A stretch of 64,000 bases of DNA. It comes from a virus. Location: positions 91,703-155,702 of the IMG/VR virus record IMGVR_UViG_3300025674_000016; one strand, written 5' to 3'. Each line of letters begins with the position of its first letter. The stretch's first letter is position 1. The notes beneath the pieces were generated by a model. That model had not been told where the DNA came from, searched no databases, and saw only the letters and a list, made by a program, of their open reading frames with translations. This document shows positions 1-64,000 of the stretch, one piece after another. The position numbers were made by a program, and so were the translations under genes.

Positions 1-309
1 GTTTCCAATGCAAGACTAATTTATACAAACCGTGTGCTGGGGAACGACTCCCTGAATGAGCGACAAAAAGATAAAATTGTCGAAAAGATCTCCGAAGCAC
101 GAACAATTGAAGAAGCCAAAATGATCCATGAGGCACTTCAAAGTGCAGTGGCGGGCACTTCCAAAAAGGAAGGTCCAAAATCACTGAACGAAGCAGTTTC
201 ACGTCAATCAACACAGGTTTTTTCACGTCGTCAACGATCCGAGACCAATCAGGTCAACGATCAATTTTTTAAGAAGATGCAGCGTTTAGCTGGCATCAAA
301 AAGAATTAA
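1..309 (+). CDS. Prohead core scaffold protein, gp22-like (3' end only)
   Basis: The reading frame is open from base 1, so only the last 102 residues of a gene running off the left edge are present. The visible part is helical and charged; the stretch LGNDSLNERQKDKIVE followed by a helix rich in E, A and K resembles the C-terminus of T4-type prohead core (scaffold) proteins. It lies 16 bases upstream of the major capsid gene, the T4 order 22-23. Known role in T4: inner core around which gp23 assembles, later degraded by the prohead protease. The GTG at 34 is probably internal. Confidence 0.7.
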   Translation, partial: VSNARLIYTNRVLGNDSLNERQKDKIVEKISEARTIEEAKMIHEALQSAVAGTSKKEGPKSLNEAVSRQSTQVFSRRQRSETNQVNDQFFKKMQRLAGIKKN

Positions 310-325
310 GGAGATTAAAAAAACA

Positions 326-2065
326 ATGAGCGTTTTACAAAAGTTAACCGAAGGCATTGTTAATCGTAACATCCAGAAAGAGGGCGAAGCTCTTCTCCAG
401 AAGTGGGAGCAGACTGGTCTTCTTGAGGGTATGGATAACGAAAATGCCCGTTCAAACATGGCTGTTCTCTTGGAGAACCAGGCCAAAGAGCTTCTCCGAG
501 AGGCTTCTTCTATGGCGGCTGGTGATGTCGAAGGCTTTGCCAGCGTGGCATTCCCCATCGTCCGCCGAGTCTTTGGTGGTCTTATCGCCAACCAATTGGT
601 CTCAGTCCAACCTATGAGCTTGCCTGCTGGCTTGATTTTCTTCCTTGACTTTACTTATACCGATAGCCGCGCTGGTCAAACTGCCGGTGAGTCGGTATAT
701 GGTGGTAATGTTGTTGGTAAGGGTCTTGTCGATGGTGTGGACCTGTCTCCGACTGGAGATACGCAAGCGGGTGGTTTTTATGACCTTAGCACTGGCTATA
801 GTTCTCCAACTGGCTCTGTTTCTGTTACCACAGCAGCACCAGACGGCTCTACTGGTGATTTGCCAACTGTGCTAACTGATGTTGCAGTTAGTGCTCTATC
901 GGAAGCACAAAAAAAGGCCCTCCAGTACGACCCGGATATCCTAGCAGATGCAAGCTTGAAAGTCACAGTTCACAAGTCGCCTAACGCTGCTACTTCCGAT
1001 TTCCCAAACTTGAATCTAAATGCCCTGACTGCAATTGAGGCATCTGGTATTGATGGTGTTCTAGTGCGAAGGCTAACTAGAATTGATAAAAACGATAGCA
1101 ACAAATTAGTTTTTGTAGTTATTAGGGACGCTGCGACACCAGAGGCGCACGGAGCTATCACCTTTAACTATCCGATGACAGACAAGTATGAAGCTAGTAC
1201 CGCCATTGGTTCTGTTGTTGGTAACGTTCCATTTGGCCTTGAGGGTGCAGATGATGTGTCTGGCGGTGATTTTGACGGTTCAACCCGCGATAGAATCCCA
1301 GAGATTGATATCAAGGTCGATTCTGTCAGCGTGACCGCTGTCACCAAGAAGTTGAAGGCCAAGTGGACCCCTGAGTTGTCTCAGGATCTTAATGCTTTCC
1401 ACAACATGGACGCAGAAGTAGAGCTTACATCGATCCTTTCCGAGCAGATTGCTCTTGAAATCGATCAGGAAATCTTGAATGATCTTGTTAAGGATGCTAC
1501 TGCTGGCACATACTATTGGAGCCGTCGCCCCGGTCGCTTTGTTGATCGCGGCACTGGCGATGATATCAGCGGCCTTTCTAACGAATCTCTCTTGGGTGCA
1601 GATTTCACTGGCACAGTCAGTGAATGGTACGAGACCCTTATTGAGACAATCAACGATGTCTCTGCGCAGATCCACCGCAAGACTCTGCGCGGCGGAGCTA
1701 ACTTCTTGGTCTGTGGTCCTGAGACCGCAAATGTCCTAGAGTTCACCGCTGGTTTCCGCGCTAGCGTTACCCACGATGCAGATACTGGCCAAGCCGGTAC
1801 TGTTAAGATCGGTGCGATCTCCAAGAAGTTCGACGTTTACGTCGATCCTTACTTCCCAAGAAACGTGGTTCTAGTTGGCCGCAAGGGCTCCAGCTTCCTT
1901 GAAAGTGGCTACGTCTACGCACCTTATGTGCCTCTACAGGTCACGCCGACTATCTTCGGTGTTGAGGACTTTGTGCCTCGTAAGGGCGTTATGACGCGCT
2001 ACGCCAAGAAGATGGTGAGGCCCGACATGTACGGCTTGGTTGTTATCAAGGACTTCCTTGGCTGA
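326..2065 (+). CDS. Major capsid protein, gp23-like
   Basis: A 579-residue protein with the T4 gp23 plan (T4: 521 residues). N-terminal region KWEQTGLL and LLENQAKELL matches the gp23 Delta-piece; VRRVFGGLIANQLVSVQPM matches the start of the mature shell domain; the central AKWTPELSQDLNAFHNMDAE and IALEIDQEI blocks are the gp23 core. A prohead-protease type site (L/I-x-E) is present as LRE|A at residues 57-60, at the place where T4 gp23 is cut (E65/A66). The Shine-Dalgarno AAGGAG lies at 308-313. A strong terminator follows, so this gene probably ends a transcript. A truncated paralogue lies at 26288-26833. Confidence 0.95.
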   Translation: MSVLQKLTEGIVNRNIQKEGEALLQKWEQTGLLEGMDNENARSNMAVLLENQAKELLREASSMAAGDVEGFASVAFPIVRRVFGGLIANQLVSVQPMSLPAGLIFFLDFTYTDSRAGQTAGESVYGGNVVGKGLVDGVDLSPTGDTQAGGFYDLSTGYSSPTGSVSVTTAAPDGSTGDLPTVLTDVAVSALSEAQKKALQYDPDILADASLKVTVHKSPNAATSDFPNLNLNALTAIEASGIDGVLVRRLTRIDKNDSNKLVFVVIRDAATPEAHGAITFNYPMTDKYEASTAIGSVVGNVPFGLEGADDVSGGDFDGSTRDRIPEIDIKVDSVSVTAVTKKLKAKWTPELSQDLNAFHNMDAEVELTSILSEQIALEIDQEILNDLVKDATAGTYYWSRRPGRFVDRGTGDDISGLSNESLLGADFTGTVSEWYETLIETINDVSAQIHRKTLRGGANFLVCGPETANVLEFTAGFRASVTHDADTGQAGTVKIGAISKKFDVYVDPYFPRNVVLVGRKGSSFLESGYVYAPYVPLQVTPTIFGVEDFVPRKGVMTRYAKKMVRPDMYGLVVIKDFLG

Positions 2066-2094
2066 TAACTGATTCCGAACTAGTCTAGGCTAGC

Positions 2095-2136
2095 AAAAAG
2101 CCCCTGCTTCCATGTGAGGTAGGGGCTTTTCCTTTT
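2095..2136 (+). terminator. Rho-independent terminator after the capsid gene
   Basis: AAAAGCCCCT at 2096-2105 and AGGGGCTTTT at 2121-2130 form a perfect 10 bp stem with a T-rich 3' side. It sits 30 bases after the capsid stop and just before the AACTATTTAC motif of the next unit. Confidence 0.9.
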
Positions 2137-2140
2137 GAAA

Positions 2141-2150
2141 AACTATTTAC
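2141..2150 (+). promoter_or_regulatory. Candidate late-promoter motif AACTATTTAC
   Basis: The motif lies immediately after a terminator and 22 bases before the start of the neck gene, with a GGAGGG ribosome-binding site between. The same decamer type recurs before the sheath, tube, 28224 and 45118 genes. No -35 box is evident, as for T4 late promoters. Promoter function is inferred from position only. Confidence 0.5.
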
Positions 2151-2171
2151 ACTACTAGGAGGGCTTTATGA

Positions 2172-3425
2172 ATGTCTGTACCAACTTTAACACCAGCAAG
2201 CCAGACAAGTGCAATCATATTGCCTGTCACGGGCACCCACAGTAATGTAAATTCTGCAACCAATCCGCTTCCATTTGGAGTATACACAACAGATGATTTT
2301 ATCTCTGGTGCTGTTGATCAAGTGGCTTTTACTTATAAAAGTTTGGGTGGTGATGTACTTGATATTGAATTAACAGAATATAATGTTTATGCTGCTTATG
2401 AATGGGCAGTTTTGGAATATTCTTATATTGTCAACATCCATCAATCAAAAAATATTATATCTGATGTGCTTGGAGCGGCCACTGGCACGTTTGACCACGA
2501 TGGTGAAATTAAGACTGGTCCTTCTGGTGTTGCCCTGAAGTTTCCAAGAATGTCTTTCAACTATACAAAGAAAGTTGGAGAAGGAGTTGGAGCGGAAATT
2601 GGTGTCGGAGGAACACAAAATATATATTCAGCATCCTTCAACATCACTGCCAGTGTTCAGGACTATGATCTCCAACAGATTGTAAGTTCGTCTGCAACTG
2701 ATTCAAGCATGCCCTTCTTCAACAAGGTTGGAGATAAAAGAGTCGATATAAGAAAAGTTTATTATAAATCTCCTTATGTTATGTGGAGGTTCTTTGGATA
2801 TTATGGCGGGCTATCAGTTGTTGGGAACCTGCATAACTATGGCCAATGGTCTGATGATTCAACTTTTGAATTAATCCCAACATGGCAAAACAAGTTGCAA
2901 GCTATGGCTTTTGAAGATTCAGTCTATACAAGAATCTCTCATTATTCATACGAGATCAGAAATAATAAATTAAGACTATTCCCAACGCCAAGCCTTCACG
3001 CCTCAGAAAAGATATGGTTTGAGTTCTCGGTTAAAGAAGATCCTTGGGATGAAGATTCTGATAGAGCATCTGGTGTCGATGGTGTAAACAACATGAACAC
3101 CATTCCTCTTGCAAACATACCCTACGCGAACATTAATAGCATTGGGAAGCATTGGATAAGAAGATTTGCTCTGGCGGTTAGCAAAGGCATGTTAGGCAAG
3201 GTTCGTGGAAAATTTAGCACTGTACCTATACCTGGTGAGTCTGTGACTCTGAATTATTCGGAGCTTTCATCTGAGGCAAAAGAAGAAACAGACAAGCTTA
3301 AAGAAGAATTAAAAACAATTCTAGATGAAATGACTTATGCAAAACTGGCGGAACAAGATGCTGCTAAGCTTGAGAACGCAACAAAAGCACAGCAAAATAT
3401 TCCAGTTACTATCTTTGTAGGATAA
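2172..3425 (+). CDS. Neck / head-completion protein (gp13-like candidate)
   Basis: A 417-residue protein directly after the capsid gene and ahead of the gp15- and gp18-like genes, the place of head-tail connector and neck proteins. The stretch YAAYEWAVLEYSYIVNIHQ looks like a conserved block of marine T4-type neck proteins, but I recognise it only loosely. The C-terminus (about 355-405) is a charged helix rich in K and E. ATG 2172 is chosen over ATG 2168, which is in another frame. First gene of the unit starting at the 2141 motif; the next gene follows after 4 bases. Confidence 0.5.
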   Translation: MSVPTLTPASQTSAIILPVTGTHSNVNSATNPLPFGVYTTDDFISGAVDQVAFTYKSLGGDVLDIELTEYNVYAAYEWAVLEYSYIVNIHQSKNIISDVLGAATGTFDHDGEIKTGPSGVALKFPRMSFNYTKKVGEGVGAEIGVGGTQNIYSASFNITASVQDYDLQQIVSSSATDSSMPFFNKVGDKRVDIRKVYYKSPYVMWRFFGYYGGLSVVGNLHNYGQWSDDSTFELIPTWQNKLQAMAFEDSVYTRISHYSYEIRNNKLRLFPTPSLHASEKIWFEFSVKEDPWDEDSDRASGVDGVNNMNTIPLANIPYANINSIGKHWIRRFALAVSKGMLGKVRGKFSTVPIPGESVTLNYSELSSEAKEETDKLKEELKTILDEMTYAKLAEQDAAKLENATKAQQNIPVTIFVG

Positions 3426-3429
3426 ATAA

Positions 3430-3924
3430 ATGAGCGATGATAATCAATGGTCACAGCCACCCCAGCCCCCGCCACCCCTTTTCTTAGGGGAAAAGGAACG
3501 AGATCTTGTAAAACAAGTCAACGATGAGCTTATTGAACGAGTTATCGGGCAACAAGTGGTTTATTATCCTATAAGCGTGGAACACACAAACTACCATCCA
3601 ATTTATGGAGAGGCAATAGAAAAAACATTCCTACCACCAGTTAGAGTGTATGCACTTGTTGAGTGGAACAGTTTTGAGTCTAGCGCAGACACAAGCTTTG
3701 GTATAGATAGAAAATCAGAGATAACTGTTCACTTTCATAAGCGCAGACTAACAGAAGATCAAGATCTTTTTGTAAGAGAAGGCGATTTTGTTTTATATGG
3801 CGACATACATTATGAGATAGTTACTCTAAGCGAGCCAAAGCAATTGTTTGGCCAAGTCGATCATAGAATAGAAATTTCAGCCAAGTGCGTAAGAGCAAGA
3901 AAGGGGTTGTTTGATGGCAGATGA
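3430..3924 (+). CDS. Neck / head-tail connector protein (gp14 position)
   Basis: A 164-residue protein starting with a proline-rich segment (PPQPPPPLF) and continuing as mixed beta-strand sequence. It lies between the neck candidate and the gp15-like tail terminator, overlapping the latter by 11 bases, so a connector or head-closure role is likely from synteny. I do not recognise a specific domain. Confidence 0.4.
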   Translation: MSDDNQWSQPPQPPPPLFLGEKERDLVKQVNDELIERVIGQQVVYYPISVEHTNYHPIYGEAIEKTFLPPVRVYALVEWNSFESSADTSFGIDRKSEITVHFHKRRLTEDQDLFVREGDFVLYGDIHYEIVTLSEPKQLFGQVDHRIEISAKCVRARKGLFDGR

Positions 3925-4759
3925 ATATTTAAAAGAAGAAACTTTTTCACCATCATCAATTGAAACAATTGATGGATCTTTACTTAAATTGTTTAAAGAA
4001 GATTTGAAAATCTTTTGTACAACACCAGATGGCTGGAAGCGAGTGCCTGTAATCTGGACATCTGCCGAAAGAAATTTTCAGATAAAAGAAAATAAAGATC
4101 TTAGAGATTCAAACGGCACGCTTATAAAGCCAGTAATAACAGTTGAAAGAGCATCGGTAAATAAGGATATTTCAAAAAGAGGTTTTATTCACGGAAATAT
4201 ACCAGACATTAATGATGCAAAAGGCGGAACAATAACTGTTGCAAGAAAAATAAACCAAGATAAAACTGCGAATTTTGCTAATGCTGATTCAAAAAAGATA
4301 TACGGTAAAGATAATTTTAGAACCAGAAACCCAAGTGGCAAGACCGTATACGAAACAGTTACTATACCTTTACCCAATTATATTGAAATTCAATATAGGG
4401 TAACTTTATATTCTGAATATCAACAGCAGATAAATGAAATGCTTTCACCTATAATGCTTGCTGGTGGGTCGGTCAATTATTTATTGATCAAGTCAGAAGA
4501 TGGCCAGCATTCTTATGAAACCTTTATTGAAGGCAACTTCTCAGACCAAAACAATGCTAGCAACTTGGGCTCTGAAGAAAGAAATTTTCAAACAGAAGTA
4601 AACATAAGAGTTCTTGGATATATTATTGGAGCAGGGCCAAACCAAGAAAGACCTAGAATAGTAAGAAGACAAAACTTTGTTGACGTTAAGATACCCAGAG
4701 AAAGAGTGATAACCGAAGATATCAATGAATTTATAAAGAAGGGATTTTATATAGAGTAA
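3914..4759 (+). CDS. Tail terminator / sheath stabiliser, gp15-like
   Basis: A 281-residue protein with features of T4-type gp15: PVIWTSAERNFQ, a DSNGTLIKPVITVERAS segment and a beta-rich C-terminal half containing IPLPNYIEIQYRVTLYSEYQ. In T4, gp15 caps the tail tube and sheath and docks to the neck. The ATG at 3914 is preferred to the TTG at 3911; it overlaps the upstream stop and has AGGGG upstream. It comes directly before the sheath gene. Confidence 0.6.
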   Translation: MADEYLKEETFSPSSIETIDGSLLKLFKEDLKIFCTTPDGWKRVPVIWTSAERNFQIKENKDLRDSNGTLIKPVITVERASVNKDISKRGFIHGNIPDINDAKGGTITVARKINQDKTANFANADSKKIYGKDNFRTRNPSGKTVYETVTIPLPNYIEIQYRVTLYSEYQQQINEMLSPIMLAGGSVNYLLIKSEDGQHSYETFIEGNFSDQNNASNLGSEERNFQTEVNIRVLGYIIGAGPNQERPRIVRRQNFVDVKIPRERVITEDINEFIKKGFYIE

Positions 4760-4780
4760 TTTTCTTTTGTTAAGTAGCTT

Positions 4781-4790
4781 AACTATTTAC
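4781..4790 (+). promoter_or_regulatory. Candidate late-promoter motif AACTATTTAC
   Basis: Same decamer as at 2141. It lies 36 bases before the sheath start codon in a short AT-rich gap, with AAGGAG as ribosome-binding site between. Confidence 0.5.
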
Positions 4791-4826
4791 TAGGAATAAA
4801 CACCTGTTAAAAGGAGATATTAGATA

Positions 4827-7790
4827 ATGTCTGTTAAAAAGTTTAAATTTGTCTCTCCCGGCGTATCTGTCGCAGAGATTGATAAAAGTAGATTGGCAAC
4901 TCAAATTTTTAGAAGAGGGCCTATTCTTTTTGGTCGTGCAGAGCGCGGCCCTTCGATGAGGCCAGTGAGGGTTGCTTCTTTCTCTGAGTTCGTTGAAACA
5001 TTTGGGGAGCCGATCCCCGGCGGTAGAGGAGGGGATGTCTGGAGGGATGGTAACTATACTTCCACCACCTATGCCTCCTATGCTGCTCAGGCTTATTTAA
5101 GAAATAATGCTCCTGTTACATTTGTTCGATTGCTGGGGAGTAAGCATGGTGACGTAGATGAAGGTCAAGGCGAAGAGACTCCTGGGTGGGATTCTGGCGC
5201 TCATACTGCCACGGGTGGCGGTGCTTACGGTCTTTTTCTTTTTGATTCTGGCACCATTGGAGAAAGAGTTCCCGGTACTCTAGCCGCTGTCTGGTATACA
5301 AACGATGCTAACACCATTATCACCCTAACTGGTAACTTCGCACATGACAGCGCTAACGCGACTTCTTCTATTGGAGCTTTGGTCCCCTCTGTTGGAGACT
5401 CAAGGGAGTTTAAGGCGGAAATTAGAAACGGAGCAACAGTATCTGAAAAAATAACTTTTAACTTTGACAGAGCTTCTGACAAGTTTATTAGAAAAGTTTT
5501 TAACACAAACCCAACACTAACCAACGGTGCAATGATCGCCTCCAATCAACTTAAAAAATATTGGCTAGGCGAAACCTTTGAGGGTGCATTAGATAAAGTT
5601 GGGACTGGCGCTGGTGGTGTTCTAACCGCCGCCAGCTCTTCTGAGGGCGATACTCACGGTGCTATTCTTGTTTTGAGCAATAACGACACTACCAAGAAGA
5701 GATTTGGAAATCTTAAGCAAGATACAAGTGATTCTAAGAGTGGGTGGGTTATCTGTCAAGATCTAGGAGCACCAGAAAATTATATTGCAGAGAACTCACA
5801 AAAATTATTTAGGTTTATCACAAGAAATTCTGGTGAGTGGGATTCTTCAAACCTAAAAGTTTCCATTCAAGATATCAAGCCTTCGAACAGTGAATTCAAC
5901 CCTTATGGTAGCTTTACTGTGGTGGTTAGAAGCACATCAGATAACGACTATTCGCCTCTAGTTAGAGAAAGATTTGAGAACGTGAATTTAAATCCAAGTT
6001 CTAATAGATATATTTCTAGAGTTATTGGTGATAAGTATGTGCTCTGGGATGAAACAGAAAGAAGGCTAAGAGAATATGGAACTTATGATAATATCTCTAG
6101 CTTTGTTAGAGTGGAAGTGTCAACAGAAGTAGAGGCAGGAGGTGATCCAAGATGGCTTCCTGCTGGCTTCTTTGGCCCACCTAGGTTTAAAAAATTCACA
6201 GTATGCACTGGTTCTGCGCCAATAACATTTGGGGCTTCTTTAACATCGTCTGTAGATCCCAATGCAATGGGGCTCCCAGCCAGCCAGTTAACAGCGCATG
6301 CTCACCTATCATCATCAGCAACAGGGTTCCACCTTGTTCTTTCTAAGAAGCCAAGCGCCTTGGCTGTTGACAACTTCCTTGGAGATATTACTTTTCCCAA
6401 GTTTAATCTTAGAAATTCTAGCGTGGACTCAACTTTAAGAGGCCCCACTACAGCGTATTTTGGAGTTGATACTCGCAGAGGTGCAAATAGCAGGCTCTTT
6501 GATGAAACTTCGATTGATTTGGCGAGACCAAAGCCTCAAGGCGTAGCAAGCCACGACACTGATAGCAATACAGAAAATAGTTTTATCTTTACGCTAGATG
6601 ATCTAAGCGGAAGTAGCGATTTTGGAGACAATACTACAATTATTGATCTAGTTTATGTATCAGGCTCCAGAGCAAGCAACACCTCAGTGACTGCTGTGGG
6701 TCTAAACGGTTCAAAAGCAAGTATCAATGCTTCTTTTACAAGCTTATTGGAGTATGGTTATAACAGATTTACACTACCACTATTTGGTGGCTTTGACGGT
6801 TTCGATGTAACAGAAAGAGAACCCTTAAGAAACTCTTTAATTCAAGATGACGACTCAGACACAACAAACTATGTTGTCAATACCTATAGGCGAGCAATCG
6901 ACATGATCCAAGACGTGGAGAATGTTGATGTTAACTTGGCTGCTGTGCCTGGCTTAACAAATGCAACACTAACATCAAGGCTAATTGATAACTGCGAGCA
7001 GCGCGGGGATGCAATGGCTGTTATTGATGTTGAGGGTGATTATACTCCAATCTATGAAGCTAAATCTGACACCCAAGAAAGAGATAGACTTGGGTCTGTA
7101 AGCACAGCAGTAAGCTCTTTGAAGGCCAGAAACCTCAACACCTCGTATGGTGCGGCGTATTACCCTTGGGTGCTTGTCAGGGATTCTGTTAGCACTGGCC
7201 AGATTATATGGATGCCACCTAGTGTTGTTGCTCTGGGAGTTATCGGAAATAGCGCAAATAGAAGTGAATTATGGTTCGCGCCAGCAGGGTTCAACAGAGG
7301 TGGGCTTACAAACGGAGACTCTGGCTTAACAGTTGTTGGTGTAAGACAAAAACTCTCTGCAAGAGACAGAGACAATCTCTATGAACAACACATCAACCCA
7401 ATCGCTAGCTTCCCTGCGGAGGGCATTGTTATCTTTGGGCAAAAAACCCTTCAAGTAACGCAGTCTGCTCTTGACAGGATCAATGTTAGAAGGTTGATGA
7501 TTTTCCTTAAAAAGGAAATCTCATTCGCAGCCAGCCAGATTCTCTTCGACCAAAACGTCAGAGAAACTTGGTCTAGGTTCACTGGTCAAGTCAAGCCTTT
7601 CCTTGAGAGTGTTAAATCTAGATTTGGTTTGGTTGACTTTAGGCTGGTTTTGGACGAAACCACCACTACCCCCGACCTGATTGATAGAAATACTGTTTAT
7701 GCAAAGGTGTTTATCAAGCCAGCAAGGGCAATTGAATATATTGCACTAGACTTTGTTCTTACGGCAACTGGTGCTTCTTTTGACGAATAA
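4827..7790 (+). CDS. Contractile tail sheath protein, gp18-like
   Basis: A 987-residue protein. The N-terminus has the sheath signature SPGVSVAEID followed by RRGPILFGRAERGP; the C-terminal third has LFDQNVRETWSRF and the final beta segment with YAKVFIKPARAIEYIALDF, typical of gp18. It is about 330 residues longer than T4 gp18 (659), the excess being in the middle (about residues 110-620), which is glycine/serine-rich and probably forms extra outer domains. It is followed by the tube gene as in T4. Confidence 0.93.
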   Translation: MSVKKFKFVSPGVSVAEIDKSRLATQIFRRGPILFGRAERGPSMRPVRVASFSEFVETFGEPIPGGRGGDVWRDGNYTSTTYASYAAQAYLRNNAPVTFVRLLGSKHGDVDEGQGEETPGWDSGAHTATGGGAYGLFLFDSGTIGERVPGTLAAVWYTNDANTIITLTGNFAHDSANATSSIGALVPSVGDSREFKAEIRNGATVSEKITFNFDRASDKFIRKVFNTNPTLTNGAMIASNQLKKYWLGETFEGALDKVGTGAGGVLTAASSSEGDTHGAILVLSNNDTTKKRFGNLKQDTSDSKSGWVICQDLGAPENYIAENSQKLFRFITRNSGEWDSSNLKVSIQDIKPSNSEFNPYGSFTVVVRSTSDNDYSPLVRERFENVNLNPSSNRYISRVIGDKYVLWDETERRLREYGTYDNISSFVRVEVSTEVEAGGDPRWLPAGFFGPPRFKKFTVCTGSAPITFGASLTSSVDPNAMGLPASQLTAHAHLSSSATGFHLVLSKKPSALAVDNFLGDITFPKFNLRNSSVDSTLRGPTTAYFGVDTRRGANSRLFDETSIDLARPKPQGVASHDTDSNTENSFIFTLDDLSGSSDFGDNTTIIDLVYVSGSRASNTSVTAVGLNGSKASINASFTSLLEYGYNRFTLPLFGGFDGFDVTEREPLRNSLIQDDDSDTTNYVVNTYRRAIDMIQDVENVDVNLAAVPGLTNATLTSRLIDNCEQRGDAMAVIDVEGDYTPIYEAKSDTQERDRLGSVSTAVSSLKARNLNTSYGAAYYPWVLVRDSVSTGQIIWMPPSVVALGVIGNSANRSELWFAPAGFNRGGLTNGDSGLTVVGVRQKLSARDRDNLYEQHINPIASFPAEGIVIFGQKTLQVTQSALDRINVRRLMIFLKKEISFAASQILFDQNVRETWSRFTGQVKPFLESVKSRFGLVDFRLVLDETTTTPDLIDRNTVYAKVFIKPARAIEYIALDFVLTATGASFDE

Positions 7791-7800
7791 AATATATTTC

Positions 7801-7810
7801 AACTATTTAT
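7801..7810 (+). promoter_or_regulatory. Candidate late-promoter motif AACTATTTAT
   Basis: Recurring decamer located 30 bases before the GTG of the tube gene, with CGGAGGA as ribosome-binding site in between. Confidence 0.5.
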
Positions 7811-7840
7811 TAAGAATGAAATATATCGGAGGATTTTAAG

Positions 7841-8431
7841 GTGGCTTTTTTTACAGAAAAAACACTCAACCCAAAAAGAAAATTTAGATGGGTTGTCGAT
7901 ATCGGTACTGGTAATGATACTAATAGTATTTTAAGAGTGGCTGCAAAGTCTGTTCAGAAACCAAACTATACACTAGAGACGACACAGCATAAATTTTTAA
8001 ATCATCAATTTAATTACCCGAACAGGGTTATCTGGCAGCCTATTGATATCACATTTGTTGATCACCTAGGTCGAGGAGGAACCAGTGTCTCGTCGAGACT
8101 TTACGCCTTGTTACTATCTTCAGGATATCAAATCCCTGCAAACCCCTTCAACTGTGAGCTATCGCCAACTAAAAACAGAGCAGTTGGGGCGCTAGGCAGT
8201 GTAAAGATCGTTCAACTATCAGGTGATGCAGGACGCGCACGATTTACAGTTGATGAAATAGACGGCAGAGCGCCGGGTGCCCCCCAACGGTCTGATGTAA
8301 TTGAAACATGGACCCTAGGTAACGCCTTTATTTCCAAAGTTACTTTTGGAGATTTGTCATATGATGATGATGGATTGGTGGAGATCCAATGCACCTTTAC
8401 TTATGACTATGCTGAATTTCAAGGCAAATGA
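7841..8431 (+). CDS. Tail tube protein, gp19-like
   Basis: A 196-residue protein matching T4 gp19 in size and position (after the sheath). Beta-rich, with KFRWVVDI near the N-terminus, the segment TTQHKFLNHQFNYP, WQPIDITFVD, and a C-terminal Y-D-D-D-G-L-V-E-I-Q-C-T-F-TYDYAEF motif typical of these tubes. It starts with GTG behind GGAGGA. It forms the inner tube through which DNA passes. Confidence 0.9.
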   Translation: MAFFTEKTLNPKRKFRWVVDIGTGNDTNSILRVAAKSVQKPNYTLETTQHKFLNHQFNYPNRVIWQPIDITFVDHLGRGGTSVSSRLYALLLSSGYQIPANPFNCELSPTKNRAVGALGSVKIVQLSGDAGRARFTVDEIDGRAPGAPQRSDVIETWTLGNAFISKVTFGDLSYDDDGLVEIQCTFTYDYAEFQGK

Positions 8432-8461
8432 CGCTAGAAACACTTAATATAAGAGGAGAAA

Positions 8462-9301
8462 ATGTCTAGAAACAATCAAGATCGCTTGAGTGTGCAGGCA
8501 CCAAGCGACGATTCAACACCCCAACCTGCAACAAACAATCAATTACAATTTGTAGTACCAACAGAATTTGTAGAGTTACCTTCTAAAGGTTTATTTTACC
8601 CTCCCGATCATCCTTTAAATTGCAAAGAGGAGATAGAGATAAGGTACATGACCGCAAAAGAAGAAGATATCTTGACAGATAAGGTTCTTTTAAAGAAGGG
8701 AATTGCTATCGATAGAATGATGGCGAATATAATTGTCGATAAGACAATTAAGCCACACACTCTTCTTTCTGGCGATAGAACGGCAATTATGATCGCTGCA
8801 AGAAAGTCGGCATATGGTCCTGAGTATGATACAAAGGTTGCATGCCCATCTTGTTTTTCTCAAGGAAGACACACCTTTAATCTTGAGAACGCACAAAATA
8901 AGTTTAATCTAGGCGAAGATGTTGCCCATATAAATAGCAATCTAAATATCACCATAACAACCCCCAGAACAAAGGCGGAGCTTGAGCTTAGACTGATGAC
9001 TGGTGCAGATGAAAAAAGAATTATTGATGACCAGAACAATAATAAAAAACACAATCTACCAGAAAACAATCTTATAAACCAATTAAGGGCAATTATTGTT
9101 TCAGTTAATGGAAACAAAGACAGACAATATATAAATTCTTTTATTGAAGTTGTTCCTGCTTTTGATTCCAAGTATATCAGAGAAGTATATAAGAAAAACT
9201 CACCCAACGCTGTGCTAAAGGAGGAATATGTCTGTGGCGAATGTGGCGCATCTAATACACTTGATGTCCCATTTACCACAGACTTTTTTTGGCCTAAGTG
9301 A
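8462..9301 (+). CDS. Baseplate hub assembly protein, gp26/T4_baseplate-like
   Basis: A 279-residue protein with VELPSKGLFYP and YMTAKEEDILTDKVLLKKG, hallmarks of the T4-type gp26/baseplate family. It carries two CxxC pairs, CPSC (about 122-125) and CGEC (about 259-262), which probably form a zinc ribbon. Located between tube and tape measure, the place where other tailed phages encode tail-assembly chaperones. Its end overlaps the next gene by 74 bases in another frame, and a run of seven T in the overlap could allow a frameshift fusion. Confidence 0.7.
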   Translation: MSRNNQDRLSVQAPSDDSTPQPATNNQLQFVVPTEFVELPSKGLFYPPDHPLNCKEEIEIRYMTAKEEDILTDKVLLKKGIAIDRMMANIIVDKTIKPHTLLSGDRTAIMIAARKSAYGPEYDTKVACPSCFSQGRHTFNLENAQNKFNLGEDVAHINSNLNITITTPRTKAELELRLMTGADEKRIIDDQNNNKKHNLPENNLINQLRAIIVSVNGNKDRQYINSFIEVVPAFDSKYIREVYKKNSPNAVLKEEYVCGECGASNTLDVPFTTDFFWPK

Positions 9302-9479
9302 AAAATATCAAGCAAATGTTTATGAAGAGTTTTTTCTTCTTAAACATCATGGAGGTTGGAGCTTTATTGAAGCTTACAACCTGCCAGTAAGCTTGAGAAG
9401 GTGGTTTCTTGAAAGATTAACCAGACAGTTCGAAGAAGAACGAGAACAAATCCAGCAAGCAAAAAACTCTAGTAGCTAG
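9228..9479 (+). CDS. gp51-like tail assembly protein (independent start or frameshift product)
   Basis: An 83-codon frame overlapping the end of the gp26-like gene. The part after the overlap (FGLSEKYQANVYEEFFLL, WSFIEAY, VSLRRWFLERL) is a helical domain like T4-type gp51 and other small tail-assembly proteins; the part inside the overlap looks like shadow sequence. ATG 9228 has AGGAGG only 3 bases upstream, an unusually short spacing. Alternatively, translation could enter from the upstream gene at the T7 run 9284-9290, giving a fusion of about 338 residues. Confidence 0.65.
   Translation: MSVANVAHLIHLMSHLPQTFFGLSEKYQANVYEEFFLLKHHGGWSFIEAYNLPVSLRRWFLERLTRQFEEEREQIQQAKNSSS
9284..9290 (+). 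other. T7 run, candidate +1/-2 frameshift site
   Basis: In the gp26-like frame the bases read TTT TTT TGG; shifting +1 (or -2) continues as GGC CTA into the gp51-like frame. The slip point falls exactly where the conserved downstream domain begins, four codons before the upstream stop. Confidence 0.45.
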
Positions 9480-9534
9480 AATTAAATATTGTTTTAAACT
9501 AGTTAGTTCAGAACAAACAAGAGAGGTTTATGTT

Positions 9535-9867
9535 TTGGAAAAGCTAAATGAAGACAAATTGCAGCCAGTTATTATTGATCTGACCAAAGCAGATAAATTA
9601 AATGAAAGTTGGTATAGAATGTTTGGAGCCTGGATTAAAATGTTTCTGGGACACACCTTTGATTTAAATGATTATAATTTTAAAGTTAGAGGAACAAAAA
9701 GGCAACTAGATAGCTTGGCAAAAGCCCTAGGGGCTGAGAAGAAATATTTAAAAGCGTTTACAAGATCCGGCCTCAACAGCCCCAGCACCCTTAAAAGTAA
9801 ATCCAAACTTCAAAAAGCAATCTCTATGTTTGAAAAGGCAACCGGTATAAAGTGGCCTTTAAAGTAA
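9535..9867 (+). CDS. Conserved-looking protein ahead of the tape measure
   Basis: 110 residues, mostly helical and basic in the C-terminal half (RGTKRQLDSLAKALGAEKKY). The start is TTG at 9535 behind GAGAGG; no better in-frame ATG is present. It lies between the gp51-like frame and the tape measure gene, so a tail-assembly role is plausible, but I do not recognise the family. Confidence 0.6.
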   Translation: MEKLNEDKLQPVIIDLTKADKLNESWYRMFGAWIKMFLGHTFDLNDYNFKVRGTKRQLDSLAKALGAEKKYLKAFTRSGLNSPSTLKSKSKLQKAISMFEKATGIKWPLK

Positions 9868-9887
9868 AATAAAGAGGTTTCTGTTAA

Positions 9888-12443
9888 ATGAGTGATCCTT
9901 TTAGCCAAGATGAATTAGATAGAATTAATGAAGCAGTTCAACAAAAGATTGAACTCATAAAGCAGACCAATATCTATAAAGAGCAATTAAAAAACGTCAA
10001 CAATCAACATGAAAAACAAATCCTCAATTTAAATGTTGAAAAACAAGCTTTTCAAGAGATACTCCAAATGGAGATTGATAGAGTAAAAGCAAGTGCTCAG
10101 GGCGGCAGACTCAATCAACAGCAAATAGAAACCATACAGCATCTAAAAAGAGAACAGTCTCGCCTTAATGGTGTTTTAAACCAAACAGTAGAACTTGAAA
10201 GACAGCGGTTGGAGGCTCTAAAAGAGTCAGAAGCAGCGGCAGAGCAAGTTGTTAAACAAATAGCTGTTGCAACGCTTGGTATGAAAAAGTTCGAAGATAC
10301 CTTTTTAGGTACTTTATCCAAGGCGGATTTTGCTTCTTTATCAAAAAAAATGGGAGAGTATTTTACTCTTCAAAACATTGGATATACAGCAATTGAAAAG
10401 GTTGCGTTTGAAACCTTCAATCTTGCAAGAGAGCAGGAGTCAGCCATAACTGCTTTTAAAATAGCAACAGCCGCAGGGGATAAATATAATGATCTGCTTA
10501 TAAGTTCTCAAATGCAATTAAGAACATTTGGTGTTTCAATGGAGGACACCGCAGATGCCGTTGCAGATTTATATGAAAACACATCTCTATTCACAGAGAT
10601 GTCAGAAAGATCTAAAAAAGTTTTAGTAGAAAATGTGGCTTTATTGGATAAGTTTGGTGTAGATGGCGCTAAAGATATTGAATTTTTAACAAAAGCTCTA
10701 GGAATGAATGCCGATCAGGCTGCAATGGTCACAAGGGATCTAGTCGGTATGTCCAGGGCGATAGGCTTGCCAGCGAAAACTGTCATGAGGGAATTTGGGC
10801 CAGCAATGTCAAAGCTTGCTGCTCATGGTGAAGATTCAATAAAAATTTTCAAAGGCATGGCAGCAGCAGCAAAAGCAACCGGTGTTGAAATAAACACCCT
10901 TATAGGTTTGGCCGGTCAGTTTGATACATTTGAAGATGCAGCGCAAAGCGTAGGAAAATTAAACGCAATCCTTGGTGGGCCTTATCTAAACTCAATTGAA
11001 ATGATAAAGGCCAGCGAAGAAGACAGAATAAGAATGCTAATTGAATCAATAAATCTGTCAGGCAGATCTTTTGAGGATTTGAGCAGATACGAGAGAAAGG
11101 CGGTTGCTTCTGCGGCAGGCATAACTAACATGGCCGAAGCAAACAAAATATTCAATACAAGCTTAGAGGCATATGATATAGCACAGTTTAAAGCTCAACA
11201 GGCAAAAATGTCTCAAGAAGAATTTAAAGAAGCAACAAGAGGGCTGATGAGTCTTTTTGAAAAGTTAAAGCAAATTGCCGCTAATTTTGCAGTTTCCATG
11301 AGACCAGTTATTGATGTCTTTATACAAGCAGCAGACGCAATTTTGGAATTTCAAGAAAACATGGGCGAGTCTTTTGGAATGACTGTCTTGATCGGAGGGG
11401 CAATTTTAATGCTTGTTGGCAGTTTTACTGCTATTATTGGTTCTGTTTTGGCATTCGGTCTTGCCTTAGCAGGCACTTTAGTTACCATGTTTACCTTTGG
11501 GTTATTTGCTCCCAAAATAGGCAAAGGACTTTCTGCTATTTCCACCGGAATGCTCAAGGTATCAGCATCAGCGATTGGCCTTGGAGCAGCAACGCTTTTG
11601 TTTGGTGCCGGTATAGGTTTGGCCGCAACCGGCTTGGCTGCCTTTGTAAGCTCTTTTTCTTTGCTTGACAAAGATCAACTAATTGCTGTAAAAGAAATTT
11701 TATATGACTTTGCAATCGCTGTTGGTGTATTGACTGTTGGTATGGTTGCGGCAGTTGCAGTTATCGCTATGTTTAGTGGTCTTGCGCCGAAGCTTGCAAT
11801 AGGTGTTGCTATAGTGTTTGGACTGGCGCTTGCATTTGCTGCTGTCGCTACAAGTGTTGGAATAGCAGCAGCAGGAATATCCTTGATAGGGTTTAGCGTT
11901 GCCTCCTTGGTAAAGGAGTTGAATAAAGAAAAAGCAATAGAAAATTTAAATCAACTTGGAGCTACCTTGGGCACAATGGCCCTCAAATCCCTCTATATAG
12001 TTCCTGGTATTATAGCCATAACTGCCGCCGTTGCCAGACTAGGCGTTGCCCTTAAAAAGATGGTAGACGATGTTGGTTTAGATGAAATGAAAACACTAGT
12101 AGATCTATTAGAAAATATTGATAAATTTAGTGGAGGCTCCGTTTCAGTAGCTTCTCCAAAGGGAGGCGCAACACCATCATCACCATTCACCAACATGGCA
12201 AGCGCAGTGTCAGGACTAACAAAAGAAAAGGTCGATCAAGCGGAAAGGCTTGTTGGAGTTGCGAAAACATTTAATATTTCAAATAACAACTTTAGTGCGA
12301 CCCAATCAGACAATTTTAAAAATAGTTTAGGCCCTCTTGCCACAGCAAAAGAAGTTTCTTTAGAAATAGACGGAGATCAATTTGCTAGGATTGTGGCTCC
12401 GTATATTGGAAAAAGATTAAATATTAAAGCAAGAATGAAATAG
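9888..12443 (+). CDS. Tail tape measure protein, gp29-like
   Basis: An 851-residue protein with a long N-terminal coiled coil (about 1-130, rich in Q, E, K), a mainly helical body, and a strongly hydrophobic Ala/Gly/Val region (about 490-690) made of several possible membrane helices. This layout and the position before the baseplate genes fit a tail-length ruler that is ejected on infection. The C-terminus ends in a small segment VSLEIDGDQFARIVAPYIG, seen at the end of many tape measures. T4 gp29 is 590 residues, so a longer tail is predicted. Confidence 0.88.
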   Translation: MSDPFSQDELDRINEAVQQKIELIKQTNIYKEQLKNVNNQHEKQILNLNVEKQAFQEILQMEIDRVKASAQGGRLNQQQIETIQHLKREQSRLNGVLNQTVELERQRLEALKESEAAAEQVVKQIAVATLGMKKFEDTFLGTLSKADFASLSKKMGEYFTLQNIGYTAIEKVAFETFNLAREQESAITAFKIATAAGDKYNDLLISSQMQLRTFGVSMEDTADAVADLYENTSLFTEMSERSKKVLVENVALLDKFGVDGAKDIEFLTKALGMNADQAAMVTRDLVGMSRAIGLPAKTVMREFGPAMSKLAAHGEDSIKIFKGMAAAAKATGVEINTLIGLAGQFDTFEDAAQSVGKLNAILGGPYLNSIEMIKASEEDRIRMLIESINLSGRSFEDLSRYERKAVASAAGITNMAEANKIFNTSLEAYDIAQFKAQQAKMSQEEFKEATRGLMSLFEKLKQIAANFAVSMRPVIDVFIQAADAILEFQENMGESFGMTVLIGGAILMLVGSFTAIIGSVLAFGLALAGTLVTMFTFGLFAPKIGKGLSAISTGMLKVSASAIGLGAATLLFGAGIGLAATGLAAFVSSFSLLDKDQLIAVKEILYDFAIAVGVLTVGMVAAVAVIAMFSGLAPKLAIGVAIVFGLALAFAAVATSVGIAAAGISLIGFSVASLVKELNKEKAIENLNQLGATLGTMALKSLYIVPGIIAITAAVARLGVALKKMVDDVGLDEMKTLVDLLENIDKFSGGSVSVASPKGGATPSSPFTNMASAVSGLTKEKVDQAERLVGVAKTFNISNNNFSATQSDNFKNSLGPLATAKEVSLEIDGDQFARIVAPYIGKRLNIKARMK

Positions 12444-12460
12444 TGGGAGTTTAAAAGCAA

Positions 12461-13936
12461 ATGCCAAGTTATAGAGATCCAGGCGATTTTTCTTTTCTAA
12501 AAAAATGTGATTTAAAAATAAGGTTTACCCACCTTTCATCGGGCAGGCACGCTCATTTTTTGGGAGCCGTAACGGACCTTAAAGATCAATATACATCAAT
12601 TTGGAACGAAGAGCCGGTATACGGAAGAATGGATCCCATAGCAACATTCCAGAGAACTGGAAGAAAAATAAGTTTAAGCTGGCAAATATTAAATGAAAAC
12701 AAAAGAGTTGGCGAGCAAAACATGATCGAGATTCAAAGACTTATAAGCTTTCTTTATCCCAATTATTATAATTCTAGCAATAATGCAAGTACAATTGCTG
12801 GTGGGCCTCTCTTAGCTTTAAAATACACAAACTTGGTTAGTCAAGCAGCGAATCCCGGCGGCCTTATAGGCTATCTTGATGGTTTTACATTTGATCCTCA
12901 AATGGATTCTGGTTTCGCAAACACAGAAGGTGAAAATCTTATTCCAACAGTTATAAACGCTAGTATAAACTTTACTGTGCTTCATACACACAAGCTTGGC
13001 TGGAGGGGGGCCAAAAGAAGAGTGGCGCAGTTCCCTTATGGTATAGCGAGCCAAATAGATAAAAAGGCAGATGATGATGCACAAGCGGCAGAAAACTTGG
13101 CCCAGAAGGCCGCAGAAGACGCGGCGAAGGCAGCGAAGGCAGCGGCTGAGCTTGCAGAAAAAGCAAGACAGGCAAACTTGGCAGCGAAGCAGGGAGAAAA
13201 TGCTCTTAATGAACAAACTATAAATGGCGAAGACCCCGCCCAAAGTGCAGCAGGGGCACAATCAGAAGGATTAAGATTTACGGATGGCGAAGGCGCTCTT
13301 GCCGCACTTCACGAGGAGATGATGCGGACCGACATGGATTATTTCTTGAAGCAGTCAGGTATTGACGGCTTGAGCGATGAAGAGGCCATGGCCGCCATCG
13401 GGGAGGGCGGCTTCTTGGCCGAAGCCGCCGATGCTCAAATAGCAAAAATTAAGCGACAGCAGGCGATGGCCAAGGCGGCGGCGGCCAGAGCAGAACAAGA
13501 AAGAAAACAAGCGGAAGAAAGAGCCAGAGAAGAGCGCGCTAAAGAATTCTATGAAGGCAAAGACCCATTCGGCAGAGACCCAGTCGTGTCAGACGAAGAA
13601 CTCCAGGAAGCAAGAGGAGACGCTCTTGGTCAAATTTATGATGAAACAATTACGCCCCTTGTTCAACCCGTTGTTGGGGCACTCGAAGGACAAAAAAAAG
13701 AAGAAGAATACCAAGATTGGGAAAACGAATACAACAGCGCTCGAAGAGACGGGGCTTCAGTTGAAGAATCCATCAAAATTGCTGGTGAGCGTGTCGTCGG
13801 GTACGTTGACGATGAGGATGATGCATCATCCTCGTCCCCAAGTGGCACTAATTATTACCCATCAGACCCTCAGTCTAAAGTCATATTCTATGACGACGGG
13901 ACCGGCGGGCAGAGTCGTATAGATGATCAGGATTAG
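12461..13936 (+). CDS. Baseplate tube-cap protein, gp48-like, with long low-complexity tail
   Basis: 491 residues. The first 190 (ITDLKDQYTSIW-type segment, VYGRMDPIATFQRTGRKI, NMIEIQRLISFLYP) resemble the T4-type tube-initiating baseplate proteins gp48/gp54. Residues from about 200 onward are low-complexity: Ala/Lys/Glu coiled coil, then an acidic Ser/Asp-rich end. Such an extension is not part of the family core and its function is unknown. Parts of the tail are visibly richer in GC than the surrounding genes. Confidence 0.65.
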   Translation: MPSYRDPGDFSFLKKCDLKIRFTHLSSGRHAHFLGAVTDLKDQYTSIWNEEPVYGRMDPIATFQRTGRKISLSWQILNENKRVGEQNMIEIQRLISFLYPNYYNSSNNASTIAGGPLLALKYTNLVSQAANPGGLIGYLDGFTFDPQMDSGFANTEGENLIPTVINASINFTVLHTHKLGWRGAKRRVAQFPYGIASQIDKKADDDAQAAENLAQKAAEDAAKAAKAAAELAEKARQANLAAKQGENALNEQTINGEDPAQSAAGAQSEGLRFTDGEGALAALHEEMMRTDMDYFLKQSGIDGLSDEEAMAAIGEGGFLAEAADAQIAKIKRQQAMAKAAAARAEQERKQAEERAREERAKEFYEGKDPFGRDPVVSDEELQEARGDALGQIYDETITPLVQPVVGALEGQKKEEEYQDWENEYNSARRDGASVEESIKIAGERVVGYVDDEDDASSSSPSGTNYYPSDPQSKVIFYDDGTGGQSRIDDQD

Positions 13937-13984
13937 AGAAAATTATTACCCTAAGCACCCCGAAGACGAGTAGAGTGAATTATA

Positions 13985-14308
13985 ATGAGATATGATAACA
14001 AATTAACATTAATAAATAACAATATTAGGTATAGAAATAAGTTTCTCAAAAAAGGAGTTAACTTTATCGAATATCAACAAGTGCCAGATATAAGATTGCC
14101 TCCCGCAGCAGACCTAGATATCATAACCCATACCTGGGTATCTGGCGATAGGCTTTACAAGCTAGCAAGCAAATACTACGGCGATCCTGAACTCTGGTGG
14201 GTTATTGCGTTTTATAATGCCAAGCCAACTGAATCTTATTATTCTTATGGATCTATTGTTGAAATACCACTACCCTTAGATAGGGTCTTAGAACAGATGG
14301 GGTACTGA
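13985..14308 (+). CDS. Baseplate wedge protein with LysM-like domain, gp53-like
   Basis: 107 residues. The C-terminal half is a LysM-type fold: HTWVSGDRLYKLASKYYGDP, LWWVIAFYNAKP, and IVEIPLP. T4 gp53 is a LysM-containing wedge protein that locks neighbouring wedges together, and the gene sits among other baseplate genes. Two bases separate it from the next gene. Confidence 0.72.
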   Translation: MRYDNKLTLINNNIRYRNKFLKKGVNFIEYQQVPDIRLPPAADLDIITHTWVSGDRLYKLASKYYGDPELWWVIAFYNAKPTESYYSYGSIVEIPLPLDRVLEQMGY

Positions 14309-14309
14309 T

Positions 14310-17276
14310 ATGTCTGATCCTCCAAGTTCAAAACCAACAAAAGACGAAAGAGAAAAAGAAAAACAAGAAGGCGGTGGCAAAAAAAAAGACCCTTTTGTAG
14401 AAAAAGATCAGACCGCAGAAGACGCACAATTAAGGGTCAACAAGCAATGCTTTCTTGTTAGAAATATAGAAGCTCTTATTGGGGCGCAAGCAGCAGCAAG
14501 AGCCGAAGGATACAAGCATTTTTCTTGTGTTACAGGCCCACCAATGGAAATAACAAATGAGCTTGTTTCCGTTAAAGGGCTAGACAAAATGTTCGGCCTT
14601 ACAACAGCCCAGCACGCAGTCTTGCAACCTAGAATACGTTTATATTTAATAAAAAATGGAACAATCATAGAACTGCCATTTGACGCAAGTTTATCACCCG
14701 GAGTGCATACACAAAGGGCAATTTCTGATATGGTCAAATCTTCTAATTTTAGAGGTTATGGAGCAGGAATAAAAAGCTTTTCTTATGAACTAGCAGGCAT
14801 TGACCCGGACACAGCAGATAGACTAATAAATGCAAAATTAACTCTATACTTTAAAACTATTGCAGACTTGTTCCACCCTAGAAATAGCGGCGGAATGTCC
14901 AAGAGCAGACCTTTTCAATACGCAGATTTAATAAACATGAATAAAGCCTCTCTTGCGCCAAAACGGGGAAGAAAAGGCGAGAAAACAATAGCCGATGATG
15001 AAGATAGATATGAATTAAAAGCAGTTGTTGGATGGGGCGATCCCCCTGTTGGGCACCCTTTATTTCCAAAAGCAATAAGAAAATCAATACAAGGTGCAAA
15101 AGCAACATTTTCACTTCAACTTATAGACCATACGATCAAGTATAATCAGGACGGCACTCTTGAGCTAGACATTGATTATATGGCTTCTATTGATTATATT
15201 CTTTCAACTTCTGATTTAGATATTTTCTGGTTACCAGAAACAAACAAAGCAACAGATTTGCAAACAAAAATACAAACAAAAAGAGATGAGCTTTTGCAGT
15301 CTGATCAAGAGCTTGAAAGGCTTATGAATGTGAAGAGAGACGGTGCAATACCAGCGGGTGCGTCTACACCTACTGCCGCTGGTAATCAGCCGGATACACA
15401 GCAGGATGTAATAGCAAGGCATGAAGATAGAAAAAAACAATTAATAGAAGAAGCAGAAGGTTTAGTGGAACAGCTAGATCAATTAGTAAGATTAAGAAAA
15501 ACAATTGCTTACAGTAGAATAACCGATGGTCTTTTGGAAACAGAGGGCATTCTTAAATGTATAGAAGTGTTTCCATCACAATTGGGAGTTGTTGGTGGTA
15601 GAGTGCTAAGGACAGAAAGCATTGTAAAGGGAAACAAGAAAAAGCCGATAGCACAACAAGACAAAGAAGAAAAAGCTAATGCAAAAAAAATACAAGAAAC
15701 CGCGCAGCCAGCATCAGAAGAAGAAAGAAAAGAAATGAAAGAAAGAATGGACGGTGTAAATAAAGACGCTGCTGATGATGGAAAGCTAACGGCTAGTAAA
15801 TTAAAAGGCAACCAAAAAAAACACGTTCAATCTTCTAAGAAGCCAAGCAAAAAACCAAATGGAAAAATAAAAATATTTTATTTCTTTCTAGGGGACTTAA
15901 TTGATATTGTTTTAAGAATTTTAAAATCAGAAGTTGATGGGCAAAAAAATAAAGCAGCAATAGAAACTTTAGAGAGGGTTATTGTTATGATGGGGCCTGC
16001 CGTGCTGAAAGACTCCAGAAGAAGTTCTGGCCTTTTAAAAGTAGGAAACTTAGCAGATATACCTATATCCTATGACTTGTTTGAAAATTGGTTTATTTAT
16101 AATGTTATTAGGCCGCAAAAAGAAACCTATTACTTTAAAAAGTTTGTTATTGATATAATGGATAATTTAATTTCCCCTGTTCTTGGTAGTGGGTGTTATT
16201 CTGGTGAAAGACAAAAAGGAAGAGTTGCATCTATACCCTTAACAGTGCCTAAATTGTCTGGTGGGGGGCCAAGAGTGCCAGTAAGATCAAGGTGTAGCAT
16301 TGCAGGCTTAAAAAACAAGAAAATGTCAAAAACTGGTTTGGGATCTGAGATTGGAACAAGCAGTATAAGAGAATCTAACGATTATTTGTATTTTTATATG
16401 CGCGATAACAATGTAAAGCGCAGGCAAGCAGATTATAAAAAAGACATTAAAAAGGGAATATACCATCTTAGAATCGGTCAAGAAAATGGATTAGTCAAAT
16501 CTGTAGAATTTGAAAAAACAGATATACCTTTCCTGAAGGAACACAGAGTAACTGCTGATGGTGAACATCCAAATGGTTTTTTAAGAGAGAAATATGATGC
16601 AAAAATTAAAATGGTTGGAAACTCTTTTTTTATTCCTGGTCAATATGTCTATATAGCCCCCACAGTGCCAGGATATGATGTAAATAAAAAAATTGGTAAA
16701 ATAAAACAACCAACAAAACAACTTTTGCAAAATTTAGGATTTGGGGGATACTATCTTGTGACCAAGGTTTTTCATAATATATCCCCAGAATCTTATGTAA
16801 CAGAACTTGTTTGCCGATGGGAGTCTTTCGGGGAATCCACAGCAAAAGATATTCAGTCTTATTATGAGAGAATTGAAGATATCAATAATTGCAAAGCGGG
16901 CGCGGCAGAAGCCGCAAGCTCATTTGATTATTCAGAAGTCTTGGACGAGCAATTGCAAAATCTTAATGATGCAGCAGGGAGAACTATATATCAAAACGTA
17001 GGAGAAGCTGTCAAGGATGCGGCGGGCGTGGTGACGCAGGGCGCCGCCTCAGTCGTTGCAGGTTATATACCACCAGGAGCTGCTAGAACCATTGTATTAG
17101 GTATCCTAGGTGCAGGCCAAAGCGTTGTCAATCAGGGTGTAGATGATGCCGTTGACGCTGCACCAGGAGTAATGGACGCAGTTTCGGAACTTGGAGACGA
17201 TATTACTGGGGCGGCTGTGGAGGCCGGTCGGGAGTTTTTTAACCAATTTTTTGACCCAGAAGGAGACGATCAATGA
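14310..17276 (+). CDS. Large baseplate hub structural protein
   Basis: 988 residues. Beta-rich N-terminal domain (about 40-320), a charged helical linker (about 310-520, rich in K, E, Q), a further folded region, and near the C-terminus SFFIPGQYVYIAPTVPGY and FGGYYLVTKVFHNISPESYV, a segment seen in hub/spike-carrier proteins of large phages. The last 110 residues are Ala/Gly/Val-rich. Context (after gp48- and gp53-like genes) supports a hub role; an exact T4 equivalent is not clear. The stop overlaps the next start (ATGA). Confidence 0.55.
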   Translation: MSDPPSSKPTKDEREKEKQEGGGKKKDPFVEKDQTAEDAQLRVNKQCFLVRNIEALIGAQAAARAEGYKHFSCVTGPPMEITNELVSVKGLDKMFGLTTAQHAVLQPRIRLYLIKNGTIIELPFDASLSPGVHTQRAISDMVKSSNFRGYGAGIKSFSYELAGIDPDTADRLINAKLTLYFKTIADLFHPRNSGGMSKSRPFQYADLINMNKASLAPKRGRKGEKTIADDEDRYELKAVVGWGDPPVGHPLFPKAIRKSIQGAKATFSLQLIDHTIKYNQDGTLELDIDYMASIDYILSTSDLDIFWLPETNKATDLQTKIQTKRDELLQSDQELERLMNVKRDGAIPAGASTPTAAGNQPDTQQDVIARHEDRKKQLIEEAEGLVEQLDQLVRLRKTIAYSRITDGLLETEGILKCIEVFPSQLGVVGGRVLRTESIVKGNKKKPIAQQDKEEKANAKKIQETAQPASEEERKEMKERMDGVNKDAADDGKLTASKLKGNQKKHVQSSKKPSKKPNGKIKIFYFFLGDLIDIVLRILKSEVDGQKNKAAIETLERVIVMMGPAVLKDSRRSSGLLKVGNLADIPISYDLFENWFIYNVIRPQKETYYFKKFVIDIMDNLISPVLGSGCYSGERQKGRVASIPLTVPKLSGGGPRVPVRSRCSIAGLKNKKMSKTGLGSEIGTSSIRESNDYLYFYMRDNNVKRRQADYKKDIKKGIYHLRIGQENGLVKSVEFEKTDIPFLKEHRVTADGEHPNGFLREKYDAKIKMVGNSFFIPGQYVYIAPTVPGYDVNKKIGKIKQPTKQLLQNLGFGGYYLVTKVFHNISPESYVTELVCRWESFGESTAKDIQSYYERIEDINNCKAGAAEAASSFDYSEVLDEQLQNLNDAAGRTIYQNVGEAVKDAAGVVTQGAASVVAGYIPPGAARTIVLGILGAGQSVVNQGVDDAVDAAPGVMDAVSELGDDITGAAVEAGREFFNQFFDPEGDDQ

Positions 17277-18427
17277 GTGATATGCCAAAAGGTGAAAATG
17301 GTTTATCTTCAAGAAGTATGCATATACAAAGAAGAAAGTTTGTTAGGAAAGCATATCCTTTGCTAGATAAAAGAAATGGAATTGATTTATGGTATGGTCC
17401 AAAATCTTTATATGGTAAGGTTAACACCAGAAACGTACCTCAATTATTATCAGAAACAAATTTAAAAAGTATTCTTTCTTCTCCTGAGTTGTTTGCTGTG
17501 GATTTTGTTGTCGATGCTTTTGAAGATTTAAGAAGATTTATTTCAAGAGCTTCTCGCAGACGTGTTATTTTTGCACAAGATAGTTTTATGGGGCTCATGA
17601 ATGCCAAGTTAGCTTGGCGCAGCGCCAGAGAAGAATATGATCAGCATATAAGAGATATACACGAAGTTTTTGTTAGCAGTTACTTGATTCATAAAAATAG
17701 AAGTTATAAAATTTTAACTATTGAAGATTTTCTTGATTTATATATTGATCATGCTAGAACAATAGGTAGAATGAGCCCTATAACTTTTGGAGGATATATA
17801 AAATCTAAATATGTAAATCATGCTATTTCTGGCTTAATAATAGAATTAAATACATTTTCATATGACAATGATAGTTTAAAATTTAAAAGATTTTATGAAA
17901 GCGATCATTTTAATTTTTATCAAAATGCAGCAAGAAAACATGGGTTTAGAGTTGATTACAATAGTCCTTGGAGATTGGTTGCTGATATAACAAGCCCAGA
18001 GATGCAAAAATATATGAGCAATTACAGAGTAAACAATCCAGAAGAATTATTCTTTGATTATTATTATGATGCTTATAGGCTTGAAGTTTATATGATTAAA
18101 AAATACCTAGTACAATTTTATAATGATTATGCCAGTGGCAATCCTATTGTTAAGAGAGTTGTATCTGGCAGGTTTGACAGGCCAGAGATTAAAGCTAAAA
18201 TAAAGTATAGACAACAAATAAAAGAAAGTGAGGTTGATGAAAAATATAGTAACTTATTTTGGCTTAAGTTTTATCTTGATCTTAGAGAGGCAGAACTTTC
18301 TAAACCCATGACAAGACAATCTAAAAATAAGAAAATCATGGAAATGGCGCACATCATGAAAACGCTTGACTTCACCAGAGCTTTGGACTATATTAACCGA
18401 GAGTTGATGATTCTAGAGCGAGGTTAA
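17273..18427 (+). CDS. Conserved virion-module protein, function unknown
   Basis: 384 residues, rich in aromatic and charged residues, mostly helical, without signal peptide or membrane segment. It overlaps the hub gene by 4 bases and is followed 2 bases later by the polymerase gene, so it closes the structural operon. The C-terminus (KIMEMAHIMKTLDFTRALDY) is a clear helix pair. I do not recognise a domain. Confidence 0.6.
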   Translation: MSDMPKGENGLSSRSMHIQRRKFVRKAYPLLDKRNGIDLWYGPKSLYGKVNTRNVPQLLSETNLKSILSSPELFAVDFVVDAFEDLRRFISRASRRRVIFAQDSFMGLMNAKLAWRSAREEYDQHIRDIHEVFVSSYLIHKNRSYKILTIEDFLDLYIDHARTIGRMSPITFGGYIKSKYVNHAISGLIIELNTFSYDNDSLKFKRFYESDHFNFYQNAARKHGFRVDYNSPWRLVADITSPEMQKYMSNYRVNNPEELFFDYYYDAYRLEVYMIKKYLVQFYNDYASGNPIVKRVVSGRFDRPEIKAKIKYRQQIKESEVDEKYSNLFWLKFYLDLREAELSKPMTRQSKNKKIMEMAHIMKTLDFTRALDYINRELMILERG

Positions 18428-18429
18428 AC

Positions 18430-19611
18430 GTGCTTTTCCAAACACTCGATGACAAGAAAGAATGCGTTGGCATCTACGCAAACAACGAGATCCAAAACAC
18501 AATTCCAACAGGCATAACAAAAACCTGGTCATATGCTGGATATCTGGAAGATCTCCAGATTGAGTATGCCAGTCTATACTGCGACGGTAAACCCATAAGC
18601 CAAGTTGTGCCAGAACACTTGCAGCAAGAATGGGCCGAGATCAGCGCCAAGATGAAAGCTTTTTTTAAAGCATTTACAACAGCAAAAATCGACTTAAAAC
18701 TGGTTTGCTTCTATGACATGGTGCCACGAGACGTTCTGCTTGAATGGTGCGATTTAAAGTCGAAAATCTGCGACTACATCTTTGAAAATTATGAAAGACC
18801 AGCCAACTATGAGTTCTTGGTCGAGCTAACCAAGCTAACTGAAAAGATTAAATACCAACAAGTCAATATTGACTTATCAGCAATAAGCTCTCCGCTTGAG
18901 TCTTATCGCTCTAGGTCTTTTATCAACAAGATGAAAAAGGTAAATCCCTTTATCGAGTACAATATCTTTGGAAGCGTTACTGGCAGGCTAAGCACAAAGC
19001 CAAATAGCTTTCCTATCATGACGATGGATAAGAAGTATAGAAAAATAGTTAAGCCTCACAATGATTGGTTTGTGGAACTGGACTTTAATGCTGCTGAGTT
19101 GCGAACTTTTATTGCTCTTAACAAAAGAGATCAGCCTCAAGAGGATTTGCACGAGTGGAACATAAAAAATATCTTTAGGGGTTTCGGCACTCGTGAGGAA
19201 GCCAAGACAAGATTGTTTGCTTGGCTCTATAATCCCAAGTCAGAGGACTATCTGCTCAACAGAGAGTATGATCGAGATGCGATTATTAATGAATATTTCG
19301 ATGGAACCCATGTAAGCACGCCTTATGAGAGAAAAATCAGGGCAATACCAAAAAATGCCCTGAATTACTTGATTCAAAGCACTTCAAGCGACTTATTCTT
19401 GAGGCAAGTTATAAAAATAAACAAGCTTCTGCAAGATAGGGCTAGCTTTATAAGTTGGACCCTTCATGATTCTGTTATGATCGACTTAAAAGATGAAGAT
19501 AAGCCCATTTTAAAAGAAATCATAGCTCAGTTTGGTGATACTGACTTTGGAAAATACTTGGTTAACGTGTCTGCTGGCAAAAACTTTGGAGATTTAAAGA
19601 AAATCAAATGA
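18430..19611 (+). CDS. DNA polymerase A-family catalytic domain
   Basis: 393 residues, GTG start behind GAGG. Family A motifs are present: TGRLSTKPNSFP (thumb/palm entry), motif A LDFNAAELR at about 217-225 with the catalytic Asp, a degenerate O-helix EEAKTRLFAWLY, NYLIQSTSSDLF, and motif C LHDSVMID at about 345 with the second Asp (usual HDE reads HDS). There is no 3'-5' exonuclease domain, so it is shorter than Pol I. T4 itself uses a B-family enzyme, and this phage also encodes Pol III alpha at 40288; which one replicates the genome is not evident. Confidence 0.8.
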   Translation: MLFQTLDDKKECVGIYANNEIQNTIPTGITKTWSYAGYLEDLQIEYASLYCDGKPISQVVPEHLQQEWAEISAKMKAFFKAFTTAKIDLKLVCFYDMVPRDVLLEWCDLKSKICDYIFENYERPANYEFLVELTKLTEKIKYQQVNIDLSAISSPLESYRSRSFINKMKKVNPFIEYNIFGSVTGRLSTKPNSFPIMTMDKKYRKIVKPHNDWFVELDFNAAELRTFIALNKRDQPQEDLHEWNIKNIFRGFGTREEAKTRLFAWLYNPKSEDYLLNREYDRDAIINEYFDGTHVSTPYERKIRAIPKNALNYLIQSTSSDLFLRQVIKINKLLQDRASFISWTLHDSVMIDLKDEDKPILKEIIAQFGDTDFGKYLVNVSAGKNFGDLKKIK

Positions 19612-20426
19612 ATATCGTAGGATTAGGCAACACAGGCTGCAATGTAGCCAAAATATTTGAAAACTACCCTCAATATAAGGTCTTCCAGATCGATACAGAA
19701 GAGCGCGAGGGCAAAAATACATTTTTATTCCCTCAATTCGACCACCCAGAGGACTATGAAAGGGGGTGCCCTGATTTAAGCGGGTTTCTTGATATTCAAG
19801 GCGATACTTTTTTTATTTTGGGAGGACCAGGTAGCATTACGGGTGCATCCTTAAGAATATTAGAACAAATTAAGCACTGCAATATTAGCATTATTTATTT
19901 TAAGTCTGATCAGAGCCTCTTATCGAACATAGGGCAACTTCATCAAAGGGCTACCTTTCATATTCTACAAGAGTACACCAGATCAGGCGTGTTCAAAGAG
20001 ATTTTTTTGCTTGACAACCAAGTGATCTCTGGTATTATTGGCGATGTTCCGATTGTTGAGTACTACAGCAGGATCAACAACTTGGTTGTGCCGATAATTC
20101 ACTTTATTAATGTGTTTAACAATACAAAACCAGTTATGAGTACCTTTTCAAATTTGGCCGAGACTTCAAAAATAAAAACTCTTTCCATTCTCAACATGGA
20201 AGACGGAACAGAGAAGGCGTTTTTTTCTCTTGACAGCCCAGTTGAATCAAGGTACTATTACGGCATTGGTTCTGAGTCGCTTAAAAACGACTCGACTCTA
20301 AACAACAAAATCAGGAATCAAATGAAGATTAGTGAGGTTAAAACTGGTTTTGGTATCTATGAAACAAGCTACAACTATAACTTTTGTTATGGTGTTCTTT
20401 GTAGCCGAGAGATCGCAACTTTTTGA
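19608..20426 (+). CDS. Candidate tubulin/FtsZ-like GTPase
   Basis: 272 residues, overlapping the polymerase stop (ATGA). The N-terminus MNIVGLGNTGCNVAKIF resembles the first nucleotide-binding loop of FtsZ/TubZ proteins, and GGPGSITGAS at about 71-80 resembles the tubulin signature GGGTGTG. The spacing of about 65 residues between them fits the Rossmann-like GTPase fold. The protein is shorter than FtsZ or PhuZ (about 315-380), so the C-terminal domain would be reduced. Another Rossmann nucleotide-binding protein is possible. No homology search was possible. Confidence 0.45.
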   Translation: MNIVGLGNTGCNVAKIFENYPQYKVFQIDTEEREGKNTFLFPQFDHPEDYERGCPDLSGFLDIQGDTFFILGGPGSITGASLRILEQIKHCNISIIYFKSDQSLLSNIGQLHQRATFHILQEYTRSGVFKEIFLLDNQVISGIIGDVPIVEYYSRINNLVVPIIHFINVFNNTKPVMSTFSNLAETSKIKTLSILNMEDGTEKAFFSLDSPVESRYYYGIGSESLKNDSTLNNKIRNQMKISEVKTGFGIYETSYNYNFCYGVLCSREIATF

Positions 20427-20434
20427 TTTTTTGC

Positions 20435-20463
20435 TTGACAGGCTGTTTTTGTTCTGTCATACT
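20435..20463 (+). promoter_or_regulatory. Sigma70-type promoter for the SSB gene
   Basis: TTGACA at 20435-20440, a 17-base spacer, CATACT at 20458-20463. It lies 57 bases before the SSB start and follows a T-rich stretch. Confidence 0.7.
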
Positions 20464-20520
20464 GTTCGCAGATGGTTGAACGCCATCAACTATAGACCCA
20501 TTAACACATAGGAGGAAAAA

Positions 20521-21276
20521 ATGGGACTTAACATGGATAAGATTCGCGCTAAGTACAATGCTCTCAAGAACGGTGGTGCCAAGGGTGAAACCAAGAACAA
20601 CTTCTGGAAGCCTCAAGAAGGTGAGCAGACAATTCGTATTGTGCCTACGCCCGATGGTGATCCGTTCCGAGACTATTGGTTCCACTACAACGTGGGCAAG
20701 GCAATGGGCTTCTTGAGCCCAAAAAAGAACTTTGGCGAGGAAGATCCCTTGAATGACTTTGTTCGTTCTCTCTGGTCCGACTACAACCAAACTCAAGACG
20801 AGGAAACCAAAAAGCTGGCAAAAGACCTGAGCGCCAAGCAACGTTTCTTTGCTCCTGTGCTTGTGCGAGGAGAGGAAGATCAGGGTGTTCGCATCTGGGG
20901 CTTCTCCAAGACTGTCTACGAGGATATTCTGGGCATGATCTTGGACCCTGACTATGGTGATATCACCGACATTGATCGAGGGTTTGACTTGAAGGTCACA
21001 TACGGTAAGCCTGCTGGAGCGCAGTATCCAAAGACCACAATCAAGGCTCGTCGTAACCCTACGCCCCTGAGCGAGGATAGAAACCAGGTGTCTGCTTGGC
21101 TGGACAACATTCCAGACTACAACACCCTGTTCCCTCGCAAGACCCCTCAAGAAGTCCAAGTTATTTTGGACGAGTTCCTGATGGCGGGTTCCAACCCTGA
21201 AGAGGTCTCCTCCGAGACCACCCGCTACTCAAACGGTGCAACCGACGTTGACAAGGCTTTCGACGACCTTCTCTGA
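20521..21276 (+). CDS. Single-stranded DNA-binding protein, gp32-like
   Basis: 251 residues with the gp32 architecture: basic N-terminus (KIRAKYNALKNGG), OB-fold core with GEQTIRIVPTPDGDPF and YWFHYNVG, and an acidic C-terminus (VDKAFDDLL) used for partner contacts. Oddity: the gp32 zinc site CP..FGExCPxC is replaced by SPKKNFGEEDPLND at 66-79 and the whole protein lacks cysteine. Own promoter and own terminator suggest strong independent expression. It works with UvsX, the next gene. Confidence 0.9.
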   Translation: MGLNMDKIRAKYNALKNGGAKGETKNNFWKPQEGEQTIRIVPTPDGDPFRDYWFHYNVGKAMGFLSPKKNFGEEDPLNDFVRSLWSDYNQTQDEETKKLAKDLSAKQRFFAPVLVRGEEDQGVRIWGFSKTVYEDILGMILDPDYGDITDIDRGFDLKVTYGKPAGAQYPKTTIKARRNPTPLSEDRNQVSAWLDNIPDYNTLFPRKTPQEVQVILDEFLMAGSNPEEVSSETTRYSNGATDVDKAFDDLL

Positions 21277-21294
21277 TCCTTTTTAACCTAACCC

Positions 21295-21320
21295 AAGGGG
21301 GCCATCGTGCCCCCGCTTTT
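21295..21320 (+). terminator. Rho-independent terminator between SSB and UvsX
   Basis: GGGGGC at 21297-21302 pairs with GCCCCC at 21309-21314 around a 6-base loop, followed by GCTTTT. It overlaps the leader of uvsX, so it may attenuate rather than fully stop transcription. Confidence 0.8.
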
Positions 21321-21332
21321 CAAGGAGACAAA

Positions 21333-22421
21333 ATGGTTGACATTGAAGCAATGCGCAAATTGCTTAACAAAAAGGCAGGTATGCCCGTTGCGCACAATCT
21401 TAAACAACAAAACCCAACAGAGGTAAAAGATTGGATTCCAACTGGCTCTCGCTGGTTGGACTCAATTATTTGTCGTGGCAAGTTGGCCGGTATTCCTGTT
21501 GGAAAGGTGGTTGAGATTGCAGGGCTGGAAGCAACTGGCAAGAGCTATATGGCCGCCAAGATCGCAAGCAACGCCCAGCGTCTAGGTCATACTGTAGTTT
21601 ATTTTGACTCAGAGTCAGCGATTGACCCAAGCTTTCTTGCAAATGCTGGGTGCGATGTCGAGACCCTTATCTATGTTCAGGCCCAGACTGTTGAGTTTGT
21701 GTTGGAGTCCATTGAGGAGTTCTTGAAGACCGGAGAACAGTTTTTATTTATTTGGGATTCTCTTGCTCTGACGCCTGCTATTTCCGATGTTGAGGGCGAC
21801 TTTAATCCCCTATCATCTATGGCTGTCAAAGCAAGAATCTTGGCAAAGGCAATGTCAAAGATTACGATCCCAATTGCCAATTCTCAATCAACCTTATTGG
21901 TCCTCAACCAGTTAAAGACGAACATCACTAGGAACCCCAACATGGCCCTCGTTGAGCCCTACGTTACTCCTGGTGGCAAGGCGATGGCTTATACTTACAG
22001 CCTTCGCATCTGGCTAACTGGTCGTAAATCAAAGGCGTCCTATATCAACGACGACAACGGATTCAGAATCGGCTCAGAAGTAAAGGCTACGTTGAAGAAA
22101 TCTCGCTTTGGAACGGCAGGAAGGCAAGCAACGTTTAAGATCCTATGGGGCGATGAGGTGAGGATCTTAGACGAAGAAAGTTGGCTGGAGGCTATTAAAA
22201 AAAGCAAGAACATCACGATCAAGGGCTCGTGGTATTACATGAATATGGGCAACGGAGAGGAAATGAAGTTCCAGCCCGGACGTTGGATGGATATGATGGA
22301 GAATCCAGAGTTCAAAGCTCGCGTACTAGAGATCATGGAAGAAGAGGTTATCCTCAACTTCAAGAACCGCGAAGGAGATTCTCAAGGCTTTTATGATATT
22401 GACGGTGATGAAGATGAATAA
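21333..22421 (+). CDS. uvsX: RecA-like recombinase UvsX
   Basis: 362 residues. Walker A GLEATGKS at 64-71, the RecA-type VVYFDSESAID strand, Walker B region FLFIWDSLALTP, and VLNQLKTNI followed by TPGGKAMAYTYSLRIWL, typical of UvsX/RecA. It forms filaments on ssDNA for recombination-dependent replication and repair. Start ATG behind AAGGAG. The last codons overlap the next gene. Confidence 0.93.
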   Translation: MVDIEAMRKLLNKKAGMPVAHNLKQQNPTEVKDWIPTGSRWLDSIICRGKLAGIPVGKVVEIAGLEATGKSYMAAKIASNAQRLGHTVVYFDSESAIDPSFLANAGCDVETLIYVQAQTVEFVLESIEEFLKTGEQFLFIWDSLALTPAISDVEGDFNPLSSMAVKARILAKAMSKITIPIANSQSTLLVLNQLKTNITRNPNMALVEPYVTPGGKAMAYTYSLRIWLTGRKSKASYINDDNGFRIGSEVKATLKKSRFGTAGRQATFKILWGDEVRILDEESWLEAIKKSKNITIKGSWYYMNMGNGEEMKFQPGRWMDMMENPEFKARVLEIMEEEVILNFKNREGDSQGFYDIDGDEDE

Positions 22422-24342
22422 AAACTTTATCTTCATATTGTTCGCAGTCGCCTTCTTGTCTTGTCAAGAGGGTGGCAGGTCCGTTGAAACCCCCTGTGAG
22501 AAGGGGGATATTATGTTGTGTGATGGTGAGACAGTTGGCAACTGCGAGCCTGGATATCGTGTGTGTTTTGAGAATGTTTTGGACAATCCAGTAACAACCT
22601 ATTGGAGCGAATGTATAGACCGCAAAGACCCCGAAGAAGAACGCTGCAACTATAGTGATGACGATTGTGATGGTGAGATAGATGAGGGTGTTGCAAACCT
22701 TTGTGGCAAGTGTGGTCTTGAGCCACAAGAACTTTGCAATAAAAATGATGACGATTGCGATGGTGAGATAGATGAAGGTTTCGCTGGGCAAAGAGAGCTT
22801 TGCAATGGTATTGATGAAGACTGTGACGGGGTAATTGATGAGGGTCTAAGCAAGCGTCAAGCTTGCGAGCCACCAAATGTTCAAGCAGGAATAATTTATA
22901 ATGATGACCCCGGCTCAAGGTCTTCTTGTTTAAGGGGCTGGACAGAGTGCAGAGAAGGCAGTTGGACACCTTGTGCAGAGTGGCAAGGACCAACGCCTGA
23001 AATCTGTGATGGCATCGACAACAATTGTAATGGCGACACAGATGAAATTGACGCACTTAGAAGGCCATGTGGATTTTCTAATATAGGGCAGTGCGAATTT
23101 GGTATTGAGATCTGCTTTGACAACGATATTATCTGTGTTGATAGTGTTGGACCGCAAAATGAAATTTGCGATGGAATCGACAATGACTGCGACTGGTATA
23201 TTGATGAAGAATTAGCTCGTGAGTGTTCAACCATTTGCGGCGAAGGAGTGGAGAGGTGCCAAGAAGGCACTTGGATTGACTGCACTGCCCCACAGCCAGT
23301 TGCTGAAGTTTGTAATGGTGTTGATGATGACTGCGATGGCCTAGTGGATGAAGATATTTTTTGTGAGTGTCAAGCAGGTGCAATGCAGCCTTGTATTGCA
23401 GAGCCTTGTGGCTGGGGCACTCAAGTTTGTTTAGAGGAGGGAGTTTGGGATGTTTGTGTTGGCGGAGTTGTTCAAGCTGAGCTTTGCAATAATCACGATG
23501 ACAATTGCAACCAACAGGTTGATGAGAACCTTTCAAGACCGTGTTATGAAGGGCCTGAGAACACTCAGGGTGTTGGAGTATGCGTTGGAGGCATAGCAGA
23601 GTGCAGAGAGGGGGAGTGGCAAGATTGTGTCGGCCAAGTTGTTCCCAATCAAGAATTATGCGACGGCATCGATAACGACTGTGATGGAAACATTGATAAC
23701 CTTGAAAGATTTTTTGAAAAGGTCGATATGGTCTTCGTTGTTGATGTATCCGGTTCGATGAATAGTTTTATTGATTCTATAGCGACTGGTATCACAAGAT
23801 ATGTGAGCAGTATTCGAGGGCAAAATCATAAATTTGGTTTGATTTTGTATGGATCAAACTTCTATACTGATTATGGAGAATCTATTTTATTTTTACAACT
23901 CTCTGAAATAAGCGATCTCCTGCTTGCTTTGGCTAATATAATTCTTAGTGGACAAGATGAGCCTTCGATTGATGCGATTTTCTTTGCATCCAACCCATCG
24001 AATGAGTTACAATTGGCCTGGAGATCAGACGCAACTCCAATTATTATTTTGCTTAGCGATGAGGAACCACAAACTAGGCTGTTTTTAACTCAACAAGATT
24101 TACAGGGCTTAACAAGAACTTGTTTGCTGCCTGGTTGCAATTCGCAAACAAACGATAATTGGACAGACGGAGACCCACTTGAACTTTTTGCTTTTGTTGA
24201 GTCATCATCGATTATCTTTTGGGAAAGTGCAATATTCGCAGAAGGCAACAGAGTATTCAACATTCAGAGATTGCTCTTTGACGACATGCTTGAGGCAGAT
24301 TTAGAACTAATTTTCAGGGAGGTGTGCAGAGAAACAGAATGA
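22408..24342 (+). CDS. Lipoprotein with eight MopE-type repeats and a VWA domain
   Basis: About 644 residues. A signal peptide ending in the lipobox FLSC is followed by a Cys-rich region with eight acidic repeats of the form D-x-D/N-C-D/N-G-x-x-D-E (for example DDDCDGEIDEG, IDNDCDGNID) at about 75-435, then a von Willebrand A domain beginning KVDMVFVVDVSGSMNS, which contains the metal-site motif DxSGS. Such modules occur in secreted and surface proteins of Myxococcota-type bacteria; in a phage it is unexpected and probably host-derived. Start choice among ATG 22393, 22408 and 22414 is uncertain. Possible role: surface-exposed protein made in the infected cell, or part of the virion. Confidence 0.85.
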   Translation: MKMNKNFIFILFAVAFLSCQEGGRSVETPCEKGDIMLCDGETVGNCEPGYRVCFENVLDNPVTTYWSECIDRKDPEEERCNYSDDDCDGEIDEGVANLCGKCGLEPQELCNKNDDDCDGEIDEGFAGQRELCNGIDEDCDGVIDEGLSKRQACEPPNVQAGIIYNDDPGSRSSCLRGWTECREGSWTPCAEWQGPTPEICDGIDNNCNGDTDEIDALRRPCGFSNIGQCEFGIEICFDNDIICVDSVGPQNEICDGIDNDCDWYIDEELARECSTICGEGVERCQEGTWIDCTAPQPVAEVCNGVDDDCDGLVDEDIFCECQAGAMQPCIAEPCGWGTQVCLEEGVWDVCVGGVVQAELCNNHDDNCNQQVDENLSRPCYEGPENTQGVGVCVGGIAECREGEWQDCVGQVVPNQELCDGIDNDCDGNIDNLERFFEKVDMVFVVDVSGSMNSFIDSIATGITRYVSSIRGQNHKFGLILYGSNFYTDYGESILFLQLSEISDLLLALANIILSGQDEPSIDAIFFASNPSNELQLAWRSDATPIIILLSDEEPQTRLFLTQQDLQGLTRTCLLPGCNSQTNDNWTDGDPLELFAFVESSSIIFWESAIFAEGNRVFNIQRLLFDDMLEADLELIFREVCRETE

Positions 24343-24566
24343 AGAAAAATAAAGAATGGGTCAACAGTCCAGACCACTACAATCAATCTAAAAAAGAGTT
24401 GTGGGATATTTTCCTTGACTTGGGTTGCGCAGAAGGGTATTGTGTTTCAAGTATCTACAAGTATGTCTATAGACACAAAGAAAAGAACGGAGTCCAAGAC
24501 TTAAAGAAAGCGAGAGCATGCTTGGACTTTTTAATCGAACACTATGACGAAATATTTGAGGAGTGA
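24339..24566 (+). CDS. DUF3310-like protein
   Basis: 75 residues from an ATGA overlap with the lipoprotein stop. NSPDHYN near the start, then a helix pair with YKYVYRHKEKNGVQDLKKA and CLDFLIEHYD, matching the small phage family often labelled nucleotide kinase-like (DUF3310). Its biochemical role is not established. Confidence 0.65.
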   Translation: MKKNKEWVNSPDHYNQSKKELWDIFLDLGCAEGYCVSSIYKYVYRHKEKNGVQDLKKARACLDFLIEHYDEIFEE

Positions 24567-24568
24567 AA

Positions 24569-24868
24569 ATGGTAACACAAAAAGACGTAAAACATTTAAA
24601 GTCTCTTTACAAGTTGCCTAAGCATCAAATCAAAAAACACCCTGAGTTTAAGGCATTTGAGCTGGTTCCGAAGATCCCCAAGCGAGGGACAAATATCGAC
24701 GTTATTCTTATGGAGGAGGACAAAGAAAAAACAATTCGCTTTCTCTTCAGCAAGAACAATGAATCCTTTGTTAGCGTAGACATGAACACTAGCGAGGATA
24801 AGACCTGGGAAGAGTTTATCGTTGAGAACAAAAGCTTTTTTGATTATCTAAGGAGGACAAAGAAATGA
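24569..24868 (+). CDS. Small phage protein, unknown
   Basis: 99 residues, start ATG 24569 chosen over GTG 24563 because GAGGAG is then 6 bases upstream. Basic N-terminal half with a helix-loop (VKHLKSLYKLPKHQIKKHP) followed by beta-type sequence (TNIDVILMEED, TIRFLFSKN). No family recognised. Ends in an ATGA overlap with the next gene. Confidence 0.6.
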   Translation: MVTQKDVKHLKSLYKLPKHQIKKHPEFKAFELVPKIPKRGTNIDVILMEEDKEKTIRFLFSKNNESFVSVDMNTSEDKTWEEFIVENKSFFDYLRRTKK

Positions 24869-25158
24869 ATTACGGAGAGATTAAGCTAGAAACGGATAGC
24901 GTTAGCGCACTAACAGATAGTAGTGGAAACGAACTAGAAGGGTTATATCTTCTCAGGCTCGCCAAGTGGGTCCATCTTCTTGATGAGGACAAGTGGGTCA
25001 AACTTGATGCGCCTCTTGTTGAGGGAGGGGTGGTTAGGGAAGTCGAGCCACACACCGAAGGTGCAATGAGAATTATATTGCATGATACAAGTGAAGAATT
25101 CTTTAACCCCCACCATCACTGGTTTGTTCCACTTGAGGGAGGACAAAAAAATGAGTGA
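24865..25158 (+). CDS. Small phage protein, unknown
   Basis: 97 residues, acidic, beta-rich, with an HHHW segment near the C-terminus (FFNPHHHWFVPL). ATGA coupling at both ends places it in the accessory operon 24.3-28.2 kb. No family recognised. Confidence 0.6.
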   Translation: MNYGEIKLETDSVSALTDSSGNELEGLYLLRLAKWVHLLDEDKWVKLDAPLVEGGVVREVEPHTEGAMRIILHDTSEEFFNPHHHWFVPLEGGQKNE

Positions 25159-25489
25159 AAAAGAGATTATGATTGGCATTTGGGACTGCGACTTGCCGCC
25201 GGATGAGTTAGGTAGAAGATTTATTGCTATGCCTGACACTTTCTTTAAAGAATATACAGAGGTATATATCGACACAATAAATAAACCATCCATGCTTGTA
25301 CATGGCCCCAATGACGATGGATTTAGAAGAAACTATAGGGGAATACGCCAGGTTGGCCCACCCGATAATGGTTTCGATCAGTATTTTCATAGCTTGGGCT
25401 ATAAGGAGGGAGATCAGTTCCCGATAACTGTAGAGTGTTGTGACAACCAGTTCTGGCTTGTGAACCCAGGAGAGTTAGGCCGAGAATGA
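25151..25489 (+). CDS. Small phage protein, unknown
   Basis: 112 residues from ATG 25151, which follows GGGAGGA; the frame is open upstream to 25082 but that part overlaps the previous gene. Contains IGIWDCDLPPDELG and a VECCDNQFWLV end. It overlaps the previous gene by 8 bases. No family recognised. Confidence 0.6.
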   Translation: MSEKEIMIGIWDCDLPPDELGRRFIAMPDTFFKEYTEVYIDTINKPSMLVHGPNDDGFRRNYRGIRQVGPPDNGFDQYFHSLGYKEGDQFPITVECCDNQFWLVNPGELGRE

Positions 25490-25505
25490 AGGATTTTTAC
25501 AAAAT

Positions 25506-25727
25506 ATGCGAAATATGAAAGTTAGAGGGGACTTTTGCCCTAGTTGCAAGAAAATAACAGAGTGGCACCCCATTCCTGATTCGCTAGCTTCTTTCTGTGA
25601 GTGCGGCTTTGTTCGGTGCGGATGGGGCAAGAAGGATGAAAGCGGGACAAGAATTTATGATGCGGGCGTCACAATACAAGAGTGGCTGGAGTGGCTACAT
25701 AAGAGATCTGAGGAGGAAGAGGAATGA
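25506..25727 (+). CDS. Small zinc-ribbon protein
   Basis: 73 residues. CPSC near the N-terminus and CECGFVRC downstream give four to five cysteines that could bind zinc; the C-terminus is acidic (EEEEE). Starts at ATG 25506 or 25515; neither has a strong ribosome-binding site. Function unknown. Confidence 0.55.
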   Translation: MRNMKVRGDFCPSCKKITEWHPIPDSLASFCECGFVRCGWGKKDESGTRIYDAGVTIQEWLEWLHKRSEEEEE

Positions 25728-26050
25728 GCGATGAATTTGCAGATAAGAAAGGGATTCGTTGGAATCCCAAAGAAATGCTCAATGACCTGTGGCAGCGTCT
25801 CGAAACTGCAAAAGCATTTCACAAGGTTGCCGTAGAAGAAAGAGACTATGAAAGAGCCCTCTGTGACCGATACAAAAAAGAACTGTACGAACTTCGCTCA
25901 CTTTATGAGGGTGTTCTTTCTCGCATCAACAAGTTGGAAGACGACACAAGAGCAGCAATAGAGTTTAATGAAGATGTGTTGCATGATGATACTGCTACCC
26001 TGATGATCTTAGAGTTTTGCGAGGACATTACAAAGTTGGTTGGAGAATAA
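25724..26050 (+). CDS. Small coiled-coil protein
   Basis: 108 residues starting in an ATGA overlap. Residues about 20-80 are predicted by eye to form a coiled coil (charged heptads with KELYELRSLYEGVLSRINKLE). No family recognised. Confidence 0.58.
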   Translation: MSDEFADKKGIRWNPKEMLNDLWQRLETAKAFHKVAVEERDYERALCDRYKKELYELRSLYEGVLSRINKLEDDTRAAIEFNEDVLHDDTATLMILEFCEDITKLVGE

Positions 26051-26051
26051 A

Positions 26052-26291
26052 ATGAGCGCAGACATTGAACTTTTTAGAGACACTCATTATGGCTTAGAAA
26101 CTTCTTTATCTATGGAAATAAAGGCGCAAGGCTGGGTTTCTTTATGTATTGAAAACGATCATGTAAAAGCCCCCGGCGATTCTCAAATCTCTGAGGTGTG
26201 GCTAAACTTGCAAGAAGAAGAACATAGAAATGTCGCCAAAAACCTTATCAAACATCTACAACACCAACTAAACATTTGGGATGAGAAATGA
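26052..26291 (+). CDS. Small protein, paralogue of 26830-27054
   Basis: 79 residues from ATG 26052 (GGAG upstream). It shares LS(M/L)(E/D)I near the start and the closing helix HLQHQL(N/E)I with the protein at 26830, which suggests duplication around the capsid-like gene lying between them. Function unknown. Confidence 0.6.
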   Translation: MSADIELFRDTHYGLETSLSMEIKAQGWVSLCIENDHVKAPGDSQISEVWLNLQEEEHRNVAKNLIKHLQHQLNIWDEK

Positions 26292-26833
26292 GTGAAAACA
26301 ACAACTACACAACAAAGGACAAAGAAATGAGTGAAAACAACAACTACACAACAAAAGAAAAATGGGAAAAGACCGGCCTACTTGATTCTCTTTCTGACGA
26401 GAAAGCAAGCAAAATTGCACATCTATTCGAGAACCAGGCCCGATACCTAATGAGCACTTTTAGTGATCGAGACATTCCTAGCGAGTTTGGATTTTTAAAT
26501 AGATCCTTTGCGATAATTCGGGATGTCTTTGAAGGGGATGACTTGTCTTTTACATTTGAAGCAACCAACCTCCCTGCCTTTATTTACGCAAAAGAAGGAC
26601 AAACTGATGAAGAGGGGGCGGCCATGACAACCACGCCCCATCAGTTCGACACCCAGCCCACGAGTGAAGACGACGCCACTATTGCTGAAATTGTGAGAAA
26701 AGAACTTAATAGTAGGTACGCTGGCAAACATTTGATCTTTGGTGCGCCGCTTGTGGATGTTAACGGTTTTGGCTGTGTCTGCGCGGCTGTTGACGGCGGC
26801 TCAAGATTGGTTTTTGGAGGATATGAGAAATGA
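26288..26833 (+). CDS. Truncated paralogue of the major capsid N-terminus
   Basis: 181 residues. After a duplicated 13-residue start (the unit beginning MSENNNYTTK occurs twice), residues about 25-95 match the capsid protein: KWEKTGLL against KWEQTGLL, FENQARYL against LENQAKEL, FAIIRDVFEGDD against FPIVRRVFGGLI, then NLPA against SLPA. The shell domain of gp23 is absent; instead there is an acidic linker and an unrelated C-terminal domain (HLIFGAPLVDVNGFG). The protease site LRE of the capsid is not kept. It could bind scaffold, chaperonin or capsid during assembly; a decaying duplicate is the alternative. Confidence 0.8.
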   Translation: MSENNNYTTKDKEMSENNNYTTKEKWEKTGLLDSLSDEKASKIAHLFENQARYLMSTFSDRDIPSEFGFLNRSFAIIRDVFEGDDLSFTFEATNLPAFIYAKEGQTDEEGAAMTTTPHQFDTQPTSEDDATIAEIVRKELNSRYAGKHLIFGAPLVDVNGFGCVCAAVDGGSRLVFGGYEK

Positions 26834-27054
26834 GTAGTAGCGTCGAAATAAAAGATGATGGTTGTAAATCTCTTTCTCTCGACATAAGAACATCTGGTGT
26901 CGGACTTGAGGTTTGGAGAGAGGACGCCGAAGGGACGGAACTTATTACGATCTGGTTTGGTCTAAGGCGTAAGGAAGACAGAGAAGAATTACAAAAACTT
27001 ATTTTTCATCTCCAACATCAATTGGAGATTCATGAGAGGTTAGGTTGGGAATGA
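26830..27054 (+). CDS. Small protein, paralogue of 26052-26291
   Basis: 74 residues, ATGA-coupled to the capsid-like gene. LSLDIRTSG and the final IFHLQHQLEI align with its sister upstream. The pattern (two strands, then an amphipathic helix) is the same in both. Function unknown. Confidence 0.6.
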   Translation: MSSSVEIKDDGCKSLSLDIRTSGVGLEVWREDAEGTELITIWFGLRRKEDREELQKLIFHLQHQLEIHERLGWE

Positions 27055-27365
27055 ACGAGGCAAAGAGAATAAAAAAGTTCCTGCGAAACAAAGACAATAA
27101 AGTTATTGTAAAAATTGTTGAGACAGACCCTTGGGGTGGAGATGTGGTCTTGACCACTACATTGACTTATGATGATCTGGTAAAAGAAACCTTGCTATGG
27201 GAACAAAAGTTCAAGCAGGACTACGGATGCTTACCGGGAATTGTTATGGATGCCCCCTGGCTTATCTACTTTGTCACAATAGAGAATAAAGAAGGCGAGG
27301 AGCTTTATAAAAAAACTTTCTGGAAGAAGGAAGAAACAAGAGAATTCCTTAATGACGAGGGATGA
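27051..27365 (+). CDS. Small phage protein, unknown
   Basis: 104 residues, ATGA-coupled. Begins with a basic helix (AKRIKKFLRNK) followed by beta-type sequence and a C-terminal KKTFWKKEETREFL. No family recognised. Confidence 0.58.
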   Translation: MNEAKRIKKFLRNKDNKVIVKIVETDPWGGDVVLTTTLTYDDLVKETLLWEQKFKQDYGCLPGIVMDAPWLIYFVTIENKEGEELYKKTFWKKEETREFLNDEG

Positions 27366-27769
27366 TGATGAATAGGTTTTACCAGAGACTTGTGGACATT
27401 ACGTCTAATGAGCGGTATTTTTACAGTGATTTCGATATCACTTTCGGAAAGCAGAAAGGGCCAAACCCAGATCCCATCGAGGTTCGTTGTAGTTTTCAAG
27501 ATTTGGTAAAGCTTTGTGATGACATTGAATCTGAAGGGTTCACGGGAATCATTGAGTTGGACCCTAGAAGGCTTTTGTTTGGAGTTCGCTTCGTGACCCA
27601 TGTCGGAGATCCCGATGAGATTGTAAAGGTTTTTTGTGACGTGAGGGGTATCCACCTCATCATCCAAAGCCTTAAATTGAGTTATCCCGATGTAGTCGAA
27701 GAATTTAACACTCTTTTTTCATCTGAAGGTGAGCCTTTCTTTTCCAAGTTGGCTTTGAGGTGGAGGTGA
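27362..27769 (+). CDS. Small phage protein, unknown
   Basis: 135 residues; three Met codons at the start overlap the previous stop. Alternating strands and helices with FQDLVKLCDDIESEGFTG and FGVRFVTHVGDPDEIVKVF. No family recognised. Confidence 0.58.
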   Translation: MMMNRFYQRLVDITSNERYFYSDFDITFGKQKGPNPDPIEVRCSFQDLVKLCDDIESEGFTGIIELDPRRLLFGVRFVTHVGDPDEIVKVFCDVRGIHLIIQSLKLSYPDVVEEFNTLFSSEGEPFFSKLALRWR

Positions 27770-27773
27770 TAAA

Positions 27774-27962
27774 ATGAAACCAGGTAATTTGGTAAAGCCT
27801 AAACACAAATACTCCTACAACGAAGCGGGGATTGGGGTATTGCTTGAAATAGAAAAAGGCTTTTATAGACATAATGATTATTTCCAAGATCGTTTGACAA
27901 TATATTGGCTCCACGGGGAGGTAACTAGAGAACCTGATTCTTATGTGGAGGTGATAAAATGA
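27774..27962 (+). CDS. Small SH3-like protein
   Basis: 62 residues: PGNLVKPKHKYSYNEAGIGV, LTIYWLHG, YVEVIK. The pattern G-x-L-V ... G-I/V-G/V-V ... V/I-Y-W matches the array at 55.9-57.0 kb, so it is a distant member of the same family. Ends in an ATGA overlap. Confidence 0.6.
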   Translation: MKPGNLVKPKHKYSYNEAGIGVLLEIEKGFYRHNDYFQDRLTIYWLHGEVTREPDSYVEVIK

Positions 27963-28192
27963 ATTGTGAAGATTGTGAAAAAGAAGTAAGGGCGGCAACT
28001 GCTCCTATGTGGGTGACAATTGAACACCAAGCATTACAACTACGACAGATCTCTCAACTATGCTGGGAGATCGTAAATGAGTTGCAAGAAGCAGACAACC
28101 TCCTAGTTGGTGAATACCCAGACGAGTTTTCAAAAGTCTTTGATATTGCAGGTGAAATCGAGGATTGGTTAGTGAGGACAAAGAAAAAATAA
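27959..28192 (+). CDS. Small helical protein with N-terminal CxxC
   Basis: 77 residues, CEDCEK at the start, the rest mostly helical and acidic. Last gene of the accessory operon; the AACTATTTAT motif overlaps its stop codon. Function unknown. Confidence 0.58.
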   Translation: MNCEDCEKEVRAATAPMWVTIEHQALQLRQISQLCWEIVNELQEADNLLVGEYPDEFSKVFDIAGEIEDWLVRTKKK

Positions 28193-28200
28193 CTATTTAT
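28191..28200 (+). promoter_or_regulatory. Candidate late-promoter motif AACTATTTAT
   Basis: Recurring decamer 23 bases before the start codon of the 28224 gene, with GGAGGG between. It starts within the stop codon of the preceding gene. Confidence 0.45.
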
Positions 28201-28223
28201 ATTCACCACAGGAGGGTAAGAAG

Positions 28224-28520
28224 TTGAAGATAATAAAGTCAAAACTAATACAAATAATTAAAGAAGAGCTTGATAAAGAGGCGGTGAGGTCAGAAAAGGA
28301 GGCGGCTGTCGATTCCTTGCTGGGCAGTAGGCCACTTACCATTCCTCAACTAGAGCTTCTTTTTCCAAATTCTGAAGCTGAAGATATAAAAAATATAGAA
28401 ACAGAACTTAAAAAGTTTGAAGAATTTGACCGCGAAGGGTACAGAGAAGCCTTGCTTGACCTTCTTTATCAACAGAAACCTATTGACCCCGAAGGAAACC
28501 CCTTGGAATTCTCCTCTTGA
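28224..28520 (+). CDS. Small protein with capsid-targeting-like N-terminus
   Basis: 98 residues, TTG start behind GGAGGG. The N-terminus MKIIKSKLIQIIKEELDK resembles the short amphipathic tags at the start of internal head proteins in T4-type and KVP40-type phages; the remainder is acidic and helical. The upstream AACTATTTAT motif suggests late expression, in line with a capsid-internal role. The early promoter of the next gene lies inside its 3' end. Confidence 0.6.
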   Translation: MKIIKSKLIQIIKEELDKEAVRSEKEAAVDSLLGSRPLTIPQLELLFPNSEAEDIKNIETELKKFEEFDREGYREALLDLLYQQKPIDPEGNPLEFSS

Positions 28521-28545
28521 CATCCCACCCCTAATCGTCTATAAT
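28517..28545 (+). promoter_or_regulatory. Sigma70 consensus promoter
   Basis: TTGACA at 28517-28522, exactly 17 bases, TATAAT at 28540-28545: full consensus at both boxes. It starts the unit of the 5'-exonuclease, HNH, helicase and reductase genes. Confidence 0.92.
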
Positions 28546-28576
28546 CCTCCTTACCTCAAGCAACTAAGGAGGAGCA

Positions 28577-29530
28577 ATGAGTAGAATTTTAATTGTAGAC
28601 GCACAAAACATGCTTGTAAGAAATTGGGTCGTTGACCCTAGCCTAGCCCTTAATGGGGCTCCGATTGGAGGACTAAAGGGTTTTCTCAAGAGTTTGCAAA
28701 AAGTCTCCAGAGAGACCAATCCAGATAAGATCGTTATTTGCTGGGATGGAGAGGGAGGGTCAAAAAGGAGAAAAACGCAAAACAAAAATTACAAGAAAGG
28801 TCGAAAACCAATAAGATTGAATAGATCTTCTAATAATTTAAATCAAGCAGAGATAGACCAGAACAGAATCTGGCAGCAGTTGCGGCTTGTTGAGTACCTT
28901 AATGAGATGCCAGTATATCAACTTATGCTAAAGCATGTTGAGGCTGACGACTTGATTGCCTTTACAACACAATTTCAAGACTTTAAAGATGATCAAAAAG
29001 TTATTGTGTCCTCGGACAAAGACTTCTTTCAACTTTGCAACAAAAACACCATCTTGATAAGACCAATTCAAAAGGTCATCTTAAATGAAAGCAAGATAGT
29101 TGAGGAATACAACATCCACCCAAACAACTTTGCTCTTGCTCGTGCTATTTGCGGCGACAAATCAGATAACATTGAGGGCATCCAGGGTGCGGGCTTGCCA
29201 ACGGTTGCAAAGCGTTTTCCTTTTTTGAAAGAAGAGAAGTCTTATACCGTGTCTGATATCGTGAATCACTGCGAAGAACAAGAAAAAAAGCTTGTTGTCC
29301 ATGAAAGAATCCTCAAGGGCAAGGATAAAGTGCTTGACAACTATAAGCTTATGCAACTATACTCTCCAACAATGTCGCCACAGGGCGCAGGACTTCTCAG
29401 AGAAGAGTTAAGAAATAAAAAGTTAATTTTCAACAAAACCAAACTCACAACAATGATGTTTAAGGATGGAATCGGTGAATACAACTGGACAGATCTCTGG
29501 AATTGCTACAACAACATCGTCTGGGGCTGA
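28577..29530 (+). CDS. 5'-3' exonuclease / RNase H (FEN family)
   Basis: 317 residues with flap-endonuclease motifs in order: ILIVDAQNMLVRNW, VICWDGEGGSKRR, VEADDLIA, VSSDKDFFQL and GDKSDNIEGIQGAG (helix-hairpin-helix). These hold the acidic metal ligands. T4 RNase H of the same family removes RNA primers and trims flaps; here it would also supply the 5'-nuclease activity absent from the separate PolA-type polymerase. GGAGGAG ribosome-binding site. Confidence 0.88.
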   Translation: MSRILIVDAQNMLVRNWVVDPSLALNGAPIGGLKGFLKSLQKVSRETNPDKIVICWDGEGGSKRRKTQNKNYKKGRKPIRLNRSSNNLNQAEIDQNRIWQQLRLVEYLNEMPVYQLMLKHVEADDLIAFTTQFQDFKDDQKVIVSSDKDFFQLCNKNTILIRPIQKVILNESKIVEEYNIHPNNFALARAICGDKSDNIEGIQGAGLPTVAKRFPFLKEEKSYTVSDIVNHCEEQEKKLVVHERILKGKDKVLDNYKLMQLYSPTMSPQGAGLLREELRNKKLIFNKTKLTTMMFKDGIGEYNWTDLWNCYNNIVWG

Positions 29531-29531
29531 A

Positions 29532-30239
29532 GTGGAATTGAAAACCTGCTCAAATTGCAAAACAGAAAAGCCCCTAACAGAATTTTCTAAAGATAGAAGC
29601 AAAAAAGACGGCACCAGAAATTATTGCAAGTGCTGCGCAAAAGCCAGAAACAAAGCTTACTACGAGGCCAACCGAGAAAAGGAAAAGGCCAGAAAAAAAG
29701 CTTGGCGCGAGGCCAATCCAGAAAAGATAAAAGCTTGGCGCGAGGCCAACCGAGAAAAGATAAGAGCCAGAGAAAAAGCTTGGCAGGAGGCCAACCGAGA
29801 AAAGGAAAAGGCCAGAAAAAAAGCTTACTACGAGGCCAACCGAGAAAAGGTAAAGGACAGAGTAAAAGCTTACCGCGAGGCCAACCGAGAAAAGGTAAAG
29901 GCATATGGAAAAGCTTACCGCGAGGCCAACCGAGAAAAGCTTAAAGCCAAGCTCAAAGCTCTGCGCAAGACACCTCGTGGCAAATTTTTTAGAGTCAGGG
30001 ACTCCGCAAAGCAGAGGGGAATAGAGTTTCTATTGACAGAGGGGCAGGCCGCTGAAATGATAAAAAAGCCCTGCACATATTGTGGAAAGCCGGGACTATC
30101 AGGGATTGATAGGATCGACTCCAATGGTGTCTATACTATAGAAAACTGCGAGCCATGCTGTTATTCTTGCAACACTCGAAAGGGAACTAAATCAAAAGAA
30201 GTTTTCTTGCAAGAAATAAAGGAAGGAAAATGGAATTGA
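29532..30239 (+). CDS. HNH endonuclease with expanded charged repeat linker
   Basis: 235 residues from GTG 29532, chosen because the sister gene begins with the same MELKTC. N-terminal zinc motif (CSNC ... CKCC), then seven copies of an approximately 11-15 residue helical unit with core (Y/W)xEANREK, then a C-terminal HNH/zinc domain CTYCGKPGLSGIDRID ... CCYSCNTRKG. Free-standing HNH genes of this type act as homing-like nucleases. It sits directly after the exonuclease gene and overlaps its sister by 10 bases. Confidence 0.85.
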   Translation: MELKTCSNCKTEKPLTEFSKDRSKKDGTRNYCKCCAKARNKAYYEANREKEKARKKAWREANPEKIKAWREANREKIRAREKAWQEANREKEKARKKAYYEANREKVKDRVKAYREANREKVKAYGKAYREANREKLKAKLKALRKTPRGKFFRVRDSAKQRGIEFLLTEGQAAEMIKKPCTYCGKPGLSGIDRIDSNGVYTIENCEPCCYSCNTRKGTKSKEVFLQEIKEGKWN

Positions 30240-30901
30240 AAACTTGTAGGAAGTGTAAAACAGAAAAACCCCTAGCAGAGTTTCATAAAGATAGGGGCAA
30301 AAAAGATGGCATCAGAAATTATTGCAAGTGCTGCGCAAAATCCTATAAAAAAGCTTACCGCGAGGCCAACATAGAAAAGGAAAAGGCTTGGGGTAGGGTT
30401 TACCGCAAAACACCTCGCGCCAGGCTTCTTAAAATGAGGGAGAACGCAAAGAAAAGAGGAATAGAGTTTCTTTTAACAGACGATCAGGCTTTTGAAGCAA
30501 TGAAGAAACCTTGCACATACTGTGGAAAGCCGGGACTATCAGGGATTGATAGAAAAGACAGTACCCGCGATTATACTCTTGACAACTCAGTTCCATGCTG
30601 TTATTCTTGCAACACTCGAAAGGGCGCAACGAAATCCCCAGAAGCTTATATCTTAGAACTAAAGCAGGAGAAAGGCATGATTGAAAGTTTTCCTTTTATC
30701 GATGAACAAACCAAAGAAAGCTTGGAGAAATGGCTCAACAAACAAAAAGCAGAAGAGCTTTCACAAGCTTATAAGTACGAGTCCTGCGGCAACTTGGACA
30801 TGGCACAGCGTTGCAGGTATAAAGCTTCCACCTTTGAGAACATTTTAATTCACATCAAATATCACATGGAAAAACAAGTAGATACAGCACAGAGCAACTA
30901 G
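30230..30901 (+). CDS. HNH endonuclease, sister of the upstream gene
   Basis: 223 residues. The same N-terminal zinc motif (CRKC ... CKCC) and HNH domain (CTYCGKPGLSGIDRKD, CCYSCNTRKG), but only one EAN-type linker unit. An extra C-terminal helical region (about 150-223) is not present in the first copy. The near-identical DNA at both ends shows recent duplication. Confidence 0.85.
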   Translation: MELKTCRKCKTEKPLAEFHKDRGKKDGIRNYCKCCAKSYKKAYREANIEKEKAWGRVYRKTPRARLLKMRENAKKRGIEFLLTDDQAFEAMKKPCTYCGKPGLSGIDRKDSTRDYTLDNSVPCCYSCNTRKGATKSPEAYILELKQEKGMIESFPFIDEQTKESLEKWLNKQKAEELSQAYKYESCGNLDMAQRCRYKASTFENILIHIKYHMEKQVDTAQSN

Positions 30902-30904
30902 ACA

Positions 30905-31009
30905 ATGGAAATTTTTGAAATTTTTGGAAACTGTTGTCTTCTTTCACTCATAGTTAGTGGCACGATTATATTCATTGCCTCTAACCTAAACTACGGAGGC
31001 GAACAATGA
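30905..31009 (+). CDS. Single-pass membrane miniprotein
   Basis: 34 residues: MEIFEIFGNCCLLSLI, then a hydrophobic stretch with IVSGTIIFIAS and a polar end. Its stop overlaps the helicase start (ATGA), and the helicase ribosome-binding site GGAGG lies in its last codons. No clear ribosome-binding site of its own, so it may be chance. Confidence 0.35.
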   Translation: MEIFEIFGNCCLLSLIVSGTIIFIASNLNYGGEQ

Positions 31010-32451
31010 GTATCGCATCGTATTCCATTAACTACAACGGAACATCACAACCCGTGAATACTTTAAGTTTTTCAAAACAAGAGGACTTTTCTCGCTTTGG
31101 CAAGTCCTTTCAAGAGAGTCTTTGTCGCTTGATCCTGCTTGATCGTCCCTTTGCGGACCAGATTGGCGAGGTCTTAGATGTAAACTTTTTTGAACTTAAA
31201 TACCTGCAAGTGTTCTGCAAAAAGATCTACGACTACAAGAATAAATACAAGACTCATCCCACCCCTGAGATCATGACTTCTATTTTGAGATCTGAACTGG
31301 GCTCTGATGATTCTGATCCCCTTGCTGGTCAAGTTAGAAACTATTTTGCAAGAATCTTGGCAAAGTCGGGACAAGATGCCTCCGATTACATAAAAGAAAC
31401 AAGCTTGGACTTTTGCAAAAAGCAAAAGTTTAAAGAAGCTATTATCAAAAGCGCAAAACTCCTTCAGAACAGCAGTTTTGATGAAATAAAAGGGGTGATC
31501 GACCAGGCTCTCAAGCTTGGCGCAGACAACAACTTTGGCCACGATTATATTAAAGATTTCGAAGCCAGATTTGTTCCAAAGTTTCGTTTTCCTGTTTCTA
31601 CTGGCTGGAAGCAGATGGATAATATAAGCGGTGGTGGTCTTGGCAAGGGGGAGTTGGGTGTTGTTATTGCTCCCACAGGAGCCGGTAAATCTATGGTACT
31701 GGCACATCTGGGCGCTCAAGCAATCGAAGTTGGTAAGTGTGTTGTCCACTATACTCTTGAACTTCAGGATACCGTAACAGCAAATCGTTATGATAGTTGC
31801 CTTACCGGCATCGAGATTAAGAATTTGCTGAAACACAAAGAAGAAGTTCTTGAAAAGATTAGTGGCATCGAAGGCAGGCTGATTGTAAAAGAATACCCAA
31901 CTAAGACCGCTACAACGCAAACGATTATGAACCATCTTGAAAAGCTAGTCTGTAGAGGCATTGACATTGGTATGGTTATTGTAGATTATGCCGATCTACT
32001 AAGACCAGTTCGCCAGAGGAACGAGAAGAGGACCGAACTAGAATCTATTTATGAGGAACTAAGAGCGGTGGCACAAACATATGAATGTCCCGTGTGGACC
32101 GCCTCTCAGACAAATAGATCAGGACTCAACGCCGAAGTAGTAACAATGGAGTCCATCTCAGAAGCATTTAATAAATGTTTTGTTGCAGATTTCATCTTTT
32201 CCTTATCGAGAACAGTTGAAGACAAAAACACCAACACAGGCCGAGTTTATATTGCAAAAAATAGAAATGGTCCTGATGGCTTAGTTTTCCCTATCTTTAT
32301 GGACCCATCTCGTGTTAAGATTGAGGTTCTGGAGAGCGATGAAAGCTCACAGCAGTCTGCTTATAAAAATAAAAAAGATGCTCTTGAAGACCTGAAAGAA
32401 AAGTACAAGAAATTTAGAAAGAAAGGAAAAGAAGATGACCAACCAAACTGA
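31006..32451 (+). CDS. Replicative DNA helicase, DnaB/gp41-like
   Basis: 481 residues. N-terminal helical domain (1-185), then a RecA-type ATPase: Walker A APTGAGKS at about 222-229, HYTLELQ, Walker B MVIVDYADLLRP at about 320-332, and WTASQTNRSG. Layout matches T4 gp41. It unwinds DNA ahead of the polymerase as a hexamer. Ends in a charged tail (KKFRKKGKEDDQ) and overlaps the reductase gene by 17 bases. Confidence 0.92.
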   Translation: MSIASYSINYNGTSQPVNTLSFSKQEDFSRFGKSFQESLCRLILLDRPFADQIGEVLDVNFFELKYLQVFCKKIYDYKNKYKTHPTPEIMTSILRSELGSDDSDPLAGQVRNYFARILAKSGQDASDYIKETSLDFCKKQKFKEAIIKSAKLLQNSSFDEIKGVIDQALKLGADNNFGHDYIKDFEARFVPKFRFPVSTGWKQMDNISGGGLGKGELGVVIAPTGAGKSMVLAHLGAQAIEVGKCVVHYTLELQDTVTANRYDSCLTGIEIKNLLKHKEEVLEKISGIEGRLIVKEYPTKTATTQTIMNHLEKLVCRGIDIGMVIVDYADLLRPVRQRNEKRTELESIYEELRAVAQTYECPVWTASQTNRSGLNAEVVTMESISEAFNKCFVADFIFSLSRTVEDKNTNTGRVYIAKNRNGPDGLVFPIFMDPSRVKIEVLESDESSQQSAYKNKKDALEDLKEKYKKFRKKGKEDDQPN

Positions 32452-34306
32452 CGCAAAGCAGATACTCTCAGATATTACCGTACATATGAAGTACGCCAAG
32501 TATAGGCCAGAACTCGAAAGACGAGAAACATTTAATGAGATTGTTGATCGTAACAAGGCTATGCATATCAAGAAGTTCCCCAGTCTCAAAGAAGAGATTG
32601 AGGCAACCTATCAATACGTTTACGATAAAAAAGTTCTACCTTCCATGCGCTCTATGCAATTTGGTGGTAAGCCAATTGAAGTTGCCCCTAATAGGGTTTT
32701 TAACTGCGCCTACATGCCAATTGACGATGTTCGCGCCTTTTCAGAGACAATGTTCTTGCTCCTAGGTGGCACTGGTGTGGGCTTCTCTGTTCAGAACCAC
32801 CACGTCGAAAAGCTACCAGAAATCAAGCGCCCCAATTCAAAGAGAACACGTCGTTTTCTTGTTGGGGATAGTATCGAGGGGTGGGCTGATGCTGTTAAAG
32901 CCCTTGTTCACTCCTACTTCAACGGCTCATCAAGAATAAGATTTGATTTTTCTGATGTCCGGCCAAAGGGCTCAAGGCTTGTTACCTCTGGGGGGAAAGC
33001 TCCTGGCCCTCAACCCCTCAAGGAGTGTCTTATCAAGGTTGAGGGCATCCTTGATTCAAAGGAAAATGGAGAAAAGTTGAGCCCAATTGAGGTTCACGAT
33101 ATGGTTTGCCATATTGCTGATGCTGTCTTGGCAGGTGGAATCCGCAGAGCAGCACTTATTTCTCTTTTTAGTGCTGATGACGACGAGATGCTGGGAGCTA
33201 AGTCGGGCAACTGGTGGGAAATCAACCCACAGCGCGGCAGAGCAAACAACTCTGTCGTTCTTATGCGCCACAAGGTTACAAAAGAGTTTTTTAAGAACCT
33301 TTGGGAGCGCGTTAAGGCGTCTGGAGCAGGTGAGCCTGGCTTTTATTTCACCTTCGACAAGGACTGGGGCACTAATCCTTGCTGCGAGATCGCTCTAAGG
33401 CCATTCCAGTTCTGTAACCTGACAGAAGTCAATGTCAGCAACGTCCAGAACCAAGAAGACTACGAGGCTCGCGTTCGAGCTGCCGCGTTTATTGGCACGC
33501 TTCAGGCTAGTTACACCGACTTCCACTATCTCCGCCCCGTGTGGCAGAGAAACACAGAAAAAGATTCTCTTATTGGCGTCTCAATGACCGGAATTGCATC
33601 CGGTGCTGTTCTCGGCCTAGACATGAGCGCAGGTGCGAGAGTCGTGAGAGAAGAAAATAAAAGAGTTGCTGCACTGATCGGCATCAAACCAGCAGCAAGA
33701 ACCACTTGTGTTAAGCCAGCAGGAACAACTTCATTGACTTTGGGAACAAGTTCGGGTATTCATGCTTGGCACAACGACTATTACATCAGGCGTATCAGGG
33801 TAGGCAAGAACGAGCCGATCTACTCCTACTTGAGCATCATGCACCCTGAGTTGATTGAGGACGAGTTCTTTAGGCCACACGATACAGCAGTAATCTCAGT
33901 ACCTCAGAAGGCTCCTGAAGGCGCAATCACCCGCGTAGAGAGTGCTTTAGAGATGTTAGAGCGCGTCAAGAGGGTAAGCCAAGAATGGATTAAGCCTGGT
34001 CACAGCAAGGGCCAAAACTCCCATAATGTCTCTGCTACCGTTACCCTAAAAGAGGACGAGTGGGAATCTGTTGGAGAATGGATGTGGGAAAACCGACAGC
34101 ACTATAATGGTCTTTCCGTTCTGCCTCATTCTGACCACACCTACAAGCAAGCCCCTTTTGAGGACTGCACTGAAGAAGTTTATAATGAGCTTATGAAAAG
34201 CTTGTCGAGCGTTGACTTGACCAAGGTCGTCGAACTCGACGACAACACCGATCTCAAGGGCGAGGTTGCGTGTTCTGGTGGAAGTTGCACTGTTGAGAGT
34301 TTTTGA
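32435..34306 (+). CDS. nrdJ: Class II (adenosylcobalamin) ribonucleotide reductase
   Basis: 623 residues, a compact monomeric form. PSMRSMQFGG, VFNCAYMPI with the first active-site Cys, LGGTGVGFSVQ, the NPCCEIAL motif (N-x-C-x-E radical Cys) at about 310, FCNLTEVNVSN, VKPAGTTSLTLGTSSGIH, and a C-terminal redox pair CSGGSC. No separate small subunit is needed; the enzyme would need host B12. Makes deoxynucleotides for phage DNA. Confidence 0.92.
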   Translation: MTNQTDAKQILSDITVHMKYAKYRPELERRETFNEIVDRNKAMHIKKFPSLKEEIEATYQYVYDKKVLPSMRSMQFGGKPIEVAPNRVFNCAYMPIDDVRAFSETMFLLLGGTGVGFSVQNHHVEKLPEIKRPNSKRTRRFLVGDSIEGWADAVKALVHSYFNGSSRIRFDFSDVRPKGSRLVTSGGKAPGPQPLKECLIKVEGILDSKENGEKLSPIEVHDMVCHIADAVLAGGIRRAALISLFSADDDEMLGAKSGNWWEINPQRGRANNSVVLMRHKVTKEFFKNLWERVKASGAGEPGFYFTFDKDWGTNPCCEIALRPFQFCNLTEVNVSNVQNQEDYEARVRAAAFIGTLQASYTDFHYLRPVWQRNTEKDSLIGVSMTGIASGAVLGLDMSAGARVVREENKRVAALIGIKPAARTTCVKPAGTTSLTLGTSSGIHAWHNDYYIRRIRVGKNEPIYSYLSIMHPELIEDEFFRPHDTAVISVPQKAPEGAITRVESALEMLERVKRVSQEWIKPGHSKGQNSHNVSATVTLKEDEWESVGEWMWENRQHYNGLSVLPHSDHTYKQAPFEDCTEEVYNELMKSLSSVDLTKVVELDDNTDLKGEVACSGGSCTVESF

Positions 34307-34315
34307 TCTTTCCCC

Positions 34316-34344
34316 TTGACACCCCGCCCCACCCGTGCTATTGT
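34316..34344 (+). promoter_or_regulatory. Sigma70-type promoter
   Basis: TTGACA at 34316-34321, a 17-base C-rich spacer, TATTGT at 34339-34344; 35 bases before the small gene at 34380, which has a GGAGG site. Confidence 0.8.
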
Positions 34345-34379
34345 TGCCTCCTAACTTGCTGACTAAGGAGGCAACAAAC

Positions 34380-34613
34380 ATGAAACTAATTTTTGAAGGC
34401 AGAAATGACAACCAAACTGGTTCTGGCTGGAAATACCCACTGGAAACAGATCCAGTGGAGTTCGAAACTCTACAAGAGTTTGTTGAGTGGGCACATAAAG
34501 TAGAACTGGGCAGATTTGAGTTCATCCCGCCGAACACAGGATGGCGCGATAGATTAGCCACTACCAATCATACACCCTACTGGATGGTCTATACCCAAAA
34601 CGGTTACGACTGA
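34380..34613 (+). CDS. Small phage protein, unknown
   Basis: 77 residues from ATG 34380 behind AAGGAGG; the upstream open frame overlaps the promoter and is not used. Aromatic-rich (SGWKYPL, FVEWAHKV, YWMVYTQNGYD). It stands alone between two promoters, suggesting early monocistronic expression. No family recognised. Confidence 0.65.
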   Translation: MKLIFEGRNDNQTGSGWKYPLETDPVEFETLQEFVEWAHKVELGRFEFIPPNTGWRDRLATTNHTPYWMVYTQNGYD

Positions 34614-34619
34614 AAAGCC

Positions 34620-34648
34620 TTGACATCGCACTTAACCTGTGGTAATCT
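34620..34648 (+). promoter_or_regulatory. Sigma70-type promoter
   Basis: TTGACA at 34620-34625, 17-base spacer, TAATCT at 34643-34648. It precedes the GroES-like gene by 45 bases. Confidence 0.75.
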
Positions 34649-34693
34649 TCTCTCTCAAGTGGTTGATTGCCACCCCAACTAATAGGAGAAAAA

Positions 34694-34969
34694 ATGTTTC
34701 GACCTGTCAATGGATACGTTTGGGTTGAACGACCCATTCAAGAAAAAGAAGAGATGTTGGTTTATGTCCCCTCGGACTATTCACCAAAGGGCGAGCAGTA
34801 CATCAAACTAGAAGTCTTAAGCCTGCGAGAAGACAACCCACTTAATATTAAGTGCGGAGACTTCATAATTACACGAGAGGCTGTCATTGAGGACGTGCAG
34901 TTAGGCGATAGAATCTATAGTCTTGTAAGCAAAAACCATATCTTTGGAGTGCTAAATGAGGAGAATTGA
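34694..34969 (+). CDS. GroES/gp31-like co-chaperonin candidate
   Basis: 91 residues (GroES 97). It begins FRPVNGYVWVERP like the RPL.D.VLV.R start of GroES, has a glycine-poor loop in the mobile-loop position, then IKCGDFIITREA and a final YSLVSKNHIFGVLNEE like the ..IVKEEDILAV end of GroES. The phage also encodes GroEL (49582), and T4 uses gp31 to fold its capsid protein, so the role fits. Sequence similarity is low; the call is structural reasoning. Start ATG behind AGGAGA. Confidence 0.55.
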   Translation: MFRPVNGYVWVERPIQEKEEMLVYVPSDYSPKGEQYIKLEVLSLREDNPLNIKCGDFIITREAVIEDVQLGDRIYSLVSKNHIFGVLNEEN

Positions 34970-35684
34970 GTTATACGACGATGGCATCGGCCACGTTGAG
35001 TTGGTCGAATCTATGGGGTCGGATCTTACTGTTGTGAACAGCGCACGAGTAAGCTTTGGTGTTCACAAGGATAAGTTGGATGAGAGAGATAGAAAACTTA
35101 TTAAGTATCTTGTCGAGCACCGACACACCTCAACACTTGAGCACTGCGTGATGACCTTTCGCTTTAAAGTTCCGCTTTATGTGAGGAGCCAACATCACAG
35201 GCATCGCACCTGGAGTTACAACGAGATCTCAAGGAGATACACAGACTCAAATATAGAGTTTTATGAGCCGACAGCGTTCAGGACACAACACAAGAGCAAC
35301 CGCCAAGCCAGCAATGAAAACGAGTTGATCAACCCTCACGTCAATTTTCAGTGGGACGAGTCAACTGGAGGCTACAGTGCAGTTCAGGCAATGAAAGAGA
35401 TGCATGAAGGCGCATTGTATTTGTACGAAAGTATGATCGAAGCAGGCGTTTGCAGGGAGCAGGCACGCGGTGTGTTGCCTCAAAACATGTATACTGAGTA
35501 TTATGGAACAGTAAACTTGAATAATCTTTTAAAGTTTATTGATCTCCGCACACATGAAGGCGCGCAATGGGAAATCCAAAGGGTTGCTGAAGCCTGCCTA
35601 GAGCTTGCTCACGAGACTTGGCCCGTTGCTGTTGGAGCGTGGCTTGAGTGCCACGGTTTCCAAGAGATAAAGAAGCTAACTTAA
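34956..35684 (+). CDS. thyX: FAD-dependent thymidylate synthase ThyX
   Basis: 242 residues. The ThyX signature RHR-x-x-S-x-N-E-x-S-x-R-Y is present as RHRTWSYNEISRRY at 82-95; also RHTSTLEHCVMTF upstream and REQARGVLPQNMYTE downstream. Makes dTMP from dUMP using FAD and methylene-THF; the dUTPase at 43720 can supply dUMP. Overlaps the previous gene by 14 bases. Confidence 0.93.
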   Translation: MRRIELYDDGIGHVELVESMGSDLTVVNSARVSFGVHKDKLDERDRKLIKYLVEHRHTSTLEHCVMTFRFKVPLYVRSQHHRHRTWSYNEISRRYTDSNIEFYEPTAFRTQHKSNRQASNENELINPHVNFQWDESTGGYSAVQAMKEMHEGALYLYESMIEAGVCREQARGVLPQNMYTEYYGTVNLNNLLKFIDLRTHEGAQWEIQRVAEACLELAHETWPVAVGAWLECHGFQEIKKLT

Positions 35685-35694
35685 GGAGGAATAA

Positions 35695-36711
35695 GTGAAA
35701 GAAGCATTGACCTATAACGACGTGCTATTGGTGCCACAATATTCAAATATTAGAAGCAGGTCCGAAGTCTCACTCAGAAACAATTTGGGCTTTCTATGGC
35801 TTGATCTACCCATTATCTCGGCTCCAATGGATACCGTGACTGAGGAGAACATGGCCTATGCTATCGCAGAAGAAGGTGGTTTGGGGATCATTCACAGATA
35901 TAATTCTATTTGTGAGCAAGTATCCATCGCTAGAAACGTGCTTAAAACATCTGATGGCCAAGTTGGAGCCGCCGTTGGCGTGACCGGCGATTACCTTCAG
36001 CGTGCCATTGAACTTGTCGATGAAGGAGTCAAAGTTATTTGCGTGGACGTGGCTCATGGGCATCACATTTCAGCAAAGGAAGCTATTATCGCCCTGAGAA
36101 AGGCTGTTGGCCACGATGTTCACATCATGGCGGGGAATGTAGCTACTAAGGCTGGCTTTGATTACTTGGCAGAAGCTGGTGCAGACAGCATCAGGGTCGG
36201 TATCGGCGGAGGTTCGATCTGCTCGACTAGAATTAAAACTGGTCATGGTCTGCCCAATATTTATTCTATTACGGAGTGCGCTAGTTCTGAGTGGGCTGGC
36301 GATGTCAACATCATTGCTGATGGCGGCATCAGGACATCGGGCGATATCGTTAAGGCTCTTGCAGCAGGTGCCGACTTTGTTATGTTAGGTTCCATCCTGG
36401 CCGGAACAAGTCAGGCTCCTGGGGAGATCCTGAATATCAAAGATGGAAAATTTAAATCATACAGGGGCATGGCCTCGAAAGACGCCCAGATGGATTGGCG
36501 CGGTAGGGCTTCTTCTCTTGAGGGAGTCGCAACAACAATTAAATATAAAGGAGATGTGCTCCCAATTCTCAATGATCTGCGAGGGGGCATTGCATCCGGC
36601 CTATCTTACTCAGGAGCTAGGACAATCGCTGAATTGCAAAACCGAGCAAAGTTTGTGCGGCAAACACAAAGCGGCCAGATGGAGAGCGATACGCATATTC
36701 TCTACACATGA
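35695..36711 (+). CDS. IMP dehydrogenase / GMP reductase family enzyme
   Basis: 338 residues, GTG start behind GGAGG. TIM-barrel motifs: LTYNDVLLVPQYS, ISAPMDTVTE, GGLGIIHR, the catalytic loop GIGGGSICSTRIKTG with Cys, IADGGIRTSGDIVKALAAGAD, YRGMAS and a late GGIASGLSYSGA. The CBS domain pair of cellular IMPDH is missing. Substrate direction (IMP to XMP or GMP to IMP) cannot be decided by eye. It would shift the guanine nucleotide pool. Confidence 0.88.
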   Translation: MKEALTYNDVLLVPQYSNIRSRSEVSLRNNLGFLWLDLPIISAPMDTVTEENMAYAIAEEGGLGIIHRYNSICEQVSIARNVLKTSDGQVGAAVGVTGDYLQRAIELVDEGVKVICVDVAHGHHISAKEAIIALRKAVGHDVHIMAGNVATKAGFDYLAEAGADSIRVGIGGGSICSTRIKTGHGLPNIYSITECASSEWAGDVNIIADGGIRTSGDIVKALAAGADFVMLGSILAGTSQAPGEILNIKDGKFKSYRGMASKDAQMDWRGRASSLEGVATTIKYKGDVLPILNDLRGGIASGLSYSGARTIAELQNRAKFVRQTQSGQMESDTHILYT

Positions 36712-36824
36712 ACTTATTTGACTTAGAAAAACTAATTACCTTTGCAGTGGTGCTATTCTTGTTGTTCCCTTGGACCTTTTTTATCACCACTGTCTTGCTG
36801 CTTATAAGGTCTAAGATGAAATGA
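36708..36824 (+). CDS. Single-pass membrane miniprotein
   Basis: 38 residues, not seen as a separate gene at first glance because it is short. ATGA overlaps link it to both neighbours. A hydrophobic segment of about 22 residues (FAVVLFLLFPWTFF and following) ends in RSKMK, suggesting an N-out/C-in membrane peptide. Function unknown. Confidence 0.5.
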   Translation: MNLFDLEKLITFAVVLFLLFPWTFFITTVLLLIRSKMK

Positions 36825-37318
36825 AAAAATGTCTTGTTCTAAATTGTAGCTATGAGCCTCTCTCGATAATCGGATGGCGCAAAGCCTTTGTTCTTTGCAA
36901 TTTTAGTGTTGACGATAAACCATCTGCGAGGGTAGAAAAAGAATATGATGAAACTTTCAACACGATTAGTGATACTTTTAAGAAGCCGTCAGTTATCGTG
37001 TTGAGAAAACAAATACCAATAAGACCTAGAAGGGTAAGGCTATCAAGCGAGGCAGTATTTAAAAGAGACAATAACTTTTGCCAATATTGCGGGGTAAAGT
37101 GTAATTCTAAGAATATCTCAGTTGATCACATCATACCTAAAAGCAAAGGAGGCAAAAACACTTGGAGTAATCTGGTTACTGCTTGTTTTTCTTGCAACAA
37201 CAAGAAAGGCAGCAAAACCTTAGACGAGTGCGGAATGGAATTAAATAGACTACCATTTACACCTGTTTGGCCAAATGACCCAGATACTCCAGAGGAATGG
37301 GAAGACTATTTATTCTGA
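36821..37318 (+). CDS. HNH endonuclease (cellular type)
   Basis: 165 residues. Starts CLVLNCSYEPLSIIGWRKAF, the opening seen in a widespread bacterial HNH family, with the HNH core at about 85-130: FCQYCGVKC, SVDHIIPKSKGG, NLVTACFSCNNKKG. The catalytic H-N-H residues are intact. It differs from the two sister HNH genes at 29.5-30.9 kb, so it was acquired separately. Confidence 0.88.
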   Translation: MKKCLVLNCSYEPLSIIGWRKAFVLCNFSVDDKPSARVEKEYDETFNTISDTFKKPSVIVLRKQIPIRPRRVRLSSEAVFKRDNNFCQYCGVKCNSKNISVDHIIPKSKGGKNTWSNLVTACFSCNNKKGSKTLDECGMELNRLPFTPVWPNDPDTPEEWEDYLF

Positions 37319-37327
37319 GGTATCAAT

Positions 37328-37747
37328 ATGTCAAACTTTAATTATAAATCAGGTATAGGCCACACAGCGCCATACCAAGTATCAGGAAAGCCATTTGCAT
37401 CGGGCAATATAACAGCACCAGCAGTCACAGGAGACCCAGTAAAAGTTGAGTTTCCTTCTGTGACTCGCTGGGTCAAAGTGATCCCGATAACAGGTTCCGC
37501 AGCAACCCACCTGCGCATTGGTTTCTCAGAAAATGGGGTCAAGGGATCTAATTTTTTTAGATATCTTGCAGGAAACAACTTTAACCATGAGCAAGCAGGA
37601 CCAGAGCCACTTGAATTAAAAGTTAAAGAGCTTTGGTTTATCGGTGACAACGGAGAAACAGTAAATTTTGATGTTGTTGCTGGACTTACCACCATACCTT
37701 CTGGTACAATACCGACTAACTGGTCTGGCTCAATGGGAGTCGGATAA
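37328..37747 (+). CDS. Candidate virion surface / decoration protein
   Basis: 139 residues, Gly/Thr/Pro-rich beta protein with no signal peptide: YKSGIGHTAPYQVSGKPFASG, then strands with VTRWVKVIPITG and LRIGFSENGV. The opening block resembles small structural proteins of marine phages, possibly head-decorating, but I cannot name a family. Followed by the lysis-type gene. Confidence 0.45.
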   Translation: MSNFNYKSGIGHTAPYQVSGKPFASGNITAPAVTGDPVKVEFPSVTRWVKVIPITGSAATHLRIGFSENGVKGSNFFRYLAGNNFNHEQAGPEPLELKVKELWFIGDNGETVNFDVVAGLTTIPSGTIPTNWSGSMGVG

Positions 37748-37763
37748 ACTATAAGGAGGCTAA

Positions 37764-38402
37764 ATGCCAATCGAAGTACAAGTTCTATGTCTCGCGTTTT
37801 TTTCTTTGTGGCCCACCAAGTGGGATAGGCCGGTTGAGGCTTGCCACACAATCAACCACACACACCAGGTTCTTCAACAGGAAAAGTCCGATTATGATAT
37901 TGAGTTGCTGGTGGCTCTTTTTAAAAAGGAAAGCAATTTCAAACACGATATCGGACCAAACAAGGCAGGAGCATGCGGATTGGGACAACAGATCCCAAAA
38001 TATACGCATTTTTACACAGACAAGACTTATACCTGCCAAGAGATCAAAGCAGATCCCAAAGTGTCTATTGCCCTTACAATTAAGGCTCTAGACTATCTAA
38101 AAAAGGAAAGTGCGCGCCAGTGGGAAGACCACCCACCAGCAAAGCCACTAACAGAAAACGGACTTTATCATGTCCTGTGTATGTACAACCAAGGCACCCG
38201 CTCAACATGCAAGGAGTGGCGAGGTTCTTTCTATGGAACAAGCTATACAAGGTCGATTATCTCAACAAGAAACAAGTTGAGAGAAAAGAAAGAAGAAATT
38301 TATGCTTGTCTTGCACAAGGCGACTTCTGCGAGCTTGAAGTAGACTTCCCAGATGAAATTGAAATCAATGTAATCAATGAGTGGCCACCCGTAGCTGAAT
38401 GA
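37764..38402 (+). CDS. Lytic transglycosylase (SLT/lysozyme-like)
   Basis: 212 residues. SLT-type core: LLVALFKKESNFKHDIGPN with the catalytic Glu at about 53, then AGACGLGQQIPKYT and a VLCMYNQGTRS segment. A hydrophobic N-terminus may act as export signal or anchor. It would cleave peptidoglycan, either as endolysin or as virion-associated enzyme; no holin is obvious next to it. Confidence 0.8.
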   Translation: MPIEVQVLCLAFFSLWPTKWDRPVEACHTINHTHQVLQQEKSDYDIELLVALFKKESNFKHDIGPNKAGACGLGQQIPKYTHFYTDKTYTCQEIKADPKVSIALTIKALDYLKKESARQWEDHPPAKPLTENGLYHVLCMYNQGTRSTCKEWRGSFYGTSYTRSIISTRNKLREKKEEIYACLAQGDFCELEVDFPDEIEINVINEWPPVAE

Positions 38403-39316
38403 AGTTTTATGACTACGCTTTTGAGTATGAAAGGGTTGTTATAGGATCTAGCCTAAAAGCTCTTTTGTACTCATACTGCAACGACCTACCTATATTATTT
38501 CCCACCATTCAGAAGCCCTGTTATTTTGAATTTATAAATCCAGAGGTTGATTTGGCGAAGTTTGGGATTCAAAATGAATCCTTTACTTTGCCCACAGCCG
38601 ATAAAGAAAAAAAGTTTGGCCACTTTCAAAGGGATTTATGGAGAGACTTGGCAGGCATGATTGGTCTTCGCGGGAATATGCCAATGCTTGATAAAACTCT
38701 AGCACTAAGACTAGAGGACGAAAAAACCCTAAAAGCCACGACGAACAATTCAAGGTTCGCTAGGTTTAAGTTTGAGGAACTAATCGTTTTTGACGATAAT
38801 ATCTCAGGACTAGACTGCGAATTAATCAAACCTGCACCTGATCTCTTTAGGGTTGTTGACTGGATCGAGATCAAATCAGGCAAGTCACAAAAAATAAACT
38901 ACTTTCAAACCAACGATGATTTGGTAAGAGAGATATTTCTCTACCCTTCGGACAAAGTAGATGGGCTCAATCAAGACAACCTTGATGCCGCGTCTATATC
39001 CTACCTCAACAGAGAACAATTATCACAATTTGAATACTCAGATACCTACGCTAAGTTTAAAGTGTTTAAGATCTTTAAGGAAGCGGGGTTTAAAGGCACT
39101 TCAAATGGCTGGTCTAAAGAGAACCCTCTTCTTAAGAAGTATTATGCTTTAAAGATAGAAACAACAAAGAGAGAGGTAAGACAAGAAGGTAGAAGTATTT
39201 ACAAGGATACTGATAACATAAAGTTTAACTATCAAACTTTAGAAGAACTTTTAAGCATGGAGATTATCCCGAACAATGAAACGGATAGGCTGCGTGCTTT
39301 TTTTATTAAGGAGTAG
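38399..39316 (+). CDS. Unknown protein, possible nucleotide-binding fold
   Basis: 305 residues, ATGA-coupled to the transglycosylase. The N-terminal YERVVIGSSLKALLYSYCN has the look of a dinucleotide-binding loop (V-I-G-S-S-x-x-A-L) followed by a helix, as in FAD/NAD proteins, but later family motifs are not recognised. Paired with the downstream gene by a 1-base gap. Confidence 0.5.
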   Translation: MKFYDYAFEYERVVIGSSLKALLYSYCNDLPILFPTIQKPCYFEFINPEVDLAKFGIQNESFTLPTADKEKKFGHFQRDLWRDLAGMIGLRGNMPMLDKTLALRLEDEKTLKATTNNSRFARFKFEELIVFDDNISGLDCELIKPAPDLFRVVDWIEIKSGKSQKINYFQTNDDLVREIFLYPSDKVDGLNQDNLDAASISYLNREQLSQFEYSDTYAKFKVFKIFKEAGFKGTSNGWSKENPLLKKYYALKIETTKREVRQEGRSIYKDTDNIKFNYQTLEELLSMEIIPNNETDRLRAFFIKE

Positions 39317-39317
39317 T

Positions 39318-40235
39318 ATGAAACACGAAGGTGGTGCCTTTCACTTGGCAGGTATCGTTCCTGTCGCAGGACAACAATTAGATTTTAATTTTCCTTGGCA
39401 TGACTCACTTCAGCCTATTGCCAGGGACTATCTTGCAGTAGAAAGGGCTGTTATTGACTGCCTTTATGCTGGGTGTAAAACAATCTGGGTTATCTGCAAT
39501 GATGACATGCAACCCCTAATAAGACATCGCTTGGGTGACTGGGGTGTTGATCCTCTTTCTATTTATAGAGCAACATTTTCTAAATTTCCTTCTAACTATC
39601 ACAGAAGAGTACCCATCCAATATGTCCCCATTCATCCAAACGATAGAGATAAAAGAGATTGCTTAGCTTGGTCTGTTATCCACGGTGCTTTTATTGCAGA
39701 CTGGGTGTCCAGATCACTCAGCAGGTGGATAACTCCTGCTAAGTTCTTTGTTTCTTGGCCATATGGCGTAAATCATACTATGGATATAGAGAAGCGTAGA
39801 AAAATAGTTAACTCAAAAGGTAGAGCCGTATTCAAATATAAAGGAAAGACTGTTTGCGATGGCGAGTACTTACCTTTTACCTTTACTTTAGAAGAAATGA
39901 AGAAGTTTAAGAATATTATTCGTAAGAAAGGAACAGGTAAATATGAAATAGATGAAGATGCTGTTACTAATAATCCTTGGCATTTAAAATTAAGGCCAAT
40001 AGAAGAAAGATTCTCAGCTAGATTCTTTAATTTAGAAGACGTTTTTTATTTTGAAGACCTGAAAGAAGAGGAACTATTTGAAATGGATTGGTATTATAAT
40101 ATATCTTCTTGGGATGGCCTATGCGAATACTTAGGCTCAGAAGAAAGAAAGATAATGAAGAAGCCGCCCAAGTCTATATTAAGCTACCATGAGTTTTCTC
40201 CTATCGGTGTCGATATAAACGAAGAAACCTCTTGA
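39318..40235 (+). CDS. Candidate nucleotidyltransferase-fold protein
   Basis: 305 residues from ATG 39318 (GGAG upstream; the longer frame overlaps the previous gene). The N-terminus FHLAGIVPVAGQQLDFNFPW, then YLAVERAVIDCLYAGCKTIWVICND, resembles the GT-A/NTP-transferase opening of sugar nucleotidyltransferases. The classic GGxGTR loop is not seen, so catalysis is doubtful. Function unknown. Confidence 0.5.
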   Translation: MKHEGGAFHLAGIVPVAGQQLDFNFPWHDSLQPIARDYLAVERAVIDCLYAGCKTIWVICNDDMQPLIRHRLGDWGVDPLSIYRATFSKFPSNYHRRVPIQYVPIHPNDRDKRDCLAWSVIHGAFIADWVSRSLSRWITPAKFFVSWPYGVNHTMDIEKRRKIVNSKGRAVFKYKGKTVCDGEYLPFTFTLEEMKKFKNIIRKKGTGKYEIDEDAVTNNPWHLKLRPIEERFSARFFNLEDVFYFEDLKEEELFEMDWYYNISSWDGLCEYLGSEERKIMKKPPKSILSYHEFSPIGVDINEETS

Positions 40236-40260
40236 CCTTGCCTGCCTTTTGATATAGTAT
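40232..40260 (+). promoter_or_regulatory. Sigma70-type promoter for the Pol III alpha gene
   Basis: TTGACC at 40232-40237, 17-base spacer, TAGTAT at 40255-40260 (an overlapping TATAGT at 40253 gives 15 bases). It precedes the polymerase start by 27 bases and overlaps the end of the upstream gene. Confidence 0.65.
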
Positions 40261-40287
40261 CGGTGACGGATTTTGATGGGAGAACAA

Positions 40288-43200
40288 ATGACAACAACAC
40301 ATTCAAAAATTCCTTTTGTTGGACTTCACGCACATGACGGCTTTTCGATTGGTGATGGCCTCGGCTTCCCCTCAGAGCACTATGACTTTGCTTTTGAGAA
40401 TGGCCTCCAAGCACATGCCATCACCAACCACGGTAACATGAACAGCGTTCCCCATGTTGTCCAGCATGTAAAGAAGATGCGGGACGGCGGCAAGAACATT
40501 AAGCCTATCTTTGGTGTTGAGGCTTACTTTATTCCTTCACTTCAGGAGTGGAAGGAAGAATACGAGAAGGCCAAAGAGAACAAGAAAAATAAAAGCGCAA
40601 TCAAGGACGACCGTTCTGCAACAGTTATCGAAGATGAAAACCGCAAGATCAAGAACATTCTCAACCGTCGTCGCCACTTGGTCCTACTTGCTCAGAACCA
40701 ACAGGGCTTGAACGATCTCTTTGAACTTATCTCTGAGAGTTATGGAGAAGGTAATTTTTATCGTTACCCTCGCGTGGATTATGACGCCCTCAGAAAGTAT
40801 GGCTCCAACTTGATTGCCACTAGTGCTTGTCTTGGCGGAGTCTACGCAGGGAATTATTGGGAAAACAGGGAAGAAGGCGATGAAGCCGTGCTCCAAGCCA
40901 TGAGAGAAACATCACGCACGATGTTGTCTATTTTTGGTGATCGTTGGTATGGCGAAGTCCAGTGGAACAATATTCCTGAGCAGCACGAGCTTAACCAGTA
41001 CGTTATTAAAGTTTGTGAAGAGTTCGGCATTGAACTGGTCTCAACTGCTGATAGCCATTACCCTCGCCCTGACTCTTGGAAGGACCGTGAGCTTTACAAG
41101 AGGATGGCTTGGCTTGGTAAGAAAGCTCCTGATTGGATGTCCAATGAGCTTCCAGGCTCTGTTGAAGAAATTGGGTACGAGCTTTACCCAAAGAACGGAG
41201 ATCAGATGTGGGAGGCATATAAAAAATATTCTCAACAGCAAGGTCAAGAGTATGATGATCAGTTGATCCTTGACTCCATCAAGCGCACTCATCACATCGC
41301 AATGAACAGGATTGAAAGTTACTTGCCTGACTCTACTGTTCGATTGCCTAAGTTTGTTTTGCCTGAAGGTTTCAGCACTGCCGACTCAGCACTCAAAGAG
41401 CTTTGCGTCTCCGCTTTGCATGACGCAGGACTTTACGATAACAAAGAGTATTTTAATCGTCTTATGAAAGAATTGGAGGTTATCAGTGAGCGTGGTTTCT
41501 CTGAATATTTCTTGACAATGAAGGCTATTGCAGATGAAGCTGTCCAGCTCTCTCTTGTTGGTCCTGCTCGCGGATCTGCTGCTGGCTCTTTGATTGCTTA
41601 TTTGCTTGGCATCACTCAGGTTGACCCTATGAAGTATGGTCTGCTATTTGAGAGGTTCTTGACAAGAAAGGGCAAGGGGTATCCTGATATTGACTATGAC
41701 GTAGCAAACCCGATGCGTTTAAAAGAGCATTTGATTGAGAAATGGGGTCGCAACACGGTTGTTCCTATTTCCAACTTTAACACTTTAAAATTGAGATCCT
41801 TGATTAAGGATATCTCAAAGTTTTATGATATTCCTTTTACTGAGGTGAACGCAGTCACAAGCAAGATGCTCCAAGAAGCTACACCTGCTGCAAAGCAAAA
41901 GCACGGCATCAAAGCCGGTGTTTACACTCCGACATTTGAAGAGGTGATGGAGTTCAGCGAGAGTCTTCAAAAGTTTTTGAAAAAGTATCCTCATGTAAAG
42001 ACTCACGTTGTTGCCTTGCATGGCCAAAACAGGTCGGTGTCTAGGCACGCTGGTGGTGTTGTGATCGGTGAGAACCTGAATCGTTATATGCCTTTGATTA
42101 ACTCTGGTGGCGTCACTCAGACTCCTTGGACGGAGGGCATGAATGCAAGACACTTGGAGCCGATGGGTTTCATTAAATTTGACTTGCTTGGTCTCTCAAC
42201 AGTAGAGATGATTGAGGCAGCAATAATAAACATCTTGAAGAACAAAAAGGGAATATTTAATCCACAACACAAGGATGTGCGGGCTTTCTATGATGAATAT
42301 CTGCACCCTGATGTAATAGATTTTGAAGATCAAAAGGTCTGGAAAAATATTTTTCATAACGGTAGGTTTGCTGGTATTTTTCAGTTTACCCAGCAAGGGG
42401 CACAGGACTTTTGTGTGAGAGCAAAGCCAACAAACCCTGTTGGCCTTTCAGTAATCACTTCTATCTATAGACCTGGGCCTCTATCTGCAAACGTCGATAA
42501 AGATTATGTGGACGCAAAGCAGCAGCCACAATACATTAAATATATCCACCCCATCGTAAGAAAATACACAGAAGACACATATGGGTTCTTGATCTTTCAG
42601 GAGCAAATTGCTATACTAGCGCACAAGCTTGGAAAGGATATCTCTCTTGATGAGGGTAACATGCTTCGCAAGCTCCTGACCAAGAAGGGAACAGATAAGG
42701 GCGTGGAAGAAAAACTAAAAATTGAAAGCAAGTTTATTGAGGGTTGTGTCGAGAAGGGTATTGACAAACTTAAAGCCCAAAAGCTCTGGAACACGTTTGA
42801 ATATTTCTCAAGCTACGGGTTCAATAAAAGTCACGCTATATCTTATAGCATGATCTCGTTCCAGTGTGCTTGGCTGTTTCACTATTATCCGGCAGAGTGG
42901 ATGGCTGCTTTCTTGGATAAGGAACCAGAGAAGCGTAAGGAGCTTGCAGTCAATATTGCCAAAAGCTTTGGGTTTAAGATCGAGCCTATGAATATTAATA
43001 CTTCTGGTACGTCTTGGACCGCCTTGGCTGACGGCAAAACCCTTGTTCAGCCCCTTACTTCGATCAAAGGCTTGGGTGAAAAGGCTGTCGAGCAGATTAT
43101 GAACAACAGGCCATTTCAAACAATTGATGATTTTTTATTTGATGAGAATGTTGTTTACAGTAAGTTGAATAAAAAAGCAATTGATGTCCTGGTTAGGAGT

Positions 43201-43707
43201 CAGGCCCTCAATTGTTTGATGGACGAGCGGTTTTCTGGACTCAAACACTACTGGTCTGCTGTTGCGCTAGACCGCCCAAGAACGCTCAAAAAGTTCTTGG
43301 AGAATGTTGAACTATACGAACCCGAAGGAGACTTTACGGAGGAGGAAAAGATTGAATTTTTGACTGACTTGACTGGAGTTTTTCCAATTAGAATGGTGGC
43401 TGATGAAAAGCTCTTAAAGAAGTTTGAAGAAAAGTATATTCCCCCTCTTGGGGAGTATGATCCTGACTTGGGCGTCTCTTGGTTTATCCCAAGGCATGTG
43501 GAAGTCAAGAAAACAAAAAAAGGTAAAGAGTATTGGATAGTGGACGTGATCGACATCACAAGCAAGATCACCAAGATTAAGTGTTGGGGAATCAGAAAAG
43601 AAGACAAAATATTTATCAACAGGCCATACATGGCAAGACTCGACTATGATGAGCAGTGGGGCTTCTCAACCCGCTCAGTAAGAAAAAACTTTAGACTTGT
43701 AGGATAG
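40288..43707 (+). CDS. dnaE: DNA polymerase III alpha subunit (C family)
   Basis: 1139 residues from ATG 40288 (GGGAG upstream). PHP domain at the N-terminus (FVGLHAHDGFSIGDG, AITNHGNMN), polymerase core with GPARGSAAGSLIAYLLGIT and the catalytic PDIDYD at about 465, SSYGFNKSHAISYS, a helix-hairpin-helix region (TSIKGLGEKAVEQI) and a C-terminal OB-type domain. Size matches bacterial DnaE. It is the best candidate for the main replicase. T4 has no such enzyme. Confidence 0.93.
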   Translation: MTTTHSKIPFVGLHAHDGFSIGDGLGFPSEHYDFAFENGLQAHAITNHGNMNSVPHVVQHVKKMRDGGKNIKPIFGVEAYFIPSLQEWKEEYEKAKENKKNKSAIKDDRSATVIEDENRKIKNILNRRRHLVLLAQNQQGLNDLFELISESYGEGNFYRYPRVDYDALRKYGSNLIATSACLGGVYAGNYWENREEGDEAVLQAMRETSRTMLSIFGDRWYGEVQWNNIPEQHELNQYVIKVCEEFGIELVSTADSHYPRPDSWKDRELYKRMAWLGKKAPDWMSNELPGSVEEIGYELYPKNGDQMWEAYKKYSQQQGQEYDDQLILDSIKRTHHIAMNRIESYLPDSTVRLPKFVLPEGFSTADSALKELCVSALHDAGLYDNKEYFNRLMKELEVISERGFSEYFLTMKAIADEAVQLSLVGPARGSAAGSLIAYLLGITQVDPMKYGLLFERFLTRKGKGYPDIDYDVANPMRLKEHLIEKWGRNTVVPISNFNTLKLRSLIKDISKFYDIPFTEVNAVTSKMLQEATPAAKQKHGIKAGVYTPTFEEVMEFSESLQKFLKKYPHVKTHVVALHGQNRSVSRHAGGVVIGENLNRYMPLINSGGVTQTPWTEGMNARHLEPMGFIKFDLLGLSTVEMIEAAIINILKNKKGIFNPQHKDVRAFYDEYLHPDVIDFEDQKVWKNIFHNGRFAGIFQFTQQGAQDFCVRAKPTNPVGLSVITSIYRPGPLSANVDKDYVDAKQQPQYIKYIHPIVRKYTEDTYGFLIFQEQIAILAHKLGKDISLDEGNMLRKLLTKKGTDKGVEEKLKIESKFIEGCVEKGIDKLKAQKLWNTFEYFSSYGFNKSHAISYSMISFQCAWLFHYYPAEWMAAFLDKEPEKRKELAVNIAKSFGFKIEPMNINTSGTSWTALADGKTLVQPLTSIKGLGEKAVEQIMNNRPFQTIDDFLFDENVVYSKLNKKAIDVLVRSQALNCLMDERFSGLKHYWSAVALDRPRTLKKFLENVELYEPEGDFTEEEKIEFLTDLTGVFPIRMVADEKLLKKFEEKYIPPLGEYDPDLGVSWFIPRHVEVKKTKKGKEYWIVDVIDITSKITKIKCWGIRKEDKIFINRPYMARLDYDEQWGFSTRSVRKNFRLVG

Positions 43708-43719
43708 GAGAAAAGAAGA

Positions 43720-44190
43720 ATGATTTTAGAGTATTACAAGACACACGGTAATGTTTTTTCGCCCTTTAGGGCAAATCCAAGCGATGCTGGACTAGATATA
43801 TGCTACAGCCCAGAGGTGGCAAAAAACATTGAGATACCACCTAACAGCAGTGCAGTGATTCCAACTGGCTTAAAGTTCGGCGTTCCACATGGTTACATGC
43901 TGGAAGTTAAGAACAGGTCTGGGGTTGCTGCCAAGCGAGGGCTCTTGGTAGGAGCATGCGTGGTGGATTCAGGATATGATGGTGAAGTATTTATTAATTT
44001 GCATAATGTTGGGACTAATAATCAAACTATTAGTCCAGGAGATAGAATCGCGCAAGTAGTCTTGATACCAGTCGTACACTTCAGGGCTATCGAAACAGCA
44101 GAAGACGATCTATACGGATGGTATCCAATTACCATCAGTGACCGAGGTGAAGGCAAGCTGGGGAGCACAGATGAAAAGACTAACGACTGA
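43720..44190 (+). CDS. dut: dUTPase
   Basis: 156 residues with the five trimeric dUTPase motifs: SDAGLDI, NRSGVAAKRGLL, GACVVDSGYDGEV, GDRIAQVV, and RGEGKLGST at the C-terminus. Hydrolyses dUTP to dUMP, feeding ThyX and keeping uracil out of DNA. 12 bases after the polymerase gene, GGAG ribosome-binding site. Confidence 0.92.
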   Translation: MILEYYKTHGNVFSPFRANPSDAGLDICYSPEVAKNIEIPPNSSAVIPTGLKFGVPHGYMLEVKNRSGVAAKRGLLVGACVVDSGYDGEVFINLHNVGTNNQTISPGDRIAQVVLIPVVHFRAIETAEDDLYGWYPITISDRGEGKLGSTDEKTND

Positions 44191-44506
44191 GAACTTTAAG
44201 GATGAGATTCTAGACTCCATTGAACCTTGTTTGGTTCTTTTTAAGAATAAGCACTGTGGCCTTTGCGATGGCATGATTTCTGTTATGTTTAGAATCAAAG
44301 CAAGGTATGGAAGTAAAATTAAGTTTGGCTATGTGGAAACCACTCAAGAGGAAGACTTGTCTGATATGTTTGAAATAGAAGGCGTGCCAACTCTTTTCTT
44401 TTTTAGAGACGGAGATGGTGTGGAGTTGCAGTATCCCGCAAGGCCAGATATCTACTCTGGATATTCCGAGGAGCATATCAGGGAACACCTAGATAAACTG
44501 TTATGA
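44171..44506 (+). CDS. Thioredoxin-like protein
   Basis: 111 residues from ATG 44171, which follows GGGGAG and overlaps the dUTPase end by 20 bases. Thioredoxin fold: CLVLFKNKHCGLCDG with active site CGLC, then IEGVPTLFFFRDGDG with the cis-Pro. Possible electron donor to the class II ribonucleotide reductase. Confidence 0.82.
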   Translation: MKRLTTENFKDEILDSIEPCLVLFKNKHCGLCDGMISVMFRIKARYGSKIKFGYVETTQEEDLSDMFEIEGVPTLFFFRDGDGVELQYPARPDIYSGYSEEHIREHLDKLL

Positions 44507-44820
44507 ACAATAAAAAGAAAATAACTTATTATGAACACCCCAAGGTTCATGCTGATCTTAAGATTCGTTGGCAATATGATAGCTTGGGGCAATCTGAGTT
44601 CTTTAGGGTTCTTTGTACTGCCTACCTCAACAAAGATCAAAGGATTCTGGACATACTCAGCGAGTACAAAAAAGAAAACAAGATCCAGAACCAGACCAAA
44701 AGAAATAAAACTCAAAAGCTATACGAAGAGGGCAGAGAAGTAGAATCTAAATTTTCACTAAAAGAAGATGAGATAGAAAGCATCTTCGACTTACTAGAAA
44801 AGGAACATCCAGACTTATGA
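44503..44820 (+). CDS. Small basic protein, unknown
   Basis: 105 residues, ATGA-coupled at both ends. KVHADLKIRWQYDSLGQSEFFRVL could be a ribbon-helix-helix type DNA-binding start; the rest is charged helix. It lies between thioredoxin and a sigma-like protein, so a regulatory role is possible but unproven. Confidence 0.55.
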   Translation: MNNKKKITYYEHPKVHADLKIRWQYDSLGQSEFFRVLCTAYLNKDQRILDILSEYKKENKIQNQTKRNKTQKLYEEGREVESKFSLKEDEIESIFDLLEKEHPDL

Positions 44821-45053
44821 AGTGTTATGATATGTGCAAAGTTACAAACCGCAAGTGCTCCAAGGAAGAGTGCAGAATGTGGATGGACTTTAAAGAAGAT
44901 TTAAATTGTTCAATTATAGCCTCAAATAAAAACCCAGACGGCATGAGCTTAAGGGAAATAGGCGAAAGATTAAAGCTTACATGCACCAGAGTAAAGCAAA
45001 TTCAAGACAAGGCATTAGAAAAACTAAGCGAATCAGTGCGAATCATTAACTGA
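44817..45053 (+). CDS. Small sigma70 region 4-like protein
   Basis: 78 residues. Four cysteines in the first 20 residues (C-x3-C-x6-C-x4-C) could bind zinc. The C-terminal half, MSLREIGERLKLTCTRVKQI followed by ALEKL, is the region 4 helix-turn-helix that reads -35 boxes in sigma70 factors. No region 2 is present, so it may act as co-regulator rather than full sigma. It lies directly ahead of an AACTATTTAT motif and the acidic repeat protein, so a part in late transcription is possible. Confidence 0.72.
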   Translation: MKCYDMCKVTNRKCSKEECRMWMDFKEDLNCSIIASNKNPDGMSLREIGERLKLTCTRVKQIQDKALEKLSESVRIIN

Positions 45054-45075
45054 TCTGGTTATTTCGAGCAAAAAC

Positions 45076-45085
45076 TACTATTTAT
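45076..45085 (+). promoter_or_regulatory. Candidate late-promoter motif TACTATTTAT
   Basis: One base different from the decamer seen at 2141, 4781, 7801 and 28191. It lies 32 bases before the start of the acidic repeat protein gene, with AAGGAG in between. Confidence 0.5.
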
Positions 45086-45117
45086 TACACAAAGACACTT
45101 TAAAGGAGACTTTTAAA

Positions 45118-45732
45118 ATGAGTAAGAAACTTCTCAAAGAAGGAACAGTTCGCAAGTTTATGAAGTTGGCTAACCTCTCTAGCTTTTCTAACAACTTTGT
45201 TAACGAAAAATACGACAAGGAAGAGATGGGAGATCTTGAAGAAGCTGGTTTCAACGCAGGAGTTGGCCTGAATTTTAAGAGGGATGAAGAGTTAGAAGAG
45301 GGCGGCATGGCATACAAGAGAGACGACCTTTACGAAGAAGAAGACGACGAAGAGGGCATGGATCTTGGCGATGAAGACGATGAGCCAATGGGCGATAAAG
45401 AAGAACTCTTTAAGCGCATTGTTGAGGCCGTTGCTGACGTGCTCGGCGTTGAAGTTGATCTTGAAGATGCAACTGGCGGCGACGAAGACATGGACATGGG
45501 CGACGAAGACATGGACATGGGCGACGAAGACATGGACATGGGCGACGAAGACATGGACATGGGCGACGAAGGTGACGAAGAGGGTGGTGAAGAGGAAGCC
45601 CTTAACGAAGCTATTCTAAACCTTCTTAACCGCTCCAACATTCAAGTTGTTGATGACAGTGTGATGACCGAGGCGCTAGTCAAAAGAGTTGCTGCTCGCG
45701 TTGCACGCAGGTTACTAAAAGAGTCTCTATGA
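45118..45732 (+). CDS. Acidic repeat protein, candidate prohead core / internal head protein
   Basis: 204 residues. The N-terminus KKLLKEGTVRKFMKLANLS is basic and amphipathic, like capsid-targeting tags; the middle is extremely acidic with four exact copies of GDEDMDM; the C-terminus is a basic helix (LVKRVAARVARRLLKE). This basic-acidic-basic layout recalls the acidic T4 core protein gp67. Late-type motif upstream. The role is inferred from composition. Confidence 0.6.
   Translation: MSKKLLKEGTVRKFMKLANLSSFSNNFVNEKYDKEEMGDLEEAGFNAGVGLNFKRDEELEEGGMAYKRDDLYEEEDDEEGMDLGDEDDEPMGDKEELFKRIVEAVADVLGVEVDLEDATGGDEDMDMGDEDMDMGDEDMDMGDEDMDMGDEGDEEGGEEEALNEAILNLLNRSNIQVVDDSVMTEALVKRVAARVARRLLKESL
45478..45570 (+). 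repeat. 21-bp tandem repeat, four identical copies
   Basis: The unit GGCGACGAAGACATGGACATG is repeated perfectly at 45478, 45499, 45520 and 45541, followed by a 9-base partial copy. In-frame, encodes GDEDMDM. Perfect identity points to recent slippage expansion. Confidence 0.95.
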
Positions 45733-46412
45733 AATATTGGCATCAGCACAAAGATTATGAAAAGGCTGGTGTCAGGAAAATCTTAGAAGAGTACGTTGAA
45801 GAGAAGATCCCTGGCTTCGCTGTTCATCAAAAGTCTAGCAGCCGAGTGATGCGTTTCCTTGGAAGCGTACTCTTTTTTGTTCCTACCTTTATGACCAGTT
45901 TTGTTACGACGCTTTACCCTAAGATTTATGTCCCAGACTTAAGTCGCTGGAAAAGTAACCACACTGGTACACTTAAAACTCTTTCACACGAGTATGTTCA
46001 CTTATCCGATAGAAAAAGATTAGGATTCTTGTTTAATTTAATTTACTTGTCTCCTCAAGTCTTTGCCTTGCTGGCCTTGTTGTCCTTTTATAACCTTTGG
46101 TTTTTGTTCGCTCTTTTTCTCTTGCTTCCCCTGCCCAGCATAGGGCGAACCTGGGCAGAGGTCCGAGGTTATAGAATGACAATGGCAGTTCACTTCTGGC
46201 TTACTTCAAAGAAATATAATATTGAACACTTAACATATCATTTTATCGGATCAAATTATTATTGGATGTGGCCTTTCAAAAGCCATATCAAGAATATACT
46301 AGAGAAAGAATATAAAAAAATACAAAACAACGATCTCGCCCCAGAGCTAGCAGAAGTAAGGGAAGTCTTGACAAAGGCAGGAGTCATATGCTATGATGCT
46401 TCTAGGAGGTGA
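45729..46412 (+). CDS. Membrane zinc metallopeptidase-like protein
   Basis: 227 residues, ATGA-coupled. The zincin motif HEYVH (HExxH) is at 87-91 within LKTLSHEYVHLSD, and a downstream E in RTWAEVRGY at about 144 could be the third ligand. Hydrophobic segments at about 41-62 and 100-135 suggest membrane association. It may process host or phage membrane or head proteins. No named family. Confidence 0.6.
   Translation: MKYWHQHKDYEKAGVRKILEEYVEEKIPGFAVHQKSSSRVMRFLGSVLFFVPTFMTSFVTTLYPKIYVPDLSRWKSNHTGTLKTLSHEYVHLSDRKRLGFLFNLIYLSPQVFALLALLSFYNLWFLFALFLLLPLPSIGRTWAEVRGYRMTMAVHFWLTSKKYNIEHLTYHFIGSNYYWMWPFKSHIKNILEKEYKKIQNNDLAPELAEVREVLTKAGVICYDASRR
46368..46397 (+). promoter_or_regulatory. Sigma70-type promoter inside the metallopeptidase gene end
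   Basis: TTGACA at 46368-46373, 18-base spacer, TATGAT at 46392-46397, 18 bases before the start of the membrane protein at 46416. It could drive 46416-clpP-47343. Confidence 0.6.
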
Positions 46413-46415
46413 GAT

Positions 46416-46787
46416 ATGTTATCTGCATTATTATGGGCCTTTACAGGCGCTCTAGTCTACAAAGTGCTGGCAACCATGATGGCTGTCGGCCATGCTTCTA
46501 TTTTCACAAAAAAAGTTATCAAACAAACCCTGTTCTTGCTTAACAGTGCTGCAAGCGATGTTGCTTTTATAAAACAACTCAAAAACAAAGTGGCACATGA
46601 AGCCCTGTCCCCTGAGCAAGCAGAGTGGATCAAAAAGGTTGATGATAAACTTTTTGATGATTGGAAGTCAAATTCTATTCGCATGTTCCACAATACTTTT
46701 ACAGGAAATACGTCTTCTCTTGTCGAGTTTAAGGATTGGCAGGAAGCTATGGCCTATTTAGATAAAGAAACCAAGGAGAACAAATGA
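46416..46787 (+). CDS. Small membrane-anchored protein, unknown
   Basis: 123 residues. N-terminal hydrophobic helix (ALLWAFTGALVYKVLATMMAV) followed by a helical soluble part. ATGA-coupled to clpP, so possibly co-acting with the protease. GGAGG ribosome-binding site. Confidence 0.6.
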   Translation: MLSALLWAFTGALVYKVLATMMAVGHASIFTKKVIKQTLFLLNSAASDVAFIKQLKNKVAHEALSPEQAEWIKKVDDKLFDDWKSNSIRMFHNTFTGNTSSLVEFKDWQEAMAYLDKETKENK

Positions 46788-47341
46788 CGGAAGAAAAGCA
46801 GCAAGAAGTACAAGAAATCGAGATTGATGAGCCTGGTATCCGAATTATGAGCCTCTATGGCCCGGTTGATGAAGAGTTGGTCGAGAAAACAATTTCTTCA
46901 CTGCTTGCAGTGTCCTACATGGACGCAGATCCAATTCAGTTGATTATTTCAACTGGTGGTGGCTTGGCCACTGAAATGTTTGCTCTTTATGATGTAATGC
47001 GAAATATCAGAGAAGATATTGAAATTTTAACACTTGGCTTGGGCAAGGTTATGTCAGCAGGCGTTTTGCTTTTGGCTGCTGGCACCAAAGGAAAAAGAAA
47101 GATTGGAAAGCATACAAGGGTGATGATTCACGGTATGAAGACCGATTTGGGTGGATATCTCAACGATATCAAAAATGATTATGATGAATTAAAGCAAATT
47201 GAAAAGATTTATATTGATGCCCTGTCAAAAGAAACCAATTTGACAAAAACAAAACTAAGGGAAATGTTTGCAGAACGCAGGGATATCTTTCTCTCAGCAG
47301 AAGAGGCTGTTGAATATGGGATTGCAGACGAGGTAATCTAA
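46784..47341 (+). CDS. clpP: ClpP-like protease subunit
   Basis: 185 residues. Catalytic triad visible: Ser91 in GKVMSAGVLLLAAG, His116 in RVMIHG, Asp167 in RRDIFLSAEEAVEYG. The first 15 residues are an acidic extension. No ClpA/X ATPase is seen in this window, so it may use the host one. Possible roles: prohead processing or turnover of host proteins. Confidence 0.9.
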   Translation: MTEEKQQEVQEIEIDEPGIRIMSLYGPVDEELVEKTISSLLAVSYMDADPIQLIISTGGGLATEMFALYDVMRNIREDIEILTLGLGKVMSAGVLLLAAGTKGKRKIGKHTRVMIHGMKTDLGGYLNDIKNDYDELKQIEKIYIDALSKETNLTKTKLREMFAERRDIFLSAEEAVEYGIADEVI

Positions 47342-47342
47342 A

Positions 47343-49514
47343 ATGAGTAAAAAATTAGTTGAAGAAATTATCTGGGAGCAACTTGCTCCCATACTGGAAG
47401 AGCTTGCGCCCATTGATGCCGAGCTTTTGGTTGAGGGCGAAGGGCTTGCGAGCGCAGACCCCAAAAAACTTCTTAAATCGATTCAAGCATTGAAAATAAG
47501 CCCAGATAACTGGGGTAAGTCCTTGGAAGAAGGTATTACAAACAAAGACAGAGAAATCTTTCGAATGCACGCGCAAAGAATACCTGGAAGCTCTGTAGAA
47601 GGCAAGCTAAAGAGCCTCGGAGCTTTTATGGAGCAAAGTGAAGAGATCAGAACAAACTGGGGCATGCAAGCAGACCCTTTAAGCAACTTAAACAACATTG
47701 GTCAACTTATTTCCAATGTTGTATTGGTTAAAACAATATCAAAAATCCTAAACCAGTTTGAAGATACTTCTGCTGGATTTATTATGGAATCTTTTTTTGC
47801 TGCTTTGGGGGGAGGTGTGAGAGAGGGCGGCAAGGGTACTATAGTGGATTTTCAAATAGGCAATGCACTTTATAGTTCCAAACTCTATAGTCCCTCCCAG
47901 AGGTATATAACAGGTTCTTTCGATTATTTAAAAGAGGCGCTACTAGCTGGTAAGACAATCACTTATTTTATTGCCTTAAAAAGACCAATCGGGGGCCAAA
48001 TTTCTTTACAGTTTTTTAAACAAGAGATTAAAATAGATAATTTATTTAAATGGATGAAGGATGGTCGTCAAAAACCTATAAAATTTCTTTATAAAAAAGA
48101 ACTAAAGACCACAAATTCAGATGCCACCACAAATTCAGATGCCACCACAAAATCAGACGCCACCGCCGACCCCCTAGGGGATGCTGCGGATAATTTGTTG
48201 AATTTTTTATATTCGACAGATTCTGCCTACAAGAAAAAATTAGGGAAAAGGGGTATGGAAGCTAAAGGTGTTAGTTCCCCGGTCATAAGAACAATATTAT
48301 TATACATTGTTACCTCTATCTATAAAAAAGATCTTGGAGGAATACATAAAATTCTTGAAGGAGAGATAAACAGCGTTCTCGAAGCAGAGGATGTTTCTAA
48401 AGATGAATTTAAAAACATTCTTGGTAACGATAGTCTGTTAAGAGCAATAGGCGAGAACTTATTTAAGCTTGAAAATAAAAATTTTCAACCAGAGAAAATT
48501 AAAACAGGAGATGGGAAGCGGGAGGAACGTTCACCCCTAGAAGGCATAGGAAAATCCCCTAAAAATATGACCCACCTAAAGACGTTAGCGGATAACATTA
48601 TCAGCATATTTCAATCGAATGAAGGCCAAGACCACGAATCTAACAGAGGCAGAGCTGTGTTTCATTTAAACAATTTGTTTACAGTAAAGGGTGCTGGAAG
48701 AGGATTTCAAGAAAATGTTGAAAAATTTTTGTCGAATGTCCTTCTCGGAGAGCGTCTCGCAGGAAAACTTAATGCTGGTAGTACAGCCAATCTTAGGGAC
48801 TCTCTACGGGATCTTGAAAACACTGAAGAAGATAAGGAATTTCTAGCTCTTATTTTACTTAATTACCTCAACTCAACCAATAAAACCTCCTTATTTACCA
48901 AGGTAGCTAAGGCGTTGCTAAGCCTTAGTAGATCTAGAAGGGATATCAAGGACGATAAACTTGTCAAATTTCTGCCTGCGCTAGAAGAGGCAAACAAAAA
49001 TTTTACCCCTATAATTGAGAATGTTTCGTTTGAAGACATCAAAACCATGATCGATCAGCAATTTCAAGATGGAGAAGTTGGAAAAGATGGAGAAGATGGA
49101 GAAGTGAAATATAACATAGACAAGGTGGAAAACCTGTACGATGAAATAAAGATGGACGCTAGAGCTGTTAAGTATCTATTTTCAAATTTAAAATTTGATT
49201 CCACGGAATTAGCTAAAATAAACCTATCGGCAAAAGACATGGACGCTGTTGCATCAATAAACATTGGAGAAAATTATTTACTTGCAACTGTGCAAAAAGC
49301 CTTAGAAGCGAAGAAAGACGTATTAGAAGAAAACATCAAGTTGATTCAGGAATTGCAAACTCAATTATCCAATATTACAGTAAATCTAAATAAGTTTTAC
49401 GAAGACTACGACACTCAATCAGCCTCAGATGCAAAGGGTAATGCAGATAATATCTCTAATGCACTCAAGGGAATACTCCCAGAGTCCTCCAAGCAAACAA
49501 CGCCACCAGAATAA
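47343..49514 (+). CDS. Large protein with possible PD-(D/E)XK-like core, unknown
   Basis: 723 residues, 1 base after clpP. Begins SKKLVEEIIWEQLAPILEEL. At about 138-200 the pattern FIMESFFAALGGG, TIVDFQI, YSSKLYS fits E-x(n)-D-x(n)-S-x-K, the metal site of PD-(D/E)XK nucleases. A short repeat TNSDATTNSDATTKSDAT lies at about 258-275. The C-terminal half is helical and charged. An internal head protein or nuclease are both possible. Confidence 0.45.
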   Translation: MSKKLVEEIIWEQLAPILEELAPIDAELLVEGEGLASADPKKLLKSIQALKISPDNWGKSLEEGITNKDREIFRMHAQRIPGSSVEGKLKSLGAFMEQSEEIRTNWGMQADPLSNLNNIGQLISNVVLVKTISKILNQFEDTSAGFIMESFFAALGGGVREGGKGTIVDFQIGNALYSSKLYSPSQRYITGSFDYLKEALLAGKTITYFIALKRPIGGQISLQFFKQEIKIDNLFKWMKDGRQKPIKFLYKKELKTTNSDATTNSDATTKSDATADPLGDAADNLLNFLYSTDSAYKKKLGKRGMEAKGVSSPVIRTILLYIVTSIYKKDLGGIHKILEGEINSVLEAEDVSKDEFKNILGNDSLLRAIGENLFKLENKNFQPEKIKTGDGKREERSPLEGIGKSPKNMTHLKTLADNIISIFQSNEGQDHESNRGRAVFHLNNLFTVKGAGRGFQENVEKFLSNVLLGERLAGKLNAGSTANLRDSLRDLENTEEDKEFLALILLNYLNSTNKTSLFTKVAKALLSLSRSRRDIKDDKLVKFLPALEEANKNFTPIIENVSFEDIKTMIDQQFQDGEVGKDGEDGEVKYNIDKVENLYDEIKMDARAVKYLFSNLKFDSTELAKINLSAKDMDAVASINIGENYLLATVQKALEAKKDVLEENIKLIQELQTQLSNITVNLNKFYEDYDTQSASDAKGNADNISNALKGILPESSKQTTPPE

Positions 49515-49529
49515 AACTAAACTTTCCCC

Positions 49530-49558
49530 TTGACAAACCCCGCCAAAGCGACTATATT
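49530..49558 (+). promoter_or_regulatory. Sigma70-type promoter for groEL
   Basis: TTGACA at 49530-49535, 17-base spacer, TATATT at 49553-49558, 23 bases before the groEL start. Host-type, with a C-rich spacer like the other early promoters of this phage. Confidence 0.88.
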
Positions 49559-49581
49559 GTACCTCAACCCAAGAGGAGAAT

Positions 49582-51156
49582 ATGTCAAAACAATACCTTT
49601 CAAAACAATCACTTCAAGAAAAGCTTACATCAGGAGTAAACAAACTCACTGACAACGTGGCTGCAACCTATGGACCAAGAGGAAGAAATGTTATCTTGCA
49701 CAAAGCAGGCAAGAACCCGGTCATCACCAAGGATGGTGTCACGGTCGCGGAGTTCGTTGACCTGGAAGACCCGTTCGAGAACACTGCCGCCCAAATCATT
49801 AAGCAAGCCTCTGCGAAAACCGCTCAAGATGCAGGCGACGGCACAACAACATCGACAATCCTTGCACGCTCAATATACGAGAACGCTCAAAAGTATATTG
49901 CCTCTGGCGTACCACCAACAGAAATTAAAAGGGGCGTCGATAAAGCAGTTGAAGCTGTTGTTAAAAACCTTGCCGAGATTGCAACAAAAATTAAAAGCAA
50001 GGATGATATCCAGAACATTGCTACGATCTCTGCTAACGGTGATCGCGTAATTGGCGAGCTTATTGCCAAGGCAGTTGACCTTGTTGGAAAGGACGGTGCC
50101 ATTACAATTCAAGAGGCCCGCTCAGTTGAAACAAGCCTTGATCTGGTTGAAGGCTTCCGCTTCGATTCAGGCTATTTATCTTCAAAGTTTATCACAGATG
50201 AACGACGCAATGTTGTAAAGTATGAAGACCCCTTGGTCCTCGTCACAGACAACAACATTGAGCACGTCGAAGATATGCTGCCTGTTCTTGAGATGGTGGC
50301 AAGAGACGGCAGGCCCCTTCTTATCGTTGCAGAAAACGTGGAAGGCCAAGCACTTGCAGCCTTAATTATGAACTCGATCCGAGGCTCACTTAAGGTGGCA
50401 GCAGTCAAGGCTCCAAAGTACGGAGAAGAAAGAAGAAATGTTTTAAAAGATCTCTCCATTGCAATCGGCGCAACTTTTGTTAGCAGAGAATCAGGACTAA
50501 CCCTTAAAACAACAAAACTCGAACACTTGGGCACTGTTAAAACAGCAGAAGTCACCAAGTATTGGACAACACTGGTAGGTGGAAATGGAAACCTCGACGA
50601 AATCAATAATCGAATTAGTAATCTTAAGGCGGAAATTGAGCAGACTGATAGCCTGCACGAATGTGAACGCATACAAGAAAGAATCACTCGCCTTGCTAGT
50701 GGCGTGGCTATCATTAGAGTTGGAGGTACGACAGAAATTGAAGCGATTGAAAAACGTCATCGCATCGAAGATGCACTTGAGGCTGTAAAGTCGGCACAGC
50801 AAGAAGGTATTGTCCCAGGCGGAGGCACAGCCCTGCTCCTGGCCAGCAAGAAATTAAAAGTTAATGTTGAGAATGCAGATCAAAAAATTGGAATAAAAAT
50901 CGTTCAAGAGTCCTGCGAGGCTCCCATTAGGCAAATGGCAGAGAACGCTGGCAAATCTCCAGATTTGATCACCGACTCTGTGAAAAAAACAAAGAAAGCA
51001 GGCTATGGATACGATTTCAAAAATGACTGCTTGACAAACCTCATGGACAAAGGTATAGTTGATCCTGTCAAAGTAACACGCTGCGCGTTACAAAACGCGG
51101 CAAGTGTTGCCACGACCCTGTTTACAACCAACCATGCAATTGTGGAGGAAACATGA
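49582..51156 (+). CDS. groEL: GroEL-type chaperonin (Hsp60)
   Basis: 524 residues, close to the 548 of E. coli GroEL. TYGPRGRNVILHK, the ATPase motif AGDGTTTSTILA at about 84-95, SANGD, IVPGGGTALLLASKKL, and GIVDPVKVTRCALQNAASVA near the end. The Gly-Met-rich GroEL C-terminus is missing. Folds phage proteins, probably the capsid protein, with the GroES-like protein at 34694. Confidence 0.95.
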   Translation: MSKQYLSKQSLQEKLTSGVNKLTDNVAATYGPRGRNVILHKAGKNPVITKDGVTVAEFVDLEDPFENTAAQIIKQASAKTAQDAGDGTTTSTILARSIYENAQKYIASGVPPTEIKRGVDKAVEAVVKNLAEIATKIKSKDDIQNIATISANGDRVIGELIAKAVDLVGKDGAITIQEARSVETSLDLVEGFRFDSGYLSSKFITDERRNVVKYEDPLVLVTDNNIEHVEDMLPVLEMVARDGRPLLIVAENVEGQALAALIMNSIRGSLKVAAVKAPKYGEERRNVLKDLSIAIGATFVSRESGLTLKTTKLEHLGTVKTAEVTKYWTTLVGGNGNLDEINNRISNLKAEIEQTDSLHECERIQERITRLASGVAIIRVGGTTEIEAIEKRHRIEDALEAVKSAQQEGIVPGGGTALLLASKKLKVNVENADQKIGIKIVQESCEAPIRQMAENAGKSPDLITDSVKKTKKAGYGYDFKNDCLTNLMDKGIVDPVKVTRCALQNAASVATTLFTTNHAIVEET

Positions 51157-51533
51157 TCGTTGGAATTAATTACCAAGTCGAGTTCGATGAGATTCCTGAG
51201 TTGATTGAACGACTAAACGATGAAGCATTTGATATTGCTCAGGATGAACTGGTTGAAGAAATCCACATGGCGACCAAGATGCTTCAAGAAGAAAACTTTG
51301 TTAAGTCTTTGGAGTTTCTTGCAAGAGTCCAAGAGGTTCTTGTTAGAATCAACATGAAGGTATCCAACTCAACAGATATCCTCAAGGCTTATACAAAGCA
51401 ACTGGTTGACCCACAAGAGCCAGAGCAGGATCATGCTCAAATGGGAGCACCACCAGACTTTGCAGAAATGCAAGAAAAGCTAGCGCAGATTAAAGAAAAC
51501 CTAAAGGAGACAGCAGTTGGAGAACAAGGATAA
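51153..51533 (+). CDS. Small helical protein, unknown
   Basis: 126 residues, ATGA-coupled to groEL. Acidic, fully helical, with heptads in 20-70 and a C-terminal coiled-coil segment (MQEKLAQIKENLKE). No family recognised; co-expression with groEL suggests a helper or unrelated early protein. Confidence 0.58.
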   Translation: MIVGINYQVEFDEIPELIERLNDEAFDIAQDELVEEIHMATKMLQEENFVKSLEFLARVQEVLVRINMKVSNSTDILKAYTKQLVDPQEPEQDHAQMGAPPDFAEMQEKLAQIKENLKETAVGEQG

Positions 51534-51747
51534 TTTTATTGCTTGGCTCCCACAAGGCTCTTGGCTCTGGCACGCCAGCTCAGGATCACACCAGATGTTA
51601 GAATCACCTGGTATCTGTCTTGTTCTGGGCAAAAGCCAGAGCGACTTATATGAAGTTCTTTATGAAGATAGAGTCTGGAGCGTAAGACAAAAATACGTTA
51701 AACCTTATAACAAAATGGGAGATGAAAATGATAGTAAAACTAGTTGA
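51517..51747 (+). CDS. Small SH3-like protein
   Basis: 76 residues from TTG 51517 (AAGGAGA upstream), overlapping the previous stop by 17 bases. PGICLVLGKSQSDLYEVLYE and KYVKPYN fit the G-V-V ... V-x-Y/W ... P-I/Y-N pattern of the 55.9 kb array. Confidence 0.55.
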   Translation: MENKDNFIAWLPQGSWLWHASSGSHQMLESPGICLVLGKSQSDLYEVLYEDRVWSVRQKYVKPYNKMGDENDSKTS

Positions 51748-52015
51748 AGTATTCTTAACAAATCAACCCTCGCAGGAAAGCAAGACGGGCTACAGCCTAA
51801 AGGAAGTATTTATAAACCCAAAGCACGTTACCTTTCTAAGAGAAGACGACCTTTATCAGGCAAAGCTAAGCGCAGGGCTGCTTCCTGAGAATCTGGATAA
51901 GCGACAGAGATTTACAAGGATTCACCTTGAGCGAGGCGAAATTGTTGTTGTCGGAGATCCAAGCACGATTAAAGAAAAGCTCAACATTGACAACCGAACA
52001 CTACTAAAGGGGTGA
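51728..52015 (+). CDS. Small phage protein, unknown
   Basis: 95 residues from ATG 51728 (GGGAG at 8 bases; ATG 51722 is too close). Beta-rich with KEVFINPKHVTFLREDD and RIHLERGEIVVVGDP, similar in style to small phage DNA-binding or PilZ-like folds, but not recognised. Confidence 0.55.
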   Translation: MIVKLVEVFLTNQPSQESKTGYSLKEVFINPKHVTFLREDDLYQAKLSAGLLPENLDKRQRFTRIHLERGEIVVVGDPSTIKEKLNIDNRTLLKG

Positions 52016-52018
52016 AAC

Positions 52019-52300
52019 ATGATTGATAATCACTATGTCTTGATCACGCAGGGCTCCTGCCCATTCTGTCAGGATGCAATTAAGTTGCTCAAGGAGAAAA
52101 ACTTAAAGTTTATCTATACAGACATGGAAGGAGCACCAGAGGTCTTGGAACTAACCAAGATGACATCAGGACACAAAACCGTTCCTATTATCTATGAAGT
52201 TGTTATCGGGAAAGATATGCAACAGCCAGCACAAAACAATTTTATTGGAGGCTTCGATGAGCTAAAGAAACACTTGGGGGTTGAGGGTGGCGCGTCGTAA
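52019..52300 (+). CDS. Glutaredoxin
   Basis: 93 residues. Active site CPFC in ITQGSCPFCQDAIKLL, cis-Pro segment TVPIIYE, and GGFDELKKHL at the end: the full glutaredoxin pattern. May reduce the ribonucleotide reductase. RBS AAGGGG. Confidence 0.85.
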   Translation: MIDNHYVLITQGSCPFCQDAIKLLKEKNLKFIYTDMEGAPEVLELTKMTSGHKTVPIIYEVVIGKDMQQPAQNNFIGGFDELKKHLGVEGGAS

Positions 52301-52619
52301 GCAAAACGCAATAAGTGCCAATTCTTTGTCGAGCACAAGAAAAGATAAGCAACAATATCTCAATGTTGCTTACAAGATCCTTGTCGAGCAGTGCAAGAAA
52401 GAAGAACCAGAAGAAGTGGCAGTTATAACTCTTTGTAGTTATATAAACACTCTCAGGGTCTTAATCAGCATTATCGACAATCTTTTGGAAAAAGAAACTG
52501 GCGGCGCAGTTGTCGTGAAAAACACAGAAGTCGCACTTATAAAGTCCTACCTAGACATGCTTGCATTCTACAAAGAAGAAATCAGTACAAAATTTGGCTT
52601 AAGTGTCGAACTTCACTGA
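52287..52619 (+). CDS. Small helical protein, unknown
   Basis: About 110 residues from GTG 52287, overlapping the glutaredoxin stop by 14 bases. Basic Ser-rich start (ARRKQN) then helices with a YLNVAYKILVEQCKK segment. No family recognised. Confidence 0.5.
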   Translation: MARRKQNAISANSLSSTRKDKQQYLNVAYKILVEQCKKEEPEEVAVITLCSYINTLRVLISIIDNLLEKETGGAVVVKNTEVALIKSYLDMLAFYKEEISTKFGLSVELH

Positions 52620-52656
52620 AAGTTTTACTACTTAATACAAAGGCTAAAACCTACCA

Positions 52657-53775
52657 ATGAAACTTAAAATAAACCATAAAAGGATTATGAAAGAAAATCA
52701 AGATCCAATAGGCGAGTTTGAGATTGGCCCAGCACAAAATTGGCCTCCAAAGGTTGCTGTTTTGTTTGATGGCGCTGGCTATGCGCGCTTGGGTCTGGAG
52801 GCTGCTGGTTTTGATTGTTATGGCTTTGAACTAAACCCTCTAGCCCACTGGCTTTCAAGCCATCTAGGCAACAAAAACAGATCTATCCTTGCAGATGTAA
52901 GAAACGTAGATCTCAGCGGCTTTGATGCTGTCTGGGCCAGCCCTCCCTGCCAGAGATTTTCAGCAGCAACTCAGGGCTCAGGAAACCAGGTTACAGGTAA
53001 ATATAAAGATGATCTTCTTGAGTGGTCCCTGACTATTCCAGAGAGATATCCAAACATCAGGGTGATTTGGGTTGAGAATGTCTTAACAAGAAAAAAAGAA
53101 CTTGATACATGGGGCATCAAGTATAATGCCGCACAGTTCTCGGACCAACCTCTTCAGCAGCGCCAGAGAATGATTGGCGGTCAATACCCTCTTCCTAAGA
53201 CATACAGAGATTATAAGCCTCACTATGTTGAATTAACAGATGTCTCTTGTCCTGCTATCACAGCATCAGAATGGAAGTGGAGCAAGAACGATAAAAGAAG
53301 AGCATCACGCTGGTGGTATAAGAAATACGGCAGAAGACCAACTTGGCAGGAGCTTGTAAATTATATGGGCCTGCCAACAGAGTCGATACCTAAAGAATGG
53401 TACAGAGGCTTTCAAATCTTCGACATTAAAGACGAAGAAGAAAAGAAAGCCGCTCGCTTAGCTTTTGAAAAAGAAATAGGTTGGGAAGTTGATAACCCTG
53501 GTAAGAGATTAACGCCGACACGCTGGAGAAATACTCTTATGCGTGCTGCTGGTAATGGTGTTGTGGTTTCGATGGCTAAGGGTTTGGGTGAGGCTGCTAT
53601 GAGAGAATTTGAAGCAGCAAAACAAAAACAAGAAGAACTTGATCAAGAGGTAGAATTACCTAATCAAGTCTACAGAAACGGAAGGTGGACAACCGAGCCA
53701 CCAGAACAAAATAACAATCTACAAGAAACAATGTTCAGACAAGTTGGAAAAGGACTATTCAGAACAAACAAATAG
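52657..53775 (+). CDS. C5-cytosine DNA methyltransferase
   Basis: 372 residues. Motif I LFDGAGYARLGLEAAGF, motif IV WASPPCQRFS with the catalytic Cys, motif VI WVENVL, motif VIII QQRQRM, and motif X RAAGNGVVVSMA. It methylates cytosine at C5, protecting phage DNA or marking it. The first 16 residues (MKLKINHKRIMKENQ) look like the tags of capsid-internal proteins; ATG 52687 is the alternative start with a better ribosome-binding site. Confidence 0.9.
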   Translation: MKLKINHKRIMKENQDPIGEFEIGPAQNWPPKVAVLFDGAGYARLGLEAAGFDCYGFELNPLAHWLSSHLGNKNRSILADVRNVDLSGFDAVWASPPCQRFSAATQGSGNQVTGKYKDDLLEWSLTIPERYPNIRVIWVENVLTRKKELDTWGIKYNAAQFSDQPLQQRQRMIGGQYPLPKTYRDYKPHYVELTDVSCPAITASEWKWSKNDKRRASRWWYKKYGRRPTWQELVNYMGLPTESIPKEWYRGFQIFDIKDEEEKKAARLAFEKEIGWEVDNPGKRLTPTRWRNTLMRAAGNGVVVSMAKGLGEAAMREFEAAKQKQEELDQEVELPNQVYRNGRWTTEPPEQNNNLQETMFRQVGKGLFRTNK

Positions 53776-53783
53776 GATAAAAA

Positions 53784-53873
53784 ATGGAAACGCTAGTTAT
53801 CGTAGCTCTTATTCTGGGATGTTTGGGGTCTTCAATTGGTCTTGGCGTTGCCCTCAGACAATTAGGGGATTAG
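53784..53873 (+). CDS. Membrane miniprotein
   Basis: 29 residues: METLVIVALILGCLGSSIG, then GVALRQLGD. Almost all hydrophobic, one helix. It has no strong ribosome-binding site but fits neatly between the methyltransferase and the hydroxylase gene. Confidence 0.35.
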   Translation: METLVIVALILGCLGSSIGLGVALRQLGD

Positions 53874-53883
53874 GAGAAACAAA

Positions 53884-54417
53884 ATGATAACTACACTCAG
53901 TGCGCTTGCGTTGATTTCGATTGGACTTATTTACTGCAACGGACTTGAGTGGGTTATACATAAAAAACTTCTCCATGAATGGGGCAAAGCCAAGAACAGC
54001 AAATTTAGATTTCATTGGGAACATCACAACTTAACAAAGAAGCATAACGGAATAGATCCAGATTATGAAACACACAGCATAACCAGAGAATCTTATTTTG
54101 TCTTGCTTCTTGTCCTGCTTCACTCTCCTATCTTTCTCATTTCCCCCCTATTTTATCTTACAATGGTTGCACATGGTGCATACTATTTATATGTGCATAG
54201 AAAATTCCATATGGATTTGCATTGGGCGAAAGTCAGCACCCCCTGGCATTGGGATCATCACATGGGTCCACGAGAATGCGTCGAAGCTAACTGGTGCGTG
54301 ACTTTTCCTCTTTTCGATTACATTATGGGAACTAGAAAGCCATATTATAATACAAACAGATACTTTATGGATATGGCAAAGAAATCCGTGAGGGCTATAA
54401 ATGAAAAAGATAATTGA
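53884..54417 (+). CDS. Fatty-acid hydroxylase / sterol desaturase-family membrane protein
   Basis: 177 residues. Di-iron histidine boxes: HKKLLH at 26-31, HWEHH at 44-48, HRKFH at 105-109 and HWDHH at 122-126. Hydrophobic helices at about 5-22 and 71-100. Such enzymes hydroxylate or desaturate lipids using O2. A phage copy would be an auxiliary metabolic gene acting on host membrane lipids. Confidence 0.8.
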   Translation: MITTLSALALISIGLIYCNGLEWVIHKKLLHEWGKAKNSKFRFHWEHHNLTKKHNGIDPDYETHSITRESYFVLLLVLLHSPIFLISPLFYLTMVAHGAYYLYVHRKFHMDLHWAKVSTPWHWDHHMGPRECVEANWCVTFPLFDYIMGTRKPYYNTNRYFMDMAKKSVRAINEKDN

Positions 54418-54772
54418 AAGTTGGAATGATTATCTAAATGAAGATAGGATTAACGAAGATAGAATTAGAATATTCTCCACACAATGTAAGTTTGTTCTCA
54501 AGAAACCAGAAGGAGCAGCAGCAGTTATTGATGATACCCTGGCTCTTATCAGAGCTATTCCTGATGTCACAGTTGTTAACTCCCTGACTGATAAATTAAG
54601 AACCACAGAAAGAAGAGCTTATATTGATTTGGAGTTTAAGTTTGTTCCAAGATCAACTTCAATTAAGAACGATCTTAAAAACATGAGAGAAGAGATCCTC
54701 GGCGTCTCCAACCTTGTTCTCTCAGTGAGCCCTACAAGGTTCTTTTTAAAGACTTTAAGGAGAGTTCAGTGA
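54401..54772 (+). CDS. Small protein with capsid-targeting-like start
   Basis: 123 residues, overlapping the previous stop by 17 bases. The start MKKIIESWNDYLNED resembles the tags of T4/KVP40 internal head proteins; the rest alternates helix and strand (CKFVLKKPEG, AYIDLEFKFVP). Ends 1 codon before the Nudix start. Confidence 0.5.
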   Translation: MKKIIESWNDYLNEDRINEDRIRIFSTQCKFVLKKPEGAAAVIDDTLALIRAIPDVTVVNSLTDKLRTTERRAYIDLEFKFVPRSTSIKNDLKNMREEILGVSNLVLSVSPTRFFLKTLRRVQ

Positions 54773-55389
54773 ACAAGTGCAGAGCAGGGATTTTGCTTTA
54801 CAAACAAGAGAATGACGGAATAAAAGTGCTTCTAGGCTTTCCTGGTGGACCAAAATATAAAGACAACGGCTTCTGGCATATCCCAAAAGGCAAAGTCGAA
54901 GAAGGCGAAGATTTATTTTCTGCTGCAAAGAGAGAGTTTAATGAAGAAACTGGAATTACCCCAGCAGGCGAGTTTACAGAATTAGGAAGTTGCCCTTACA
55001 AAGGCGATACTTGTTATATCTGGGGGATGAAGGGTGATTGGAATCCAGAAGACGGTTTCACAAGCAATACTGTTGTAATGCAGTGGCCTCCCGGCACGGG
55101 TAAAATGCATGAGTTTGGAGAATTGTCTGATTTAAGATTCTTTAACATTGAAGATGCAAAGAAGATTATCATGCCAAGACAGAAAGTATTTCTTTCCAAT
55201 TTGGAAAATAAGCTGAGCCCAGCCAGGCTTAACGAAGTCGAGCCGTTCCAGAGAGCCGTAAAAAAAAAGCATAGAAAAATGAAGTTTAGACTTATTGGCA
55301 TGGGCGGAAACAAGAAAAGAGAGCGTGGACATAAAAAACCTTCCTTTAAGAGATCTAAGAGTGCCCCACCAGGCTTCGGCGGCTCCTGA
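54769..55389 (+). CDS. Nudix hydrolase
   Basis: 206 residues, GTG start. The Nudix box fits G-x5-E-x7-R-E-F-N-E-E-T-G (GKVEEGEDLFSAAKREFNEE then TG) at about 44-64; FWHIPKGK precedes it. A basic tail of about 40 residues (KKKHRKMKFRL, KRERGHKKPSFKRSK) is unusual and may bind nucleic acid. Likely substrate: a nucleoside polyphosphate or capped RNA. Confidence 0.85.
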   Translation: MNKCRAGILLYKQENDGIKVLLGFPGGPKYKDNGFWHIPKGKVEEGEDLFSAAKREFNEETGITPAGEFTELGSCPYKGDTCYIWGMKGDWNPEDGFTSNTVVMQWPPGTGKMHEFGELSDLRFFNIEDAKKIIMPRQKVFLSNLENKLSPARLNEVEPFQRAVKKKHRKMKFRLIGMGGNKKRERGHKKPSFKRSKSAPPGFGGS

Positions 55390-55399
55390 CTTCACCCCT

Positions 55400-55485
55400 T
55401 TGACAAGCCAATCCAGAAAATTATTCAACTTTTTTCACCTCACCAAACAAAACCTCCTTGACTATTAAAAGGGCGTGAATAATTT
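55400..55485 (+). promoter_or_regulatory. Sigma70-type promoter(s) for the Hsp20 gene
   Basis: Two boxes: TTGACA at 55400 with TATTCA 16 bases later, and TTGACT at 55458 with TAATTT 16 bases later at 55480. Both are upstream of the Hsp20 gene. The second overlaps a GTGAATAA, the opening of the cassette found in the next 8 kb. Confidence 0.5.
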
Positions 55486-55529
55486 TTCTTTATAAGGCAA
55501 TAGCCTATAAGCATAAGGAGGAATTAATA

Positions 55530-55889
55530 ATGCTTTACAAAAGATTTAACAACCAAACAGTATTTGATGAGTTATTTGGAACTGGTTTTAACAAGAAGAC
55601 TAGTGTTAGAGAGTTAAAAGATAGATTCCAAATAAAAGTAGTTGCACCTGGGCTAAGAAAGAAAGACTTTAAGATTGATTTTGAAGATGGTCTGATCAAG
55701 ATTGAATTTAAAAGAGACGCAGATAGAGAAGGTCTGTTTACAAAAGAAAAGTTCTTTAAGTCTTGGATATTGCCAGAAGGAACCGAGCCTGAGCATATCT
55801 CAGCATCATATGATGCAGGTGTTCTTTCAATTTCTATTGACAAAACAGAAGCACACAAGCCCAAGACACAAAATATCCCAATCCAGTGA
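55530..55889 (+). CDS. Hsp20 / alpha-crystallin small heat-shock protein
   Basis: 119 residues. Alpha-crystallin domain from about 23 to 105 (VRELKDRFQIKVVAPGLRKK, SASYDAGVLSISIDK) and a C-terminal IPI anchor motif in NIPIQ. ATP-independent holdase for unfolded proteins. Its stop TGA overlaps the first copy of the TGAATAAAC cassette. Confidence 0.9.
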   Translation: MLYKRFNNQTVFDELFGTGFNKKTSVRELKDRFQIKVVAPGLRKKDFKIDFEDGLIKIEFKRDADREGLFTKEKFFKSWILPEGTEPEHISASYDAGVLSISIDKTEAHKPKTQNIPIQ

Positions 55890-55936
55890 ATAAACCCTGG
55901 CCCTGCTCTGTCTAAGGGACGTAGGAGGGCAACAAG
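55886..55936 (+). repeat. Intergenic cassette, copy 1
   Basis: TGAATAAAC, then CCTGC and GTAGG (with one G-U pair) enclosing TCTGTCTAAGGGAC, then a GGAGG site. It holds the Hsp20 stop and ends at the next start codon. Confidence 0.8.
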
Positions 55937-56167
55937 ATGTTCAGCAAAGGTCAGCTCGTCAAGTATCGTGTAGATAGAAAATGGAGCTTCCCAACATTCC
56001 ATACTAAAAAGAATGAAGCCTGGAAGTTTGAATGCATTGGCGTTCTCTTAGGTGAAAAGCTTCTTACAAACAAAAACCTCAATTCTTATTCAGTCTGCAC
56101 AGTTTACTGGAGCGACATGAAAATAAGAAAACACTTCTTAATTGAACTGGACCCTATCAATGAATAA
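55937..56167 (+). CDS. Small SH3-like protein, array member 1
   Basis: 76 residues: FSKGQLVKYRV, ECIGVLLGE, VCTVYWSD, ELDPINE. The pattern G-x-L-V ... G-V-L/V ... V-Y-W ... L-x-P-I-N is shared by the next three genes. The PINE codons contain the ATG of the next gene. Confidence 0.75.
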   Translation: MFSKGQLVKYRVDRKWSFPTFHTKKNEAWKFECIGVLLGEKLLTNKNLNSYSVCTVYWSDMKIRKHFLIELDPINE

Positions 56168-56378
56168 GCGTGAATTTGAAAAAGGCGACCTTGTAAGGAT
56201 ACCTCGTCATATTGCGCAGAATGTTTACCTCACTCGTGATGAAGACACAAAATATTTCCAATTTGGTGTTGTTATTAGAACTATCCCCTCTCCCGTCTCT
56301 ATGACCGCCGAGGTATTTTGGCCACAATTGAAGAAATCTAGTTTTTACTTCTTTCAGCATCTCGTGAGGATTAAATGA
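56160..56378 (+). CDS. Small SH3-like protein, array member 2
   Basis: 72 residues from ATG 56160: FEKGDLVRIPR, QFGVVIRT, AEVFWPQ, LVRIK. Same family as its neighbours; starts within the last codons of member 1. Confidence 0.75.
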   Translation: MNKREFEKGDLVRIPRHIAQNVYLTRDEDTKYFQFGVVIRTIPSPVSMTAEVFWPQLKKSSFYFFQHLVRIK

Positions 56379-56593
56379 GAAAGCATAAATTTAAAAAAGG
56401 TGATCTTGTAAGAGTCGGCCAGTTGTACGGAGGGGCTATTTTTAAACAACCCCTCGAAAGTGATGTTGGGATCGTGGTTAATACCGCTCCCCATCCACGC
56501 TGGCCACATCTGATATCTGTATACTGGTCTATTTTGCAAAAAGAAGTAGAACTTCAGAGAGTGTATCTGGAGCCCATCAATGAAAAAGCATAG
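56375..56593 (+). CDS. Small SH3-like protein, array member 3
   Basis: 72 residues: FKKGDLVRVGQ, DVGIVVNT, ISVYWSILQ, YLEPINEKA. Starts by ATGA overlap; the same PINE-coding junction leads into member 4. Confidence 0.75.
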   Translation: MRKHKFKKGDLVRVGQLYGGAIFKQPLESDVGIVVNTAPHPRWPHLISVYWSILQKEVELQRVYLEPINEKA

Positions 56594-56810
56594 TTTTAAA
56601 GAGGGTGATCTTGTAGGAATCCATCCTTCGCATAGGGATTCTATTTTTATAGGACTCCAAGATGATATTGGGGTTGTAGTTGATTCTGAGCCTTGGGGAG
56701 GGAGAAATCGTACTTTGTTGCGTATACACTGGGTTGTGCGACAAACAGAGACGCTTATGTCTGGCAACTATTTATGCCCTCTTGCAAAGGAAGAAGGTCA
56801 TGCATCTTAA
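56580..56810 (+). CDS. Small SH3-like protein, array member 4
   Basis: 76 residues: FKEGDLVGIHP, DIGVVVDSEP, LLRIHWVVRQ, YLCPLAKEE. Clear sister of member 3. Confidence 0.75.
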   Translation: MKKHSFKEGDLVGIHPSHRDSIFIGLQDDIGVVVDSEPWGGRNRTLLRIHWVVRQTETLMSGNYLCPLAKEEGHAS

Positions 56811-57015
56811 AAAAGGAACCTTAGTAAGAATAAGTGAGTATGGCAAGTCAAGACTGACCAAGTACGGGACTCTAAAAAATGTGTTAGAAAAGCCTGATCA
56901 AATCGGCGTTGTTATGTCCACAAAAAAGAATGGCTTTTGGCATAGAGTCTTTTGGGTAGAAACACAAAAAGAAGAGAACATGTATAACGGATTTATAGAG
57001 AGGGTTGAAACATGA
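56800..57015 (+). CDS. Small SH3-like protein, array member 5
   Basis: 71 residues from ATG 56800: LKKGTLVRISEYG, QIGVVMSTKK, RVFWVETQKE, FIERVET. More diverged, same core pattern. ATGA overlap to the next gene. Confidence 0.7.
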   Translation: MHLKKGTLVRISEYGKSRLTKYGTLKNVLEKPDQIGVVMSTKKNGFWHRVFWVETQKEENMYNGFIERVET

Positions 57016-57257
57016 AATATATTATATATCAACAAAGGGGTGAAGAAAAGGTTGCCCTAACCTTCCCAGGCACCAAGGTACAAGCAGAAAATACATTTAA
57101 TAGAATGTCAAGACTTGGGATTCAGGACATAATTCTTGAAAAGCAGAATAAAGAAAAAACAAAGAAACAAAAAGAAGTAGAGACTTTAAGAAAGAAAGCA
57201 AAGAGGGACTTCCAACGCTACCTCAACGAAAAAAGTGTGAATAACCTTGACGACTAG
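57012..57257 (+). CDS. Small basic protein, unknown
   Basis: 81 residues with a strongly basic C-terminal helix (KEKTKKQKEVETLRKKAKRDF). The N-terminal half is mixed strand and helix (YIIYQQRGEEKVALTFPG). Its last codons lie inside cassette copy 2. Confidence 0.6.
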   Translation: MKYIIYQQRGEEKVALTFPGTKVQAENTFNRMSRLGIQDIILEKQNKEKTKKQKEVETLRKKAKRDFQRYLNEKSVNNLDD

Positions 57258-57297
57258 CCTGTCTAAGGGTTGAACGAGGCAAACAACGGAGGAGACG
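57237..57297 (+). repeat. Intergenic cassette, copy 2
   Basis: GTGAATAACC, CCTGTCTAAGGGT and ACAACGGAGGA, ending at the start codon of the next gene. The stem is weak in this copy, and part of it encodes the C-terminus of the previous protein. Confidence 0.75.
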
Positions 57298-57582
57298 ATG
57301 ACTTTCTATATTATTCAAGATAGAATCAGCGGAGATTATTTAACTGACCCTTCCAAAGGAGAATGGCAGTTCTTTGAATGGGAAGGTTATAATCTTGTGA
57401 CTTGTGAGATTGAAGAATGCTCTGGACTCTTTTTGACAATCGAAGATGCAATTGAGGAGCTTGAAAATCTTCAAGAGCAAAAAGAATTAAGGATAGATTC
57501 CCAGCAAGAAGATCTAAGAGTTCTCAGAATAGAGCCTGAGACAAACTACCGATGGTTTAAGGAGGATATCAATGAAGATTGA
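57298..57582 (+). CDS. Small acidic protein, unknown
   Basis: 94 residues, GGAGGA ribosome-binding site. FYIIQDRISGDYLTDPSKG, then an acidic helix with EDAIEELENLQEQKELR. No family recognised. Starts cassette unit 2. Confidence 0.62.
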   Translation: MTFYIIQDRISGDYLTDPSKGEWQFFEWEGYNLVTCEIEECSGLFLTIEDAIEELENLQEQKELRIDSQQEDLRVLRIEPETNYRWFKEDINED

Positions 57583-57784
57583 AAATGGGGACGAGTTGGA
57601 CTTGGAAGGCAAATATTGCTGGATTACTGTTGACAGTATATCAATCTTGATTTCCAAGAAGGATGAAGGTGTCTCAGTTTCTCTCTACCCGCTTGATGGT
57701 GAGAGTGAAGAAAGTCTGGCAGAGACTTGGCTAACATATGCGGAGGCAGAGTGCAATGAGCGATTATGGCCTGAAGAAGTTTAA
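57572..57784 (+). CDS. Small acidic protein, unknown
   Basis: 70 residues, overlapping its neighbours by 11 and 29 bases. Beta-type N-terminal half (KYCWITVDSISILISKKD) and an acidic end. No family recognised. Confidence 0.55.
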   Translation: MKIENGDELDLEGKYCWITVDSISILISKKDEGVSVSLYPLDGESEESLAETWLTYAEAECNERLWPEEV

Positions 57785-58130
57785 AACATTTGCAAAAGCA
57801 AACAGGCTGCGACTTGAGAGGTCTGAGGATGGCTTACCTATTGTCGCTGCCCGTGGCAAAAAGTTCCAGGGTTGGCACCTATATGAAGGTTTTGGGGATG
57901 ATTTCGTCGCTCTGTATATAACCAGGGATACACCCGCGAAACTAAAACACTCAGTTCGTTTTGTTAAAAAACTGGGCCTTACCCTCATACAAGAGGGAGA
58001 TCTGGAGGCGGTGTTCAAAGTTCCATATAATCAACTCTGGAGAGTAGCAAAGGAACTTAAAATGGTCAAGAAGTCGCCATCAAATCAAAACTTGTCTGGC
58101 TTAGCTCAGTACAGGGAAGCCAATATATAG
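57756..58130 (+). CDS. Small basic protein, unknown
   Basis: 124 residues from ATG 57756 (GGAGG upstream). GLKKFKTFAKANRLRLERSEDG, then FVALYITRDTPAKL and FVKKLGLTLIQEGDLEAVF. Looks like a compact alpha/beta domain; no family recognised. Confidence 0.6.
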   Translation: MSDYGLKKFKTFAKANRLRLERSEDGLPIVAARGKKFQGWHLYEGFGDDFVALYITRDTPAKLKHSVRFVKKLGLTLIQEGDLEAVFKVPYNQLWRVAKELKMVKKSPSNQNLSGLAQYREANI

Positions 58131-58299
58131 AGTAAAGTTAAGAGGTTGGGTTTATTATTGCGACTCATTGTCTATAATGAGCGTTCCTTCCATATAGGGT
58201 ATCATACTTTATTATTTTACATGATACCTGGAGGGAGATTAAAAGTAGGCTAGCATGGGACTCACTGCGAAAACTAGTCCTACCCAATCTCACTTTCCC
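58131..58299 (+). other. Non-coding stretch with two strong hairpins
   Basis: No gene. GGTATCAT at 58198-58205 and ATGATACC at 58221-58228 form a perfect 8 bp stem; further on GGCTAG and CTAGTCC can pair. The 19-base element at 58164 is shared with 63413. May be an untranslated RNA or an old tRNA remnant. Confidence 0.5.
58164..58182 (+). repeat. CTCATTGYCTATAATGAGC element, copy A
   Basis: An inverted repeat CTCATT/AATGAG enclosing TATAAT. Same 19 bases with one change at 63413-63431. No matching -35 box. Confidence 0.6.
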
Positions 58300-58349
58300 T
58301 GAATAAAACCGGAAGCTAGACTGTCTAAGGAACACAACGGGAGGCTGAC
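58300..58349 (+). repeat. Intergenic cassette, copy 3
   Basis: TGAATAAAAC, GACTGTCTAAGGAACACAAC, GGGAGG, directly before the start of the next gene. The stem arms are not complementary in this copy. Confidence 0.75.
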
Positions 58350-58619
58350 ATGACAACAAGACAAGAGGCAAGCAAGATGGCTCACATCCACAACCTGTCG
58401 AGAGATAAAAAAATTAATGGCAAGTCTTTGATCCACGCCCTGAACCAGGCTTTCAAGCGTCACGGTATCATGTGGCAGGAACCCAACAGCGTATTCAAGG
58501 GAGATATTGTTGAAGAACTCTTTTCAAGCATGGACTTTTCTTCAAGAGAAAACCCAACGCTTTCTATCGAAGAGTTTTTCGATATTGTAGCAGAAGACCT
58601 GCAAGACTATGTGGAGTGA
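58350..58619 (+). CDS. Small phage protein, unknown
   Basis: 89 residues, GGGAGG upstream. Mostly helical (LIHALNQAFKRHGIMW, EEFFDIVAEDLQDYVE). Ends 4 bases before the start of the methyltransferase-like gene. No family recognised. Confidence 0.6.
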   Translation: MTTRQEASKMAHIHNLSRDKKINGKSLIHALNQAFKRHGIMWQEPNSVFKGDIVEELFSSMDFSSRENPTLSIEEFFDIVAEDLQDYVE

Positions 58620-58623
58620 GAAA

Positions 58624-59283
58624 ATGAAAGTTCTTATTGCTTGTGAGGAAAGCCAAGAAGTCACAAAAGCTTTCCGAAGCTTGGGAATAGAGGCATACTC
58701 ATGTGATGTCCAGCCTTGTTCGGGTGGACACCCTGAGTGGCATATCCAGGGCTGTGCCCTGGAGCAAGCCTATAGTGGCGAGTATAGCCTGATGATTGGG
58801 CACCCGCCTTGTACCTTCCTTTCTAAAGCTGGTGCTCGTTGGATGTTTCCAAAGGGCGAGCTTAGTACAGAGAGGTATGAGAAGGCCAAGAAAGCAAAAG
58901 AATTTTTTATGAAACTGATGGAAGCTCCAATCGACCACATCGCACTAGAGAACCCAGTGCCTCTAAAGGTTGTGGAGTTGCCCCAGTTCACACAGGCAAT
59001 TCAGCCTTACCAGTTCGGGCACCCTTTCTCGAAAAAGACCTTGCTCTGGTTGAAGGGGTTGCCGCCCCTGGAGCCGACCAACATTGTAGAGAGACAAGGA
59101 ACTTATCTTCCTTCTAACACAGGCGGAGCCAAGAGGGGTTTATCAAGCGATCAAGGGGTTAGAAAAGCCCAAGGGTCTAAACTAAAACAACATAGAAGTA
59201 AAACATTTTCTGGTATTGCTGAAGCGATGGCAGATCAGTGGTCGAGATTTTTGCTGAATAAACCAGCAGCCTCAACTGTCTAA
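58624..59283 (+). CDS. DNA cytosine methyltransferase-like phage protein
   Basis: 219 residues from ATG 58624. KVLIACEESQEVTKAFRSLG, YSCDVQPCSGGHPEWHIQGC, MIGHPPCTFLSKAGARWMFP and IALENPVP resemble motif I, IV (PPC) and VI (ENP) of a compact methyltransferase fold common in phages. The usual target-recognition domain is absent, so activity is uncertain. The last nine codons lie inside cassette copy 4. Confidence 0.72.
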   Translation: MKVLIACEESQEVTKAFRSLGIEAYSCDVQPCSGGHPEWHIQGCALEQAYSGEYSLMIGHPPCTFLSKAGARWMFPKGELSTERYEKAKKAKEFFMKLMEAPIDHIALENPVPLKVVELPQFTQAIQPYQFGHPFSKKTLLWLKGLPPLEPTNIVERQGTYLPSNTGGAKRGLSSDQGVRKAQGSKLKQHRSKTFSGIAEAMADQWSRFLLNKPAASTV

Positions 59284-59310
59284 GGGGTGAGGGCAACAAT
59301 GGAGGGCAAA
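59255..59310 (+). repeat. Intergenic cassette, copy 4
   Basis: TGAATAAACC, CCTCA and TGAGG enclosing ACTGTCTAAGGGG, then CAATGGAGGG. It carries the end of the upstream coding region (stop TAA inside CTGTCTAA). Confidence 0.82.
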
Positions 59311-59697
59311 ATGGGAATCGAGGTTACACTAGACATCACAGATAGTTTGCAGGTTCAAGAATTAATGGAGATCTTGGATGAAAAACAACTCCTTAAAAAT
59401 ATTTGTTTCAATCAGATGACCTTTGAAAGATGTTCTTTCTCCAATGCTACTTTTGAAGAGTCGGACTTTGACTGCGCTTCCTTTAAAGGTGCAATTTTTG
59501 AGTTTGCTTATATTGAGGCTCCCGACTTCGGCAACGCCCTATTCAAGGGTGGGGCCTGGGATTCAGCACACTTTATGGATGTTGAGTTTCAAGACTGCCA
59601 TTTCACAGATACCGACCCGCCCAATAAAAAAGTTGTTATTGACTTGACAAGGGCGAAGGATGACGAGACTTACATCGACTTGACAAAAAGTGAATAA
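59311..59697 (+). CDS. Pentapeptide-repeat protein 1
   Basis: 128 residues from ATG 59311, chosen by analogy with the other cassette units (GGAGGG six bases upstream). About ten A(D/N/S)F-type pentapeptides (CSFSNATFEESDFDCASFKG) in 40-100, then an unusual tail KKVVIDLTRAKDDE. Such right-handed quadrilateral beta-helices can mimic DNA. Confidence 0.75.
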   Translation: MGIEVTLDITDSLQVQELMEILDEKQLLKNICFNQMTFERCSFSNATFEESDFDCASFKGAIFEFAYIEAPDFGNALFKGGAWDSAHFMDVEFQDCHFTDTDPPNKKVVIDLTRAKDDETYIDLTKSE

Positions 59698-59746
59698 ACC
59701 AGTTACCTCAACTGTCTAAGGTGTGAGGACAGCAACGGAGGACAAT
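59691..59746 (+). repeat. Intergenic cassette, copy 5
   Basis: TGAATAAACC, CCTCA and TGAGG enclosing ACTGTCTAAGGTG, then AACGGAGGA. The stop TAA of the previous gene lies in GAATAA. Confidence 0.85.
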
Positions 59747-60007
59747 ATGAAGATCGAAGAAGAAAAGACTTGGACAATCACTTTTTCTAAGGCTGATATC
59801 AACGGCGTGTTGGCGTTCTTCATTAAAGAGGGGCTCCTTCGCGGCGCAGACCTCAGTGGAGCCGACCTTCAAGGAGCCAATTTGGAGGACGCCGACCTCA
59901 CTGGCGCCAACTTCTCAAGCGCCAACCTCACTGGCGCGAGCTTGGAGCACGCCAACTTGGAGAACGCAGACTTCACAGGGGCGCTACTCGATGGAAGCAA
60001 GTTTTGA
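59747..60007 (+). CDS. Pentapeptide-repeat protein 2
   Basis: 86 residues: [18 protein letters not shown], then about ten perfect A(D/N)L-type pentapeptides ([19 protein letters not shown]) to the end. It has the same 25-residue start as protein 3. The short length would give about two to three coils. Confidence 0.8.
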
Positions 60008-60026
60008 TTGATGATTTATGAGACAT

Positions 60027-60081
60027 GATTCCGAAAATACTCCTTAAAAAATAAACACCATTATTTTTCACCTTCGGAATC
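60027..60081 (+). terminator. Long hairpin ahead of tRNA-Arg
   Basis: GATTCCGAA at 60027-60035 and TTCGGAATC at 60073-60081 pair perfectly, and an inner AAAAATAA/TTATTTTT stem closes the loop. No U-tract follows, so it may be a terminator or an RNA-processing site for the tRNA transcript. Confidence 0.5.
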
Positions 60082-60110
60082 ACCCTGACCACTTGGGATA
60101 AAGTGGCTTT

Positions 60111-60184
60111 GCACCCATAGCTCAATCGGATAGAGCACCGGCCTTCTAAGCCGTAGGTTCCAGGTTCGAGTCCTGGTGGGTGTG
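60111..60184 (+). tRNA. tRNA-Arg (anticodon TCT)
   Basis: Cloverleaf with loop CTTCTAA; acceptor GCACCCA/TGGGTGT; T-arm CCAGG TTCGAGT CCTGG. One C-U mismatch at the end of the anticodon stem. CCA is not encoded. Confidence 0.9.
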
Positions 60185-60213
60185 CTGGTTGTGAGACAAC
60201 AACGGAGGATGAG

Positions 60214-60543
60214 ATGAAAGTCGAAGAAAAAAGAATGTGGACAATTACATTTACCACTGACGAAGTGCAGGAGGTTATCAATCTCCTTGTTGAGGAGAAC
60301 CTCTTCAGAGGCGTAGACCTAAGTCGCGCAAATCTCTTTGAGGCAAACCTTCATGGCGCAAACCTCAGTTGCGCAATTCTCAGTTGCGCAAACCTCACTG
60401 GCGCAGGTCTAAGCGCCGCAGACCTCACCAGCGCAGACCTCCGTGAGGCAAACCTCACCAACGCAAAGCTCACAGACGCCGATATAGAAGAATCGGCTCT
60501 GCGACAAGCAAACATTTGTGAATGCGATCCAAGCGATGTCTAG
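60214..60543 (+). CDS. Pentapeptide-repeat protein 3
   Basis: 109 residues, GGAGGA upstream. MKVEEKRMWTITFTTDEV is the same start as protein 2, followed by about fourteen A(N/D)L pentapeptides. The repeats here keep a C-A-(I/N)-L variant. Duplicated from protein 2, with tRNA-Arg inserted or retained between them. Confidence 0.8.
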   Translation: MKVEEKRMWTITFTTDEVQEVINLLVEENLFRGVDLSRANLFEANLHGANLSCAILSCANLTGAGLSAADLTSADLREANLTNAKLTDADIEESALRQANICECDPSDV

Positions 60544-60562
60544 GAACACAATAGGAGACGCC
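60537..60562 (+). repeat. Intergenic cassette, copy 6 (short)
   Basis: Only the 3' half is kept: TGTCTAGGAACACAATAGGAGA, very close to copy 3. It overlaps the end of the pentapeptide gene and precedes uvdE. Confidence 0.6.
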
Positions 60563-61462
60563 ATGAAACTAGGCTATGCCTGCATCAATACAGAGTTGAC
60601 AGAAAGAGGTGTCTCTTCAAACAGAGGCATGATCAAGCGAACCTTTCAGGCCAAGGGCGTTAACTACGCATCAGAGATCGCCCTTGCAAACGTGAGGGCA
60701 CTGAAGGAAATTATTCAGTGGAATGCAGATAACGACATTCATGTATACAGAATGTCAAGCCTTTTGTTTCCTTGGATGTCCGAGTATGAGATTCAAGACC
60801 TCCCAGATATTGATCTCATCAAGACTACCCTGCTGGCCTGCGGCAAACTTGCCAGACAACACGCCCAGCGCCTCAGTTTTCACCCAGGACCGTACAACGT
60901 CCTGTGCAGTCCCAAAGATAATGTCGTAGATAAAACAATAAAAGAACTAAATCAACACAGCGAGATCATGGACTTGATGGGCCTGCCACGCTCGCCATAT
61001 GCCAAGATAAATATTCACTTGGGTGGCGCATACGGCGACCACGCAGGTTCAATGGCGCGGTTCTGCACCAATTTCCAGCGCCTTGACGAAGGCACCAGGG
61101 CTCGCCTCACCGTTGAGAATGACGACAAGCCCTCTATGTATTCCACTAAGATGCTGTATGAAGGTGTCCATAAGGTAATTGGAACACCAATTGTCTTCGA
61201 CTCGCACCATTTCAGTCTCGGCCCACAAGACCAGACATACGAAGAAGCTTTCTATCTTGCTCGCAAGACTTGGGAAGGCACTGGAGTCAAGCAGATTTGC
61301 CATCATTCTAACTCTAGGCGCAAATATGACGACCCAAAGGCCAAGCCTGTCGCACATAGCGACCTTATTCACGAGAGATTCGAGAACTTCGGAGAAGATA
61401 TTGATCTTGTCTTGGAGGCAAAGAAAAAAGAATTAGCGATCAAACACTATCCAAAAAGCTGA
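60563..61462 (+). CDS. uvdE: UV damage endonuclease UvdE
   Basis: 299 residues from ATG 60563. MKLGYACINTELTERG is the UVDE start; further on VYRMSSLLFPWMSEYEIQ, LSFHPGPYNVL, KINIHLGGAYGDH, LTVENDDK and IVFDSHHF, giving the metal-binding His/Glu/Asp of the TIM barrel. Nicks DNA 5' of UV photoproducts. GGAGA ribosome-binding site. Confidence 0.92.
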   Translation: MKLGYACINTELTERGVSSNRGMIKRTFQAKGVNYASEIALANVRALKEIIQWNADNDIHVYRMSSLLFPWMSEYEIQDLPDIDLIKTTLLACGKLARQHAQRLSFHPGPYNVLCSPKDNVVDKTIKELNQHSEIMDLMGLPRSPYAKINIHLGGAYGDHAGSMARFCTNFQRLDEGTRARLTVENDDKPSMYSTKMLYEGVHKVIGTPIVFDSHHFSLGPQDQTYEEAFYLARKTWEGTGVKQICHHSNSRRKYDDPKAKPVAHSDLIHERFENFGEDIDLVLEAKKKELAIKHYPKS

Positions 61463-61517
61463 ATAAATCGGCAGCCTGCCCTGTCTAAGGTACGAGGCAG
61501 CAACAACGGAGGAAACA
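61460..61517 (+). repeat. Intergenic cassette, copy 7
   Basis: TGAATAAATC, GCCT and AGGC enclosing the CCTGTCTAAGG core, then ACAACGGAGGA. The TGA is the uvdE stop codon. Confidence 0.82.
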
Positions 61518-61763
61518 ATGCGACTCAAACTTGGTGATCTCGTAGAACTCAACTACGCAGGGAAAGGTACTCAATGGCTTTATCAAGCAAAAGGAAAGAT
61601 TGGGGTTTTAACAGAGATGTGTGACAGGCAGCTTTATAAAGAAGGCGCTGCTTATATTTCTTGGATTGATGTTCCCCCTCCTGAATATTGGGGATACCTC
61701 AATCTCAACAAAGTGGCTATTCCACTCTACTGCCTCAAGAAAGTAAGGAGAAAGAAGAAATGA
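61518..61763 (+). CDS. Small SH3-like protein
   Basis: 81 residues: LKLGDLVELNYAG, KIGVLTEMC, AYISWIDVPPP and a basic end. Same G-D-L-V ... G-V-L pattern as the 55.9 kb array. Confidence 0.65.
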   Translation: MRLKLGDLVELNYAGKGTQWLYQAKGKIGVLTEMCDRQLYKEGAAYISWIDVPPPEYWGYLNLNKVAIPLYCLKKVRRKKK

Positions 61764-61984
61764 AAGTAAAGAATCTAAAGCCTGGGCAGATGTTTTTGCG
61801 TGGCCAACAACTATTTCTTAAACTAGATATTGAAGATCCCAGGTTTAGAGATTATTTAACCCTAAACTATGAGATGTGCGAGCCCACGTTTGATATCTCA
61901 ACTGGGGTGTTCCACCCCTTCTTTTCAGAAGAAGAAGTAATTCCTGTGTCCACGGGTATTGAGATCACAAGGATGGGAGCATGA
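61760..61984 (+). CDS. Small phage protein, unknown
   Basis: 74 residues from an ATGA overlap. MKVKNLKPGQMFLRGQQLFL, then a C-terminal half with FSEEEVIPVSTGIEI. Beta-type; could be a diverged SH3-like member, not certain. Confidence 0.55.
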   Translation: MKVKNLKPGQMFLRGQQLFLKLDIEDPRFRDYLTLNYEMCEPTFDISTGVFHPFFSEEEVIPVSTGIEITRMGA

Positions 61985-61999
61985 TTTTTTGAGAAAGTG

Positions 62000-62036
62000 T
62001 GAATAAACCTCTCGGCTGAACTGTCTAAGAGGTGAT
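62000..62036 (+). repeat. Intergenic cassette, copy 8 (before tRNA-Thr)
   Basis: TGAATAAACC, ACTGTCTAAGAGG, leading straight into the tRNA gene with no ribosome-binding site. It shows that the cassette also serves RNA genes. Confidence 0.75.
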
Positions 62037-62108
62037 GCTAGCGTAGCTCAACGGTAGAGCAACTGCCTTGTAAGCAGTAGGTTATGGGTTCAAATCCCTT
62101 CGCTAGCT
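62037..62108 (+). tRNA. tRNA-Thr (anticodon TGT)
   Basis: Full cloverleaf, acceptor GCTAGCG/CGCTAGC, anticodon loop CTTGTAA, T-arm ATGGG TTCAAAT CCCTT. CCA is not encoded. Confidence 0.93.
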
Positions 62109-62113
62109 TATCA

Positions 62114-62186
62114 GGGGAATTAGCTCAGTTGGTAGAGCACCGCCTTTGCACGGCGGGTGTCATCGGTTCGAGTCCGATATTCTCCA
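62114..62186 (+). tRNA. tRNA-Ala (anticodon TGC)
   Basis: Acceptor GGGGAAT/ATTCTCC (with one G-U), anticodon loop TTTGCAC in stem CCGCC/GGCGG, T-arm ATCGG TTCGAGT CCGAT. No CCA encoded. Five bases after tRNA-Thr. Confidence 0.94.
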
Positions 62187-62210
62187 TTCTTGGCCAAGAT
62201 TCGTTTTTTG

Positions 62211-62271
62211 TGAATAAACACACCACCTCACCTGTCTAAGGAGTGAGGGCAACACAACAGAGGAGTTAGAA
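62211..62271 (+). repeat. Intergenic cassette, copy 9
   Basis: TGAATAAACA, CCTCAC and GTGAGG enclosing CTGTCTAAGGA, then ACAGAGGAG before the next start. Confidence 0.85.
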
Positions 62272-62508
62272 ATGTCTGAAAAAACTCTTAACCTTATTCG
62301 TGAAAACCAAGTTGTTAACTTTGTTGCAAGCAGGCGAGGACGCAAGGGCGGTAAGATTCAGGCCAATACCTTTGAAGAAGTTGCTGCCCAGGCAGCAGCA
62401 AAAGGCTGGACTGGAGATCTCGTGGTATCAAAGATTTTTGTTTCTAATACAAAGTCCACGCCCACGATTTCCAGTGAAGAATCTGGGGTCGCAGTTGCAG
62501 AAATGTGA
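62272..62508 (+). CDS. Small basic protein, unknown
   Basis: 78 residues: VVNFVASRRGRKGGKIQANT and EEVAAQAAAKGWTG. Its stop TGA opens the next cassette. No family recognised. Confidence 0.6.
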   Translation: MSEKTLNLIRENQVVNFVASRRGRKGGKIQANTFEEVAAQAAAKGWTGDLVVSKIFVSNTKSTPTISSEESGVAVAEM

Positions 62509-62559
62509 ATAAGCACACTTCCACCCCCGTTAGGGCGTGAAACAACAAAGGAAGATAAC
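62506..62559 (+). repeat. Intergenic cassette, copy 10 (divergent loop)
   Basis: TGAATAAGC, a CAC ... GTG stem around CCCCGTTAGGGC, then ACAACAAAGGAAG. The CTGTCTAAGG core is replaced, but position and flanks are kept. Confidence 0.6.
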
Positions 62560-62823
62560 ATGAAACAAAAGCTTTATCTAGTTACTGCTAGTTGTTGGGG
62601 CCACCCGTTCCCTGGGGACGGGGACTGGATTGAGTGTTTTGAGACTCGTGAAGAGGCTCAAGACTTCATTGACAGGGCGAAAACCGATGCAGAGGAGTCC
62701 AATGAGTATAATTGGGCCAAATACTATTTCAAAGATTTTGGCCACCCGAAGGATGTGGCGTACATCATAGACCTTAAACAATGGATTGAAGGAATAAACC
62801 CCCAGCCTCAATCGTTATATTAG
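62560..62823 (+). CDS. Small phage protein, unknown
   Basis: 87 residues, AAGGAAG ribosome-binding site. KLYLVTASCWGHPFPGDGDW, then FETREEAQDFIDRAK (a common small alpha/beta phage fold) and a Trp/Pro-rich end. Function unknown. Confidence 0.6.
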   Translation: MKQKLYLVTASCWGHPFPGDGDWIECFETREEAQDFIDRAKTDAEESNEYNWAKYYFKDFGHPKDVAYIIDLKQWIEGINPQPQSLY

Positions 62824-62855
62824 CGAACGAGGGGCTGGCAAGCAAAAGAAAATGG

Positions 62856-62901
62856 TGAATAAAACACCAGCCTCTCCTGTCTAAGGGATGAGGCTGGCAG
62901 A
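62856..62901 (+). repeat. Intergenic cassette, copy 11 (before tRNA-Leu)
   Basis: TGAATAAAAC, CCAGCCTC and GAGGCTGG (perfect 8 bp) enclosing TCCTGTCTAAGGGAT, the best stem of the set. It leads directly to the tRNA, without a GGAGG. Confidence 0.88.
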
Positions 62902-62985
62902 GCATCAGTGGCGGAAACGGTAGACGCGCTGGGTTTAGGTTCCAGTGCCCATTTGGGCATGGGGGTTCGAGTCCCCCCTGATGCA
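62902..62985 (+). tRNA. tRNA-Leu (anticodon TAG)
   Basis: Class II tRNA with long variable arm (GCCCATTTGGGC), acceptor GCATCAG/CTGATGC, anticodon loop TTTAGGT, T-arm GGGGG TTCGAGT CCCCC. Confidence 0.94.
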
Positions 62986-63230
62986 TGACGCGCCCCCTGA
63001 CAAGGGCTAGTAGGGGTGGTCCCTCTATGATTGAACTGGACTAGTCATCCAGAATAAAAACTCCTCCTCGGATGAGGCGGGTCGTCAACAGCCCGTTAGT
63101 AACGACAAGCGAAGGTAGTAAGAGAGGTTGGGGGTAGGCCCCTGGCCGACAACGGGAAACCCGAAAGGGAGTCTCCTTCGCCAAAACACTTAAATATAAG
63201 TGTGCCGTGCAGCGTTACTGTTGACCGTTC
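62986..63230 (+). ncRNA. Candidate structured RNA between tRNA genes
   Basis: 245 bases without a convincing reading frame but with consecutive hairpins: GGCTAGT/ACTAGTC, CCTC/GAGG following AGAATAAAA (a cassette-like start), GTCGT/ACGAC, GGGG/CCCC, CGGG/CCCG. More GC-rich than its surroundings and co-located with tRNAs. No known RNA family recognised. Confidence 0.45.
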
Positions 63231-63304
63231 GCATCCATAGCTCAGTTGGTCAGAGCCACCCGCTCATAACGGGTTGGTCCTCGGTTCGAGTCCGAGAGGG
63301 TCCA
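63231..63304 (+). tRNA. tRNA with anticodon CAT (Met, or Ile if lysidine-modified)
   Basis: D-arm, anticodon arm ACCCG/CGGGT with loop CTCATAA, and T-arm CTCGG TTCGAGT CCGAG are sound. The acceptor GCATCCA/AGGGTCC has a C-C at pair 2-71 and A-A at 7-66, unusual for a working tRNA. Confidence 0.8.
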
Positions 63305-63324
63305 TAGACTTTAAATAATAGTAT

Positions 63325-63408
63325 GCCGTGGTGGTGGAATCGGTAGACACAGGAGACTTAAAATCTCCCGTCCGTATGGACGTGCGGGTTCGACTCCCGC
63401 TCGCGGTA
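63325..63408 (+). tRNA. tRNA-Leu (anticodon TAA)
   Basis: Class II tRNA with variable arm GTCCGTATGGAC, anticodon loop CTTAAAA in stem GGAGA/TCTCC, T-arm GCGGG TTCGACT CCCGC. Confidence 0.93.
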
Positions 63409-63512
63409 TTATCTCATTGCCTATAATGAGCTTTAATGAAAGTAGGCTAGTACCAGTCTTGTATTAAAAGAGGCGACGGCCCATTCAAGGCCCACCCGTG
63501 CTCATAGACTTT
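63409..63512 (+). other. Non-coding spacer with the 19-base shared element
   Basis: No gene. CTCATTGCCTATAATGAGC at 63413-63431 repeats the element at 58164, and AAAGTAGGCTAG follows in both places. Probably a regulatory or RNA-processing region between tRNAs. Confidence 0.5.
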
Positions 63513-63587
63513 CTGCTTGTAGCTCAACCAGGTTAGAGCACTGGCCTTATAAGCCAGAGGTTGTGGGTTCGATCCCCACCAGGCAGA
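63513..63587 (+). tRNA. tRNA-Ile (anticodon TAT)
   Basis: Acceptor CTGCTTG/CAGGCAG, anticodon loop CTTATAA in stem CTGGC/GCCAG, T-arm GTGGG TTCGATC CCCAC. Reads the rare AUA codon. Confidence 0.92.
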
Positions 63588-63592
63588 TTTCT

Positions 63593-63650
63593 TGAATAAA
63601 CCAACGACTTGTGCTGTCCAAGGTACGAGACGGCAACAACGGAGGACAAA
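63593..63650 (+). repeat. Intergenic cassette, copy 12
   Basis: TGAATAAACC, CTTGT and ACGAG (one G-U) enclosing GCTGTCCAAGGT, then ACAACGGAGGACAAA before a GTG start. One base change in the loop core. Confidence 0.83.
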
Positions 63651-63854
63651 GTGAAGAAGATTGGGTTCAAGATGAGCGATGAGCGAGAGCAAAACAAAGA
63701 TGAGCAACAGCAACTTGATCAAGAAATTGGAGAGCTTTATGAAAACTTTCTAAAAGCATTCTATGGAGCTTCCCCTGACTGGCTTGTTGCTTATGATAAA
63801 AGCATTCTATGGGCAACTATGTTTGGCACGCAACACAAAAAGCACGAAGCTTGA
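63651..63854 (+). CDS. Small acidic protein, unknown
   Basis: 67 residues from GTG 63651, placed by the cassette GGAGGA. Acidic N-terminal helix (DEREQNKDEQQQLDQEIGEL) followed by an aromatic-rich end (ASPDWLVAYDKSILW). No family recognised. Confidence 0.58.
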   Translation: MKKIGFKMSDEREQNKDEQQQLDQEIGELYENFLKAFYGASPDWLVAYDKSILWATMFGTQHKKHEA

Positions 63855-63864
63855 GAGGTTGAGA

Positions 63865-64000
63865 ATGAGTGACATCCAACAAAGACTTGAAACATTCATT
63901 AAACACGACAGACTTACTGATTGGCAGAGAAGTTTTGGCACTAGCCTGCTCGACCAATTCAACCGTAGAGGCTCGCTCTCCCAGCGCCAAATTCAAGTCT
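63865..64000 (+). CDS. Partial gene running off the right edge
   Basis: An open frame from ATG 63865 (GAGAGG upstream) with 45 codons visible: MSDIQQRLETFI, LTDWQRSFGTSLLDQFNRRG, LSQRQ. The helical W-Q-x-x-F-x-x-S-L-L-x-Q-F-x-x-x-G-x-L-S pattern occurs in phage DNA-handling proteins. Too short to name. Confidence 0.5.
   Translation, partial: MSDIQQRLETFIKHDRLTDWQRSFGTSLLDQFNRRGSLSQRQIQV

Follow-up and report, generated by a model that had tools for sequence, protein, structure and literature searches.

Across the last 8 kb of the 155.7-kb record of a Far-T4-type phage (G000), accessory genes and seven tRNA genes are accompanied by ten good copies of a repeated element, TGAATAA-N16-GTCTAA, all on the plus strand (Table 1; coordinates are positions in the window, the whole 64,000-nt stretch analyzed). 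Each copy comprises the word TGAATAA, a box or loop CTGTCTAAGG and, usually, a GGAGG site. The register is rigid: TGAATAA precedes GTCTAA by 23 nt and CTGTCTAAGG by exactly 21 nt in 10/10 copies. With up to three mismatches allowed, 0.25 matches would be expected by chance. Elsewhere in the record (147 kb) there is no copy, only one weak look-alike on the minus strand at 55387-55427. TGAATAA is the invariant word, and the exact longer form TGAATAAAC is present six times. Two copies, at 59255 and 59691, are nearly identical (82% over 67 nt).

The sequence-only reading of this DNA had counted twelve cassettes placed before nearly every unit. The repeat is real, with ten good copies, and those at 62506 and 62792 are degenerate. 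A covariance-model search with sequence-only models recovered the same ten and some copies in the related phages G018, G026 and G027, and found no eleventh good copy in G000. Placement before nearly every unit did not hold up. Instead, the cassettes head short operons, on the coding strand in all ten cases and at a nearly constant 44 to 61 nt 5′ of starts; the genes at 56142-57012, 57572, 57738, 58609 and 61762 and five of the seven tRNA genes lack a cassette of their own. As had been noted, two cassettes (62000 and 62856) are immediately followed by tRNA genes, with no ribosome-binding site in between.

Table 1. Cassettes, degenerate copies and adjoining tRNA genes; boxes are labeled by their proposed promoter roles
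Feature	Position	Strand	-35 box	-10 box	Stem	Downstream feature or remark
Cassette 1	55887..55930	+	TGAATAA, 55887-55893	GTCTAA, 55910-55915	CCTGC/GTAGG	gene 55937
Cassette 2	57238..57281	+	57238-57244	57261-57266	no good stem	gene 57298
Cassette 3	58300..58343	+	58300-58306	58323-58328	no good stem	gene 58350 and methyltransferase gene 58609
Cassette 4	59255..59298	+	59255-59261	59278-59283	CCTCA/TGAGG	ORF from ~59311
Cassette 5	59691..59734	+	59691-59697	59714-59719	CCTCA/TGAGG	pentapeptide-like ORF 59748
Cassette 6	61460..61503	+	61460-61466	61483-61488	GCAGCCT/AGGCAGC, one mismatch	gene 61518, KLGDLV family
Cassette 7	62000..62036	+	62000-62006	62023-62028		tRNA-Thr
Cassette 8	62211..62254	+	62211-62217	62234-62239	CCTCAC/GTGAGG	gene 62272
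Cassette 9	62856..62901	+	62856-62862	62879-62884	CCAGCCTC/GAGGCTGG, strongest of the set	tRNA-Leu
Cassette 10	63593..63636	+	63593-63599	variant GTCCAA, 63616-63621	CTTGT/ACGAG	gene ~63652
Degenerate copy	62506..62559	+		lost		gene 62560; copy reads TGAATAAG...CCGTTAGGGC by direct inspection
Remnant	62792..62841	+	GAATAAACCCCCAGCCTCAA	none	CCAGCCTC/GAGGGGCTGG	E 0.17 (covariance-model search)
tRNA-Thr(tgt)	62037..62108	+				directly behind cassette 7
tRNA-Leu(tag)	62902..62985	+				directly behind cassette 9

The same element recurs in other phages. We found 66 copies over five phage records, about 56 of them in four contigs other than G000, where 0 to 0.05 exact matches per record would be expected by chance; a sixth phage contig (L230) holds about five more. 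Spacing between the two boxes in the 66 copies is 22 or 23 nt, corresponding to spacers of 16 or 17 bp, with a single copy at 21 nt. The first box reads TGAATAA in 63/66 copies (TGAACAA once). In the second box GTC is invariant (66/66), as is the last A, and all 17 departures fall at positions 4 and 5. The base before GTC is C in 56/56 copies outside G000 and T in 10/10 copies within it. Cassettes lie 5′ of tRNA or tmRNA genes in three phages (G000, G018 and G027). The exact pattern of the G000 version had no match in IMG/VR, and a scan of seventeen MCP relatives with up to three mismatches gave one isolated, chance-like match. Under the strict exact pattern, GTDB genomes gave only three single, chance-like matches, so no host regulon was identified. 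A repeated AAATCACCGACTTTCA in the relative G008, considered as another cassette, proved to be the coding start of the KVGDLV protein family.

In relatives, the same locus carries other sequences. Before the same kinds of genes they have TTGACA-N17-TAnnnT, including in L256, a neighbor in the GroEL tree, and TGAATAA coincides with their -35 box and GTCTAA with their -10 box. The distance from TGAATAA to the start codon has a median of 57 nt in G000 and 60 nt in G042, and that from TTGACA is 57 to 59 nt in four of five relatives (L227, L223, L247 and L277) and 71.5 nt in L174. First-box distances in G018 (63.5 nt) and G027 (71 nt) exceed the 57 to 59 nt of most sigma70-type relatives and are comparable to that of L174. 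Because the relatives hold TTGACA-N17-TAnnnT at the same position, the conserved loop is best read as a putative -10 box rather than as an RNA loop. These sigma70-type early promoters of Far-T4 relatives share with the cassettes their place, their distance to the start codon and the kinds of genes and tRNAs that follow, whereas both boxes differ. A sigma70 promoter (TTGACA/TATAAT) needs an A at -11, and the cassettes, with TGAATAA and GTCTAA, lack it.

The two-box register is fixed, the element recurs in other phages, its position is equivalent to that of sigma70-type sequences, and its second box varies in a distinct pattern. On the strength of these comparisons we propose, with a probability of about 0.7, that each cassette is a complete bacterial-type, non-sigma70 promoter and that the array serves exchangeable accessory genes and operons through an ECF-like sigma factor. 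The layout would be a -35 box TGAATAA(A), a 16- or 17-bp spacer and a -10 box (C/T)GTCTAA, and we infer that transcription starts at the cassettes, approximately 7 nt past the -10 box. Directly after the start would come a ribosome-binding site where a gene follows, and otherwise the tRNA. Each exchangeable gene or short operon would then possess its own promoter. The proposal that a regulatory cassette, probably including a promoter, is repeated before accessory genes and tRNAs is thereby supported, but not the idea of TGAATAAAC as the sole promoter element, with the remainder forming a 5′ untranslated or processing hairpin, since TGAATAA and GTCTAA correspond to the relatives' -35 and -10 boxes. 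TGAATAAAC was also rejected as a late promoter; the late-type genes of G000 show CTATTTA instead.

The probable reader of the cassettes is an ECF-type (extracytoplasmic-function) sigma factor, a candidate because of the -10 core CGTC. Like the cassettes, sigma-E-class ECF promoters of Escherichia coli have two boxes, a 16- to 17-bp spacer and a CGTC/GTCTAA -10 core. The -10 variants GTCTGA and GTCAAA are also shared by the two. ECF promoters carry AAC at -35 and CGT at -10 (PMC8103513). The -10 hallmark CGT(C) is present in the cassettes (GTC in 66/66), though G000 has TGTC, not CGTC. At the distance matching the -35 hallmark, GAAC/AAC in many ECF promoters (PMC8103513), the cassettes carry TGAATAA; as AAC is absent there, we call the class ECF-like and do not call it an ECF promoter. 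A profile search found no Sigma70_r2 or r4_2 domains in the phage, and since no such factor was recognized there, the sigma would most likely be the host's.

A special case of this promoter reading keeps the geometry and assigns the reader to the phage, as a divergent small sigma or as an activator together with a region-4-like protein. A 78-amino-acid ORF with a Sigma70_r4 match (44817-45053) speaks for it, as does the split of the cassette phages across the GroEL tree; they do not form one clade, which indicates that the trait switches. However, the region-4-like match is also found in the sigma70-class relatives G043 and G008, and the profiles used turned up no complete phage sigma. We regard a phage-encoded reader as possible but unlikely.

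Pairing of the arms around the second box bears on a different explanation, in which transcripts start at TGAATAAAC or earlier and carry a 5′ hairpin with the conserved loop CUGUCUAAGG that would stabilize the RNA, bind a protein or be cut. Covarying stems had been reported for this region, and in free register the arms of a copy do pair better with each other than with swapped arms in G000 (P = 0.0012 and 0.0024; 0.015 by folding energy), as they do in one relative (P = 10^-4). Long perfect stems occur in G018 copies 35455 and 8141, and the box sits in the loop. In fixed register, by contrast, the CCTCA/TGAGG helix of the sequence-only reading is paired in 60% of cells, its covariation does not exceed chance (0.080 versus 0.074 in shuffles), and RNAalifold gave no consensus structure. 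The free-register signal in G000 also vanished when copies were collapsed by similarity to six (P = 0.20). In about three G000 copies (57238, 58300 and 62000) the box is not flanked by a good stem, although ACCTCT/AGAGGT could form an alternative at 62000. Covariation in related phages, on which the RNA element had been staked, is half borne out: arms match in G018 and weakly in G026 but not in G027 and G042, where both boxes are nevertheless kept. Among the Rfam 15 covariance models only tRNAs scored above the gathering score, and the cassettes match no family. Together with the sigma70-type promoters at the same place in relatives, these results make an RNA leader improbable.

The stem is thus only partly supported. 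It is an addition specific to certain lineages, and its 5′ arm falls within the promoter spacer. Since that arm is upstream of the predicted start, a transcript from the promoter would not contain the hairpin. Some lineages, including G000, have added an inverted repeat of variable sequence around the -10 box; the repeat is dispensable for retention of the cassette, and we suggest that it acts on read-through RNA or supercoiled DNA. In G000 and G018 the arms match more often than chance would give, a point against the promoter reading, as a pure promoter does not explain it. A further special case would make the stem part of promoter function in these two phages, with a DNA hairpin extruded by supercoiling presenting the -10 box single stranded, an idea akin to the hairpin promoters of phage N4. 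The stem, where present, does close around that box, with arms that are variable yet matching. Against this, it is absent from several functional-looking copies and from two whole phages, and single-stranded DNA folding of the G000 copies is mostly unremarkable (z < -2 only for 55887, 62000 and 62856); we consider this case improbable. Nor do we favor the broader combination of a Far-T4 exchangeable block under a stress-type (ECF) sigma, repeated class switching with sigma70 and a -10 box within a variable DNA hairpin that aids opening, which appears improbable as a whole.

A selfish or recombinogenic repeat spread by duplication with no regulatory role, as gene-free tandem copies in G018 (921-1173) and the near-identical pair in G000 might suggest, is very improbable given the near-constant distance to starts in G000, the coding-strand orientation, the conservation of the boxes against diverged spacers and the ordinary promoters found there in relatives. 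GTCTAAC conforms to RYYYAAC, which suggested integron attC sites; these were rejected, as G000 has GTCTAAG and the elements stand before genes that have ribosome-binding sites.

Far-T4 phages are widespread and uncultivated, and the cassette could account for the way in which exchangeable genes are inserted and controlled in these viruses. A promoter class that marks accessory modules predicts start sites, a regulated gene set and one controlling sigma or other factor, and phages that differ in whether the same kinds of genes stand under sigma70 or the alternative class offer a natural comparison. A Far-T4 survey did not detect T4 core transcription-regulation genes and held that transcription patterns may differ; its text does not contain the word “promoter” (PMC4360716).

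Two further known systems are comparable. N4-like promoters have a 4- to 5-nt stem and a 3-nt loop (PMC3715699); the hairpin promoters of the phage N4 virion RNA polymerase resemble the cassettes in tying a promoter to an inverted repeat, but cassette loops are about 8 to 13 nt and many copies are stemless. The likeness to the promoter/stem-loop cassettes of T4-type phages, drawn at the outset, is a comparable arrangement. In those phages, PeSL (promoter-early stem-loop) signals (Arbiol 2010; Comeau 2014), each a host sigma70-type early promoter beside a terminator stem-loop, reportedly recur between accessory genes in plastic regions and are said to be proposed exchange points. The cassettes likewise are repeated, with a putative promoter, between accessory genes in a plastic region. 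Unlike PeSLs, they have TGAATAA/GTCTAA boxes that are not sigma70-type, and their inverted repeat straddles the -10 box and is not a terminator; upstream, we found no consistent stem before T-runs. The array is best read as a PeSL-like set of operon promoters that would be read by an ECF-like sigma.

Ten good copies of a two-box element, all on the + strand, precede accessory genes and tRNAs in the final 8.5 kb of the window, which contains seven tRNAs together with small accessory genes. The copies match TGAATAA-N14-CTGTCTAAGG, with the two words starting exactly 21 nt apart in 10/10, whereas only 0.25 matches would be expected by chance for this pattern with three mismatches. Gapless alignment revealed sixteen invariant columns (TGAATAA, spacer T18, CTGTC, and AAG). 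The sequence-only reading had counted twelve cassettes with covarying stems; the repeated element in its constant 21-nt register was confirmed, but stem covariation in that fixed register was not. Pattern scans and a covariance-model search found no further good copy in the rest of the record; one weak antisense look-alike (see the table) could be a chance match or an antisense promoter. Each of the three reading frames meets a stop codon in one or the other box (TGA, TAA, and TAA), and several upstream genes terminate within the cassette, which is therefore able to follow any gene.

The window is bases 91703 to 155702 of a 155.7-kb virus record. We assign this phage to the Far-T4 group on the basis of its major head protein, which resembles T4 gp23 (phrog_138 match) and is closest, among named phages, to that of Microcystis phage Mel-JY01 and Rhodothermus phage RM378. 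It also encodes a DnaE-type polymerase, GroEL, and Hsp20. Throughout the record, CTATTTA lies upstream of many genes for virion proteins and replication; it may be the late promoter of this phage. Small KGDLV/LGDLV genes are repeated in the accessory blocks of Far-T4 relatives as well (~21 copies of the coding start in G008), and relatives G008 and G018 also have tmRNAs.

The same element occurs in related phages. A blind search of the relatives analyzed for repeated word pairs at constant distance recovered TGAATAA/GTCTAA in one stretch (L243), and pattern scans gave ~34 copies in G018 (IMGVR_UViG_3300009080_000017), 6 each in G026 and G027 (three of the latter with one mismatch), 10 to 11 in G042, and approximately five in L230/G044. 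The spacing from the first box to GTCTAA was 22 or 23 nt, with a single copy at 21. Exact box pairs numbered 4 to 20 per record versus 0 to 0.05 expected, and a reversed control pattern had zero matches in these loci.

In other relatives, accessory genes and tRNAs are preceded by promoter sequences of the ordinary type (see the table), with TTGACA a median of 57 to 59 nt from the start codon in 4/5 relatives tested. The corresponding medians for TGAATAA are 57 nt in this phage and 60 nt in G042, and because this position is close to that of TTGACA, TGAATAA is predicted to be the −35 box and GTCTAA the −10 box. The earlier proposal that the cassette contains a promoter is supported and refined; like all our statements about its transcription, this comes from sequence comparison. 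Among 66 copies gathered by allowing at most one mismatch per box at any position, all 17 departures from GTCTAA fell at position 4 or 5, and GTC was constant in 66/66. Additional −10 variants in L230, GTCTGA and GTCAAA, also occur in sigma-E promoters. ECF sigmas characteristically recognize AAC at −35 and CGT at −10 (PMC8103513); the cassette −10 agrees with CGT, whereas its −35 disagrees with AAC. Cassettes also precede tRNA or tmRNA genes in this phage, in G018 (tRNA-Leu and tmRNA), and in G027 (tRNA-Arg), so translation is not their common purpose. With a start ~7 nt past the −10 box, the tRNA-Thr transcript would begin a few bases from the mature tRNA.

The simplest guess is that a host ECF sigma reads the cassette, although scanning GTDB with a strict pattern revealed no regulon. 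A profile search of this phage found no Sigma70_r2 or r4_2 domains. A 78-aa open reading frame matches Sigma-70 region 4 (32.8 bits, above the Pfam cutoff) and is a possible small transcription factor; the profile also matches in G042, G043, and G008, and since counterparts occur in relatives with TTGACA-type promoters, this protein does not account for the promoter switch. In a GroEL tree lacking G026, the cassette phages did not form one clade, and well-supported branches require at least two changes; the history of GroEL may, however, differ from that of the phages.

The other half of the sequence-only interpretation, an RNA leader or processing hairpin, found no support. A CCTCA/TGAGG helix is present in three copies and different stems in four more, but in fixed register the ten copies showed neither covariation above shuffles nor a predicted consensus fold. 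In free register, own arms paired better than swapped arms (P = 0.0012 and 0.0024), but not among the six dissimilar copies alone (P = 0.20). The same test gave P = 0.0001 for G018 (34 copies; 5e-5 for 23 dissimilar copies), P = 0.09 for G026, P = 0.46 for G027, and P = 0.71 for G042. By these values, arm matching is genuine in G018 and probable in this phage, but it is not a general trait of cassette phages.

Features of the window and of related records (window coordinates unless stated)
Feature	Location	Strand	Remarks
Look-alike TGAATAA-N16-GTCAAA	55387-55427	−	E 0.011; antisense to gene 54769
CTATTTA	e.g., before 4827, 7841
KGDLV/LGDLV paralogues	55937-57010; 61518	+ (first)	~75 aa each
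Non-coding stretch	62986-63230	+	245 nt between tRNA-Leu and tRNA-Met; strongly base-paired, z only −1.45 vs shuffles; no Rfam match
tmRNA	L008:18798-19101	+	phage-encoded; tag DESQFEYAMAA
Region 4 protein	44817-45053	+
Tandem cassettes	L380 of G018, 921-1173	−	some ~60 nt apart; no intervening genes
tRNA-Arg before paralogue 60214	60111-60217	+	leader TGTGAGACAACAACGGAGG retained
Hairpins CTCATTGTCTATAATGAG / CTCATTGCCTATAATGAG / CTCATTGTCTATAACGAG	58164-58181; 63413-63430; record base ~18680 (L008)		AGTAGGCTAG-like sequence downstream; tRNA, cassette, or tmRNA genes nearby
Promoter sequence	L227		TTGACA-N16/17-TACATT
Promoter sequence	L223		TTGACA with TGATAC
Promoter sequence	G008		CTTGAC...TATACT
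Promoter sequence	L277		CTTGAC...TGATAT
Promoter sequence	G013		TTGACAAATAA + AT-rich −10
Promoter sequence	L256 (GroEL-tree neighbor of this phage)		TTGAC...TAnnnT

The three hairpin sites followed by AGTAGGCTAG-like sequence are possibly promoters of small RNAs; a fold z-score, −2.8, was obtained for the first only (58155-58299).

Cassettes stand at operon heads in this phage. In G018, a gene appears to have been duplicated with its cassette (14475/14100). Two pentapeptide paralogues (59748 and 60214) have a common leader, 78% identical across 58 nt, that extends from the 3′ arm up to and including the ribosome-binding site, and before the latter gene a tRNA-Arg replaces the promoter half of the cassette. 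The tandem cassettes, the apparent duplication, and the common leader would fit exchange at the cassette, short of proof. Judged by its sequence, the array appears to be a PeSL-like arrangement: it is laid out as in the PeSL elements of T4-type phages (cited in PMC4503421) but carries putative promoters of another class.
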